Under the pieces are notes generated by a model. The model was not told the origin of the DNA. It was given only the letters and a program-made list of their open reading frames with translations, and made no database searches. A stretch of DNA of 40,463 nucleotides from IMG/VR virus record IMGVR_UViG_3300031972_003005, positions 1 through 40,463 of that record, one strand, 5' to 3'. Positions 1 through 40,463 of this stretch are shown piece after piece. The stretch comes from a virus. Position numbers and translations under genes: made by a program. Within the stretch, counting starts at the first letter, position 1, and each line of letters begins with the position of its first letter.

Positions 1-17
1 ATCAAGGCGTTTATGCC

Positions 18-929
18 ATGAGAGAAGAAGTTGAAGACGAAGATGAAGACCTTGTTGTTGATACCGAATTTGAAGATGAGTCAATTGAAGATACCTCTCC
101 TCAAACAATTGCTATAGTTCCAGGTGCATATAAGCCTCCTCATAAGGGTCATCTTGATATGGTTATCAAATATCTTACTGGCGAAGGTATCAGTGTTCCA
201 AAAGCCGACAAGGTTATTGTTATAATTTCAAAACCAACATTAAAAGGAAGATATTTGCCTGATGGAACTGAAGTTGGAGTTGCAGAATCTGAAAAATTAT
301 GGATCCAGCTTATTGTTGGTATGCCGGGAGTTGATGTGCAAATCTCAAAAAATCATGCCTCTCCTATTAATGCTGGTTATGAAATTGTAGGCGCAGATAC
401 AAAAATTCCAGCAGGAACTAATATTATTTTAGGAGCTAGTCAAAAGGGCGAGGATTGGAAAAGGTGGTCAGGAGCGGAAAAATATGTTTCCGAAACTTTA
501 AATCTTATAGATCCAGAAAGTTCAGCTGTTCCTCCAAAAGAACACGATGATGGATATATTGAAACTCTTTTAAAAGATGAAAATTCTAATTTATATAAAG
601 GATTGCCAAGTGTTAAATCTGGTAAAAATCCAAATGAATATCACGCATCTGATTTTCGATATATGATTGGCGAGGCTTCTACCAATCCTGTAGCTAAAAA
701 ACTATTAGAATCTTTTATTGGCGAGGGAAATGTAAATTCTCTTCTTGCAACTTTTGGTTTATCTATCGACCTTGATGAAATGTCTCCAGGAGGAGTTGTA
801 GGTGGTTATGGAGCACCATTTCCTGGAAAGGTAAGACGTGGAAAAAAGAAAAAACAACAAGAAAATATTAACACATCTTTAATTGATGATGTTATGAGAC
901 TAATTATGGAAAGAGGCATTATGCGATGA
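18..929 (+). CDS. HxGH-motif nucleotidyltransferase-like protein; start uncertain
   Basis: Probably binds a nucleotide, as in the cytidylyl/adenylyltransferase superfamily. After a very acidic N-terminus of about 29 residues, a hydrophobic strand (IAIVPGAYKPPHKGHLDM) leads into the HxGH-type motif HKGH at residues 42-45. The rest does not match an enzyme I can name, so the substrate is unknown. The C-terminus has a glycine-rich stretch, GGVVGGYGAPFPGK, then a Lys-rich tail; from memory, similar Gly-Tyr-Pro stretches recur in proteins of marine T4-like phages. The reading frame stays open to the left edge of the window, so the ATG at 18 may be internal and the gene may be longer. It overlaps the next gene by four bases (ATGA). 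Confidence 0.62.
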   Translation: MREEVEDEDEDLVVDTEFEDESIEDTSPQTIAIVPGAYKPPHKGHLDMVIKYLTGEGISVPKADKVIVIISKPTLKGRYLPDGTEVGVAESEKLWIQLIVGMPGVDVQISKNHASPINAGYEIVGADTKIPAGTNIILGASQKGEDWKRWSGAEKYVSETLNLIDPESSAVPPKEHDDGYIETLLKDENSNLYKGLPSVKSGKNPNEYHASDFRYMIGEASTNPVAKKLLESFIGEGNVNSLLATFGLSIDLDEMSPGGVVGGYGAPFPGKVRRGKKKKQQENINTSLIDDVMRLIMERGIMR

Positions 930-1738
930 ATGAACAAGAACAAATTCTAAGAGAAAATATACGCCAATTAATTCGGCATGTCAAGCAAAAAAAATTAGAT
1001 GAAGAAAAACAAATTCAAGAATCATTACAAACACTGATAATGCTTGAATTAAAAAATATGCTCAATGAAGCCGAAACATCCGATGCAGATCCGGCGCCAA
1101 ATAAATCAACTGGAATTAACGTTCTAGAAGATCTTCTTAAAAAAATTATTCCTGTCTTCAGAGATGATTATAAGCTTATGACTACTGATGAAGATCAACG
1201 AGATTCTTTTAGATCTCATATCGTAAAGGCTATTGTAGACACATTAACACCTGTTGAAGTTAACAATAAAGCAACTGTGAAAGAAGAAATTAATGTAAAA
1301 GTGGATGATGCAGATCCAGATTTAGATAAATTTATTGACATCAGAACGGATGCTGAAAAAGCTGAAGAAGAAGAACCTCCAGATGAACGAGAAGAATTTG
1401 GAAAAGGTTTAGAAGATTCTGATAAAACTGGTAGAAATATGGCTTTTAATACATTTAAAAAAGTACAAACAAGCGTAATTGATGCATATGAATTACTTGA
1501 TAATCCTGAAGATCAAGAAATTTTTTATGATTACTTAATTGCTAATACAAAACTGTATTTTGATAAATTTGAAGATGATTTAGCTGGAACTGTGAAAGAG
1601 CCTACTAACCAAGCGTATCAAGATGCTAAAGTTGAAAAAAGCGCCGAAATGGGTTCTGAACCAGCTGAAGAAGAACCAGTACCACCAGCACCTAAAACCG
1701 ATGCCCTGGAAGACATTTTTGAAATTGTCTTAGATTAA
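926..1738 (+). CDS. Acidic hypothetical protein
   Basis: Function not recognised. The 270-residue product is highly charged. The N-terminal 45 residues look helical (LRENIRQLIRHVKQKKLDEE), followed by a Glu/Asp-rich middle and a Pro/Glu-rich tail (EPAEEEPVPPAPK). There is no signal peptide or membrane segment. The start overlaps the stop of the upstream gene (ATGA) and is preceded by a purine-rich AGAGG, so the two genes are probably translated together. The composition suggests a soluble scaffold or adaptor, but that is a guess from composition only. Confidence 0.7.
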   Translation: MNEQEQILRENIRQLIRHVKQKKLDEEKQIQESLQTLIMLELKNMLNEAETSDADPAPNKSTGINVLEDLLKKIIPVFRDDYKLMTTDEDQRDSFRSHIVKAIVDTLTPVEVNNKATVKEEINVKVDDADPDLDKFIDIRTDAEKAEEEEPPDEREEFGKGLEDSDKTGRNMAFNTFKKVQTSVIDAYELLDNPEDQEIFYDYLIANTKLYFDKFEDDLAGTVKEPTNQAYQDAKVEKSAEMGSEPAEEEPVPPAPKTDALEDIFEIVLD

Positions 1739-1754
1739 TTATTAAAAAAAATAC

Positions 1755-1788
1755 TTGACAAGTTTTTCTTTATCAGTTACCTTATATA
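1755..1788 (+). promoter_or_regulatory. Possible sigma70-type promoter
   Basis: A perfect -35 hexamer TTGACA (1755-1760) sits in the gap after the acidic gene. The best -10-like sequence, TATATA at 1783-1788, is 22 bases away, which is too long. The hexamer at 17 bases spacing (TACCTT) is poor. The preceding context (ACTTGACA) matches the better promoters in this window, which is the main reason to keep it. Confidence 0.35.
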
Positions 1789-1803
1789 TGTGCTGGTTAT
1801 GTG

Positions 1804-2151
1804 ATGGCAAACAAACAAAAGCTTTCAACTACTATCAATAAAAGTATTATAACTAAATTAAAAGATCAAAACAAGTTAAATGATAATTTATTAGTTTTAA
1901 TTTCTAATCTTACATTAGAAGATCTTATAGCTATCAAGTTAGAGCTTTCATGTAATCTTATTAATAATAGATTGTATGGATTTGATATTTGGAGAAATAC
2001 TAATAAGATTGTCCAGGAAGCAGTTTTAAAGTTTGCCATCTCAACAACAATATCAAAAAAAGATGCAGCTAGATTTTTAAATCTTACATATGTAGAATTT
2101 AAGAAGTTACTCAGAAAATATGATGTAGAAAATTACTTCAATGATGTTTGA
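1804..2151 (+). CDS. Small protein with a putative C-terminal HTH
   Basis: A 115-residue protein, not firmly identified. The C-terminal 45 residues (from EAVLKFAISTTISKKDAARF onward) read like a Fis/HTH_8-type DNA-binding helix-turn-helix: a helix, a KKDAARFLNLT turn and a recognition-like helix ending near KYDVENYF. A phage transcription regulator is therefore plausible but unproven. ATG at 1804 is preferred over GTG at 1801. Neither has a clear Shine-Dalgarno sequence. The gene stands alone between a possible promoter and a 130-base leader. Confidence 0.65.
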   Translation: MANKQKLSTTINKSIITKLKDQNKLNDNLLVLISNLTLEDLIAIKLELSCNLINNRLYGFDIWRNTNKIVQEAVLKFAISTTISKKDAARFLNLTYVEFKKLLRKYDVENYFNDV

Positions 2152-2281
2152 AAATTTTAAACCAACCGTTTCAATTAAGTGAAAATAATATCCAGATGTC
2201 TCATAAGGATTTAAAATAATTTGGAGGCTAGCGAGTGGGGAGCAAAAGAACCACAGCCGGTTGGCTCTTATAGGAGGAAAA

Positions 2282-2515
2282 ATGTGGAAAGTTTTTGGGT
2301 ATAATGGTCGCTTTATTCAAGGTGACTTAATTAGTAAACATTCGTCAGAATCTGCAGCCATTAAAGCAGCTAAAAAAAGTATTGGTTTTTCAAAAAAAAT
2401 AAAAGAAAAGTCAAAAAAAGAAATTGTAATTTGGCTTGATGATGATGAAGGGGTTCCACTGGGAATCATTGTTAAAAAATTTAGAAAAGGGAGCGAAATG
2501 GTTTCGACAGGGTAA
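2282..2515 (+). CDS. Small basic hypothetical protein overlapping the tmRNA 5' end
   Basis: A 77-residue lysine-rich protein of unknown function (MWKVFGYNGRFIQGDL...). A strong AGGAGG lies five to seven bases before ATG 2282, so I prefer it over the in-frame ATG at 2261. The last eight codons and the stop codon are the first 27 bases of the tmRNA gene, giving the C-terminus GSEMVSTG. A 130-base leader upstream (2152-2281) contains a short hairpin, AGCC-GGTT-GGCT, but no recognisable RNA gene. Real translation is supported by the ribosome binding site and a sensible protein composition up to the overlap. Confidence 0.62.
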   Translation: MWKVFGYNGRFIQGDLISKHSSESAAIKAAKKSIGFSKKIKEKSKKEIVIWLDDDEGVPLGIIVKKFRKGSEMVSTG

Positions 2516-2827
2516 GGATAAAATCAAGTGCAAGTAGGCAAGATACAGCCTTAATAGTTCAAAACAATAGTTGCAAATAACAACACACATTTCGAAGCAG
2601 CACGCTTAGCGGCTTAATCGAGGAGGTTGATTAGAACCTTCTATCCAATCTAATCAAAACAACAGATAAGTTGTAAAAATCAAACCACCCATCGCAACAG
2701 GACGGTAAGCGATGTGGATAAAACCGTCTACACTTGATAGTAAGTGGAGTAAAAACTATCCAAGCTTGTGAATGACTTGTTTTTTGAGATATCGTGGACG
2801 CGGGTTCGACTCCCGCCGCTTCCACCA
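2489..2827 (+). ncRNA. ssrA: Transfer-messenger RNA (tmRNA)
   Basis: tmRNA rescues ribosomes stalled on broken mRNAs and adds a proteolysis tag; it works with SmpB, which is not in this window. The 5' end GGGAGCG (2489-2495) pairs with CGCTTCC (2817-2823) before an encoded ACCA, forming a tRNA-like acceptor stem with one G-U pair. The conserved 5' segment ATGGTTTCGACAGGG follows. The 3' end contains the T-arm GCGGG-TTCGACT-CCCGC. The internal tag reading frame starts after the AATAGT context typical of resume codons. The length, 339 bases, is in the normal range for one-piece tmRNA. The tRNA-like ends and the tag together make the call secure. Confidence 0.96.
2573..2617 (+). other. tmRNA tag-peptide reading frame
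   Basis: The frame begins at the resume codon GCA (2573-2575), just after AATAGTT, and ends at TAA (2615-2617). It encodes ANNNTHFEAARLAA. The C-terminal LAA is the hallmark of SsrA degradation tags recognised by ClpXP and related proteases. The body differs from the E. coli tag AANDENYALAA. The resume codon was assigned by position and context, not by experiment. Confidence 0.9.
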
Positions 2828-2847
2828 TTTATTTAAGGAGAAATAAA

Positions 2848-3012
2848 ATGAGAGAATTTTTAAGTTCACATCATGTTAGTCTAGCATGTTCAATATTAAA
2901 TGCTGGTTTTGCAGGTGTTATGTTAGTAAACGGAAGCTGGATTATTGGCGGTGTTTGCATTCTAGCATCTGGTTATTGTTATGGAAATTATCTAAAGGGT
3001 AAAAATGAATAA
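2848..3012 (+). CDS. Small membrane protein
   Basis: A 54-residue protein with two hydrophobic segments (VSLACSILNAGFAGVMLV and SWIIGGVCILASGYCYG) and a short polar N-terminus, so probably a two-helix hairpin in the inner membrane. AAGGAG lies seven bases before ATG 2848, which decides the start; the longer in-frame reading upstream comes from the tmRNA 3' end. It overlaps the next gene by eight bases. Function unknown. Confidence 0.72.
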   Translation: MREFLSSHHVSLACSILNAGFAGVMLVNGSWIIGGVCILASGYCYGNYLKGKNE

Positions 3013-3202
3013 TTTTATAAAAAATATTAAAAATCCAATTAAGTTTTTTAAAACTAAAACACATGTATTAGAAGAAGATTTAGAATGTGAAGTAACAGAT
3101 GAAATCGAAAAAGCCCTTTGGCAAATTAAAACAGGCATGGATTTGCCCACTGAAGAAGTAGAAAAAGCAATTCAAAGTAGAAACAAATTAAAAAAAGATT
3201 AA
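3005..3202 (+). CDS. Small hypothetical protein
   Basis: A 65-residue charged soluble protein with a basic first 20 residues and an acidic, helix-prone remainder (EVTDEIEKALWQIKTGMDLPTEEVEKAIQSR). No motif recognised. It starts inside the end of the upstream membrane-protein gene (eight-base overlap) and so is probably translationally coupled to it. Confidence 0.62.
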   Translation: MNNFIKNIKNPIKFFKTKTHVLEEDLECEVTDEIEKALWQIKTGMDLPTEEVEKAIQSRNKLKKD

Positions 3203-3212
3203 TAGTTATAAT

Positions 3213-3458
3213 GTGAGTGAAGATAAATACCAATTTCAAGTCGGCGACATTGTAAAAGAAAAAGAATTCATTACAATCGGATACGATGATCAAATGATTG
3301 GTATTGTTCTCGCAGTTGAGTCCACTTACCATATGAATGAAAGAGTTGTACACGACAGATTAACTATTATGTGGCTTGATAATGGAAACCAAGAAGAAAT
3401 GCCCGATGTGCTTGTAGAATTAGTTTCTTCTGTTGTTGATATAAAAAAACTTGACTAA
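3213..3458 (+). CDS. Small hypothetical protein, SH3-like barrel possible
   Basis: An 81-residue beta-rich protein. The pattern FQVGDIVKEKE...MIGIVLAVES...RLTIMWLDNGNQEEMPDVLVELV resembles small SH3-like or KOW-type barrels in phages, where a VGDxV strand is followed by a GIVL strand and a WLDNG turn; this is a resemblance only. The start is GTG at 3213, ten bases after the previous stop, with no good Shine-Dalgarno sequence. TATAAT (3207-3212) directly abuts the GTG, but no matching -35 is visible. Confidence 0.62.
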   Translation: MSEDKYQFQVGDIVKEKEFITIGYDDQMIGIVLAVESTYHMNERVVHDRLTIMWLDNGNQEEMPDVLVELVSSVVDIKKLD

Positions 3459-3478
3459 AAATAATAAGTGGTTATATT
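3451..3478 (+). promoter_or_regulatory. Promoter of the hsp20 unit
   Basis: TTGACT (3451-3456), a 16-base spacer and TATATT (3473-3478) give five of six matches to each sigma70 hexamer. It overlaps the end of the upstream gene and lies 65 bases before the hsp20 start. With the terminator at 4036-4063 it would make hsp20 a single-gene transcript. The 5' leader holds two hairpins described under findings. Confidence 0.6.
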
Positions 3479-3542
3479 ATTGACGTTGGTAGATCAATGC
3501 GACTGCCAACAAGCTTATACTAAACAGATAAGGAGAAATATT

Positions 3543-4028
3543 ATGACTACAATAGTAAGGCGAAATAACTTAGCCCCAAGGGCATTTTCTAAAAACGAGT
3601 TTTTGACTCCGTTTGATAGACTTTTTGATGATATGCTTGGAAGCATGTTTCCAACTGTATCAAGAGATTTAGGAGAAGACTTTTTTCACAAAGGTTCTTA
3701 CCCTAAAGTAAATGTCATTAATAATGACGAAAGCGTGTTGATTGAGGCAGCTATTCCTGGTATGCGACGGGAGGATGTATCGGTTGAAGTTGCAGAAGGC
3801 GTGTTAACTATTCAAGGCACCAGCAATCAACACGAGAACATAAAAGACGGACAGTATGTTAAGCGCGAAATCAAACGATCCGCATTTCAGCGCTCCTTCC
3901 GCCTTGGAGACAATTTGGATGAGTCACAAATTAAAGGCAATTATGACAACGGAATTCTTACTTTGACCATCCCAAAAGTTGTACCAACAAAAGAAGAAAG
4001 AACGGTGCGAAAGATAGAAATTTCGTGA
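3543..4028 (+). CDS. Small heat-shock protein, Hsp20 family
   Basis: An ATP-independent chaperone that holds unfolding proteins in the cytoplasm. The 161-residue product has a variable N-terminal arm and an alpha-crystallin domain from about residue 50 (YPKVNVINNDESVLIEAAIP). It contains the conserved EVAEGVLTIQG and GNYDNGILTLTIPK strands near the end. The C-terminal tail VRKIEIS carries the usual I-x-I anchor. ATG 3543 has AAGGAG eight bases upstream and removes a non-homologous 25-residue extension. Hsp20 genes are known in T4-like cyanophages, where a role in virion assembly has been suggested. The gene is flanked by its own promoter and terminator. Confidence 0.95.
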   Translation: MTTIVRRNNLAPRAFSKNEFLTPFDRLFDDMLGSMFPTVSRDLGEDFFHKGSYPKVNVINNDESVLIEAAIPGMRREDVSVEVAEGVLTIQGTSNQHENIKDGQYVKREIKRSAFQRSFRLGDNLDESQIKGNYDNGILTLTIPKVVPTKEERTVRKIEIS

Positions 4029-4035
4029 CTTTCAC

Positions 4036-4063
4036 GGGGGGCTTTTTGCCCCCCATTTTTTTT
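4036..4063 (+). terminator. Strong intrinsic terminator after hsp20
   Basis: A perfect 7-bp stem, GGGGGGC/GCCCCCC, with a TTTTT loop is followed by A and eight T residues. It begins eight bases after the hsp20 stop codon. It is the strongest Rho-independent terminator in the window and stands out in an AT-rich genome. Confidence 0.95.
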
Positions 4064-4146
4064 ATAAAATTATTAAAAATTTTGGTATCATTAAAAGACG
4101 ATCTCAATACGTATAAATGGAGGCGTTTATTACGAAACAAAATAAA

Positions 4147-4608
4147 ATGGAAATAAAAGTAGCGTTTTATAAAGGCAGAGGCGATTTATTTAATAAAATC
4201 GTTAGATGGTGGACAAAAAGTCCTTACTCTCATGCTGAGCTAATTTTGCCTGATGGCGTTACTTGGATACGTATCGGACCCTTTGCCTCGTCAAAACTCA
4301 GTGCTGTAAAAAGAGAAAGTTGGGATCCTAAAAATTGGGATTTTGTAACATTGAAGGTTGATGAAGAGCAAGTTGAGACTATAAAAGAATTTTTTGAACG
4401 TACAAAAGGTTGTAGATATGATTGGTGGGGAATGATACTTTCTCATATAATACCTTTTAAAATTAAACGAAAAAACAGATGGTATTGTAGTGAATGGATC
4501 ATTCATGCTCTTAGAGTTAGTACAGTTATCGACTGGAAAAAAGCTAGAATTTTTGAAAGATCGCAAATTTCTCCATCTACTTTGTACGAAATTGTTACTT
4601 CAAAATAA
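4147..4608 (+). CDS. Permuted papain-like (YiiX/NlpC-P60-type) hydrolase
   Basis: Probably a cysteine amidase or peptidase of the circularly permuted NlpC/P60 (YiiX/YaeF-like) type. The N-terminus (VAFYKGRGDLFNKIVRWWTK) leads to the catalytic His in YSHAEL (H29), and the nucleophile is the Cys in WYCSEWI (C114). The order His before Cys marks the permuted fold. The target could be peptidoglycan or a lipid/acyl amide; the sequence does not tell. Length is 153 residues from ATG 4147. ATG 4117 is in frame and adds ten residues. Neither start has a good ribosome binding site, and TATAAATG at 4112-4119 resembles a T4 late promoter, which would favour the later start. Confidence 0.7.
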   Translation: MEIKVAFYKGRGDLFNKIVRWWTKSPYSHAELILPDGVTWIRIGPFASSKLSAVKRESWDPKNWDFVTLKVDEEQVETIKEFFERTKGCRYDWWGMILSHIIPFKIKRKNRWYCSEWIIHALRVSTVIDWKKARIFERSQISPSTLYEIVTSK

Positions 4609-4632
4609 TAAAATTAATTTAACAAGACGTTT

Positions 4633-4663
4633 TTAGTAAGTCACTCCCTACGTACTAATAGGG
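4633..4663 (+). promoter_or_regulatory. Two alternative hairpins before the vWA lipoprotein start
   Basis: TTAGTA (4633-4638) can pair with TACTAA (4653-4658). CCCTA (4646-4650) can pair with TAGGG (4659-4663), ending directly against ATG 4664. Their arms interleave, so the two stems are mutually exclusive. No normal Shine-Dalgarno sequence is present, which makes structure-controlled initiation conceivable. Confidence 0.35.
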
Positions 4664-5689
4664 ATGGCAAAAAAATTTTTAAAACAACTGCTTGTGTTTG
4701 CAGCAGCCGTTTTAACAGGCTGCAGCACCAATATGGATTATTATATTGTTGGTACTGGCACTGAAATTGAAACAGAAGTTGTTTATGAAACTGTCTATGA
4801 AGAAGTAGAAGTACCAGTATATATTGAAATTGAAGTTCCAGAAGATCCTGGATTGATTTGGGTTGATTCTTTAATTCAACCTCAATCAGTTGATGGTGTT
4901 GATATACTTTGGATTATCGATACTTCAGGCTCAATGAGCAGATACAATACAGAATTATTAGCAGGTATTCAAGCAATGCTTCTTGCGCTTCCTGAAAGTG
5001 GTTGGCGTTTAGCAATGATGTCGAATGATCCAGACTACGCCTCTACGGAATCTCAATTTCCTTTAGTGCCTGGTGATGATATCGCTGATGCTGAAAATAT
5101 GTATAACAATATGGGTAAAGGTCACAGGGAAGCAGGCTTTGATGCAGCATATGAATATCTAATGAATAACACATATGCTCAAACATGGTTGCGTTACGAT
5201 GCTGCGTTGCTTGTTGTATTTGTATCAGACGAAGAAGAACAAAGCAATACCCATTTTCCAACAGTTGAAAGTTTTATATCTTGGTATCAAGGATTGCGAA
5301 GTGGTTCTGCATACTTATCAAGTATTGTTAATCTAACTCCTTCGGAATCTTTATGCAATACTAGTGATTACAATACTGGTGATAGATATATTGAAGCGAC
5401 AAATCATTTTATGGGACAAATTGTTGACATCTGCTCTGAAGATTGGAGTGCTGGCGTGGTGGACGCTGCATCTCGTTTAGAACCTCATGAATATATTCAA
5501 TTAACTCATGAACCAGTTGAAGAATCAATAAGAGTATTTATTAACGGATCTTTAAATTACGATTGGTATTATTCTTCTGCTGATAATACTATTTATTTCA
5601 CAATCATACCGGGCGGAAATGATTTAGTGGAAGTAGGATATCGCTATTTTCCAGATGAAGGAGGTGACACCGGGGATACCGGCACATAG
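4664..5689 (+). CDS. Lipoprotein with von Willebrand factor A domain
   Basis: A 341-residue exported protein. A basic start (MAKKFLKQ) and hydrophobic stretch end in the lipobox LTGC with Cys20, so signal peptidase II cleavage and lipidation are expected. A Glu/Val-rich stalk (EIETEVVYETVYEEVEV) precedes a vWA domain starting near residue 78. Its metal-site motif DTSGS is at 86-90, and a strand VVFVSDEEE carries a further acidic cluster at 189-192. The C-terminus is GDTGDTGT. The vWA fold binds proteins through a divalent metal, so this is likely an envelope-anchored adhesion or exclusion factor, but no partner is known. Start: ATG after the TAGGG hairpin. Confidence 0.85.
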   Translation: MAKKFLKQLLVFAAAVLTGCSTNMDYYIVGTGTEIETEVVYETVYEEVEVPVYIEIEVPEDPGLIWVDSLIQPQSVDGVDILWIIDTSGSMSRYNTELLAGIQAMLLALPESGWRLAMMSNDPDYASTESQFPLVPGDDIADAENMYNNMGKGHREAGFDAAYEYLMNNTYAQTWLRYDAALLVVFVSDEEEQSNTHFPTVESFISWYQGLRSGSAYLSSIVNLTPSESLCNTSDYNTGDRYIEATNHFMGQIVDICSEDWSAGVVDAASRLEPHEYIQLTHEPVEESIRVFINGSLNYDWYYSSADNTIYFTIIPGGNDLVEVGYRYFPDEGGDTGDTGT

Positions 5690-5702
5690 GGGGGATATAA
5701 TT

Positions 5703-5981
5703 GTGTTAGAAGTTTTATTATTGATTTTAGGTATAAACTGTATTACCTTCGGGTATTTTGCATATAAGTTTATTCAGTTTAGAAAAAACGAAAAATATAG
5801 AACACAAGAGTTAAATCATAAGGTACAATGTTTATTGAATCAGATGAAACAAGAACATGAATCTGAACAAGAACCTGTAAGTAATATTTTTAGAGAGCAT
5901 GTAATTGATGAATTATCAAGACAACGCCTCGTCTACGACGAAGAGAGTGGAAAATACATCAAATTACGGCGGATCGAATAG
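5703..5981 (+). CDS. Single-pass membrane protein
   Basis: A 92-residue protein with one N-terminal transmembrane helix (VLLLILGINCITFGYFAYKFI), then a positively charged, helix-forming tail (RKNEKYRTQELNHKVQCLLNQMKQEHESEQE). This arrangement suggests an inner-membrane protein with a cytoplasmic tail. GTG at 5703 follows a GGGGGGA purine run at suitable spacing; an in-frame ATG at 5655 lies inside the vWA gene and would give a poor leader. It shares 74 bases with the next gene in another frame. Function unknown. Confidence 0.65.
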   Translation: MLEVLLLILGINCITFGYFAYKFIQFRKNEKYRTQELNHKVQCLLNQMKQEHESEQEPVSNIFREHVIDELSRQRLVYDEESGKYIKLRRIE

Positions 5982-6243
5982 GGAACCACCAGATCCTTTT
6001 GGATTTAAATCTATAGATTTTTCTTTTATAGCTAAAAGTATACTTTATATTTGTGTAACAGTGGTGACGATTTTTTTCGTAAATTCCTGTCAAGTAGACA
6101 AACAAGTAATTGAGCAATGTGAAAAGTCTTGTAGCTCTAATGGCAATCGCATGGATTCAGTATCCGTGTTTGGTTGTGATTGTGAACAAAAACAAGACCC
6201 TATTACTTCACCTTGGGTTGCACCTAAACAAAAAGGAGATTAA
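5908..6243 (+). CDS. Small Cys-rich single-pass membrane protein
   Basis: The product has a polar N-terminus, one transmembrane segment (FIAKSILYICVTVVTIFFV) and a tail with five cysteines (CEKSCSSNGN...FGCDCEQ) that could form disulfides in the periplasm. The start is uncertain: ATG 5908 overlaps the previous gene by 74 bases, whereas GTG 5947 would overlap by 35. The stop abuts the phosphomannomutase ATG. It belongs to a run of three envelope-directed genes with the vWA lipoprotein. Function unknown. Confidence 0.6.
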   Translation: MNYQDNASSTTKRVENTSNYGGSNREPPDPFGFKSIDFSFIAKSILYICVTVVTIFFVNSCQVDKQVIEQCEKSCSSNGNRMDSVSVFGCDCEQKQDPITSPWVAPKQKGD

Positions 6244-7050
6244 ATGATACAACCACAACACCTTGTTTTATTTGATGTAGATGGTACATTAACAGAAGCA
6301 AGGCAGCCAATCCAAAAAGCTATGTTAAAAGCTTTGCGCGAGCTATCTCGTTATGCTGAGATTGGGTTTTTAACTGGCTCTGGTCTTGAATATATCAAAG
6401 AACAATTATGGCCAGCATTAGCAGATCCAATTATAAAACAAAATTGTCATTTATTACCTTGTAATGGAACTGAATATGTCATTCCATATGGTGATGAGGA
6501 GGTAATTTTTAATCATATGTCTAAAGAATATATGATTGATCATATTGGAGCATCTGACTTTCAAAAACTAATGAGCATGTTATGTGTTTTACAGGCAAGA
6601 TTAGTTGAAGAAAATGACGATATGCCATTAACTGGCAATTTCGTTCAAAACAGAGGTTCTATGATTAATTGGTGTCCAATTGGTAGAAACGCTAGACAAG
6701 AAGAAAGAAATATATTTAAAGGCTTGGACAAACTTTGTGGCATCAGAGAGAAATACCTTTCAGTTTTGAAAAATTTCGTCACAACAACTAATATTGATAT
6801 TACTGTTAAATTAGGAGGAAATACTTCATTTGATATATTTCCAAATGGTTGGGATAAGACATTTGCATTAAATCATTTTGATGGTCCAAATTGGACATTT
6901 TGGTTTGTAGGTGATAGATGTGGTCCAACAGGAAATGACTATGAAATTTTCTCAAAGCTTAAAGATACAGGTAGAGCTTTTGAAGTCGGCTCTCCGGAAG
7001 AAACAGTTGATATCATTGATTTTCATATTTTAAGAGATTTAGGAGCATAA
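6244..7050 (+). CDS. Phosphomannomutase, eukaryotic PMM1/PMM2 type (HAD superfamily)
   Basis: Expected to interconvert mannose-6-phosphate and mannose-1-phosphate, the precursor of GDP-mannose. The HAD motif LFDVDGT puts the catalytic aspartates at D11 and D13. The family-specific signatures are all present: NRGSMINWCPIGR (136-148), GGNTSFDIFPNGWDK (191-205) and GDRCGPTGNDYEI (223-235). Length (268) is close to human PMM2 (246). Bacterial phosphomannomutases usually belong to the unrelated alpha-D-phosphohexomutase family, so the eukaryotic-type enzyme is notable. AAGGAG precedes the start. It could supply GDP-mannose for the GMD encoded at 26.3 kb; no GDP-mannose pyrophosphorylase is visible in the window. 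Confidence 0.92.
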   Translation: MIQPQHLVLFDVDGTLTEARQPIQKAMLKALRELSRYAEIGFLTGSGLEYIKEQLWPALADPIIKQNCHLLPCNGTEYVIPYGDEEVIFNHMSKEYMIDHIGASDFQKLMSMLCVLQARLVEENDDMPLTGNFVQNRGSMINWCPIGRNARQEERNIFKGLDKLCGIREKYLSVLKNFVTTTNIDITVKLGGNTSFDIFPNGWDKTFALNHFDGPNWTFWFVGDRCGPTGNDYEIFSKLKDTGRAFEVGSPEETVDIIDFHILRDLGA

Positions 7051-7052
7051 AA

Positions 7053-7229
7053 ATGGATAAAAAACAAAAGAAATGGGAAAAAGTCAGGATTTTTGATACT
7101 TATGCTGATGCAAATGAATTAAGATGTGCATTATTGGACAACGATGACACAGGACTTTTACAAGTAAAAGTTCATAGATGTGGACCTGATGGTTCCAAAT
7201 TTAAAGTAAAAAAACACTTCCCGGAATAA
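7053..7229 (+). CDS. Small hypothetical protein (58 aa)
   Basis: A short gene directly downstream of the phosphomannomutase. AGGAG (7041-7045) lies seven bases before ATG 7053, and the frame runs cleanly to TAA at 7227. The product starts MDKKQKKWEKVRIFDTYADA, contains CALLDNDDTGLLQVKVHRCG and ends KVKKHFPE. The look is that of a compact alpha/beta protein. Function unknown. Position and ribosome binding site support it as a real gene. Confidence 0.7.
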   Translation: MDKKQKKWEKVRIFDTYADANELRCALLDNDDTGLLQVKVHRCGPDGSKFKVKKHFPE

Positions 7230-7245
7230 AAGAAAGGAAAACAAA

Positions 7246-7755
7246 ATGACAATTCATGAAAATATGTACGGTGATGAATTCGTACCAGAAAAAAAGAAAA
7301 CAGTAATGGTGTCCGGAGGGTTTGACCCGGTGCATGCTGGTCACATTCGCATGATTAGAGATGCTGCTAATTATGGAGATGTTATTGTAATAGCAAACTC
7401 AGATGATTGGTTATATCGTAAAAAAGGTTTTGTATTTATGGACTTCAACCAACGAGCTGAAATTTTAAATGCCATCAAAGGTGTTGTTTTAGTAGATTCG
7501 GTTGACGATACTGACGGTACTGTATGTGAGGCTATTAGAAGACTTAAGCCGGATTTTTTTGCTAACGGTGGTGATCGAGGAAGATCAAATACTCCCGAAC
7601 AAGCAGTGTGCGAAGAAATTGGAGTTGAATTATTGTGGGGTATTGGCGGAGACAATAAACTAGCTAGTTCTTCAGATTTAGTACAAAATGTACGAGATTT
7701 TGATCAGACTTTAGCTCCTCCGGTTAGAAATAAGACTAAACACTCAGAAAGATAA
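7246..7755 (+). CDS. Cytidylyltransferase-like nucleotidyltransferase (TagD/HldE-C type)
   Basis: Transfers a nucleotidyl group to a sugar- or polyol-phosphate in related enzymes. After an N-terminal tail, the Rossmann strand VMVSGGFDPVHAGHIRM carries the HxGH motif HAGH at 30-33. Further family features are NSDDWL, the YRKKG loop, the helix FNQRAEIL and a late NGGDR/ELLWGIGG region. The closest families are glycerol-3-phosphate cytidylyltransferase and the ADP-heptose synthase C-terminal domain; which substrate applies here cannot be read from the sequence. Its place after the phosphomannomutase suggests a role in activating a sugar phosphate. The ribosome binding site is AAAGGA. Confidence 0.85.
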   Translation: MTIHENMYGDEFVPEKKKTVMVSGGFDPVHAGHIRMIRDAANYGDVIVIANSDDWLYRKKGFVFMDFNQRAEILNAIKGVVLVDSVDDTDGTVCEAIRRLKPDFFANGGDRGRSNTPEQAVCEEIGVELLWGIGGDNKLASSSDLVQNVRDFDQTLAPPVRNKTKHSER

Positions 7756-7758
7756 TAC

Positions 7759-7787
7759 TTGACAACTACCTTGAAAGTAGTTATAGT
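7759..7787 (+). promoter_or_regulatory. Near-consensus sigma70 promoter with internal inverted repeat
   Basis: TTGACA (7759-7764), a 17-base spacer and TATAGT (7782-7787). The inverted repeat AACTAC (7764-7769) / GTAGTT (7777-7782) fills the spacer and touches both hexamers, as an operator would. The predicted transcription start is near 7794, downstream of the ATG at 7788, so the transcript would be nearly leaderless for ATG 7800. Confidence 0.72.
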
Positions 7788-7799
7788 ATGGACGAACCT

Positions 7800-8303
7800 A
7801 TGAAAGCGCTAAAATTAGATGCGACATATCGTCCTGTTGAAGTTATTGATGCTGTTGAAGCTTTGGTGCTCTGTATTGTTGGAAAAGCAAAAGCTATAGA
7901 AAATTATACAAAAGAAATTTGTTCCCCATCTAAGTCATTTAAAGTTCCAGCTGTTATTGTGTTGACTAATGTTGTTAGATATCGTTTTGGTGGTATTTCT
8001 TGCAGTAGGCAAAACATCATTTGGAGAGATAATAATCAATGTCAGTATTGTTCAAAGGTTTTTCCAACAAATGTATTAACTGTTGACCATGTTTTACCAA
8101 AAAGTCGTGGCGGTGAAAAAAGTTGGACTAATTTAGTTACAGCATGTAAAAAATGTAATCAAAAAAAGGGTTGCAGAACACCTAAAGAGTGTGGTATGAT
8201 ACCGATACGTAAACCAACAAAACCAAAAACAAGTGTTCTTAAAATAGGTAATACAGTTAACGATTTGTGGAAAAACTATCTATGGGAAAAGAATGATAAT
8301 TGA
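7800..8303 (+). CDS. HNH endonuclease
   Basis: A 167-residue free-standing HNH nuclease. The N-terminal 70 residues (MKALKLDATYRPVEVIDAVEALVL) match the leader domain common to bacterial and phage HNH proteins of this class. The nuclease core follows: WRDNNQCQYC, then the catalytic LTVDHVLPKSRGG, NLVTACKKCN and KKG. The CxxC/CxxC pairs hold the structural zinc. It nicks or cuts DNA; a packaging or homing role cannot be decided. The ATG at 7788 is in frame, but it lies before the predicted transcription start and lacks a ribosome binding site, so 7800 is preferred. Confidence 0.85.
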   Translation: MKALKLDATYRPVEVIDAVEALVLCIVGKAKAIENYTKEICSPSKSFKVPAVIVLTNVVRYRFGGISCSRQNIIWRDNNQCQYCSKVFPTNVLTVDHVLPKSRGGEKSWTNLVTACKKCNQKKGCRTPKECGMIPIRKPTKPKTSVLKIGNTVNDLWKNYLWEKNDN

Positions 8304-8553
8304 AAAAAATACAATTTGTTATACTTCTGAAATAGGTCATAATAATTTTTGGTATCCAACTGCTGAACGCGTTATGGTAAAAGAAGAGTGCAGTGCTCAA
8401 CAATTACCGTGGATAAATGGTAGCAATACCAAAATACCAATTAAAATTTTAAAATCTTGTCTGTTACCTATTGACATTTCAGAAAATACAACACATAATA
8501 GTAGTCCACCAAGTAAAAACGAATATACAATCGTTTGGATAGAAAAAAAATAA
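8293..8553 (+). CDS. Hypothetical protein
   Basis: An 86-residue protein overlapping the end of the HNH gene by 11 bases. It has no membrane segment or recognised motif; the second half reads ILKSCLLPIDISENTTHNSS and the C-terminus is EYTIVWIEKK. Upstream, GGGAAAAG is a moderate ribosome binding site. A near-consensus promoter sequence lies inside this gene. Function unknown. Confidence 0.55.
   Translation: MIIEKNTICYTSEIGHNNFWYPTAERVMVKEECSAQQLPWINGSNTKIPIKILKSCLLPIDISENTTHNSSPPSKNEYTIVWIEKK
8471..8499 (+). promoter_or_regulatory. Possible internal sigma70 promoter
   Basis: TTGACA (8471-8476), a 17-base spacer and CATAAT (8494-8499), inside the preceding small gene. It is placed to drive the gene at 8574 and the mini-lipoprotein behind it. 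A chance match in AT-rich coding DNA is possible. Confidence 0.4.
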
Positions 8554-8573
8554 TAAAGACATAAGGAGGATTA

Positions 8574-9047
8574 ATGTCATTTATTGAAAGGCTGAAGAGC
8601 TTGCGCACGGCACCAAATGCCATGGCTACACTTACATACAGTGAAGGAACTGATGTGTTTCTTATGAATGAAGATGAAGTAGATACTGCTTTATCAAATA
8701 CAAATGTAGTGGAACAGTTTGCAGAACTTATTACTACACCTGGGCTTACGGTTACTACTCCGTTTGGTACTAATATTATCCAAGAACTTCGTGATGGCGG
8801 ATTTCTTGATGATTACGAACGTGGAAGTTATGGTTTTTCCGATTATGTTAGCGAAACAATTCGTGAAAACTTTTATGATTTTGATTTCATTGATTCGTCA
8901 GTTGAAAAGTATGATTATAAGCGAGGATTTTGTACTCTTACCGCAGAAGTTAAGATCCCCGTAGAAGATCTTATTATGGAATCACCCTTTGTTGGTTCCT
9001 GGACGGTTTCTGTTCCTACCGAAAATGGAACAATTACGCTTAGCTAA
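8574..9047 (+). CDS. Conserved-looking hypothetical protein
   Basis: A 157-residue soluble acidic protein, not named. The central part (IIQELRDGGFLDDYERGSYGFSDYVSETIRENFYDFDFID) is rich in aromatic and acidic residues. The last third is beta-rich (GFCTLTAEVKIPVEDLI...WTVSVPTENGTITL). From memory, proteins with this architecture occur in T4-like cyanophages without assigned function. AAGGAGG lies five bases before ATG 8574, one of the best ribosome binding sites here, so it is likely well expressed. Confidence 0.75.
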   Translation: MSFIERLKSLRTAPNAMATLTYSEGTDVFLMNEDEVDTALSNTNVVEQFAELITTPGLTVTTPFGTNIIQELRDGGFLDDYERGSYGFSDYVSETIRENFYDFDFIDSSVEKYDYKRGFCTLTAEVKIPVEDLIMESPFVGSWTVSVPTENGTITLS

Positions 9048-9056
9048 GGAGATATT

Positions 9057-9272
9057 ATGAGAGCGATTATTGCATTGGCTGTATTGGTTGGATGTGTTGA
9101 GACAGAAGAGACAGCAGAAACAACTGAAACTACAGAGACTACTGAAGTCGAGGCGGAAAGCACTACTACTTCAAATGAGACAACAGGCGAGACAACAACC
9201 CCTTCCACTACTGAGACTCCCGCCAAGACCACTGATACTACCAGTGGCGAATCCGCTGTATCGTCGGATTAA
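9057..9272 (+). CDS. Thr/Glu-rich mini-lipoprotein
   Basis: A 71-residue protein. The short signal MRAIIALAVLVGC ends in the lipobox LVGC (Cys13). Everything after is low-complexity Thr/Glu/Ser (ETEETAETTETTETTEVEAE), so the mature product would be a lipid-anchored, disordered, acidic chain. AAGGAG precedes ATG 9057; a second frame at 9070 has no such site and is rejected. Such a chain could space an envelope complex or be modified on threonine, but no function is known. The repeat-rich DNA (9100-9180) may be unstable in length. Confidence 0.72.
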   Translation: MRAIIALAVLVGCVETEETAETTETTETTEVEAESTTTSNETTGETTTPSTTETPAKTTDTTSGESAVSSD

Positions 9273-9285
9273 TAACGATAGGTGA

Positions 9286-9347
9286 CTGCCGATCCTTACG
9301 TAGGCAGGGGTTTTACGGTTTTCCTTGGACGCTAAAAAACCGTTTCT
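9286..9347 (+). terminator. Tandem hairpins before the tRNA cluster
   Basis: The first hairpin is CTGCC (9286-9290) / GGCAG (9303-9307), followed by GGGTTTT. The second is ACGGTTTT (9315-9322) / AAAACCGT (9336-9343), followed by TTCTTT. Each looks like a weak-to-moderate intrinsic terminator; one or both may instead be tRNA leader processing structures. They lie between the mini-lipoprotein gene and tRNA-Thr. Confidence 0.5.
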
Positions 9348-9350
9348 TTC

Positions 9351-9426
9351 GCCACTTTAGCTCAGTTGGTAGAGCACCGCTCTTGTAAAGCGGATGTCGT
9401 CGGTTCGAACCCGACAGGTGGCTCCA
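9351..9426 (+). tRNA. tRNA-Thr (anticodon TGT)
   Basis: The acceptor GCCACTT pairs with AGGTGGC, with one G-U pair. The D-arm is TAGCTCAGTTGGTAGAGCA, the anticodon stem-loop CCGCT-CTTGTAA-AGCGG and the T-arm GTCGG-TTCGAAC-CCGAC. CCA is encoded. The cloverleaf is complete. Confidence 0.96.
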
Positions 9427-9501
9427 TTTTGTTAAAATATCTATTTAATAACATGAATGAATTTTGTGAATTTTGTGAATGCGATCCATGTGATTGCGAT
9501 T

Positions 9502-9577
9502 GGGGGATTAGCTCAGTTGGGAGAGCACCAGATTTGCATTCTGGGGGTCAAGAGTTCGAATCTCTTATCCTCCACCA
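9502..9577 (+). tRNA. tRNA-Ala (anticodon TGC)
   Basis: The acceptor GGGGGAT pairs with ATCCTCC, followed by ACCA. The anticodon stem-loop is CCAGA-TTTGCAT-TCTGG and the T-arm AGAG-TTCGAAT-CTCT. The D-arm TAGCTCAGTTGGGAGAGCA is canonical. It lacks the G3-U70 identity pair of alanine tRNA only if the G3-T pair here is not counted; that G-U pair is in fact present, which supports alanine charging. Confidence 0.95.
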
Positions 9578-9582
9578 TTTTA

Positions 9583-9670
9583 GGAGAGGTGACCGAGCGG
9601 TTGAAGGTGCTCGCCTGGAACGCGAGTGTGCGGCAACGTACCGTGGGTTCGAATCCCACCCTTTCCGCCA
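9583..9670 (+). tRNA. tRNA-Ser (anticodon GGA)
   Basis: The acceptor GGAGAGG pairs with CCTTTCC (one G-U), followed by GCCA. The anticodon stem-loop is CTCGC-CTGGAAC-GCGAG. The long variable arm (GTGCGGCAACGTACC) is the class II feature expected for serine. The T-arm is GTGGG-TTCGAAT-CCCAC. It ends 29 bases before thymidine kinase. Confidence 0.96.
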
Positions 9671-9699
9671 TTTTAAATAATTTATAACGAGAGTAGGCT

Positions 9700-10263
9700 G
9701 TGAATCCAAAGTTTATTATTTTTACCGGACCAATGTTTGGATCAAAAACAACTCGTTTGTTTGCTGTTTTAGATCGATATAAATATCAAAAACGAAAAGT
9801 AATTGCATTTAAGCCTGCTATCGACGATCGTTATTCCGAAGTAAATATTACTACACATTCAGGTGCTACAATGCCAGCTCGCGTTGTTAAAAATGGATTA
9901 GAAATTCACCAATATATAAGCCATCATGATGAATATGATGTCATAGCAGTAGATGAAGCTTTTATGTTGCGTGGTGTTTCTTGGGTGCTTATTGACTTGT
10001 TTAAAAAAGGAAAAACAATCATTGTATCGTCCTTAGATTTATCAGCCACTGGAAAGCCATTTGAAGAAATAGAGGCTATGTTTCCATGGGCAACACACAT
10101 TGAAAAATGTCCTGCAGTTTGCACAGTTTGCAATGCGGATGCATTTTATACACATAAAAAAGTAGAGGATATAGCTGAAATAACAGTTGGAGGTTCTGAA
10201 CTTTATGAACCTCGTTGTTGGAAACATCATCCTTACTTTGATTCATCAGACTACTTAGAATAG
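9700..10263 (+). CDS. tdk: Thymidine kinase, TK1 type
   Basis: Phosphorylates thymidine with ATP for phage DNA synthesis. The P-loop GPMFGSKT is at residues 10-17, the Walker-B/lasso region is VIAVDEAFML, and the zinc ribbon begins at CPAVCTVC with a later Cys/His pair (RCWKHH). At 187 residues it matches the usual TK1 size. The start is GTG at 9700, after a purine-rich GAGAGTAGG; it is the first protein gene after the tRNAs. The stop TAG abuts the start of the PhoH gene, so the two are probably co-translated. Common in T4-like phages. Confidence 0.95.
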   Translation: MNPKFIIFTGPMFGSKTTRLFAVLDRYKYQKRKVIAFKPAIDDRYSEVNITTHSGATMPARVVKNGLEIHQYISHHDEYDVIAVDEAFMLRGVSWVLIDLFKKGKTIIVSSLDLSATGKPFEEIEAMFPWATHIEKCPAVCTVCNADAFYTHKKVEDIAEITVGGSELYEPRCWKHHPYFDSSDYLE

Positions 10264-11598
10264 ATGGCTAAAAAGAACTATCTACTGGACACTAGCGTAT
10301 ATCTTACGGATGCGGATGCCGTATTTCGTTTTGATAATCATGATATTTTTATTCCACTTAAAGTTCTTGAAGAGATCGATAAGCATAAAAAACGTCAAGA
10401 TTCGGTTGGATCAAATGCAAGACGAATTATTAGAACTTTAGATGAACTAAGAGCATCTGGAGATCTTCAAAAAGGAGTGCGTTTAGGGAAAGGTAAAGGC
10501 ATTTTAAAAGTAATGTCTTATGCATCGCTTGGTGGCTCAATATTTCCACCAGATTTAGATATTAGAGTACCTGATCATATCATATTGGCTACTGCAAAAG
10601 CTGTACAACAAGAAAATCCGAATAGAAAAATGATTGTTGTTTCTCGCGACATCAATATGAGAGTTATTTGTGACTCGATTGGGCTGCAGGCTGAAGATTA
10701 TGACACAGAAAAAGCTGCAGAGTCCACTGATGAATTATATACTGGTTTTGTAGAATATCTCGTTGATGATCAAATTATTGATCGTTTTTATGCTGGTGAA
10801 GAAATTTATATAGATGAAGATGAGGTAGAACAATTATGGTATCCAAATCAATATTTAATGATGGTATCTAATGCTAATGATAAAAAATCAGCGTTAGCTA
10901 GGTTTAGCACCCATCACAATCCTTTGAAAAAAATTACACATGACAAACTACCTGATTGGAAAATTAATTCAAGAAACAAGGAACAGGCGTTTGCAATTGA
11001 TATGTTGATGGACCCCAATATAAAAATTGTTTCATTAATTGGTAGAGCTGGCTCTGGTAAAACATTAATGGCAATTGCTGCTGGACTACAACAGACAATA
11101 GGCTTGAGACAAGAGAACAATCACTACTCACGACTAATTGTATCTCGTCCAGTTCAGCCGCTTGGTAAAGATATTGGATTTCTTCCAGGTACAATGGAAG
11201 AGAAAATGCTTCCATGGCTGATGCCAATTCAAGATAATCTTAAATTTTTGATGGGCGATCGTACATCTCTTGAAATGTATATGGAGAAAGGCAAAATTGA
11301 GATTGAAGCCCTTACATATATTCGTGGGCGTTCTATTGCCAATGCATTTGTGGTGATTGATGAAGCTCAAAACTTAACAAAACACGAAATTAAGACTATT
11401 ATTACTCGTATCGGTGAGGGTACTAAGATTATTTTAACTGGTGATATTGAGCAGATTGACAATATTTATGTTAATGAAACTTCAAACGGTTTAGCTCATT
11501 CAATTGAAAGTTTTAAACAATATCCAATAGCTGGTCATATGACCTTTAAAAAAGGTGAAAGATCGGAACTAGCGACACTTGCCTCAAAAGTTTTATAA
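10264..11598 (+). CDS. phoH: PIN domain-PhoH ATPase fusion
   Basis: A 444-residue protein of the PhoH2 type: an N-terminal PIN ribonuclease-like domain (YLLDTSVYLTDADA, first acidic residue D9; PLKVLEEIDKHK; VVSRDINMR) joined to a PhoH ATPase. The Walker A motif GRAGSGKT is at 260-267 and Walker B VVIDEAQN at 363-370, with the conserved TGDIEQID after it. PIN-PhoH proteins are reported to act on RNA with ATP-dependent unwinding; the phage role is unsettled, though phoH is a common marker of marine phages. The ATG follows directly on the thymidine kinase stop, with no separate ribosome binding site. Confidence 0.95.
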   Translation: MAKKNYLLDTSVYLTDADAVFRFDNHDIFIPLKVLEEIDKHKKRQDSVGSNARRIIRTLDELRASGDLQKGVRLGKGKGILKVMSYASLGGSIFPPDLDIRVPDHIILATAKAVQQENPNRKMIVVSRDINMRVICDSIGLQAEDYDTEKAAESTDELYTGFVEYLVDDQIIDRFYAGEEIYIDEDEVEQLWYPNQYLMMVSNANDKKSALARFSTHHNPLKKITHDKLPDWKINSRNKEQAFAIDMLMDPNIKIVSLIGRAGSGKTLMAIAAGLQQTIGLRQENNHYSRLIVSRPVQPLGKDIGFLPGTMEEKMLPWLMPIQDNLKFLMGDRTSLEMYMEKGKIEIEALTYIRGRSIANAFVVIDEAQNLTKHEIKTIITRIGEGTKIILTGDIEQIDNIYVNETSNGLAHSIESFKQYPIAGHMTFKKGERSELATLASKVL

Positions 11599-11644
11599 TA
11601 AACAATCGTTTACTTTGATGATATGATAATAAAGGAAGGTTAAT

Positions 11645-11938
11645 ATGTCAGAAGAAAAAGTTATTACAGAACAAGATTTGCACACAAATGAAACATTAGC
11701 AATGCCGGTTCAGCCAGACTCAGAATTAAAAACATACCTTGTTCAATATGTTGGAACTAGGTTGGAAAACGAAGAAGTCACAGTGAACATGATTGCTGAA
11801 GTGTTAGCTGCTGATTTTCCTGAATTTACATTTGCTTTTGCTGAAGAAAACTTTTTAAGAGGATATCAATTAGGATTAGATGATGCTGAAAGATTATTTA
11901 CACAACAAACAGAAGCAACTGCTGGAACAGCAGACTGA
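11645..11938 (+). CDS. Hypothetical protein
   Basis: A 97-residue acidic protein without known motifs. The middle (ELKTYLVQYVGTRLENEEVTVNMIAEVLAADFPEFTFAFAEENFLRGYQLGLDDAERL) looks like a compact helical fold. AAGGAAGG precedes ATG 11645. The last 59 bases overlap the metalloprotease gene in another frame, indicating coupled translation. Confidence 0.68.
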   Translation: MSEEKVITEQDLHTNETLAMPVQPDSELKTYLVQYVGTRLENEEVTVNMIAEVLAADFPEFTFAFAEENFLRGYQLGLDDAERLFTQQTEATAGTAD

Positions 11939-12575
11939 CTTTTATACATCAACAGGATTACACGTATTTTTTAAAGATCCTCTTAATAATGTGGATGTAG
12001 AAAAAGTCATCTCTAAAGTAGAAAGTAATATCCCACCACATCTCATGTCAGAAATTGAGATGATAATTGTTGGTTGGTTTGATGAGTTTGAGGAAAGAAG
12101 CTTAAATGCTTTTTATGATGGCGGAACATTGTACATTTCTAATATTCAAGACGATTTTATGGATATGTATGATGATATTGTTCATGAAGTCTCACACTCG
12201 TTAGAAGAACCGCATGGATATTTTCTTTATGGTGATAAAAAAATTGAAAATGAATTTTTAAGAAAAAGAAAATATGTGCATGATATTCTGTGGAAAATGG
12301 GTTATAAAATTCCACTGTCTGTCTTTATGGATCCGGAATATAATGAAGAGCTTGATATGTTTTTATATGAGAAAATAGGATACGATAAATTATCAACAAT
12401 TGTTGCCGGAGTGTTAATAACACCATATGCTTTAACATCATTAAGAGAATATTTTGCTACAGGCTTTACAGAATTCTATCTTCATCCTGATGAGCACGGG
12501 TTTCTTAAAAAAATAAGCCCGGAGCTATATAGAAAGCTTGTTTTGTTACAAAATCCAGAAGAACTTGACAGCTAA
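11880..12575 (+). CDS. Putative zinc metalloprotease (HExxH)
   Basis: A 231-residue protein with a zincin signature, IVHEVSHSLEE (H102, E103, H106). About 85 residues further on, LREYFATGFTEFYLHP offers E190 or E198 as the third zinc ligand. This HExxH plus distant E-F-A/T-x-F arrangement resembles the anthrax-lethal-factor-like (ATLF) peptidase group, but the similarity is only at motif level. No signal peptide is present, so it acts inside the cell unless released by lysis. AGGAT lies five bases before ATG 11880. The overlap with the upstream gene is long (59 bases); a later rare start cannot be excluded. The substrate is unknown. Confidence 0.7.
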   Translation: MMLKDYLHNKQKQLLEQQTDFYTSTGLHVFFKDPLNNVDVEKVISKVESNIPPHLMSEIEMIIVGWFDEFEERSLNAFYDGGTLYISNIQDDFMDMYDDIVHEVSHSLEEPHGYFLYGDKKIENEFLRKRKYVHDILWKMGYKIPLSVFMDPEYNEELDMFLYEKIGYDKLSTIVAGVLITPYALTSLREYFATGFTEFYLHPDEHGFLKKISPELYRKLVLLQNPEELDS

Positions 12576-12593
12576 TATAAAAGTTGTTATACT
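12565..12593 (+). promoter_or_regulatory. Strong sigma70-type promoter for the nuclease and sugar operon
   Basis: TTGACA (12565-12570), a 17-base spacer and TATACT (12588-12593): all six matches in -35 and five of six in -10. The predicted start is near 12600, giving a short leader with GGAGGGA before the TTG start codon at 12616. It is the best placed promoter to read into the 14 kb of sugar genes downstream. Confidence 0.78.
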
Positions 12594-12615
12594 ATAATAT
12601 AAATCTGGAGGGATT

Positions 12616-13380
12616 TTGCCACATATTTCATATTCAGAACTTAAAGATTGGGTAACTTGCGCATTTTATCACAAGCTTACTCGCGTTGATAAACTTAAAG
12701 GATTTAAAGGAAACGAATATACCGCATTCGGTACTGCTATTCATGCTGTGTGTGAGAAAAAGCTATTAAAGGAAGAAATTGACGATGAAAGATTTTTTGT
12801 TCGTAGCTTTAATGATTCTATTGCTGACCTCGGAGACGATGTGCCTGTGGATAGCGGATTGGTTGATCAGATGGTGGGGCAAGGTAAAGCTTTACTTCCA
12901 GAAATTGAAGAAGCGGTCTCGGACTACTTCGGAGAGTACAAAGTTGAAGCAGTAGAGTTGCCGCTTTATGAGCCTATTGACGGAGAAGATGATTACAAAT
13001 TTAAAGGTTTCATTGACGCAATTGTATCTACTCCAGATGGAAAAGTTCACATTTTCGATTGGAAAACTTGCTCTTGGGGTTGGGACTCTCGCCGCCGCAG
13101 TGAAAAGATGACAACCTACCAGCTTACGCTTTACAAGCACTTCTTTGCGCAAAAGATGGAGATTGATCCAAAAGATGTAGAGACACATTTTGCTCTTCTC
13201 AAAAGAACAGCGAAGAAAAACAGAGTTGAGCTATTTAGAGTTACGAGCGGTCCACGAAAAACTGAAAACGCTCTTAAATTATTGCACAAAGCATTATACA
13301 ATATTAAAAATAAACGGTACATTAAAAATAGACTTTCTTGCGAACGATGTACGTTTAGACACACAAAAGAATGTCCATGA
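12616..13380 (+). CDS. PD-(D/E)XK nuclease, Cas4/AddB-like, with four-Cys pattern
   Basis: A RecB-family nuclease. The N-terminal HISYSELKDWVTCAFYHKL box is typical; FGTAIHAVCE is the next helix. The catalytic core is in DAIVSTPDGKVHIFDWKT, which supplies the D...(D/E)xK residues. The QxxxY helix is TTYQLTLYKHFF. Cys15 at the N-terminus and C242-x2-C245-x7-C253 at the C-terminus repeat the layout that holds a [4Fe-4S] cluster in Cas4 and AddB. It probably trims or resects DNA ends. The start codon is TTG at 12616, with GGAGGGA just before it. It follows a strong promoter and lies seven bases before the first glycosyltransferase gene. Confidence 0.87.
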   Translation: MPHISYSELKDWVTCAFYHKLTRVDKLKGFKGNEYTAFGTAIHAVCEKKLLKEEIDDERFFVRSFNDSIADLGDDVPVDSGLVDQMVGQGKALLPEIEEAVSDYFGEYKVEAVELPLYEPIDGEDDYKFKGFIDAIVSTPDGKVHIFDWKTCSWGWDSRRRSEKMTTYQLTLYKHFFAQKMEIDPKDVETHFALLKRTAKKNRVELFRVTSGPRKTENALKLLHKALYNIKNKRYIKNRLSCERCTFRHTKECP

Positions 13381-13387
13381 GGAATAA

Positions 13388-14677
13388 ATGACAGAAAAAA
13401 AGAAGATTTTGGTCTTATCTGACCATCCGCTTTCGCCTTCTGGCGTCGGCACACAAACAAAATATATGATTGAAGCTCTATTGGAAACCGGAAGATATAA
13501 ATTTGTATGTCTTGGTGGAGCAATGAAACATAATGATTATAGACCACAAAAAGTAGATCCATATGGAGCTGATTGGGTTATCTATCCTATTGATGGATAT
13601 GGATCAGATGAAATCATTCGCTCTGTTTTACAAAAAGAAAAACCAGATTTACTTTGGTTTATGACAGATCCTAGATTTTATGGCTGGCTGTGGGAAATTG
13701 AAAACGAAGTTAGAACAAATATCCCTATGGTTTATTATCATGTTTGGGATAATTTTCCAGCTCCAGAATTTAACTCATCCTTTTATCGTTCAACAGATAA
13801 GATTGTTACTATTTCAAAAGTCACAGATGAGATTGTAAAAACTGTTGCACCTGATGTTGAAAGACAATATCTTCCACACGCCGTTGACCCAAAATTCTTT
13901 TACAAGTATAAGTCAAAAGAAGATTTACAAAAAGTAAAAGAACTTAGAGATCAAATTACATGTGTTCCAAATACACTTTATGCTAATAAAGATAAAAAAG
14001 TATTTTTCTGGAATAACAGAAATGCTAGAAGAAAGCAAAGCGGAACTTTAGTGTGGTGGTTCCATGAGTTTTTGCAAGATGTCGGACACGACAAAGCATG
14101 CTTGCTAATGCATACCGACCCAAGAGATCCTCATGGTCAAGATCTTCCTCATATTATTGAACATGTTGGTGCCAATCAAGGACAGGTTTTACTTTCGACA
14201 AATAAGGTAGGCGCTGATGAATTGGCAAAGTTATATAATGCTGCTGATTTTACAATCAATATTTCTGATGCAGAAGGTTTTGGATTAGCTACTCTTGAAT
14301 CTTTATCTTGCGGAACTCCAATTATTGTAAATATGACCGGAGGCTTACAAGAACAAGTCACCGATGGAAAAGAATGGTTTGGATGGGGTATTGAGCCAGC
14401 TAGTAAATCTGTGATTGGCTCATTACAGGTTCCATATATTTATGAAGATCGTATCTCTCAAGTTGATTTTCACAATACTCTAAAAAAGGCTCTTAACGTA
14501 AGTGATAAAGCTTATAAAAAGATGTCTATTAAAGGTAGAGAACATATTGCAAACAATTATAGTTTTGAAACATATAAATCAAAATGGGTAGAGTTAATTG
14601 ATGATGTTATTGAGAGACATGGTTCATGGGATACAAGAAATCTTTATACTAGATGGCATTTTATGGAGGTAGCATGA
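13388..14677 (+). CDS. Glycosyltransferase, GT-B fold (GT4-like)
   Basis: A 429-residue enzyme that would transfer a sugar from a nucleotide donor. The N-terminal domain begins ILVLSDHPLSPSGVGTQTKYMIEALL with the glycine-rich acceptor loop. The C-terminal donor domain carries the GT4 signature: NAADFTINISDAEGFGLATLESLSCGTPIIVNMTGG, with the EGFGL-(x)n-E pattern of the nucleotide-phosphate site. No membrane segment. It opens the sugar gene cluster and overlaps the next gene by four bases. Donor and acceptor are unknown. Confidence 0.92.
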   Translation: MTEKKKILVLSDHPLSPSGVGTQTKYMIEALLETGRYKFVCLGGAMKHNDYRPQKVDPYGADWVIYPIDGYGSDEIIRSVLQKEKPDLLWFMTDPRFYGWLWEIENEVRTNIPMVYYHVWDNFPAPEFNSSFYRSTDKIVTISKVTDEIVKTVAPDVERQYLPHAVDPKFFYKYKSKEDLQKVKELRDQITCVPNTLYANKDKKVFFWNNRNARRKQSGTLVWWFHEFLQDVGHDKACLLMHTDPRDPHGQDLPHIIEHVGANQGQVLLSTNKVGADELAKLYNAADFTINISDAEGFGLATLESLSCGTPIIVNMTGGLQEQVTDGKEWFGWGIEPASKSVIGSLQVPYIYEDRISQVDFHNTLKKALNVSDKAYKKMSIKGREHIANNYSFETYKSKWVELIDDVIERHGSWDTRNLYTRWHFMEVA

Positions 14678-15936
14678 AAAAAAGTATTTTATTGAAAGGT
14701 CCTCTTCTGACGCGTTCTGGCTATGGAGAACAAACAAGGTTTGCTCTTAGGTCATTGCAAAGTCGTCAAGATATTTTTGATATTTATATTCAACCAATCA
14801 ACTGGGGTAAAACCTCTTGGATGATTGAACATTCTGAAGAAAGAGCTTGGATCGATCAAACTATTGAAAAAACAATCGGATACATCCAATCTGGAGGTAA
14901 ATTTGATTATTCATTGCAGGTCACCATTCCTTTAGAATGGGAAAATCTTGCTACTTATAATATCGGTTATACCGCAGGTATTGAAACGACTAAGGTGGCT
15001 CACTCATGGATTAGTAAGGGCAACTTTATGGACAAAATTATCGTTGTTTCTTCTCATTCTAAGCAAACATACGAAGACACTGTATATGACGCCATCAATC
15101 AAGCTAACAATGAACAGTTTTCCTTAAAGTTAGAAACTGAGATTACACATGTAAATTATCCAGTAAAGAATTTTTCCAACTCTGAGAGTGATGTAAAATT
15201 AGATCTTGATTATGACTTTAATTTCTTATCGGTAGCACAGTTTGGTCCAAGAAAAAATCTTCACAACACAATTAAATGGTTTGTAGAAGAATTTTATAAT
15301 GATGAAGTAGGATTAATTGTAAAATCTAATATTGCTAAAAATTGTTTAATGGATCGTTTGAGACTTAAGTCAGATCTTGAGAGAATGCTGCAGCCATATA
15401 GTGATAGAAAATGTAAGTTTTATCTTATTCATGGAGATATGACTGATGCTGAAATTCATTCTCTTTATACACATCCTAAAGTGAGCGCTTTTCTAGCTCT
15501 TCCGCATGGCGAAGGTTTTGGTTTGCCAATTTTTGAAGCAGCCTACAGTGGAATTCCTGTTGTTGCGACTGGATGGTCTGGTCAACTGGACTTTTTAGTG
15601 GATGAATCCGGGATGGAACAATTCTACAATGTTGCTTTTGATATGCAAGCGGTTCAAGACAATGTTGTATGGGAAGATGTAATTATTAAAGAATCTATGT
15701 GGGCATTTCCACGAGAGCAATCTGCAAAGCAAAAGATGAGACTTTGCTACAATCAATATTCAAGTGGATATGAAGGACAAAAGGTTGTTAATGCATCTGA
15801 ATATGCTGAAGTTCTCAAGGAGAGGTTCAATGAAGATAAAATGTATGCTTCTTTTATTGATGCAATGGGTATTGATGAGGAAGAATTCAATGTCGAGTCC
15901 TGGATTAATAGTTTAGATATTGAAGAGATAGAATGA
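14674..15936 (+). CDS. Glycosyltransferase, GT-B fold (GT4-like)
   Basis: A 420-residue second GT-B enzyme. KGPLLTRSGYGEQTRFALRSL at the N-terminus contains the glycine loop. The donor domain reads VAQFGPRKNLHNTIKWF, then LALPHGEGFGLPIFEAAYSGIPVVATGWSGQLDFL, an unmistakable GT4 donor site. GGAGG lies seven bases before ATG 14674 and the start overlaps the upstream stop (ATGA), so this start is preferred over ATG 14653. The acidic tail (DEEEFNVESWINSLDIEEIE) is long. It overlaps the next gene by four bases. Acceptor unknown. Confidence 0.93.
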   Translation: MKKSILLKGPLLTRSGYGEQTRFALRSLQSRQDIFDIYIQPINWGKTSWMIEHSEERAWIDQTIEKTIGYIQSGGKFDYSLQVTIPLEWENLATYNIGYTAGIETTKVAHSWISKGNFMDKIIVVSSHSKQTYEDTVYDAINQANNEQFSLKLETEITHVNYPVKNFSNSESDVKLDLDYDFNFLSVAQFGPRKNLHNTIKWFVEEFYNDEVGLIVKSNIAKNCLMDRLRLKSDLERMLQPYSDRKCKFYLIHGDMTDAEIHSLYTHPKVSAFLALPHGEGFGLPIFEAAYSGIPVVATGWSGQLDFLVDESGMEQFYNVAFDMQAVQDNVVWEDVIIKESMWAFPREQSAKQKMRLCYNQYSSGYEGQKVVNASEYAEVLKERFNEDKMYASFIDAMGIDEEEFNVESWINSLDIEEIE

Positions 15937-16769
15937 AAATAATATTCATCGCTGACTTTTTTGTTGAACAAATATTAGGAGGCGGCGAACTTAATAATGA
16001 AGAATTAATTTTGATGCTTCGTGCCGATGGGTACGAAGTATTCAAATATAATAGCCATCAAGTTACTGCATCTCTCATAGAAAAGCATAAAGAAGATAGT
16101 TTTATAATTGCTAATTTTTGTAATATAAGACCAGAATTAATATCTTTATTTTATAATAAAAATTATGTCATTTATGAACATGACCACAAATATTTAAAGA
16201 CAAGAAATCCTGGCGTTTTCAAGGATTTTAAAGCGCCACAAAATCAAATAATTAATTTAGATTTTTACAAAAATGCAAAAGCAGTCTTATGTCAGTCAAG
16301 CTTCCATGCAGAAATTGTAAATCTTAATACAAACTTGCAAAATATAAAAAATTTAAGCGGTAATATATGGTCTATAGATTCTCTTGACTTTATGAATGAC
16401 ATATGTGATATAGAAAAAACCGATACATGTGCGGTTATGAAATCAAACATAGAGCATAAAAACACTGCTGATGCAATCAGGCTATGCAATGCTAAGGGAC
16501 TATCTTATAATCTTGTATCAAGTGCAAATTATAAAGAATTTTTAACCCTTCTCGGAACAAATAAAAAGTTTGTATTTCTTCCTAAAACGCCAGAAACCCT
16601 TTCGCGTGTTGTGGTAGAGGCAAGAATGATGGATATGAGTGTTATCGTTAATAAAATGATCGGAGCAACTCGTGAGCCTTGGTATTCACTTAAAGGTAAA
16701 GAATTGATAAAAAAAGTTACACAAATGCGTGAAGATATAAAAAATATTGTTATTGAGAGTTTGTCATGA
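15933..16769 (+). CDS. Probable GT-B-like glycosyltransferase, divergent
   Basis: A 278-residue protein, assigned by fold pattern and neighbours. The start MKIIFIADFFVEQILGGGELNNEELI has the strand-loop-helix of a GT-B N-domain with a Gly-Gly-Gly loop. The second half (FVFLPKTPETLSRVVVEARMMDMSVIVNKMIGA) looks like a shortened donor domain with P-E-x-x-x-R-V-x-x-E-A. It is about 130 residues shorter than typical GT4 enzymes. It overlaps both neighbours by four bases, so it is in the operon. It could be inactive or partner another transferase. Confidence 0.7.
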   Translation: MKIIFIADFFVEQILGGGELNNEELILMLRADGYEVFKYNSHQVTASLIEKHKEDSFIIANFCNIRPELISLFYNKNYVIYEHDHKYLKTRNPGVFKDFKAPQNQIINLDFYKNAKAVLCQSSFHAEIVNLNTNLQNIKNLSGNIWSIDSLDFMNDICDIEKTDTCAVMKSNIEHKNTADAIRLCNAKGLSYNLVSSANYKEFLTLLGTNKKFVFLPKTPETLSRVVVEARMMDMSVIVNKMIGATREPWYSLKGKELIKKVTQMREDIKNIVIESLS

Positions 16770-17674
16770 AAGTTTATTGTGTTAAATATGATGCTTTTGC
16801 GGGCAAATGGATATACAATGGTTATAGAAGTGCTTGGAAAGAATTAGGATATGATTTGGCTGATTCTGATTTTCCAAATAACAAAGATCTTAGTGAAGAA
16901 TTTATCATTATGACTACTGATTCTGCCATTAATAACAATGAACAGATCGACATCATTAGTAAAAGTAATAAAACTTTCTTGTTTGTACAACCAAACTCTT
17001 TTCCTGAGCCTTGGGGTCGTCATCCAAATTTTGTTTCACATACAAGTGATCAAATTATAAGTTCATTAAATAAGTTAGATAATGTTTATTATTGGACTTT
17101 TGCTGATGTAAATGATACGTTTTATCATAAATGGAATAAGGAAGTTCATACAATACCGCTAGCCTTTGATTCAATTAATTATGTACCTTTCAAAGAAGAA
17201 AAATACAATAAGTTTGATATTTCATTTGTTGGTGGTTGGGCAAATAATGGTTTTGATGAAAAAAGAAAAATAATAATCAATACATTTTCTAAGTTTATGA
17301 ATACGGATATGAAATGCGGATTTTTTGTAAATAAAAATCTTAGTCATGAACAAGAGTGCCAACTTTTAGCAAATAGCAAAATTACTTTAAATATTCACGA
17401 TGCATATCAACGCATATTAGGCTTAGATACCAATGAGAGAACGTTTAAATCGCTTGGCTTAAACGGTCTTTTAGTTTCAGATAAAATTAAACAGTTAAAT
17501 GACTTGTTTCCCGATGTTCCCACTTCGTTGGAGCCTGATGAGCTTGTTTTGCATACAAAGAAATTATTATCCTTGACAGATAAAGAAGCAGAGGTTATAA
17601 AAGAAGAAAATAAACATGATATTTTAACAAACCACTGCTACGTCAATCGTATACAAAAACTAATGAATTTATGA
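16766..17674 (+). CDS. CgeB-like glycosyltransferase
   Basis: A 302-residue protein resembling the CgeB/glycosyltransferase-1 family. Recognisable parts are VHTIPLAFDSINYVPF, the strand FDISFVGGWANNGFDEKRK, the helix LLANSKITLNIHD and the donor-site region NERTFKSLGLNGLLVSD. The same order appears in the gene at 19505, so this is one of two CgeB-like copies. No signal peptide or membrane helix. It overlaps both neighbours by four bases. Sugar specificity unknown. Confidence 0.8.
   Translation: MKVYCVKYDAFAGKWIYNGYRSAWKELGYDLADSDFPNNKDLSEEFIIMTTDSAINNNEQIDIISKSNKTFLFVQPNSFPEPWGRHPNFVSHTSDQIISSLNKLDNVYYWTFADVNDTFYHKWNKEVHTIPLAFDSINYVPFKEEKYNKFDISFVGGWANNGFDEKRKIIINTFSKFMNTDMKCGFFVNKNLSHEQECQLLANSKITLNIHDAYQRILGLDTNERTFKSLGLNGLLVSDKIKQLNDLFPDVPTSLEPDELVLHTKKLLSLTDKEAEVIKEENKHDILTNHCYVNRIQKLMNL
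17573..17601 (+). promoter_or_regulatory. Possible internal promoter in the sugar operon
   Basis: TTGACA (17573-17578), a 17-base spacer and TATAAA (17596-17601) inside the end of the CgeB-like gene. It is placed 70 bases before the GT2 gene. The context GTTATA at the -10 also occurs at the 7782 and 12588 promoters. Could be a chance match. Confidence 0.42.
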
Positions 17675-18411
17675 GTCCAAAAGTATCAATAATAATCCCA
17701 TGCTACAATGCAGAAAAGTGGATAGAAGAGTGCGTAATGTCCGCATTGTCTCAAACATATAAAAATGTTGAAGTTATTGTAGTTGATAATGAAAGTTCTG
17801 ATAGAAGTGTTGAAATTGTTCAAAATTTACAAGAACAAAACCAAGAACTAATTTTTTCAACTGCAGAGAATGTCTATCCAAATTGCTGGGATGAAGCTCG
17901 TGAAGAAGGCTTTAGATTGATGACAGGCGATTATGTTCTTGTCATGGGTTCTGATGATTTTTTAGATGAAAAATTTATTGAAAACTGCATGAAGTTTTTT
18001 ATGCAAGCACCGGATAAAATCAAAGCACTGCAAAGTCCTGCGAAAGGCGTTACGGTAAAAAATGGAATAAAAATGTTTACTGGCGAACTTAAGCATTTGT
18101 ATCGTTCAAAAGAAGAATTTAAAAATCTTTGTTTACAAAAGTGCCCCGTCAACACACCAACAGTAATTTATAATACAGAGCTTTACAAAAAAGGATTACT
18201 AAAAGCTGAGCCTCAAAAATATGGAGGTGCAGCAGATTATGATTTATATTGCAAACTCATAGATGAAGGTGTTTTTATTTATCCATCTCCTGTGTGGTTA
18301 GGTTTTTATTATCGATGGCACGAAGAGCAAGCTACTTGGAAAGTGCATAAACAAGGCGTAAACTATGATATAATGATCCAAGAATATTGGAGAGAAAAAT
18401 GGAAGATTTGA
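17671..18411 (+). CDS. Glycosyltransferase family 2 (GT-A fold)
   Basis: A 246-residue inverting-type transferase. The N-terminus KVSIIIPCYNAEKWIEECVMSALSQTYKNVEVIVVDNESSD is the classic GT2 nucleotide-binding half. The metal-binding DxD-like motif is in GDYVLVMGSDDFLDE. The C-terminal half (AADYDLYCKLIDEG) has the usual acceptor-side acidic pair and ends in FYYRWHEEQATW. No membrane helices, unlike polysaccharide-exporting GT2 proteins. It overlaps the upstream gene by four bases and the transketolase gene by 13. Confidence 0.95.
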   Translation: MSPKVSIIIPCYNAEKWIEECVMSALSQTYKNVEVIVVDNESSDRSVEIVQNLQEQNQELIFSTAENVYPNCWDEAREEGFRLMTGDYVLVMGSDDFLDEKFIENCMKFFMQAPDKIKALQSPAKGVTVKNGIKMFTGELKHLYRSKEEFKNLCLQKCPVNTPTVIYNTELYKKGLLKAEPQKYGGAADYDLYCKLIDEGVFIYPSPVWLGFYYRWHEEQATWKVHKQGVNYDIMIQEYWREKWKI

Positions 18412-19031
18412 AATTAGTAGAACGAATATTGGATATTGCCTATAAGCACAAGCTATCACACCTTGGAAGCTATTTTTCAAGCGTAGGTATAATTGATGAT
18501 ATTTTTTCTTCAAAAGCAGAAGACGACATTTTTATTTTATCTGCTGGTCATTGTGCTCTTGCACTATATGTTGTGTTAGAAAAATATCTAAATCATGATG
18601 CCGAACAATTGTTTGTAAAACACGGTGGTCATCCTCATAGATGTGAAGAAGATGATTTGTATTGCTCAACAGGTAGCCTAGGTATGGGTATTACTGCTGC
18701 TGTCGGTCGCGCCGTAGCTAATCCAGATAGAGTTGTTCACTGTCTTATTAGCGATGGAGAATGCGCAGAGGGCAGTATTTGGGAGGCATTGAAATTTATT
18801 TATGAGAATAATGTGAAGAACATAAGAATTTATGTTAATGTAAATGGCTATGCTGCTTACGATACCGTAGATACAAAATATCTTGTCGATAGATTAAAAA
18901 CATTTTTACCAGATATCAATATCGTTTATACTGATGTTAGTAGATTTTCGTTTTTACGAGGATTGAACGCGCATTATCACATCATGCATCAAAAAGATTA
19001 TGATTTAGCCAAAAAGGAGTTATTAGGATGA
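18399..19031 (+). CDS. Transketolase N-terminal (TPP/PP) half
   Basis: A 210-residue thiamine-diphosphate-binding subunit of a split transketolase-like enzyme. It has SHLGS (H21), SAGH (48-51), HGGHPH (75-80), TGSLGMGI (91-98) and the TPP-metal motif SDGECAEGSIWEA (118-130), followed by N147/N149. Split transketolases use a second gene for the pyrimidine half, which is the next gene here, overlapping by four bases. Within a sugar cluster it would transfer a two-carbon unit to or from a sugar. GGAGAG before ATG 18399 decides the start over ATG 18387. Confidence 0.9.
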   Translation: MEDLKLVERILDIAYKHKLSHLGSYFSSVGIIDDIFSSKAEDDIFILSAGHCALALYVVLEKYLNHDAEQLFVKHGGHPHRCEEDDLYCSTGSLGMGITAAVGRAVANPDRVVHCLISDGECAEGSIWEALKFIYENNVKNIRIYVNVNGYAAYDTVDTKYLVDRLKTFLPDINIVYTDVSRFSFLRGLNAHYHIMHQKDYDLAKKELLG

Positions 19032-19504
19032 GAAAGGCATTTAGTGAAAGATTGCACTTGGAAATGGCTAAAAATAAAGATATTGTCGTTTTGACTGGTG
19101 ATCTTGGATATGGACTTTGGGATAGAATAAGAATTGATTATCAAGATAGATTTTTTAACGTTGGCTCATCTGAACAACTTATGATGGGCATGGCTTCCGG
19201 AATGGCAATGGAAGGTAAAATACCGGTTGTTTATTCAATTACTCCGTTTTTGCTTTATAGACCATTTGAATTTATTAGAAATTATGTAGATCATGAAAAG
19301 TTGCCTGTTAAACTTATAGGCGGCGGTCGTGATCGAGATTATGGATATTTGGGATTTTCTCATTGGGCTGAGGAAGATAGAAATATTATTGGTAACTTTA
19401 AAAATATCAAAATGCTCCACCCTACTAATGAGCTGCAGATGGAGGAGCAATTTGCAATTATTCTTGATAAGACAATTCCTGTATATATGAATTTAAAAAG
19501 ATAG
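19028..19504 (+). CDS. Transketolase pyrimidine-binding half, truncated
   Basis: A 158-residue partner of the upstream gene. RKAFSERLHLEMAKNKDIVVLTGDLG and RFFNVGSSEQLMMGMASGMAMEGKIPVVYS match the pyrimidine-binding domain; E49 in GSSEQ would activate TPP. LIGGGRDRDYGYLGFSHWAEED contains the conserved glycine/His loop. It ends after the HPTNELQM region. It therefore lacks the C-terminal transketolase domain of about 130-150 residues that split C-halves normally carry. No frameshift is visible; the stop is followed directly by the next ATG, so the short form looks intended. Confidence 0.9.
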   Translation: MRKAFSERLHLEMAKNKDIVVLTGDLGYGLWDRIRIDYQDRFFNVGSSEQLMMGMASGMAMEGKIPVVYSITPFLLYRPFEFIRNYVDHEKLPVKLIGGGRDRDYGYLGFSHWAEEDRNIIGNFKNIKMLHPTNELQMEEQFAIILDKTIPVYMNLKR

Positions 19505-20413
19505 ATGAAAATTCTCTTAACTATTAATAAAACATATCGTGGAATGCTCGATAGTAGCTATTGGTATGTCTATGAGCCACTGATGGAGCTTGGACATGAA
19601 ATACATTTTTATGATACAGTTGATGGGGATCCCTCTGGAAAATCATATAAACAAATTATTGAAGAGTTTAAGCCAGATTTAATTTTTTGTATGATGACTG
19701 GTGACCCACACATTACGCCAAACGAACCATGGCGAGAATTAGATGAAGAAACTAAATCAGGTCGAACCAAAACCTTTAACTGGTTTTGTGATGATACCTG
19801 GAGATTTGATAATTTTTCAAAGATAGCGTGTAAATCGTTTACTGTATGTTCTACACCAGAAAGAGGACACTTAGAAAAATATCATCAAATTGGATATAAT
19901 AATATTATAGTTGGCAACTGGCATGCAAATTCAAAATATTATAAACCTAAGCCATTTAAAAATAGAGAATTTGATATTTCTTTTGTTGGCGCGCCCACAA
20001 ACAGTAGAAAATCGTTTTTTGAAAGTACAGAGGCTCCTATAAAATATTTTTTTAAATTATCACAAGAGGAATTGTTTGCTGCTCACACAAAAACAAAAAT
20101 AGGCGTAAACCTTTCTGTAAATGATAATGACCCTAACAAATCTACACAAATGAAGCAAAGAATTTTTGAAGTACCTGCAGGTGGCGGATTATTACTAACA
20201 CAATATCACCCAGGTATTGAAGAGTATTATGAGATTGATAAAGAAATAATTACATTCAACTCAGTACAGGAATACAATAAGAAAGTAAAATTCCTACTAA
20301 AAAATCATAAAATCATTGAGTTTATTTCTAATAATGGTCATAAGAGATTTATGCGAGAACATGATTCAAAAGTTAGATTAGCTAATATCTTAGAACAGGT
20401 AATCAAAATATGA
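19505..20413 (+). CDS. CgeB-like glycosyltransferase, second copy
   Basis: A 302-residue protein of the same family as the gene at 16766. The parts are MKILLTINKTYRGMLDSSYW, an acceptor-domain region with FNWFCDDTWRF, NWHANSKYYKP, the strand FDISFVGAPTNSRKSF and the donor-site region QMKQRIFEVPAGGGLLLTQYHPGIEEYY. This last motif is the typical CgeB signature. The stop of the transketolase half abuts this start. It overlaps the next gene by four bases. Donor and acceptor unknown. Confidence 0.88.
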   Translation: MKILLTINKTYRGMLDSSYWYVYEPLMELGHEIHFYDTVDGDPSGKSYKQIIEEFKPDLIFCMMTGDPHITPNEPWRELDEETKSGRTKTFNWFCDDTWRFDNFSKIACKSFTVCSTPERGHLEKYHQIGYNNIIVGNWHANSKYYKPKPFKNREFDISFVGAPTNSRKSFFESTEAPIKYFFKLSQEELFAAHTKTKIGVNLSVNDNDPNKSTQMKQRIFEVPAGGGLLLTQYHPGIEEYYEIDKEIITFNSVQEYNKKVKFLLKNHKIIEFISNNGHKRFMREHDSKVRLANILEQVIKI

Positions 20414-21249
20414 ATATTTTAATCACAGGTTGCAATGGTTTTCTTGCAAAAGAATTAATATCATATTTTTCTCCAAACCATAATGTGATTAAAACCGATC
20501 GTAAGACTTTAGATCCTACAGATTATGAAAACGTCAAATGGTTTTTTGATATATATGCAATAGATGTGGTTATACATACTGCTATCAAAGGTGGCAAGAG
20601 AAACGATAAAGAAGACTTACAGAACTTTTTTACGAACATTCGCATGTTTGAAAATTTATCTCTGTTTTCTGACAAATATAAAATGATGTTTAATTTTGGA
20701 TCTGGTGCGGAATTCGACAGAACCTTGGATATAAACAGTGCTCAAGAAACACTTATATATGAAAGAATGCCATCTGACTATTATGGATTAGCAAAAAATT
20801 TAATATCCAAAAAAATCATTTCTATGAATTCTAATATTCATAACTTAAGATTGTTTGGCTGTTTTGGTCAATTTGAAGAGCCGCAAAGGCTTATAAGAGC
20901 GACTTATAAAAATTTTTTAAGTAAGAATAGTGCAACTATTTTTCAAGACAAGGAAATGGATTATTTCTATGCTCAAGATGTCGGTAAAGTTATTGATTAT
21001 TATATTGAAAATTACAACAATGATTTACCAAAAGATTTAAATTTATGTTATAAACAAAAGCACAAGTTAAGCGATATTGCTTTTACATTAAAAAATTTGA
21101 CAAACACCGAACAAGATGTTATTATAGAAAACAATAACCCATCTTATTCTTATTCTGGCAGTGGACAAAGATTGAATGAATTGGGTGTAGAATTAATTGG
21201 TTTACAAGAAGGAATAAATGAATGTCTGAAAAATTGGAACAAATCCTAA
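20410..21249 (+). CDS. NAD-dependent epimerase/dehydratase (SDR), divergent
   Basis: A 279-residue Rossmann enzyme acting on a nucleotide sugar. It has GCNGFLA near the N-terminus for NAD(P), VIHTAIKGG in place of the usual NxAA strand, and YYGLAK as the catalytic YxxxK. The C-terminal substrate half is short. It does not clearly match RmlB, GalE or GFS; a reductase or epimerase acting after the 4,6-dehydratase and 3-dehydratase steps would fit the position. It overlaps the RfbH-like gene by 28 bases. Confidence 0.85.
   Translation: MNILITGCNGFLAKELISYFSPNHNVIKTDRKTLDPTDYENVKWFFDIYAIDVVIHTAIKGGKRNDKEDLQNFFTNIRMFENLSLFSDKYKMMFNFGSGAEFDRTLDINSAQETLIYERMPSDYYGLAKNLISKKIISMNSNIHNLRLFGCFGQFEEPQRLIRATYKNFLSKNSATIFQDKEMDYFYAQDVGKVIDYYIENYNNDLPKDLNLCYKQKHKLSDIAFTLKNLTNTEQDVIIENNNPSYSYSGSGQRLNELGVELIGLQEGINECLKNWNKS
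21097..21125 (+). promoter_or_regulatory. Possible internal promoter before the RfbH-like gene
   Basis: TTGACA (21097-21102), a 17-base spacer and TATTAT (21120-21125), inside the SDR gene about 95 bases before the 3-dehydratase start. Could be chance in AT-rich DNA. Confidence 0.35.
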
Positions 21250-22562
21250 ATTTAGTAACTGAATATGTTTCTGAAAAGCAAGAAAATGAAAAGTGGACCG
21301 CTGGGGAAGATTGGGTTTCTTATTCTGGTCCTGTATTTGATGACCAAGAATATCTTGCAGCAGTTAGGCAAATTTTAGATGGTTGGATGATTTTTGGCAA
21401 AAATGCTAGAGAATTTGAGAATAAATTTCCTGCAAAGTTAGGAAAACTATATGGTTCGCTCACAAACTCTGGTAGTTCTGCAAACTTACTAATGGTAGCT
21501 GCAGCAAAATCTAGACGCTTTAAAAAGCAATTAAAAGATGGTGATAAGATTATCACACCGGTTGTTTGTTTTCCAACAACAATCAATCCAATTATTCAAA
21601 ACAATTTAGTTCCAGTATTTGTAGATGTAGAACTTCCAAGTGTAAATTTAGATTTAGATAAAGTAGAAGAATTGCTTGAAAACGATCCTGGTATAAAAGG
21701 TATTATGTTCGCGCATGTTTTAGGTAATCCGCCTGATATGGATCGACTTATGGCGCTTGTTGAAAAATATAATCTTGTGTTTTTTGAAGATGCATGCGAT
21801 GCATTAGGTTCATATTACGATGGAAGAAAACTTGGTTCATATGGTGATATGTCAACTTGCTCCTTTTTTCCAGCTCATCATATGACGACCGGCGAAGGCG
21901 GTTTTATTGCAACAAGTAGTCAGAGAACCCGCACAATTCTTGCTAGTATTCGTGACTGGGGACGTGCGTGTTATTGTAACACTATGAAGCCAGGAAATGT
22001 AACAAGCGCAACAGCTTGCGGTAATAGATTTAAAAACTGGCTTCCTGGATTAAAAGATGCGGTATATGATCATAGATATGTATTTGATGAGATTGGGTAT
22101 AACTTAAAGCCATTGGATTTGCAAGCTGCTATGGGTCTTAAACAATTAGAAAAACTACCAATGCTGGATGAAGCTCGTAGAAAAAACTGGGCTATAATGA
22201 AGTCCATATTTGAGCCTTATAGCCAATATTTCCACATGCCAGAAGCCACTGAAAAAGCAGATCCTTGCTGGTTTGCATTTTTGCTTACCATCAAAGAAGA
22301 TGCTCCTTTCTCTCGTTCTGATATTGTAGAACATTTAGAATCTGCAAAGATCCAAACCCGGTCTTATTTTTCAGGTAATATCCTTGCTCATCCTGGTTAT
22401 GTTCATATGGCAGATGAATATGGTGATATGAACTTAACATTTCCAAATGCCCAATTAGTTACAACTAATTCATTTTTTCTTGGAACATATGCTGGCTTGA
22501 CTGAAGATAAATTGAACTATATTAAAAGCATTGTAGACGACTTTTTTAAAGGCTTAGGATGA
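21222..22562 (+). CDS. rfbH: RfbH/E1-type sugar 3-dehydratase (PMP and [2Fe-2S])
   Basis: Related to CDP-6-deoxy-4-hexulose 3-dehydratase (E1), which removes the C-3 hydroxyl on the way to 3,6-dideoxyhexoses. The fold is that of DegT aminotransferases, but FFPAHHMTTGEGG has His (H220) where aminotransferases have the PLP-binding Lys, the E1/ColD hallmark. C192 (FFEDACDALG) is 57 residues before C250; C252 and C266 follow (RDWGRACYC...CGNRF). E1 enzymes use C-x57-C-x1-C-x7-C for [2Fe-2S]; here the last gap is 13. ColD lacks the cluster, so E1-type chemistry is favoured. No E3 reductase is seen in the window. AAGGA precedes the start. Confidence 0.92.
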   Translation: MSEKLEQILNLVTEYVSEKQENEKWTAGEDWVSYSGPVFDDQEYLAAVRQILDGWMIFGKNAREFENKFPAKLGKLYGSLTNSGSSANLLMVAAAKSRRFKKQLKDGDKIITPVVCFPTTINPIIQNNLVPVFVDVELPSVNLDLDKVEELLENDPGIKGIMFAHVLGNPPDMDRLMALVEKYNLVFFEDACDALGSYYDGRKLGSYGDMSTCSFFPAHHMTTGEGGFIATSSQRTRTILASIRDWGRACYCNTMKPGNVTSATACGNRFKNWLPGLKDAVYDHRYVFDEIGYNLKPLDLQAAMGLKQLEKLPMLDEARRKNWAIMKSIFEPYSQYFHMPEATEKADPCWFAFLLTIKEDAPFSRSDIVEHLESAKIQTRSYFSGNILAHPGYVHMADEYGDMNLTFPNAQLVTTNSFFLGTYAGLTEDKLNYIKSIVDDFFKGLG

Positions 22563-23509
22563 AATTAGTATATGTTACCGGATGTTTAGGCTTCATTGGC
22601 TCTTATGTTACGAGAAAGTGCTTAGAACGAGGCTGGAAAGTGTATGGTGTTGATAAATGCACATATGTTGCCAACACATCTCTTTTAAAAGAGTTTTCAA
22701 AATATCCTAACTTTACATTTATTAAAGAAGATATCAAGGATCTGAAGCATCTTTATGATTGTGATTATGTGATTAACACTGCGGCTGAATCACATGTTGG
22801 TAACAGTATTATTGATAGTAAAGATTTTATTAGTAGTAATATCATGGGAGTGCAAAATCTTTTAGATTTAATTCGCAATAAACCCGAGAATTGTAATCGT
22901 AGACCAATCCTGTTTCATTTTAGCACAGACGAAGTTTATGGTGATATCACTGAGGGAGAACATACGGAAACAGATCTGCTACACCCCAGTAATCCATATT
23001 CTGCCGCCAAAGCTGCAGCAGATATGTTGATATTAGCTTGGGCGAGAACTTATAAAGTAGAATATGTTATTCTCCGACCTACAAACAATTACGGTATTGG
23101 ACAATATCCAGAAAAACTAATCCCATTATCTGTTAAAAATCTCATGAGAGGCAAAAATATCAGACTTCACGACGGTGGTACACCAATTAGAAATTGGTTA
23201 CATGCAGATGATACTGCTGAAGCTGTATTATCAATAATTGATGCTGGCGTAATTAATGAAGTTTACAATGTAGCTGGAGGTTTTGAGCAGCCTAATATCG
23301 ACACAGTAAGAAAAGTTATGAATTGTTTTTTCAATGAGGAATACCAATTGGAAGATCATGTTGATTTTTCTTATTCTCGCGTTGGTCAAGATGTTCGCTA
23401 TGCATTGAATGATGATAAATTGAGAAGTTTAGGCTGGGAACCAAAAAGAGTATTTGATCAAGAAATTGATTTAATTGTTCAATATTATAAAGATAATTTT
23501 ATTTGGTAA
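22559..23509 (+). CDS. RmlB-like nucleotide-sugar 4,6-dehydratase
   Basis: A 316-residue SDR expected to make an NDP-4-keto-6-deoxyhexose. It has GCLGFIGS (8-15) for NAD, NTAAESHVGNS, the catalytic STDEVYGD with the Asp-Glu pair characteristic of dTDP-glucose 4,6-dehydratases, and YSAAKAAADML as YxxxK. RPTNNYGIGQYPEKLIPL and GTPIRNWLHADD complete the family pattern. CDP-glucose dehydratases differ at the TDE site, so a dTDP- or UDP-linked substrate is more likely. The four-base overlap with the 3-dehydratase gene suggests that the two act in sequence. Confidence 0.92.
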   Translation: MKLVYVTGCLGFIGSYVTRKCLERGWKVYGVDKCTYVANTSLLKEFSKYPNFTFIKEDIKDLKHLYDCDYVINTAAESHVGNSIIDSKDFISSNIMGVQNLLDLIRNKPENCNRRPILFHFSTDEVYGDITEGEHTETDLLHPSNPYSAAKAAADMLILAWARTYKVEYVILRPTNNYGIGQYPEKLIPLSVKNLMRGKNIRLHDGGTPIRNWLHADDTAEAVLSIIDAGVINEVYNVAGGFEQPNIDTVRKVMNCFFNEEYQLEDHVDFSYSRVGQDVRYALNDDKLRSLGWEPKRVFDQEIDLIVQYYKDNFIW

Positions 23510-23563
23510 CTTGTATGCCTCTATTTAATTGTAGAATTAAACCACAAAAGGATTATTAAAAAA

Positions 23564-25315
23564 ATGAAAATTTTACTTTGCTGCACTTCTATTCAAGATG
23601 AACATAGGAGTGAAGATAATCACGATAGTCACTACCCACTAGGATTAGCGTATCTGCAGTCTTATATCGAGCATCATCGCCCTGAAAAGGATGAGTTTAT
23701 TAATCTTTATCTTAATAATGTTCCATATGAACAATGCTACAGAGAAATTAAAGAAAATCTAAAGAATTTTCAACCAGATGTTTTCGGTGTTTCTATTATG
23801 ACGCACAGCAGAGTTACTGCATATAGAATGATTGAATATGTGCATGAAAACTATCCAGATACTAAAATTGTAGTCGGAGGTATGCATCCGAGCGTTATGT
23901 GGAAACAAATGGTAGAAAAGTATCCATACATTGTTGCAGTTCGTGGAGAAGGCGAAGTAACTTTCAATGAGCTTATTGAAGTTTATTCTGGCGAAAAGGA
24001 TATGGAACTTGATGAAGTAGCTGGTATTGCTTTCCATGATGGTGAAAAAGTAGTTGCTACGACTGGTAGACCATTGGTTGCTAACATCGATGATTTGCCG
24101 TTTCCAAAGCATGAATTATTTGTTAAAGATGGAAAAACAATTGGTAACCTCTTAACAAGTCGTGGATGCCCCTATAAGTGCAACTTCTGCGTTTTAGATC
24201 ACACTTCATTGAGAAAAGTTCGCTTCAGATCCGGCGAGAATATCGCAGATGAGGTTGAAAAACTTATCACAGAATTCCCAACTATTAATACTATTTGGAT
24301 TCACGATGATGCATTTATGATTAATAAAGCAAGAACATTGGAATTTTGTGATGCGATTATTAGAAGAGGCATCAAAACTCAATTTGTTGCTAGTGCAAGG
24401 TTTAGACCTATTTCTCCCGAAGTTGTGCAGAAAATGGAACAAGCCGGCTTCGTTCATGTATTGTTTGGGCTGGAGAGTGGAGCCGACAATGTTATAAGCG
24501 GCATGAGAAAAGGCATTACAAAAGAACATGTTCGTTACGGGTCTAGTCTTTTTGCTCAATCGAAAATGAAAGCAACAGCGTTTTTGATTGCAGGGTTACC
24601 TGGCGAAACAGACGAAACAATTCAAGAAACTATTGATTTTGTACAAGAGATTCAAAACATTAATTACCTGTATTATGATGATATGGGAGTTGCTATGATT
24701 TATCCGGGCACAGAAATGTATACTATGGCTAAAGCCACAGGAAAAATTGATGATGATTATTGGCTAACTGATAAGGATGTTCCTTATTTTACAATTGACA
24801 ATGGTGGTGTCCACACGTATGAAAAACTACTAGAAATGAAAGAAACCATTAGACAGTCAGTTGCATTGCAGCATATGTTTACTCCAGAGGGCTTTTTAAA
24901 GCAGAGGAAAGTTATTCCAAGCCTGTTAAAATATTCACAAATCCATAATATGGCGCCAGTCAATAATATTTTAAATACAGCACTTACTCGCTTTGGTTTG
25001 TTGAATGAATTGGTGAAGAAAGTTTTTTCTGGAGATCCTATTGATTCATTTCTTAAGAAAGCTGCAGTCGCATTTGAAAAAGTATTAATCGAAGTTATTA
25101 TGAACCATAATAATATTGATACACCTGAAAAGAAAAAAGCTTTTATTAATCAAGTTGTTGCTCAAACAAAACAAGATGCCATCACATTAGCTGAGCATAA
25201 AGAAAGATGGAATACGGTCAAATATGACGGTGACAAAGATAAGGGCGATATTGATTATAAGAAATCTTTTGTTGAGGAAAAGAAAAAGAGCGACTTTAAC
25301 ATCATAGGTCAATAA
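23564..25315 (+). CDS. Radical SAM protein with B12-binding-like N-domain
   Basis: A 583-residue protein. The N-terminal 145 residues (PLGLAYLQSYIEHH, DVFGVSIMTHSRVTAYRMI, KIVVGGMHPSVMW, VRGEGEVTFNELIEVY) have the cobalamin-binding-domain pattern of this class. The radical SAM core has C202-x3-C206-x2-C209 in TSRGCPYKCNFC for the [4Fe-4S] cluster, and then WIHDDAF, LFGLESGADNVISGMRKG and FLIAGLPGET. The 130-residue C-terminal extension is not recognised. Related enzymes do methylation and other radical chemistry on unactivated carbons; in this operon a sugar is the likely substrate. A 54-base gap precedes it, with AAAAGGA at its end. Confidence 0.9.
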   Translation: MKILLCCTSIQDEHRSEDNHDSHYPLGLAYLQSYIEHHRPEKDEFINLYLNNVPYEQCYREIKENLKNFQPDVFGVSIMTHSRVTAYRMIEYVHENYPDTKIVVGGMHPSVMWKQMVEKYPYIVAVRGEGEVTFNELIEVYSGEKDMELDEVAGIAFHDGEKVVATTGRPLVANIDDLPFPKHELFVKDGKTIGNLLTSRGCPYKCNFCVLDHTSLRKVRFRSGENIADEVEKLITEFPTINTIWIHDDAFMINKARTLEFCDAIIRRGIKTQFVASARFRPISPEVVQKMEQAGFVHVLFGLESGADNVISGMRKGITKEHVRYGSSLFAQSKMKATAFLIAGLPGETDETIQETIDFVQEIQNINYLYYDDMGVAMIYPGTEMYTMAKATGKIDDDYWLTDKDVPYFTIDNGGVHTYEKLLEMKETIRQSVALQHMFTPEGFLKQRKVIPSLLKYSQIHNMAPVNNILNTALTRFGLLNELVKKVFSGDPIDSFLKKAAVAFEKVLIEVIMNHNNIDTPEKKKAFINQVVAQTKQDAITLAEHKERWNTVKYDGDKDKGDIDYKKSFVEEKKKSDFNIIGQ

Positions 25316-25322
25316 AGACAAT

Positions 25323-26315
25323 ATGAAAAAACAACAAATGATGATGTCTAAGGATGATTATGATCCTAAGAGATGTAATGAATTTATAGATAAAGTGTTC
25401 AAAGATTATTTATCATCTGATAATGTCTTGGTCACTGGTGGTTCTGGATTTCTTGGCAAAAGACTACAAATCGAGAAACCAGAATGGGATTATATTTCTT
25501 CTAAAGATTGCGATTTAACGAATAAAGAGCAAGTAAGTGAGCTTTTTAATGATTTAAAGCCTGATGCTATCGTGCATCTTGCAGCAAGAGTTGGTGGAAT
25601 CAAAGACAACATCGAAAATCAAGCAGATTTTTTTTATTTAAATACGATGATGAACACTAATGTTATTCACGAAGCTCACGAAGCTGGAATTGATAGAGTG
25701 CTATCATCTCTTAGTACGTGTGCTTTCCCAGAAAATATTGATATTTTTCCGTTTGATGAGAAGGTTTTTTTTTACGGTCCGCCAACGATAACTAATTTTT
25801 CTTATGGTATGACAAAGCGCATGCTACATGTTTCTAGTATTTCTTATAGAGAACAATATAAAAGAAATTATTCCACCTTTTGTCCGTCTAATATATATGG
25901 ACCGCAAGATCACTTCAATGAAGAGGCATCTCATTTTGTTGCTGCTCTGGTCCACAAGGTAGCAGTCGCTGAAGATGACGATACTATTGAATTATGGGGA
26001 ACTGGTAAACCAATGAGGCAACAACTTTACGTTGATGATTTATGTAAAATAATACCAATACTGTTAGAAAAACACAATTCAGACGTTCCTCTTATTGTTG
26101 CACCTCATGAAAACTTAACGATTAAAGAAATGAGCAATTCTTTGATTAAACAAATTGATAAATGTGTTAAAATAGAATTCAATGGTAATATGGATGGTCA
26201 ATTTAGAAAAGATGGCAACAATTTAGAGCTTATAAACTTAATTGGTGATTTTAAATTTACATCTTTCAAAGACGGAATCAAAAAAACATTTAATTGGTAT
26301 TTGGAGAATAAATGA
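25323..26315 (+). CDS. fcl: GDP-L-fucose synthase-like epimerase/reductase
   Basis: A 330-residue SDR. After about 32 extra N-terminal residues, [11 protein letters not shown] (35-45) binds NADP. Family signatures are [32 protein letters not shown] and [10 protein letters not shown] (catalytic Y161, K165), then [23 protein letters not shown]. The family converts GDP-4-keto-6-deoxymannose to GDP-fucose, and its colitose relative ColC works on the 3-deoxy form. The Cys in the STCAFP loop matches the GFS catalytic cysteine position. It overlaps GMD by four bases, as fcl and gmd often do. Which sugar it makes cannot be decided by sequence. Confidence 0.9.
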
Positions 26316-27277
26316 AAACAGCATTTGTAACAGGTGTTACAGGACAAGATGGCTCTTATTTAGCTGAGTTATTGCTTGATAAAGGCTATAAAGTCGTAGG
26401 ACTAAAAAGAAGAACATCTTTAATCTCAACTAATAGAATTGATCATATTTTTGGTCACCCTAATTTTAAGTTAGAATATTTTAGTTTGCATGACGTTGGG
26501 TGTATTTATCGTTTGTTGATGCAGTATGAGCCTGATGAATTTTATAATTTAGCTGCGCAATCACATGTTAAAGTTTCTTTTGAAGTTCCAGAAGAAACTG
26601 TTGATGCTGTAGCAATGGGTACATTGAGGATTTTAGAAGCTGTAAGAATATTTAATCCTAAAATTAAAGTTTACCAAGCGTCTTCATCTGAAATGTTTGG
26701 AGATAATCCAGAGAATCCTCAGAGCGAAACAACAGCTCTTATGCCGGCTTCACCATATGCATGTGCTAAAGTTTTTTCACACAATCTTATAAGAAATTAT
26801 AGACAAAGCTACGGAATACATGCATCTTCTGGTATCCTATTTAATCACGAATCTCCACGTCGTGGTGAAACCTTCGTAACAAGAAAAATCACATTAGCCG
26901 CAGCAAAAATTAAACTTGGCTTACAAGATAAATTATTTCTAGGAAACTTAGATGCAAAAAGAGATTGGGGATTTGCCGGCGATTATGTAGAGGCTATGTG
27001 GCTTATGTTGCAGCAAGATAATCCAGATGATTATGTCATTGCAACCGGTGAGACGCACACTGTTAAAGAATTTTTGTATGAGGTATTTGAAGCTGCCGAG
27101 TTGGATGTTGATAAATATGTAGAAATTGATCCTCGCTTGTTTAGACCTCATGAGGTTCCATTGCTGCTTGGTGACCCAACAAAAGCAAAGCAAAAATTAG
27201 GCTGGGAGCCCAAAATAACATTTAAAAAGCTTGCAAAAATGATGTACGAAGCTGACTTGCAAGAACTCAAAAAATAA
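26312..27277 (+). CDS. gmd: GDP-mannose 4,6-dehydratase
   Basis: Converts GDP-mannose to GDP-4-keto-6-deoxymannose. It has [21 protein letters not shown] at the N-terminus (the GxxGQDGSYL signature), [17 protein letters not shown], catalytic SSSEMFG (E127), YACAK (Y149, K153), the [20 protein letters not shown] signature and [17 protein letters not shown]. All are diagnostic of GMD. At 321 residues it is a little shorter than the E. coli enzyme (373). It links to the phosphomannomutase at 6.2 kb and the fcl-like gene upstream. It closes the sugar cluster. Confidence 0.96.
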
Positions 27278-27288
27278 AGGAAAGAGAC

Positions 27289-27516
27289 ATGAATGATAAT
27301 TCAAAAACACTAAAACTATCTAATCAGGCTTTAGGTGCTGTTATGATGGCACTTCAAGAATCGCTACTTAATGAAATGGACATTGTTCCTATTCTTAAGA
27401 ATTTTGAATTAGTAGAAACATCTGACGGTTTGTTTGTGACAAATCCTCCGACTGTAAGAGTATCTAACAATAAAATGATTACAGAAGACGATTTAACTAA
27501 TATGGTAACTGATTAA
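27289..27516 (+). CDS. Small hypothetical protein
   Basis: A 75-residue protein of the form MNDNSKTLKLSNQALGAVMMALQESLLNEMDIVPILKNFELV. It has one helix and a hydrophobic strand, and then NPPTVRVSN. No function recognised. It is preceded by AAAGGAAAGAGA and shares its final base with the ATG of the zinc ribbon gene, so the two are coupled. Confidence 0.7.
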   Translation: MNDNSKTLKLSNQALGAVMMALQESLLNEMDIVPILKNFELVETSDGLFVTNPPTVRVSNNKMITEDDLTNMVTD

Positions 27517-27782
27517 TGCCAAGATATTGCTACTATTGCGAAAATTGTGATAAAGAATTTATGATCTTTCATCGTATTAACGAAGTAGTAGTAGACTGCA
27601 AAGAATGCGACGTTAAACAAACATTGAAAAAAATGATTTCTAAACCTTTAATTGTTAAAAACACATCTAAAGAAAAAGAAAGAGTCGCTGGTGATTTGAC
27701 AAATGAATATATTGAGTCCAATCGTGAAGTTTTGCAAAAACAAAAAAAAGAACTAAAAGGAAAGGAATATGACCCGTCTTGA
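27516..27782 (+). CDS. FmdB-like zinc ribbon protein
   Basis: An 88-residue protein. YCYYCENCDKEF starts a zinc ribbon with a CxxC knuckle and the second pair VDCKECDVKQ (CxxC), the pattern of FmdB-type small zinc ribbons. The remaining 50 residues are charged and helical. The function of phage copies is unknown; DNA, RNA or protein binding is possible. It overlaps the next gene by 14 bases and lies two genes before the late sigma factor. Confidence 0.85.
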   Translation: MPRYCYYCENCDKEFMIFHRINEVVVDCKECDVKQTLKKMISKPLIVKNTSKEKERVAGDLTNEYIESNREVLQKQKKELKGKEYDPS

Positions 27783-28107
27783 GATAGTTTTAGGTGCAAT
27801 TCTATTAATTTCAATTATTTTAAATGTTGGGGTTTTTGTTTATGCACGCGCTGCAATCGTTAGACTGTTAAGCGTTTCTGAAGAACTGGGTGATTTAAAG
27901 CAAATGATTGAATCATTTGCATCTCATGTACAATCAGTATACGAGCTTGATACATTTTATGGAGATGAAACTTTGCATGCATTATTGAATCATGCGATAT
28001 CATTTAATGAACAACTTGATACATTTGAGTACATTTATTCCTTAACAGAAGAAGGAAGTATGATAACAGATGACACAGAAGAAGAAAACACGCAAGAAGA
28101 GGCGTAA
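27769..28107 (+). CDS. Membrane-anchored hypothetical protein
   Basis: A 112-residue protein with one N-terminal transmembrane helix (IVLGAILLISIILNVGVFVYA), a helical part (LSVSEELGDLKQMIESFASHVQSVYEL) and an acidic tail (TDDTEEENTQEE). AAAGGA precedes ATG 27769. It shares 38 bases with the gp55-like gene. From memory, similar anchored proteins lie next to gene 55 in marine T4-like phages. Function unknown. Confidence 0.75.
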   Translation: MTRLEIVLGAILLISIILNVGVFVYARAAIVRLLSVSEELGDLKQMIESFASHVQSVYELDTFYGDETLHALLNHAISFNEQLDTFEYIYSLTEEGSMITDDTEEENTQEEA

Positions 28108-28771
28108 GAACCATTACTTTACGCAAGAGCATGAAAATGCAATAATTCAATATACTCAAACAATATGCGTCAAAGAAAGAACAGAGCTTTATGTAAAATG
28201 GATACAGCCTGCATTTGATGAAATGGTTGATAAAATTGTTTTCACATATAAATTCACCAGCCTACCAAATTGTGAATATTTACGAGATGAATGCAAAATT
28301 TGGCTGATGACAATTTTGGATAAGTATGATCCATCAAAAGGGTCTAAGGCATTTTCGTATTTCTCAGTTATTACTAAGAATTGGTTTATCCACAAGGTAA
28401 AAAAACAACAAAAACAAAACAAACGTGAAGTTGATTTTGATAATATATCGAAAAGATTTGAAGAAGAATATCTTTCTACAGACATCTCATATGTTACTGA
28501 GCGAGAAGAAGACGAGTTTTGGAAGTTATTTTACTCTGAATTAAGCTCTTGGGACACTAATCATATGAAAGAAAATGATTTAAAAGTTTATCAAGCTATT
28601 AATATCCTTTTCGAGTCCAAGGATGATATCGAAATTTTTAACAAAAAAGCTATTTATTTATACTTGAGAGAAATAACAGGCTTGAATACAAAACAAATTG
28701 TTAATTCTTTAAAGAAGTTTAAAAAGAAGTATTATTCTTTTCGGAGTGAATGGGAAAACGGCGAGCTATGA
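28070..28771 (+). CDS. 55: Late-transcription sigma factor, T4 gp55-like
   Basis: A 233-residue member of the divergent sigma family of T4 gp55, which directs host RNA polymerase to late promoters together with a sliding clamp. The diagnostic core is LRDECKIWLMTILDKYDPSKGSKAFSYFSVITKNWFIHKVKK, the region that recognises the TATAAATA-type late -10. The N-terminus is very basic (TQKKKTRKKRRKN). It is about 48 residues longer than T4 gp55. ATG 28070 follows AAGGAAG at 11 bases. No obvious TATAAATA precedes the structural genes here, so the recognition sequence may be different. Confidence 0.93.
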   Translation: MTQKKKTRKKRRKNHYFTQEHENAIIQYTQTICVKERTELYVKWIQPAFDEMVDKIVFTYKFTSLPNCEYLRDECKIWLMTILDKYDPSKGSKAFSYFSVITKNWFIHKVKKQQKQNKREVDFDNISKRFEEEYLSTDISYVTEREEDEFWKLFYSELSSWDTNHMKENDLKVYQAINILFESKDDIEIFNKKAIYLYLREITGLNTKQIVNSLKKFKKKYYSFRSEWENGEL

Positions 28772-29058
28772 GCAACAAAGATTTGGAATCTCTAATTGAT
28801 GAAGCATTAGACAATATTCGTAATGATAGAAAATCAGCCAAAGAATTTTTAAATGAGATTGCAAATCAAATTGCCGGCGATGCTGAGCAAAATAAATATT
28901 TAAGCCCCGTCGCAGCTAAACACATAGAAACACTTCAGAGATCTAATGAACAATTAGTAAAGATTATTTCTATCAGACAAAAAAACGCTTCTGAGTCTAC
29001 TGTTCTTTCTGATGAAGATAAAGCAAGTTTGTTTGATCTTATACAGGGAGAAACCTGA
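28768..29058 (+). CDS. Small hypothetical protein
   Basis: A 96-residue charged helical protein (MSNKDLESLIDEALDNIRND, then SAKEFLNEIANQIAGD and HIETLQRSNEQLVKIISIRQ). ATG 28768 overlaps the gp55-like stop (ATGA) and is preferred over ATG 28750. The last base is shared with the next start. Similar small helical proteins follow gene 55 in some T4-like phages as far as I recall. No function assigned. Confidence 0.7.
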   Translation: MSNKDLESLIDEALDNIRNDRKSAKEFLNEIANQIAGDAEQNKYLSPVAAKHIETLQRSNEQLVKIISIRQKNASESTVLSDEDKASLFDLIQGET

Positions 29059-30248
29059 TGCAAGATTACTCAAGTGCTTCCGATGGAAATGATTTATTCG
29101 CCGGGATCATTAGAAATGCTTCTGGCGCAAACCGCACTACCAATGCGGTTAAATTTTTTGTGAGAGTGCTTACGGATCCTATTCCTATTGATGCAGATCA
29201 TGCAAAACAAGTTTTAAATGCAGGGTTTATTGAGCCTAATTTTGAAATAAAAGAAGAAAAAGGATTCGGGTTTAAAAAAAACCAAGCAATAAGAGCTTCG
29301 GAAAATCCTCAAAATGTAAGATTGATGTTTCGTGGTAGAATCGTTAAATCTAATAACGGTTTGAGGCCGCATATATTTATTAGAGATCCTTGTAAAATAT
29401 CAATTACAAGAGATCGTGCATTCGCATATAAATTGATTGCTAAACATACTTTGTTTATTTCAAAAAAATCATTTTTTGGAACTACGCCAAAATTAGGAGA
29501 TTTAGTTGAGGTTACTTTAGAGAGATCGGATTTTAAAGGTCCCAATCTTCAAGTTGCATTTTTTGACGAAATTGTAGATCAGCAACAATCAGAAATTTAC
29601 AATTTTGAAAAACGAAAAGAATGCACAAGTTTAAAGCAAATTATGGATCGTGCTGATTTTGGAGACGGCGGCGCAGTGGCTCCTGGTACTTCTGTAGCTG
29701 CTTTCGGATCTTGTGATGGAGGCTATACCGGACCATCCACCACACCTGTTACAGCTCAAACTAGAACACCGGCTGAAATAAACAACGCATATCCACAGAT
29801 TGCAGCAGTTTCTGGCTGGGCTGAAAAAATAATCCAAGTTAGCAAAGATCTTGGAATCCCCGATCCAGCTTGGCTAGCAAATGTTATGTATTATGAAACA
29901 GCAAAAACGCTTAATCCAGGAATCATCAATAGTATTGGATGTACCGGATTAATACAGTTTTGTCCAACAACTGGCGCCAAAACTGTTGGTAAAACAACTA
30001 CTGAATTAGCTGCTATGGATCCGATTACACAAATGGATTTTGTAAAACTATATTTAGAAAAATCTAACCCTAAGCGAATTTATAATGCTCCAGTTGACTT
30101 GTATATGACGATTTTTTACCCAGCTGCAATCAATAAACCAAAATGTCGTCTTCCAAACTGGGCAATAAACGCCAATAATGGGATCTCTTCACCAGAAGAA
30201 TATGCTCAACGCGCTGATGCGGCTGCAAAAATAAAGACTGGAGACTAA
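29058..30248 (+). CDS. Baseplate hub protein with SLT-type lytic domain
   Basis: A 396-residue virion protein. The N-terminal half (about 1-190) is beta-rich, with FFVRVLTDPIP and FGTTPKLGDLVEVTLERSD, consistent with an OB-like hub domain as in T4 gp5. After a flexible linker rich in Gly/Thr/Pro (205-240), an SLT-type domain follows: WLANVMYYETAKTLNPGIINS with catalytic E280, then GCTGLIQFCPTTGA. It would cut peptidoglycan when the tail penetrates. T4 gp5 uses an unrelated lysozyme domain at a comparable place. It overlaps the upstream gene by one base. Confidence 0.85.
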   Translation: MQDYSSASDGNDLFAGIIRNASGANRTTNAVKFFVRVLTDPIPIDADHAKQVLNAGFIEPNFEIKEEKGFGFKKNQAIRASENPQNVRLMFRGRIVKSNNGLRPHIFIRDPCKISITRDRAFAYKLIAKHTLFISKKSFFGTTPKLGDLVEVTLERSDFKGPNLQVAFFDEIVDQQQSEIYNFEKRKECTSLKQIMDRADFGDGGAVAPGTSVAAFGSCDGGYTGPSTTPVTAQTRTPAEINNAYPQIAAVSGWAEKIIQVSKDLGIPDPAWLANVMYYETAKTLNPGIINSIGCTGLIQFCPTTGAKTVGKTTTELAAMDPITQMDFVKLYLEKSNPKRIYNAPVDLYMTIFYPAAINKPKCRLPNWAINANNGISSPEEYAQRADAAAKIKTGD

Positions 30249-30249
30249 T

Positions 30250-31245
30250 ATGTCAACAACTAAAAAAATGTACGACATATCAAAATTGTCAGAATACAGA
30301 AAACAAATTGTCACCAACCTTAATGAATTAATTAAAGAAAATTATGTTAACAAAATTCCAAGTAATAGTGGAGTAGTCAACACACAGCCTCCATCTAAAA
30401 TTTTAAATCATATTCGTGCTCAATCTGAGACGATTTTTGGTGATTCATATATTGAAGGTACAGATCGACCATTGGGTAGAGGATATGGAAACGGAGGTAA
30501 AGGAGCTTTAGTAAACTCTCAAGCTTCTTCTGCAGTTAGAATAGTCACAGGGCGAAGCGCTCGCGCACCTAACCTTAAAGATGGAACACATGTTGACCCA
30601 AATTTTCAAACAGATGCAGCTACAATGTATATCTCTAGTATCACCGACGTTGACACAAACTTAGGCTTTTGTGATGGACCTCTTGGTAATAAAAAGGCTG
30701 AGTCTACCGTTGCTGGGGCTGCTGACCAAATTAGGTTTTTCGGATATAATGGTGTTCAAATTAGCACAGGCATACCAAATGTAAAATCTGGAATTCCAAA
30801 TGGAATGACTACATCTACTGGAGGCAAGATCGAAAGGGCGCCTCCGATTGTTTTAGCTGCCGGCAACACAGATGGCAAAAAGCCGCTATACGGACTTCCA
30901 GGAAAGTTTGCAGATGAAGAAGTATCTAATATCCAAGGTGTAGCAAAGGGTGAAAATTTACAAGCTTGTGTCAGAGAATTAGCAGAGATGTTGGATAAAA
31001 TGATGGGAGCTTTAATAAGATTAGCTATTTATCAAGGTGGTTTTGCTGCAGTATTAGGAGTGACTATTCCACCAGGAATTCAGCCACATCATGCAGTTGC
31101 TGCTGGGTATATGGTTAACGAAACATATGCTAGTTTTATTTCTTCATTAATTTCATTGCGTCTTGAAAAGGTATTTTGGGAAACCATGTACTGCTCTGAA
31201 GGTTCACCAAAGAATATTACTAGCACAAATGTGTTTACTTCATAG
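30250..31245 (+). CDS. Probable virion structural protein (baseplate region)
   Basis: A 331-residue protein, not identified by family. It lies between the hub-lysin and the giant structural gene, in a run of baseplate genes. The centre is glycine-rich with beta features (DQIRFFGYNGVQISTGIPNV, GTHVDPNFQTDAATMYISS). The C-terminus is helical (CVRELAEMLDKMMGALIRLA). No signal peptide. The gene follows one base after the upstream stop and has a GACTAATATG start context without a strong ribosome binding site. Role inferred from context only. Confidence 0.7.
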   Translation: MSTTKKMYDISKLSEYRKQIVTNLNELIKENYVNKIPSNSGVVNTQPPSKILNHIRAQSETIFGDSYIEGTDRPLGRGYGNGGKGALVNSQASSAVRIVTGRSARAPNLKDGTHVDPNFQTDAATMYISSITDVDTNLGFCDGPLGNKKAESTVAGAADQIRFFGYNGVQISTGIPNVKSGIPNGMTTSTGGKIERAPPIVLAAGNTDGKKPLYGLPGKFADEEVSNIQGVAKGENLQACVRELAEMLDKMMGALIRLAIYQGGFAAVLGVTIPPGIQPHHAVAAGYMVNETYASFISSLISLRLEKVFWETMYCSEGSPKNITSTNVFTS

Positions 31246-31256
31246 GTATTTTAAAC

Positions 31257-34200
31257 ATGGCAAACTCACAATTTTTAGAATATCAAGATACTGATAACTC
31301 AGGATTAATAGATGCCTGTGATGATTTAGCTAATGTACCGGAGCAGAAGACGTGTCCTCCGTGTCAAAAAAATATTAACTACATTGCCCCCGACTGGAAA
31401 ACTAAAAACGCTGACGAGCCATGGTTAAACGAAAAGCTATGTAAATATCAGATTACCATTGTAACAACAGAAAGAACATTAATACCTACTGCTGATGCAA
31501 CGGCTGATGAGGCTAATGAATATGTAAATGAAATATTTCAATCTTACGAAGAAGAAGCAATTGATGGTATTTTATCTTATTTTGAAAAAGACAATACAGA
31601 ACAAAACATCAACAATCTAAAGAACTTCATTGATTATGAAAAATACGATTTAGATATCAGAAAAAACTCAAGAGTTAAATTATTATTTTCTATTCCTTAT
31701 GAAAATGTTGCTTCTTTAATGGATGTACAAGAAGACGATGACGACCAAGAACAGGAAGAGCAACAAGATCTTAATGAGCGATCGACCATTGTAGTATCTT
31801 ATGATGCTGCAGAGCTGAATTCTAATATTTTAAAAGTAAGAAAAGCATTAAATTTATATGGAAAATATTTAAAAGTTTTCAGAGCCACCAACAGTATCAA
31901 CATTGTTTACGAAAATGATAATAGAATTTTTAACTTAAAGAGATATGGTGATAATGGAATTTATGGAAGAGGTGTCCTTGAATCAGTCATAAACGATATT
32001 GATAACTTTTTAAACAAAAAGGGATATCGTTTACGTGGTGGTGCTATTTCCGGTTTTCTTAAGGATGTGGTAAACGAAATTGAATTTAGTTTCACTAGTG
32101 AGTATAAACTTAAAAGAATAGCCATTACTACACGCGATTGTGGTGATAAGCAAATAGTTTTTAATTCGAAAAAAATCAAACCTTTAACTCGCAAAGGTAA
32201 CTTCAAAGATTCTACTGCGATGGCATACTTAGCTAGAATTGATGATATGGTTAGTGATATAACAGCGAGAGAACCGCCAAATTGGTCTGATTTTGTTGTC
32301 CAGCACACATTCCCCTCGGTAATACTTCTTGAAAATTGGCCATTCAGTGGCGAATCTGATGAGGCAACAAGCATTAGTTGTATTGGTGAGGCTTTATTAA
32401 GTGAAGCAAAACAGCTAGGTCAAGATGTAATTGATAAAGATTTTGACTTGGTTGACTCTGTTTTATATACATTTAATAAAAACTTATGTAAAGATGATTT
32501 AGCAGCACTAAACTTAGAAAACATAAAACTTGGCTTGGTTGAAGATCCAAGTACAATGAGTTTTGATGATAATAGGGTCAACGAAAACGAAGGTACAATT
32601 TTTGCTTTAGCAAAAGAACAAGCATTCAAAGAACTTGAGCTTGAAGGAGAGGTGTTTCTCACAGCATGTTTTAAAATGCTGAACAATGGAGATGAAAAAA
32701 ATGCACAACCTTCATCTCTAAAAGAAATGTTTGAAAATCTTTTTGATAGATTGAAGCTGTGCGGCTTAAAAGATTTATTAACAGAGTCTGCTAGCTGTTT
32801 AATGGGCGGTTTATCGTTTGAGGCAGCCTTAGCAAGTGTCATCAGATCAGCACTTTTAAACATGTCAATTTATAATTTTGGCAAAATGTTTGATTTTCTT
32901 CCTCCAGAGGACCAACAGGAAATTCAAAATTTAATTCAGCAAAAACTTGATAGTTCAGATATATTCAAGGAAGGTTCTATAAACGAGAGAGTTAGCGATT
33001 ACATTAACGCAGGTGTAGATCCTGGGTTGATAACAAACTTACGACCTTGGGAAGATGAAGAGTTTATAAGTGAGATAAAAAGCGCTGGTCAGCAAACATT
33101 AAATGGTATTAAAAATACCACACAAACTCTTTCGGCAACAAAAATCAATAACAATACAAGAACTTTAGCACAAAGATTTGATCAAAACTTAGCTGCAGCG
33201 CGCAATAACAATGGAATGATCTTGGAATTATATGTTGTATTGATTCTTGAACATTACTCAAATGATTTATTTAGCGTTCTTGAGGTATTAAACAGATTTC
33301 CTGGCTCACAGTTGGTTGCAAAGTCCTTATTATTGTTTGATTGCCCGCAGCCTCCTCTATTTGAACCGTCAGTATTAGATTTTGTCAGAGATGTTGAGTT
33401 GCCATTTTGCAAAGGTATTGATGATATTACATTTCCGATCTTAAGAAATCCATTGGAGTGGGTTCCAAGAATAAAAGATATTACTGGAGAAATGCCAGAG
33501 ATATTGAAGGTAAATTTACAAAAGGTATTGATCTCTGCTTTGTCTCGCTTAATGGTAAAGGTGTGCAACATTTTAGGTAGCGCATCGTGCAACAGCCTCA
33601 AAGCGACCGGTAGTGCTATTGGAAACTGGGCTGACATAAACAATAGAGAAGCAATTGTTAATACAATCAGAGAGGCTATTTGTGGTCCAAACGCTAGCCA
33701 ACAACAAGTTGAGAGTACTGTTATTGATATGTTTGAAAAGCTTGGTCTCGGAGCAGCAGCTTTAGCAGATACAGAAAAATTATTACAATTCACAGGCGAT
33801 ATGTCTGACTCTCTAACAAGAGGGGAGATGGTAAATTTCTTTTTAGGAAACCCAACATCTGAATCACTAACTGTTTTAGATCAATTAATTGAAGCAGATT
33901 ATCCAGAGTATAGATCTGCGTTGCCAAGCGAGGATGCGATCGCAGATTTTGGACAAAATATGGGCGTTTTAATGCCGGTTGATTTCAGAGATAATCTACA
34001 AAATTTCATCGATGAGTTGCCAGAAGATGACAGCTTACCTGCAAATGTTTCACTTTGTGCGAGCACTGAAGATTTAGAAAACTTTTGCACTTTTAGAGCG
34101 GAATTGTTAGCCGATAGGGCATCCGAAGAGCAAGCCGCACAAATGTGCGAGAACGAACAAGACGATATTTTAGAAAAGCTGGATGACATCACTAACGCCC

Positions 34201-37200
34201 TTCAGCAAGGACCATCAGAAATGATGGCTAACTCTTTACAAAGCACGCCTATTTTATCTGATCCTGGGTGCGAAAATGGTATTGTTCCCTTCCAGCCAGC
34301 AGTTGTAACAAATGCAGTCAACAAGTCAATGGATTTCACGTTAAAACAAATATTCGTTGATTTTTCGACTGATATGCTTGGAAACGGACCTGGTGAAAAA
34401 AATTGGGGTATGATTAACATGATTTTATCTGATACCCTCGGTATTCCTTTGACTGCTCATTATAGACGCGTATCAAATAGAAGAAATTATGTTGATTTTG
34501 TAACTGATGATTCTAATGTTGAAAATCAAGAAGGTCAATTTCCACTATATGTTGGAGAATGGATGCGTGATCAACTTGAAGGATTGTCAATAGCATTCAA
34601 TAGTAATAATGATTATCAAGAAAAAGAATTTTTAAAAGAAAAGCCATTTAGTGAAATACCGGGAGTTGGTCTTTACGGTTCGTTAAACATTCTAGAGTTA
34701 CCTGATGCTGGCTATAAAACTGAACCTGTGGTTGATTATCAAACAGAAACTTTACAATATATCAGAGAAGGACGAAAAGGTACACCTGACTTGGCGCTTG
34801 AATTTCGCGACAACAATAAAGGAAAGGTAACCTGGGAAGGCTCTACGTTTGTATATGGCTTTGATCTTCAATTGTTCTTATCAGATTTGACACAAGAAAA
34901 AACAGATGATGGCGAATTGGTTGTTAGAAACATTCCAGCAGATACTGCGAGGATAAACATTGATGATTTGTTAAACTTTGGAGCTGATATTACAAAAGCT
35001 GATAGAAAGCAAATGACAAAGGAAGAGAAAAAACAAATAAGATCAATATTGAAAACCCCGTCTATACAAAAGGAAAGAAAGTTTGAATTTTTAGCAGTTG
35101 ATGATACGTTTGATTTATTAACTTTACAAAATCAATATCCTACTTTTGTGCAAAGTTTTAATGTAAAGTCAGACTATGCCCCTCAATTAATACTGCTAAA
35201 TGAAATGTTAGCGGAGAATGGGTATTCTGGAACCACTGAAGAGCTAAAAGATTATTACAATTCTACCCTAGATGTTATTTACGCAAAAATCACAGAGGAA
35301 GTAAAAGATAACGAAGACGGTTTCTTATATGGCGCTCAATACGATAATTTAGCAGAAGAAGATGTAGAATATGTCGTTCAAGATGGTCAAACTGATAGCC
35401 CGGGCGGAACTCTGTATAGCGATGCTACAATAAATGGAGAGCCAATCACTAACGACGATGCTATTTTGGGAATTAGTAGAAATCAATTTGAAGCTACCAA
35501 TACAGAAGATATAAGAGTATTTTATCTAGATCCTGGTCAGTTCGGTGGAAGTTATGTAAATCCGCCGGTTTACATCAAGCCACAACAAAATAAAGGATGG
35601 TTAGGAATTATTGATATCATGTTCCCTGAACTTAGTCCTTGCAAGCCGTCTCTCACCGATTTGATTGATTTTGGACAAATATCAGAACAAGTACAGAAAA
35701 CATACGATAGTGTTCCAATGGATGAGCGTCTTAAATTTGATGAAGATTGCGCTGTTGAATTGCCTTATAACAGAATTTTAGAAAGAGAAAGCATTGCTGG
35801 AATTCAAGGTGTTATTGTTTCCGCTTGTAGAATTTTTTCAAGTGTTCACTTTATCAAGTCATTAGCGACATTTACAACATTTAAGCCTGATTTTAACGAT
35901 GTATTCAGTTCAATATATCCACAATATATTGTAGAGAATATGGAAATGTCTTTTAAAGATGTTCAAAATGCTGCCTGGGAACGATTAAATCCATTTAAAG
36001 ATGAAGAATTTTGGTATGCATTTCTAGAACAATCAGTGCAAACTTACTCCAGATTAGTTGACGATGGTACGATTATTGATCCTCCTAGTTCTGTTTTGCA
36101 AGCTATGTTTAGAATAAATGACATGCAAGAAGGTTATGATTTCCCAACAAAAGAAGATTGGAAAGCATCTCAAGATTTAACCAGCGATCTTGGTAAGGCG
36201 TTTCTTGCTAGTGCTGTTGGTGCTCCTGGTGCTGGTTTAGCAAGTTTTGCAGCTAATTTTGAGACATATACAGAATACAAAGAGAGATTAAATTTTGAAG
36301 CGATTAAAGCTTCCGAAGAGGATGCAAAACTCGTTTTAAAAGAGATGGTCAAGATTGAGCTTCAATATATGGCAGATAAATTTATTGAAAATTTAAAAAC
36401 CATGGACATAGAGCCGAAATATACAGATGTTGATTATTTTATTTTAACTCAGTTTACTGCAGGTGGGATAGATTTAGATTTAGATAAAGAAATTGTTGCC
36501 GTTGAAGAAGAAGAACCATCAGGACCTTCGTTTGGTACCACATCTAACGTCGCAAATCATGTACATGCTTATGAAGTTGATGAAAATGGAAACGGCTGGG
36601 CTTGGACTGCGTATCACCCAACAGATCCGAGAATTAAACATAAGCATCAGATTATCAATTGGGAAGTTCAAGTAGCACAATCCGATTGCTATCCAGATTG
36701 TAAAGAGATTTATGGCAATGATGGGCTTGGTCCACACAATCATAACATAAGCAGGATGATTGTTCCGATTGGAGATGTTCAATCTTATGATTACATACCT
36801 TCATCAGAACAAGTTTCTGAAGTTGGTAAGTTAGCAATTGATGCAGCTATCGAAGTAGTAAACACAGCTGAAGAAGCATTGAATCTGGATATCACCAATG
36901 AAACACTGCAACAAGCATATGAAACTGCACTTGAAGCGCTCAACAGTGTGTTGGATACCTTTGGAATTGATCTTGAACAATATTTTAGTTCTCAAAAGCC
37001 ATTTGTTATTGAAAAATATATTAGCATTAATGGTGTTAAGTATAGTATTGACGAAGGAACTGAAATAATTAAATCCAATTCTCCAACATTAAACCTATCA
37101 GATGTATATCCAGGAACATTAGAACACGTTTTTGAGCCGAAACAAATTACACAAGAGGATGAAAATTCAATTGGAGTTCGTGTATCTCCACTAGAAAATG

Positions 37201-37940
37201 ACCCCTCTAACAAGATTATTGGGCTTAAAGGTCAGCTTGGTGTCCGCCATGGCTTACAATTTTCTTCTCAGATTAATGGACAAAAATACGAGATTACATC
37301 TGTTGAAATGGATGCATTAGATTATGAAATTCAAACATTTGTTCCTGTCCAGGCGAATTCAAAAGAATTACTTTGTTTGTTGAATATGCTAAAAGAAGAC
37401 CAGAAATTTAGATTAGTATCAAGATATGTTGTGCCAGTAAATAAACTTCTTTCAACTATGGCTATTTACAATGATATGGCTTTTCTAAATTCAATTGGTG
37501 AAGTTACCGTAGATACTGGAGAATATGAAGGCTCTGGTGCAACTTTTCAAAGTAAACCAGGTATAAAAGTTACTTTTGATGATGATGGCAATATTTCATA
37601 TGCAGATAGTAAAGAGGGCTGGGCATCTGCCGACGATAGAAATCCAGGATTTTTAGGAGGCTTAGCGGTCAGAGAATGGGATAATTGGGATCAAGAATTG
37701 CTTAGAAATTCAAAGAGTAGAATTAAATCTTTGTTTAAAGGTTTTTATAACTCACGTGATTTCGATACTAGTTTTGATAGATTGTTTGACTTTGACCCCG
37801 TTGAATTTAGTGTGCAAACTTTAAAAAATAGAGTTAGACCAAACCTCTCAAGACAATTATTGCCAAAGTGGCGCAAAAAACGTACCCGAACCAATCCATT
37901 TAATTCAGAAGGTACCATTTGTAAAAATCAAGGATCTTAA
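31257..37940 (+). CDS. Giant virion structural protein (2227 aa)
   Basis: The longest gene in the window, almost certainly part of the tail or baseplate by position, between the hub and gp25/gp6. Residues 11-22 (DTDNSGLIDACD) match a calcium-binding EF-hand/dockerin loop, DxDxSGxIDxxD. About 160-180 is an acidic run (QEDDDDQEQEEQQD). Near residues 1768-1829 a histidine-rich patch (NHVHAYEV...IKHKHQI...GPHNHNI) has HxH pairs like metal-binding tail-fibre or YmaF-type motifs. The bulk is mixed alpha/beta with no repeat I can see. It may form a large wedge or ring component. No frameshift is visible. Confidence 0.85.
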   Translation: MANSQFLEYQDTDNSGLIDACDDLANVPEQKTCPPCQKNINYIAPDWKTKNADEPWLNEKLCKYQITIVTTERTLIPTADATADEANEYVNEIFQSYEEEAIDGILSYFEKDNTEQNINNLKNFIDYEKYDLDIRKNSRVKLLFSIPYENVASLMDVQEDDDDQEQEEQQDLNERSTIVVSYDAAELNSNILKVRKALNLYGKYLKVFRATNSINIVYENDNRIFNLKRYGDNGIYGRGVLESVINDIDNFLNKKGYRLRGGAISGFLKDVVNEIEFSFTSEYKLKRIAITTRDCGDKQIVFNSKKIKPLTRKGNFKDSTAMAYLARIDDMVSDITAREPPNWSDFVVQHTFPSVILLENWPFSGESDEATSISCIGEALLSEAKQLGQDVIDKDFDLVDSVLYTFNKNLCKDDLAALNLENIKLGLVEDPSTMSFDDNRVNENEGTIFALAKEQAFKELELEGEVFLTACFKMLNNGDEKNAQPSSLKEMFENLFDRLKLCGLKDLLTESASCLMGGLSFEAALASVIRSALLNMSIYNFGKMFDFLPPEDQQEIQNLIQQKLDSSDIFKEGSINERVSDYINAGVDPGLITNLRPWEDEEFISEIKSAGQQTLNGIKNTTQTLSATKINNNTRTLAQRFDQNLAAARNNNGMILELYVVLILEHYSNDLFSVLEVLNRFPGSQLVAKSLLLFDCPQPPLFEPSVLDFVRDVELPFCKGIDDITFPILRNPLEWVPRIKDITGEMPEILKVNLQKVLISALSRLMVKVCNILGSASCNSLKATGSAIGNWADINNREAIVNTIREAICGPNASQQQVESTVIDMFEKLGLGAAALADTEKLLQFTGDMSDSLTRGEMVNFFLGNPTSESLTVLDQLIEADYPEYRSALPSEDAIADFGQNMGVLMPVDFRDNLQNFIDELPEDDSLPANVSLCASTEDLENFCTFRAELLADRASEEQAAQMCENEQDDILEKLDDITNALQQGPSEMMANSLQSTPILSDPGCENGIVPFQPAVVTNAVNKSMDFTLKQIFVDFSTDMLGNGPGEKNWGMINMILSDTLGIPLTAHYRRVSNRRNYVDFVTDDSNVENQEGQFPLYVGEWMRDQLEGLSIAFNSNNDYQEKEFLKEKPFSEIPGVGLYGSLNILELPDAGYKTEPVVDYQTETLQYIREGRKGTPDLALEFRDNNKGKVTWEGSTFVYGFDLQLFLSDLTQEKTDDGELVVRNIPADTARINIDDLLNFGADITKADRKQMTKEEKKQIRSILKTPSIQKERKFEFLAVDDTFDLLTLQNQYPTFVQSFNVKSDYAPQLILLNEMLAENGYSGTTEELKDYYNSTLDVIYAKITEEVKDNEDGFLYGAQYDNLAEEDVEYVVQDGQTDSPGGTLYSDATINGEPITNDDAILGISRNQFEATNTEDIRVFYLDPGQFGGSYVNPPVYIKPQQNKGWLGIIDIMFPELSPCKPSLTDLIDFGQISEQVQKTYDSVPMDERLKFDEDCAVELPYNRILERESIAGIQGVIVSACRIFSSVHFIKSLATFTTFKPDFNDVFSSIYPQYIVENMEMSFKDVQNAAWERLNPFKDEEFWYAFLEQSVQTYSRLVDDGTIIDPPSSVLQAMFRINDMQEGYDFPTKEDWKASQDLTSDLGKAFLASAVGAPGAGLASFAANFETYTEYKERLNFEAIKASEEDAKLVLKEMVKIELQYMADKFIENLKTMDIEPKYTDVDYFILTQFTAGGIDLDLDKEIVAVEEEEPSGPSFGTTSNVANHVHAYEVDENGNGWAWTAYHPTDPRIKHKHQIINWEVQVAQSDCYPDCKEIYGNDGLGPHNHNISRMIVPIGDVQSYDYIPSSEQVSEVGKLAIDAAIEVVNTAEEALNLDITNETLQQAYETALEALNSVLDTFGIDLEQYFSSQKPFVIEKYISINGVKYSIDEGTEIIKSNSPTLNLSDVYPGTLEHVFEPKQITQEDENSIGVRVSPLENDPSNKIIGLKGQLGVRHGLQFSSQINGQKYEITSVEMDALDYEIQTFVPVQANSKELLCLLNMLKEDQKFRLVSRYVVPVNKLLSTMAIYNDMAFLNSIGEVTVDTGEYEGSGATFQSKPGIKVTFDDDGNISYADSKEGWASADDRNPGFLGGLAVREWDNWDQELLRNSKSRIKSLFKGFYNSRDFDTSFDRLFDFDPVEFSVQTLKNRVRPNLSRQLLPKWRKKRTRTNPFNSEGTICKNQGS

Positions 37941-37943
37941 ATC

Positions 37944-38309
37944 ATGTCTTCTATAGGAATAAAATTACCAATTACATATAACACAGGCGATGGTTTTACT
38001 ATGATTAAGACCATCAAGCAGATGGTAAAGCAAAATCTTAAAATGTTAATTCTAACTAATCCTGGTGAAAGGGTTATGGAGCCTAATTTTGGAGTAGGTA
38101 TAATGCAATATTTGTTCTCAAATTATTCTGATGGCGTTGGAGGTCAAATTAAAAATAAAATAGAAGAACAAGTTAGATTATATTTACCAGTTGTAAAAAT
38201 AGGCAACATACAATTTGAAGAGTCACCAGACACCAACTCAATAAGGGTAATCTTAACTTATCAAATTCCAGACATTGCTGTTAATGATTTATTAGAATTC
38301 ACTATTTAA
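37944..38309 (+). CDS. 25: Baseplate wedge protein, gp25-like
   Basis: A 121-residue GPW/gp25-family protein that helps connect the baseplate wedge to the sheath. TIKQMVKQNLKMLILTNPGERVMEPNFGVGIMQYLFSN contains the family core with NPGERVMEPxFG. It is close in length to T4 gp25 (132). It follows the giant gene by three bases and precedes the gp6-like gene by 20, the order seen in T4-like phages. Confidence 0.96.
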   Translation: MSSIGIKLPITYNTGDGFTMIKTIKQMVKQNLKMLILTNPGERVMEPNFGVGIMQYLFSNYSDGVGGQIKNKIEEQVRLYLPVVKIGNIQFEESPDTNSIRVILTYQIPDIAVNDLLEFTI

Positions 38310-38329
38310 TGTAAGGAAATAACGTATAT

Positions 38330-40126
38330 ATGCCAAAAAATATTAAGAAAATTATGCCGATTAATTATACTAATCGTGAGTATGAAACAATTAGGCAAGA
38401 TTTAATGGAAATTGCTGAGAGGTTTTATCCAGACACTTTTCAGGATTTTAGTGAAGCCTCTTTTGGTTCTATGATGCTCGATGCAGTGGCATATGTTGGA
38501 GATCAGCTATCATTTTATTTAGATTATAATGTAAATGAATCATTTTTAGATACATCCTACAGCCTTCAAAACATTACTCGTCACGGAAGAATATTAGGCT
38601 ACAAAGATCCTGGGCGCCCATCAACATTCGGTGAGGTAGCCGTGTACGTTGAAATACCGGCAGATGCGAGCGGATTAGGACCCGATACCAGATATATGCC
38701 AATCTTGAAAAGAGGAACAAGCTTTACTTCAAGAGAGGGATTAAATTTTATATTGACTGAAAACTTAGACTTTAGCGATCCAATCAATCCGATTGTCGTT
38801 TCTAAGGTCGATCCAGACACAGGTGCCCCAACATATTACGCTATTAAAGCATATGGTAATGTTGTCTCTGGTAAATTAAACTTACAAACAATAACAGTTG
38901 GCAATTATCAAAGATATCTAAATCTTAGAATTGGAGCCGATAACATATCAGAAATTATTTCTGTAACTGATGCGGAAGGTAACAAATATTTTGAAGTTCA
39001 AAATTTGGCACAAGATATTGTGTATCAAGAGATACCAAACAACAATTATAAGAACGATAATGTTCCATCAGTTATAAAGCCTCTCTTAGTTTCTAGAAAA
39101 TATGTTGTTGTCAGAGATGTCAATGGTGTATCACTGCAGTTCGGTAGCGGAGAAGAAAGCGCAAATACAATCATTGCTGAGCCACAAAGTGTTGCTCTTG
39201 ATATTTTTGGTAAAGATTACGTTACTGATACCACTTTTGATCCAACTAGATTGTCAAAAAATACAAATTATGGAATCGTTCCCGCTAATACTGATTTGAC
39301 TATTGCTTATAGAACAACAAATCCATCAAATTCTAATGTTGCTGCAGCTTCTGTTAACTCAGTTGCCAGCGCTCTTGTAGATTATAAAGATAGAGAAGGA
39401 TTAAACACTTCAATTATTCAAACAATTCGTGCCTCAATAGAGGTGACAAATGAAAAGCCGATCGTTGGAGATGTTACATACCCATCTTCAGCTGAAGTTA
39501 AGCAAAGAATTTTTGATACATTCCCAACACAAAATAGGGCAGTTACTCAAGCAGATTATGAAAATCTAGTATACAGAATGCCGGCAAAATTTGGCTCTAT
39601 TAAAAAATGCTCTGTACAGAAAGATCCAGACTCATTAAAAAGAAATTTAAATATGTATGTGATTTCAGAAGATAGATTTGGGAAACTCGCTCAAACTAAC
39701 ATAACAATTAAAAATAATTTAAAAACATGGATAAATGAGTTTAGAATGGTTAATGATACAATTGATATTCTAGATCCATATATAATCAACTTGGGAATTG
39801 AGTTTGTTATCAGTACCATGCCTTCAGTTGATGGGGAAGATGTATTAAATCAGTCATTAGCAAAATTATCACAATTTTATAGCGATGGTTTTTATATTGG
39901 AGAGCATTTAAAAATTAGCGACATATATAGGCAACTAAATGAAATAACTGATGTTTTAGATGTTGCATCTGTTACAGTTGTTAATAAGACAGGTGCTCAA
40001 TATTCAAATATTCAATTTAATGTAAATAAGAATTTATCACCCGATGGAGGCACAGTGGTTTGTCCCAAAAACGCTATTTTTGAAATTAAATTCTTTGCAA
40101 CGGATATGAAAGGTAGAATTAGATAA
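38330..40126 (+). CDS. 6: Baseplate wedge protein, gp6/baseplate-J-like
   Basis: A 598-residue wedge protein. INYTNREYETIRQDLMEIAERFYPDTFQDFSEASFGSMMLDAVAYVGDQLSFYLDYNVNESFLDTS is the conserved gp6 N-terminus. The later region FPTQNRAVTQADYENLVYRMPAKFGSIKKCSV matches the gp6/J core, and YSDGFYIGEHLKISDIYRQLNEI the C-terminal fold. T4 gp6 is 660 residues. It forms the core bundle of the wedge with gp25 and gp53. AAGGA lies 12 bases before ATG 38330. The stop TAA shares its last base with the next ATG. Confidence 0.95.
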   Translation: MPKNIKKIMPINYTNREYETIRQDLMEIAERFYPDTFQDFSEASFGSMMLDAVAYVGDQLSFYLDYNVNESFLDTSYSLQNITRHGRILGYKDPGRPSTFGEVAVYVEIPADASGLGPDTRYMPILKRGTSFTSREGLNFILTENLDFSDPINPIVVSKVDPDTGAPTYYAIKAYGNVVSGKLNLQTITVGNYQRYLNLRIGADNISEIISVTDAEGNKYFEVQNLAQDIVYQEIPNNNYKNDNVPSVIKPLLVSRKYVVVRDVNGVSLQFGSGEESANTIIAEPQSVALDIFGKDYVTDTTFDPTRLSKNTNYGIVPANTDLTIAYRTTNPSNSNVAAASVNSVASALVDYKDREGLNTSIIQTIRASIEVTNEKPIVGDVTYPSSAEVKQRIFDTFPTQNRAVTQADYENLVYRMPAKFGSIKKCSVQKDPDSLKRNLNMYVISEDRFGKLAQTNITIKNNLKTWINEFRMVNDTIDILDPYIINLGIEFVISTMPSVDGEDVLNQSLAKLSQFYSDGFYIGEHLKISDIYRQLNEITDVLDVASVTVVNKTGAQYSNIQFNVNKNLSPDGGTVVCPKNAIFEIKFFATDMKGRIR

Positions 40127-40463
40127 TGTTAATCAGATATACTGCTAGTGCAGACAATACGATTGTCAATGCATACCAATTAAATTTAAAAAATCGTGGT
40201 ACTGGTGCTAATGCAGGACAAGCTGATGTGCTTGAAACATTTTCTATTTATGGAAGAATTACAACAAGTTCTCAAGAATTGTCCAGAATTTTAGTAAAGT
40301 TTCCAGTTGATAACATTTCAACAGATAGAACAAATAACGTTCTTCCTGCGAGTGGAAATGTAAGTTTTTACTTGAAATTATATAATGCCCCACATTCGAA
40401 AACTGTACCAAGAGATTACACACTAAATGTTTTAGCAGTCTCGCAAGATTGGCAGGAAGGTGA
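40126..40463 (+). CDS. Virion structural protein with DNRLRE-like start, truncated by window end
   Basis: The first 112 residues only; the frame runs off the right edge. IRYTASADNTIVNAYQLNLKNRG, SRILVKFPVDNI and NVSFYLKLYNAP resemble the DNRLRE-type beta domain (aD-x-N-x-G...S-x-x-L-x-x-F) found in tail-associated proteins next to gp6 in marine T4-like phages. It overlaps the gp6 stop by one base. Function inferred from position and pattern. Confidence 0.68.
   Translation, partial: MLIRYTASADNTIVNAYQLNLKNRGTGANAGQADVLETFSIYGRITTSSQELSRILVKFPVDNISTDRTNNVLPASGNVSFYLKLYNAPHSKTVPRDYTLNVLAVSQDWQEG

Follow-up and report, generated by a model that had tools for sequence, protein, structure and literature searches.

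A phage gene cassette that may build a branched 3,6-dideoxysugar with a split transketolase

The gene cassette described here probably directs the synthesis of a nucleotide-activated, branched 3,6-dideoxysugar destined for a glycan that the phage encodes, with a split transketolase (TK) adding a ketol branch. It lies in the window, a stretch of 40,463 nucleotides that corresponds to IMG/VR record IMGVR_UViG_3300031972_003005 and is a phage, a point on which the earlier note on this DNA has to be corrected. In a wider sense, we judge the chances evenly balanced that marine phages draw on three unrelated ThDP carboligases, in the form of exchangeable cassettes, to complement a conserved pair of acceptor-forming enzymes, an RmlB-like dehydratase and RfbH, and that the trimmed split TK transfers ketol units to a ketone sugar. 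From its genes the phage cassette looks like a branched deoxysugar synthesis system, and no earlier report of such a phage-encoded pathway was found in the literature searched.

All genes of the cassette are on the plus strand. The slot for the ThDP enzyme is bordered on the left by a GT2-family glycosyltransferase (17671–18411; Pfam Glycos_transf_2, 97 bits), followed by TKN, the ThDP (PP-domain) chain of the split TK (18399–19031, 210 aa from the ATG, or 214 aa from an in-frame TTG at 18387), and TKC, its pyrimidine-binding (Pyr) chain (19028–19504, 158 aa). Next come a PF13524 glycosyltransferase (19505–20413; Pfam 69.6 bits, cut-off 25), which is optional at this position and missing there in relatives L005–L008, an SDR proposed to be the branch-ketone reductase (20410–21249; Pfam Epimerase 72.6 bits, cut-off 20.9), RfbH, an E1-type sugar 3-dehydratase using PLP and an Fe-S cluster (21222–22562), and the RmlB-like nucleotide-sugar 4,6-dehydratase (22559–23509). 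Since adjacent genes abut or share 4–28 nt, they are likely to form one operon, as the earlier note had proposed. It had also correctly placed TKN four genes upstream of RfbH; the dehydratase that it named does follow RfbH but lies just beyond the range 18399–22562 to which it had been assigned. Upstream, the same cassette comprises further glycosyltransferase genes (13388–17674), three of four confirmed by Pfam: those at 13388 and 14653 belong to Glycos_transf_1 and that at 16766 to Glyco_trans_1_2, while the Pfam search gave no match for the gene at 15933. Downstream, an Fcl-like SDR (177.5 bits, below the NCBIfam Fcl cut-off of 500) and the GDP-mannose 4,6-dehydratase Gmd (NCBIfam gmd 454.9 bits, cut-off 415) occupy 25323–27277 and constitute a second deoxysugar route within the cassette.

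The identity of the TK pair is supported at several levels. In Pfam, TKN scores 28.9 bits for Transketolase_N against a cut-off of 22, and TKC scores 64.7 bits for Transket_pyr, where 27 are required. The AF2 model of TKN (pLDDT 90) has the split transketolase 6yak as its top Foldseek match and that of TKC (pLDDT 87) matches 6yaj, which is also the top PDB match of TKC by sequence. Pfam, AF2 and Foldseek thereby agree that two neighbouring genes encode a PP-domain chain and a Pyr-domain chain. The earlier assignment as a split transketolase stands for both chains, except that the usual transketolase C-terminal domain was detected on TKC neither by Pfam nor by fold match, the protein being 158 aa long and ending with the Pyr domain. 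The family does differ from YerE, as had been stated: Pfam finds transketolase domains and not the TPP_enzyme_N, M and C domains that YerE-like enzymes combine in one polypeptide. Pentatricopeptide matches of TKN in the PDB were dismissed as repeat artefacts. A search of a phage genome collection returned only two weak relatives of the pair (31 % identity, Acinetobacter phage).

The ThDP, Mg and catalytic residues of the pair are conserved. H26, H66, H100, D155 and N185 of TktA are kept in TKN relatives and the catalytic Glu E411 is kept in the TKC of every aligned relative; the GDG motif reads SDG. The MAFFT alignment to TktA is gapped and unreliable near residues 461–473 and 520, and for this reason only well-anchored TktA residues were used. 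The loss of Asp469 (DGPTH to LGFSH) was considered as a signature of ketone acceptors and discarded, because Leu is also found in 23 of the 29 Pseudomonadota split TKs sampled; most Patescibacteria TK relatives keep Asp at this position.

RfbH is equally well defined, its score (473.9 bits) exceeding the NCBIfam RfbH equivalog cut-off of 423 and confirming the RfbH/E1 homologue of the earlier note. The catalytic His that replaces the aminotransferase Lys is present, H219 aligning with H220 of E1 (3bcx), and the PAHH motif occurs in 80/80 phage RfbH relatives. C192, H219, C250, C252 and C266 are invariant in A1. The four cysteines correspond to the Fe-S ligands of E1, which we take to be those of C-X57-C-X1-C-X7-C, the last spacing being X13 in the window protein versus X7 in E1. 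The RmlB-like enzyme remains below the RmlB equivalog cut-off (299.7 vs 365 bits, TIGR01181) and scores 70.6 bits against CDP-glucose 4,6-dehydratase, where the cut-off is 278. The solved structures closest to it are dTDP-glucose 4,6-dehydratases, which makes dTDP the more likely sugar nucleotide, favoured over CDP. No E3 reductase gene is present among the identified ORFs of the window, and 21 large related records contain neither E3 nor a nucleotidyltransferase, save one NAD_binding_1 match. A host enzyme could take the place of a cassette E3 as the reductase for RfbH and, judging from the gene content, NDP-glucose and reductant would have to come from the host.

In the scheme that we infer, from donor, acceptor and nucleotide to carbon position, product, SDR step and glycan target, the RmlB-like enzyme would dehydrate host NDP-glucose (probably dTDP-glucose) to a 4-keto-6-deoxy sugar. 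RfbH, supplied with electrons by a reductase of the host, would then deoxygenate this sugar at C-3, and the resulting 4-keto-3,6-dideoxy sugar would serve as the acceptor of the split TK. With hydroxypyruvate or a ketose of the host as donor, the TK would add a two-carbon ketol unit to the C-4 ketone, the product being a tertiary alcohol bearing a hydroxyacetyl branch. The branch ketone would be reduced by the SDR and the branched sugar attached by the neighbouring glycosyltransferases. The intact catalytic ThDP residues favour this pathway, as does the precedent of paulomycin, where the branching step precedes a ketoreductase. On the other hand, ketone use by a split TK has so far only been proposed, which weakens the case.

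The strongest argument comes from gene neighbourhoods. A ThDP enzyme was scored within 10 kb of RfbH in related phage RfbH loci with sufficient flank and was found in 64 of 66. The usual gene order is glycosyltransferase, ThDP enzyme, SDR, RfbH, RmlB; in most relatives the GT2-family glycosyltransferase precedes the ThDP enzyme and the RmlB-like gene comes after RfbH. A further set of loci was retrieved via an upstream glycosyltransferase; those with RfbH have a ThDP enzyme in 6/6 cases, those without it in 6/53 (p = 2e-5). The association is far beyond chance. The earlier note had suggested looking for linkage of split TK and RfbH elsewhere, and the two families are indeed linked, on dozens of contigs from phages as well as in Pseudomonadota and the Actinomarina genome L229, which supports its proposal of a ketol-derived branch. 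The Pseudomonadota cluster (L417), with the order cytidylyltransferase, CDP-glucose dehydratase, RfbH, reductase and split TK, speaks for the pathway by placing the TK beside CDP-glucose 4,6-dehydratase, RfbH and a reductase.

Seen from the TK side, the SDR lies immediately 3' of the pair in 76 of 80 loci, RmlB is present in 71/80 and RfbH in 50/80. Canonical RfbH is missing from some TK loci, which counts against the pathway, as do TK-pair relatives of 33–58 % identity that occur in other contexts without RfbH. The pair could instead branch another keto sugar, either the GDP-sugar of Gmd or the 4-keto-6-deoxy sugar that leaves the RmlB-like enzyme and still carries its C-3 hydroxyl. Its linkage to RmlB, at least as tight as that to RfbH, points in this direction, and so do relatives in Patescibacteria, which sit beside a 4,6-dehydratase-like SDR and a methyltransferase without RfbH or an adjoining 3-dehydratase. 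However, RfbH or another DegT protein is encoded in each of the 44 TK loci for which 9 kb are available on either side, which favours the 3,6-dideoxy acceptor, and where RfbH is missing from a TK locus a different DegT protein is usually present. The DegT proteins of RfbH-less loci were at one stage regarded as aminotransferases, a view overturned by the catalytic His in the motifs read. Moreover, Gmd is missing from many TK loci. Branching of another keto sugar thus appears improbable.

A further argument for branching of the 3,6-dideoxy sugar is that across phages the slot accommodates three types of ThDP enzyme: the split TK, an E1-like enzyme of two chains, and a YerE-like enzyme that is a single polypeptide. 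The same three superfamilies are the known or proposed users of ketone acceptors (2025 review, PMC12247030), and their near-constant presence and free exchange at RfbH loci argue for the pathway. On the RfbH tree the ThDP types change 24 times, as often as shuffled labels, so that they swap freely against RfbH. Contigs in which RfbH-RmlB are 96–98 % identical hold different ThDP enzymes, and two natural swaps are visible at the DNA level: one keeps RfbH-RmlB 96 % identical and the other inserts TKN-TKC alone. With carboligases exchangeable on a conserved RmlB-like and RfbH pair, recombination may change which side chain the phage glycan bears. An SDR adjoins all three types; a tie between SDR type and ThDP type is visible in one natural swap pair, where the SDR is 39 % identical versus 98 % for RfbH, but was rejected, labels on the SDR tree being as scattered as shuffled ones. 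In L003, a 202-aa ORF between TKN and TKC resembles an E1 alpha chain in size but not in sequence and was rejected as such; by eye it is a methyltransferase.

This exchange bears on two other explanations. RfbH and the SDR might make a plain 3,6-dideoxyhexose, the ThDP enzymes being hitch-hiking metabolic genes or decayed remnants. C-4 reduction by the SDR is possible in principle and would fit an SDR tree independent of ThDP type, but just two RfbH loci lack a ThDP enzyme, active-site residues are kept, and it would be a strange coincidence if hitch-hikers came from exactly three ketone-using superfamilies; we consider this very improbable. Alternatively, the TK pair might make a ketose or ketose phosphate (e.g., a heptulose) for another glycan sugar, with RfbH nearby only as part of a shared cassette. 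Distant TK relatives in Pelagibacter, without RfbH, do lie beside an HldE-like kinase/nucleotidyltransferase, and, besides several glycosyltransferases, the cassette encodes a second deoxysugar route. However, YerE-like and E1-like enzymes, which share the slot, are not known as ketose-phosphate makers, and the position of TktA S385, a phosphate-binding residue, is Leu in every aligned TK relative. Ketose synthesis is therefore unlikely, though it retains a small share of our belief.

Branching of the 3,6-dideoxy sugar, if correct, matters for phage glycans and for biocatalysts of chiral tertiary alcohols. The candidates for ketone use among split TKs so far comprise 13 sequences, all from Streptomycetes and proposed only (PMC12247030). 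Dozens of phage enzymes and a few bacterial ones are now added, for which a specific acceptor open to preparation is proposed, and natural contig pairs with near-identical RfbH-RmlB and different carboligases permit a direct comparison of carboligase swaps.

Among known systems, the pathway of yersiniose A in Yersinia pseudotuberculosis (E1/E3 and YerE) likewise has an RfbH/E1 3-dehydratase adjoining a ThDP carboligase and an SDR, and in sister phages the carboligase is itself YerE-like. It differs in that the carrier here is a phage, the window carboligase is a split TK, the dehydratase is RmlB-like and not a CDP-glucose 4,6-dehydratase, and the 21 large related records lack E3 and nucleotidyltransferase apart from the single NAD_binding_1 match. 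The split transketolase of Carboxydothermus hydrogenoformans (6yak, 6yaj), which uses aldehydes as substrates (PMC7661550), is the top PDB fold match of both chains and the top sequence match of TKC, but has on its second chain the TK C-terminal domain that phage TKC lacks. AviB1/AviB2 and Pau11/Pau12, of the alphaKADH2 type, are proposed to add the C-4 acetyl branch of the avilamycin and paulomycin octoses, a ketoreductase acting later (PMC4753412); sister phages have an E1-like pair in the slot, whereas the window pair matches transketolase and not E1_dh. Finally, the two-chain TKs of miharamycin and amipurimycin synthesis in Streptomyces share with the phage pair a proposed ketol transfer to a keto sugar, in their case of a hydroxyacetyl group (PMC12247030). 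However, they belong to Streptomycete antibiotic clusters, while the phage TKs have shorter sequences and are linked with a sugar 3-dehydratase.

The 40,463 bases of the window, which make up the virus record, encode T4-like baseplate genes, PhoH and thymidine kinase, and a glycan cassette spans 13.4-27.3 kb. Within it, glycosyltransferases are followed by a split transketolase in two chains, TKN (18399-19031) plus TKC (19028-19504), another glycosyltransferase, an SDR (20410-21249), RfbH (21222-22562) and an RmlB-like dehydratase (22559-23509). Since adjacent genes between 14.65 and 23.5 kb abut or overlap, they likely form a single operon. The right part of the cassette carries a B12-binding radical SAM protein (23564-25315), an Fcl-like SDR and then Gmd. 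The radical SAM protein stays under the cut-off of every NCBIfam model matched (the best being BchE, 169 bits); such a gene also occurs in some relatives (loci L017 and L029).

The cassette enzymes look functional. RfbH scores above the cut-off of the RfbH equivalog model and aligns to a solved E1 structure, including the catalytic His (H219 in the window, H220 in E1), while its four invariant cysteines sit at what we take to be the positions of the [2Fe-2S] ligands. The dehydratase finds its closest counterparts among dTDP-glucose 4,6-dehydratases. The predicted models of TKN and TKC are confident (pLDDT 90 and 87, respectively) and both have the Carboxydothermus split transketolase as best fold match. 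The ThDP- and Mg-holding residues and the catalytic Glu are conserved across about 60 relatives, all of which have Leu at the position of TktA S385, presumably one of the substrate-phosphate residues, and the pair is devoid of the C-terminal transketolase domain. Loss of Asp469 (TktA numbering) was rejected as a supporting sign because it is widespread.

The earlier note proposed that a TK pair near RfbH may branch a 3,6-dideoxy sugar, and the pair would likely transfer a ketol unit onto the product of RfbH. A profile scan of IMG/VR for RfbH relatives yielded 80 loci, the best of 527; of these 80, 66 had at least 6 kb upstream, some being near-copies of each other, and 64 of these 66 encode a ThDP enzyme within 10 kb of RfbH: split TK (28), YerE-like (27), E1-like (5), E1 plus YerE-like (3) or TK plus YerE-like (1). 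The commonest gene order is GT2, ThDP enzyme, SDR, RfbH, RmlB. The YerE-like enzymes carry the complete TPP_enzyme_N/M/C set, and their profile scores 552 bits against 8rph (its deposited title is thiamine pyrophosphate-binding protein; we take it to be the YerE-like JanthE) versus at most 351 bits against acetolactate synthases. For the two-chain type, Pfam identifies the alpha chain as E1_dh and gives no match for the beta chain. No ThDP enzyme was found in two of the 66 loci (L050 and L053), which encode a 539-542 aa protein resembling, by eye, a NodU/TobZ-like carbamoyltransferase. The kind of SDR is not tied to the ThDP type and was discarded as a supporting sign.

In control loci found through an upstream glycosyltransferase, a ThDP enzyme is present in 6/6 of those that have RfbH (two being truncated by the stretch end and assigned by eye) versus 6/53 of those that lack it (p = 2e-5). 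A divergent E1-like alpha/beta ThDP pair, adjoining both a radical SAM protein and an SDR that weakly resembles RmlB, occurs without RfbH in L299, L301, L308, L311, L353 and L357. Conversely, 80 loci found from TKC have an SDR directly downstream (76), RmlB (71), RfbH (50) or another DegT protein (22). Most of these other DegT proteins read SFYASHVITAGG, with the catalytic His present and the Fe-S cysteines absent, and the single one searched was closest to E1. TK loci with this E1-like protein and without RfbH include L135, L139, L143, L152 and L153, among others.

Placing the three ThDP types on the RfbH tree requires 24 changes, the same as with shuffled labels. L124, a TK locus, and L062, a YerE-like one, share 97.0% identity across 5.2 kb of upstream DNA, and 96.4% across RfbH-RmlB; between these flanks, L124 has TKN-TKC-SDR and four more genes, L062 HpcH-YerE-SDR. 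Likewise, L115 equals L033 plus a clean 1.1-kb TKN-TKC insertion before the YerE-like gene. The acceptor-making pair thus stays constant while the carboligase varies, which argues that split TK, YerE-like and E1-like enzymes use the same acceptor. Genes for PanB-like (ketopantoate hydroxymethyltransferase) or HpcH/HpaI-like aldolase proteins (e.g., L018:6224-7153 and L029:4110-4916) are confined to YerE-like loci (21/31 versus 0/36 others). Such enzymes are able to build hydroxylated 2-oxo acids and may make this donor for their YerE-like partners. The YerE-like ErwE prefers donors of this type (PMC12247030).

With no NTP_transferase and a single NAD_binding_1 match in 21 large related records, NDP-glucose and electrons for the cassette pathway would have to be supplied by the host. 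A simple hydropathy scan detected no clear transmembrane segment in any cassette protein and hence no evident flippase or polymerase, so that the glycan is more likely destined for an intracellular target, for instance a virion protein or DNA, than for O-antigen.

RfbH is present in 38/398 Pseudomonadota genomes, and 20 of 36 loci read have a nearby ThDP enzyme (17 ALS/YerE-like, 3 split TK). These three split TKs compare with 0.06 expected from a rough Poisson estimate based on round numbers (110 split TKs, mean genome size 3.6 Mb). The L417 cluster combines glucose-1-phosphate cytidylyltransferase, CDP-glucose 4,6-dehydratase, RfbH, a reductase and split TK, the L439 cluster CDP-glucose 4,6-dehydratase, RfbH and split TK, and in an Actinomarina genome (L229) RfbH, TKN and TKC are adjacent. 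L216, L217 and L218, whose contigs are assigned to MAGs of Maricaulis and Thaumarchaeota, have the cassette in phage order and are probably phage contigs binned into MAGs. Ketol transfer to the RfbH product is chiefly cast into doubt by more distant split TKs, which serve other sugar pathways. In L254, L278 and similar Pelagibacter and Anaerolineales loci, distant TK pairs lie in other sugar clusters, adjoining an HldE-like kinase/nucleotidyltransferase in L254 and with genes for an alcohol dehydrogenase and a methyltransferase close by in L278.

In the literature searched, with most subscription journals outside its coverage, no earlier report of phage-borne enzymes of this kind was found. 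According to a 2025 review, ketone acceptors are used, or proposed to be used, in three ThDP superfamilies, namely YerE-like decarboxylases, alphaKADH2 and transketolases; its 13 transketolase candidates are split-gene, all from Streptomycetes and none tested, their function being "still pending" (PMC12247030). The role proposed for the cassette SDR is modelled on the paulomycin pathway, where Pau7, a ketoreductase, reduces the acetyl branch (PMC4753412). The putative pathway of the window, in which the TK pair would attach a ketol unit, would work like yersiniose-type branching, although its carboligase is neither YerE nor a complete transketolase.
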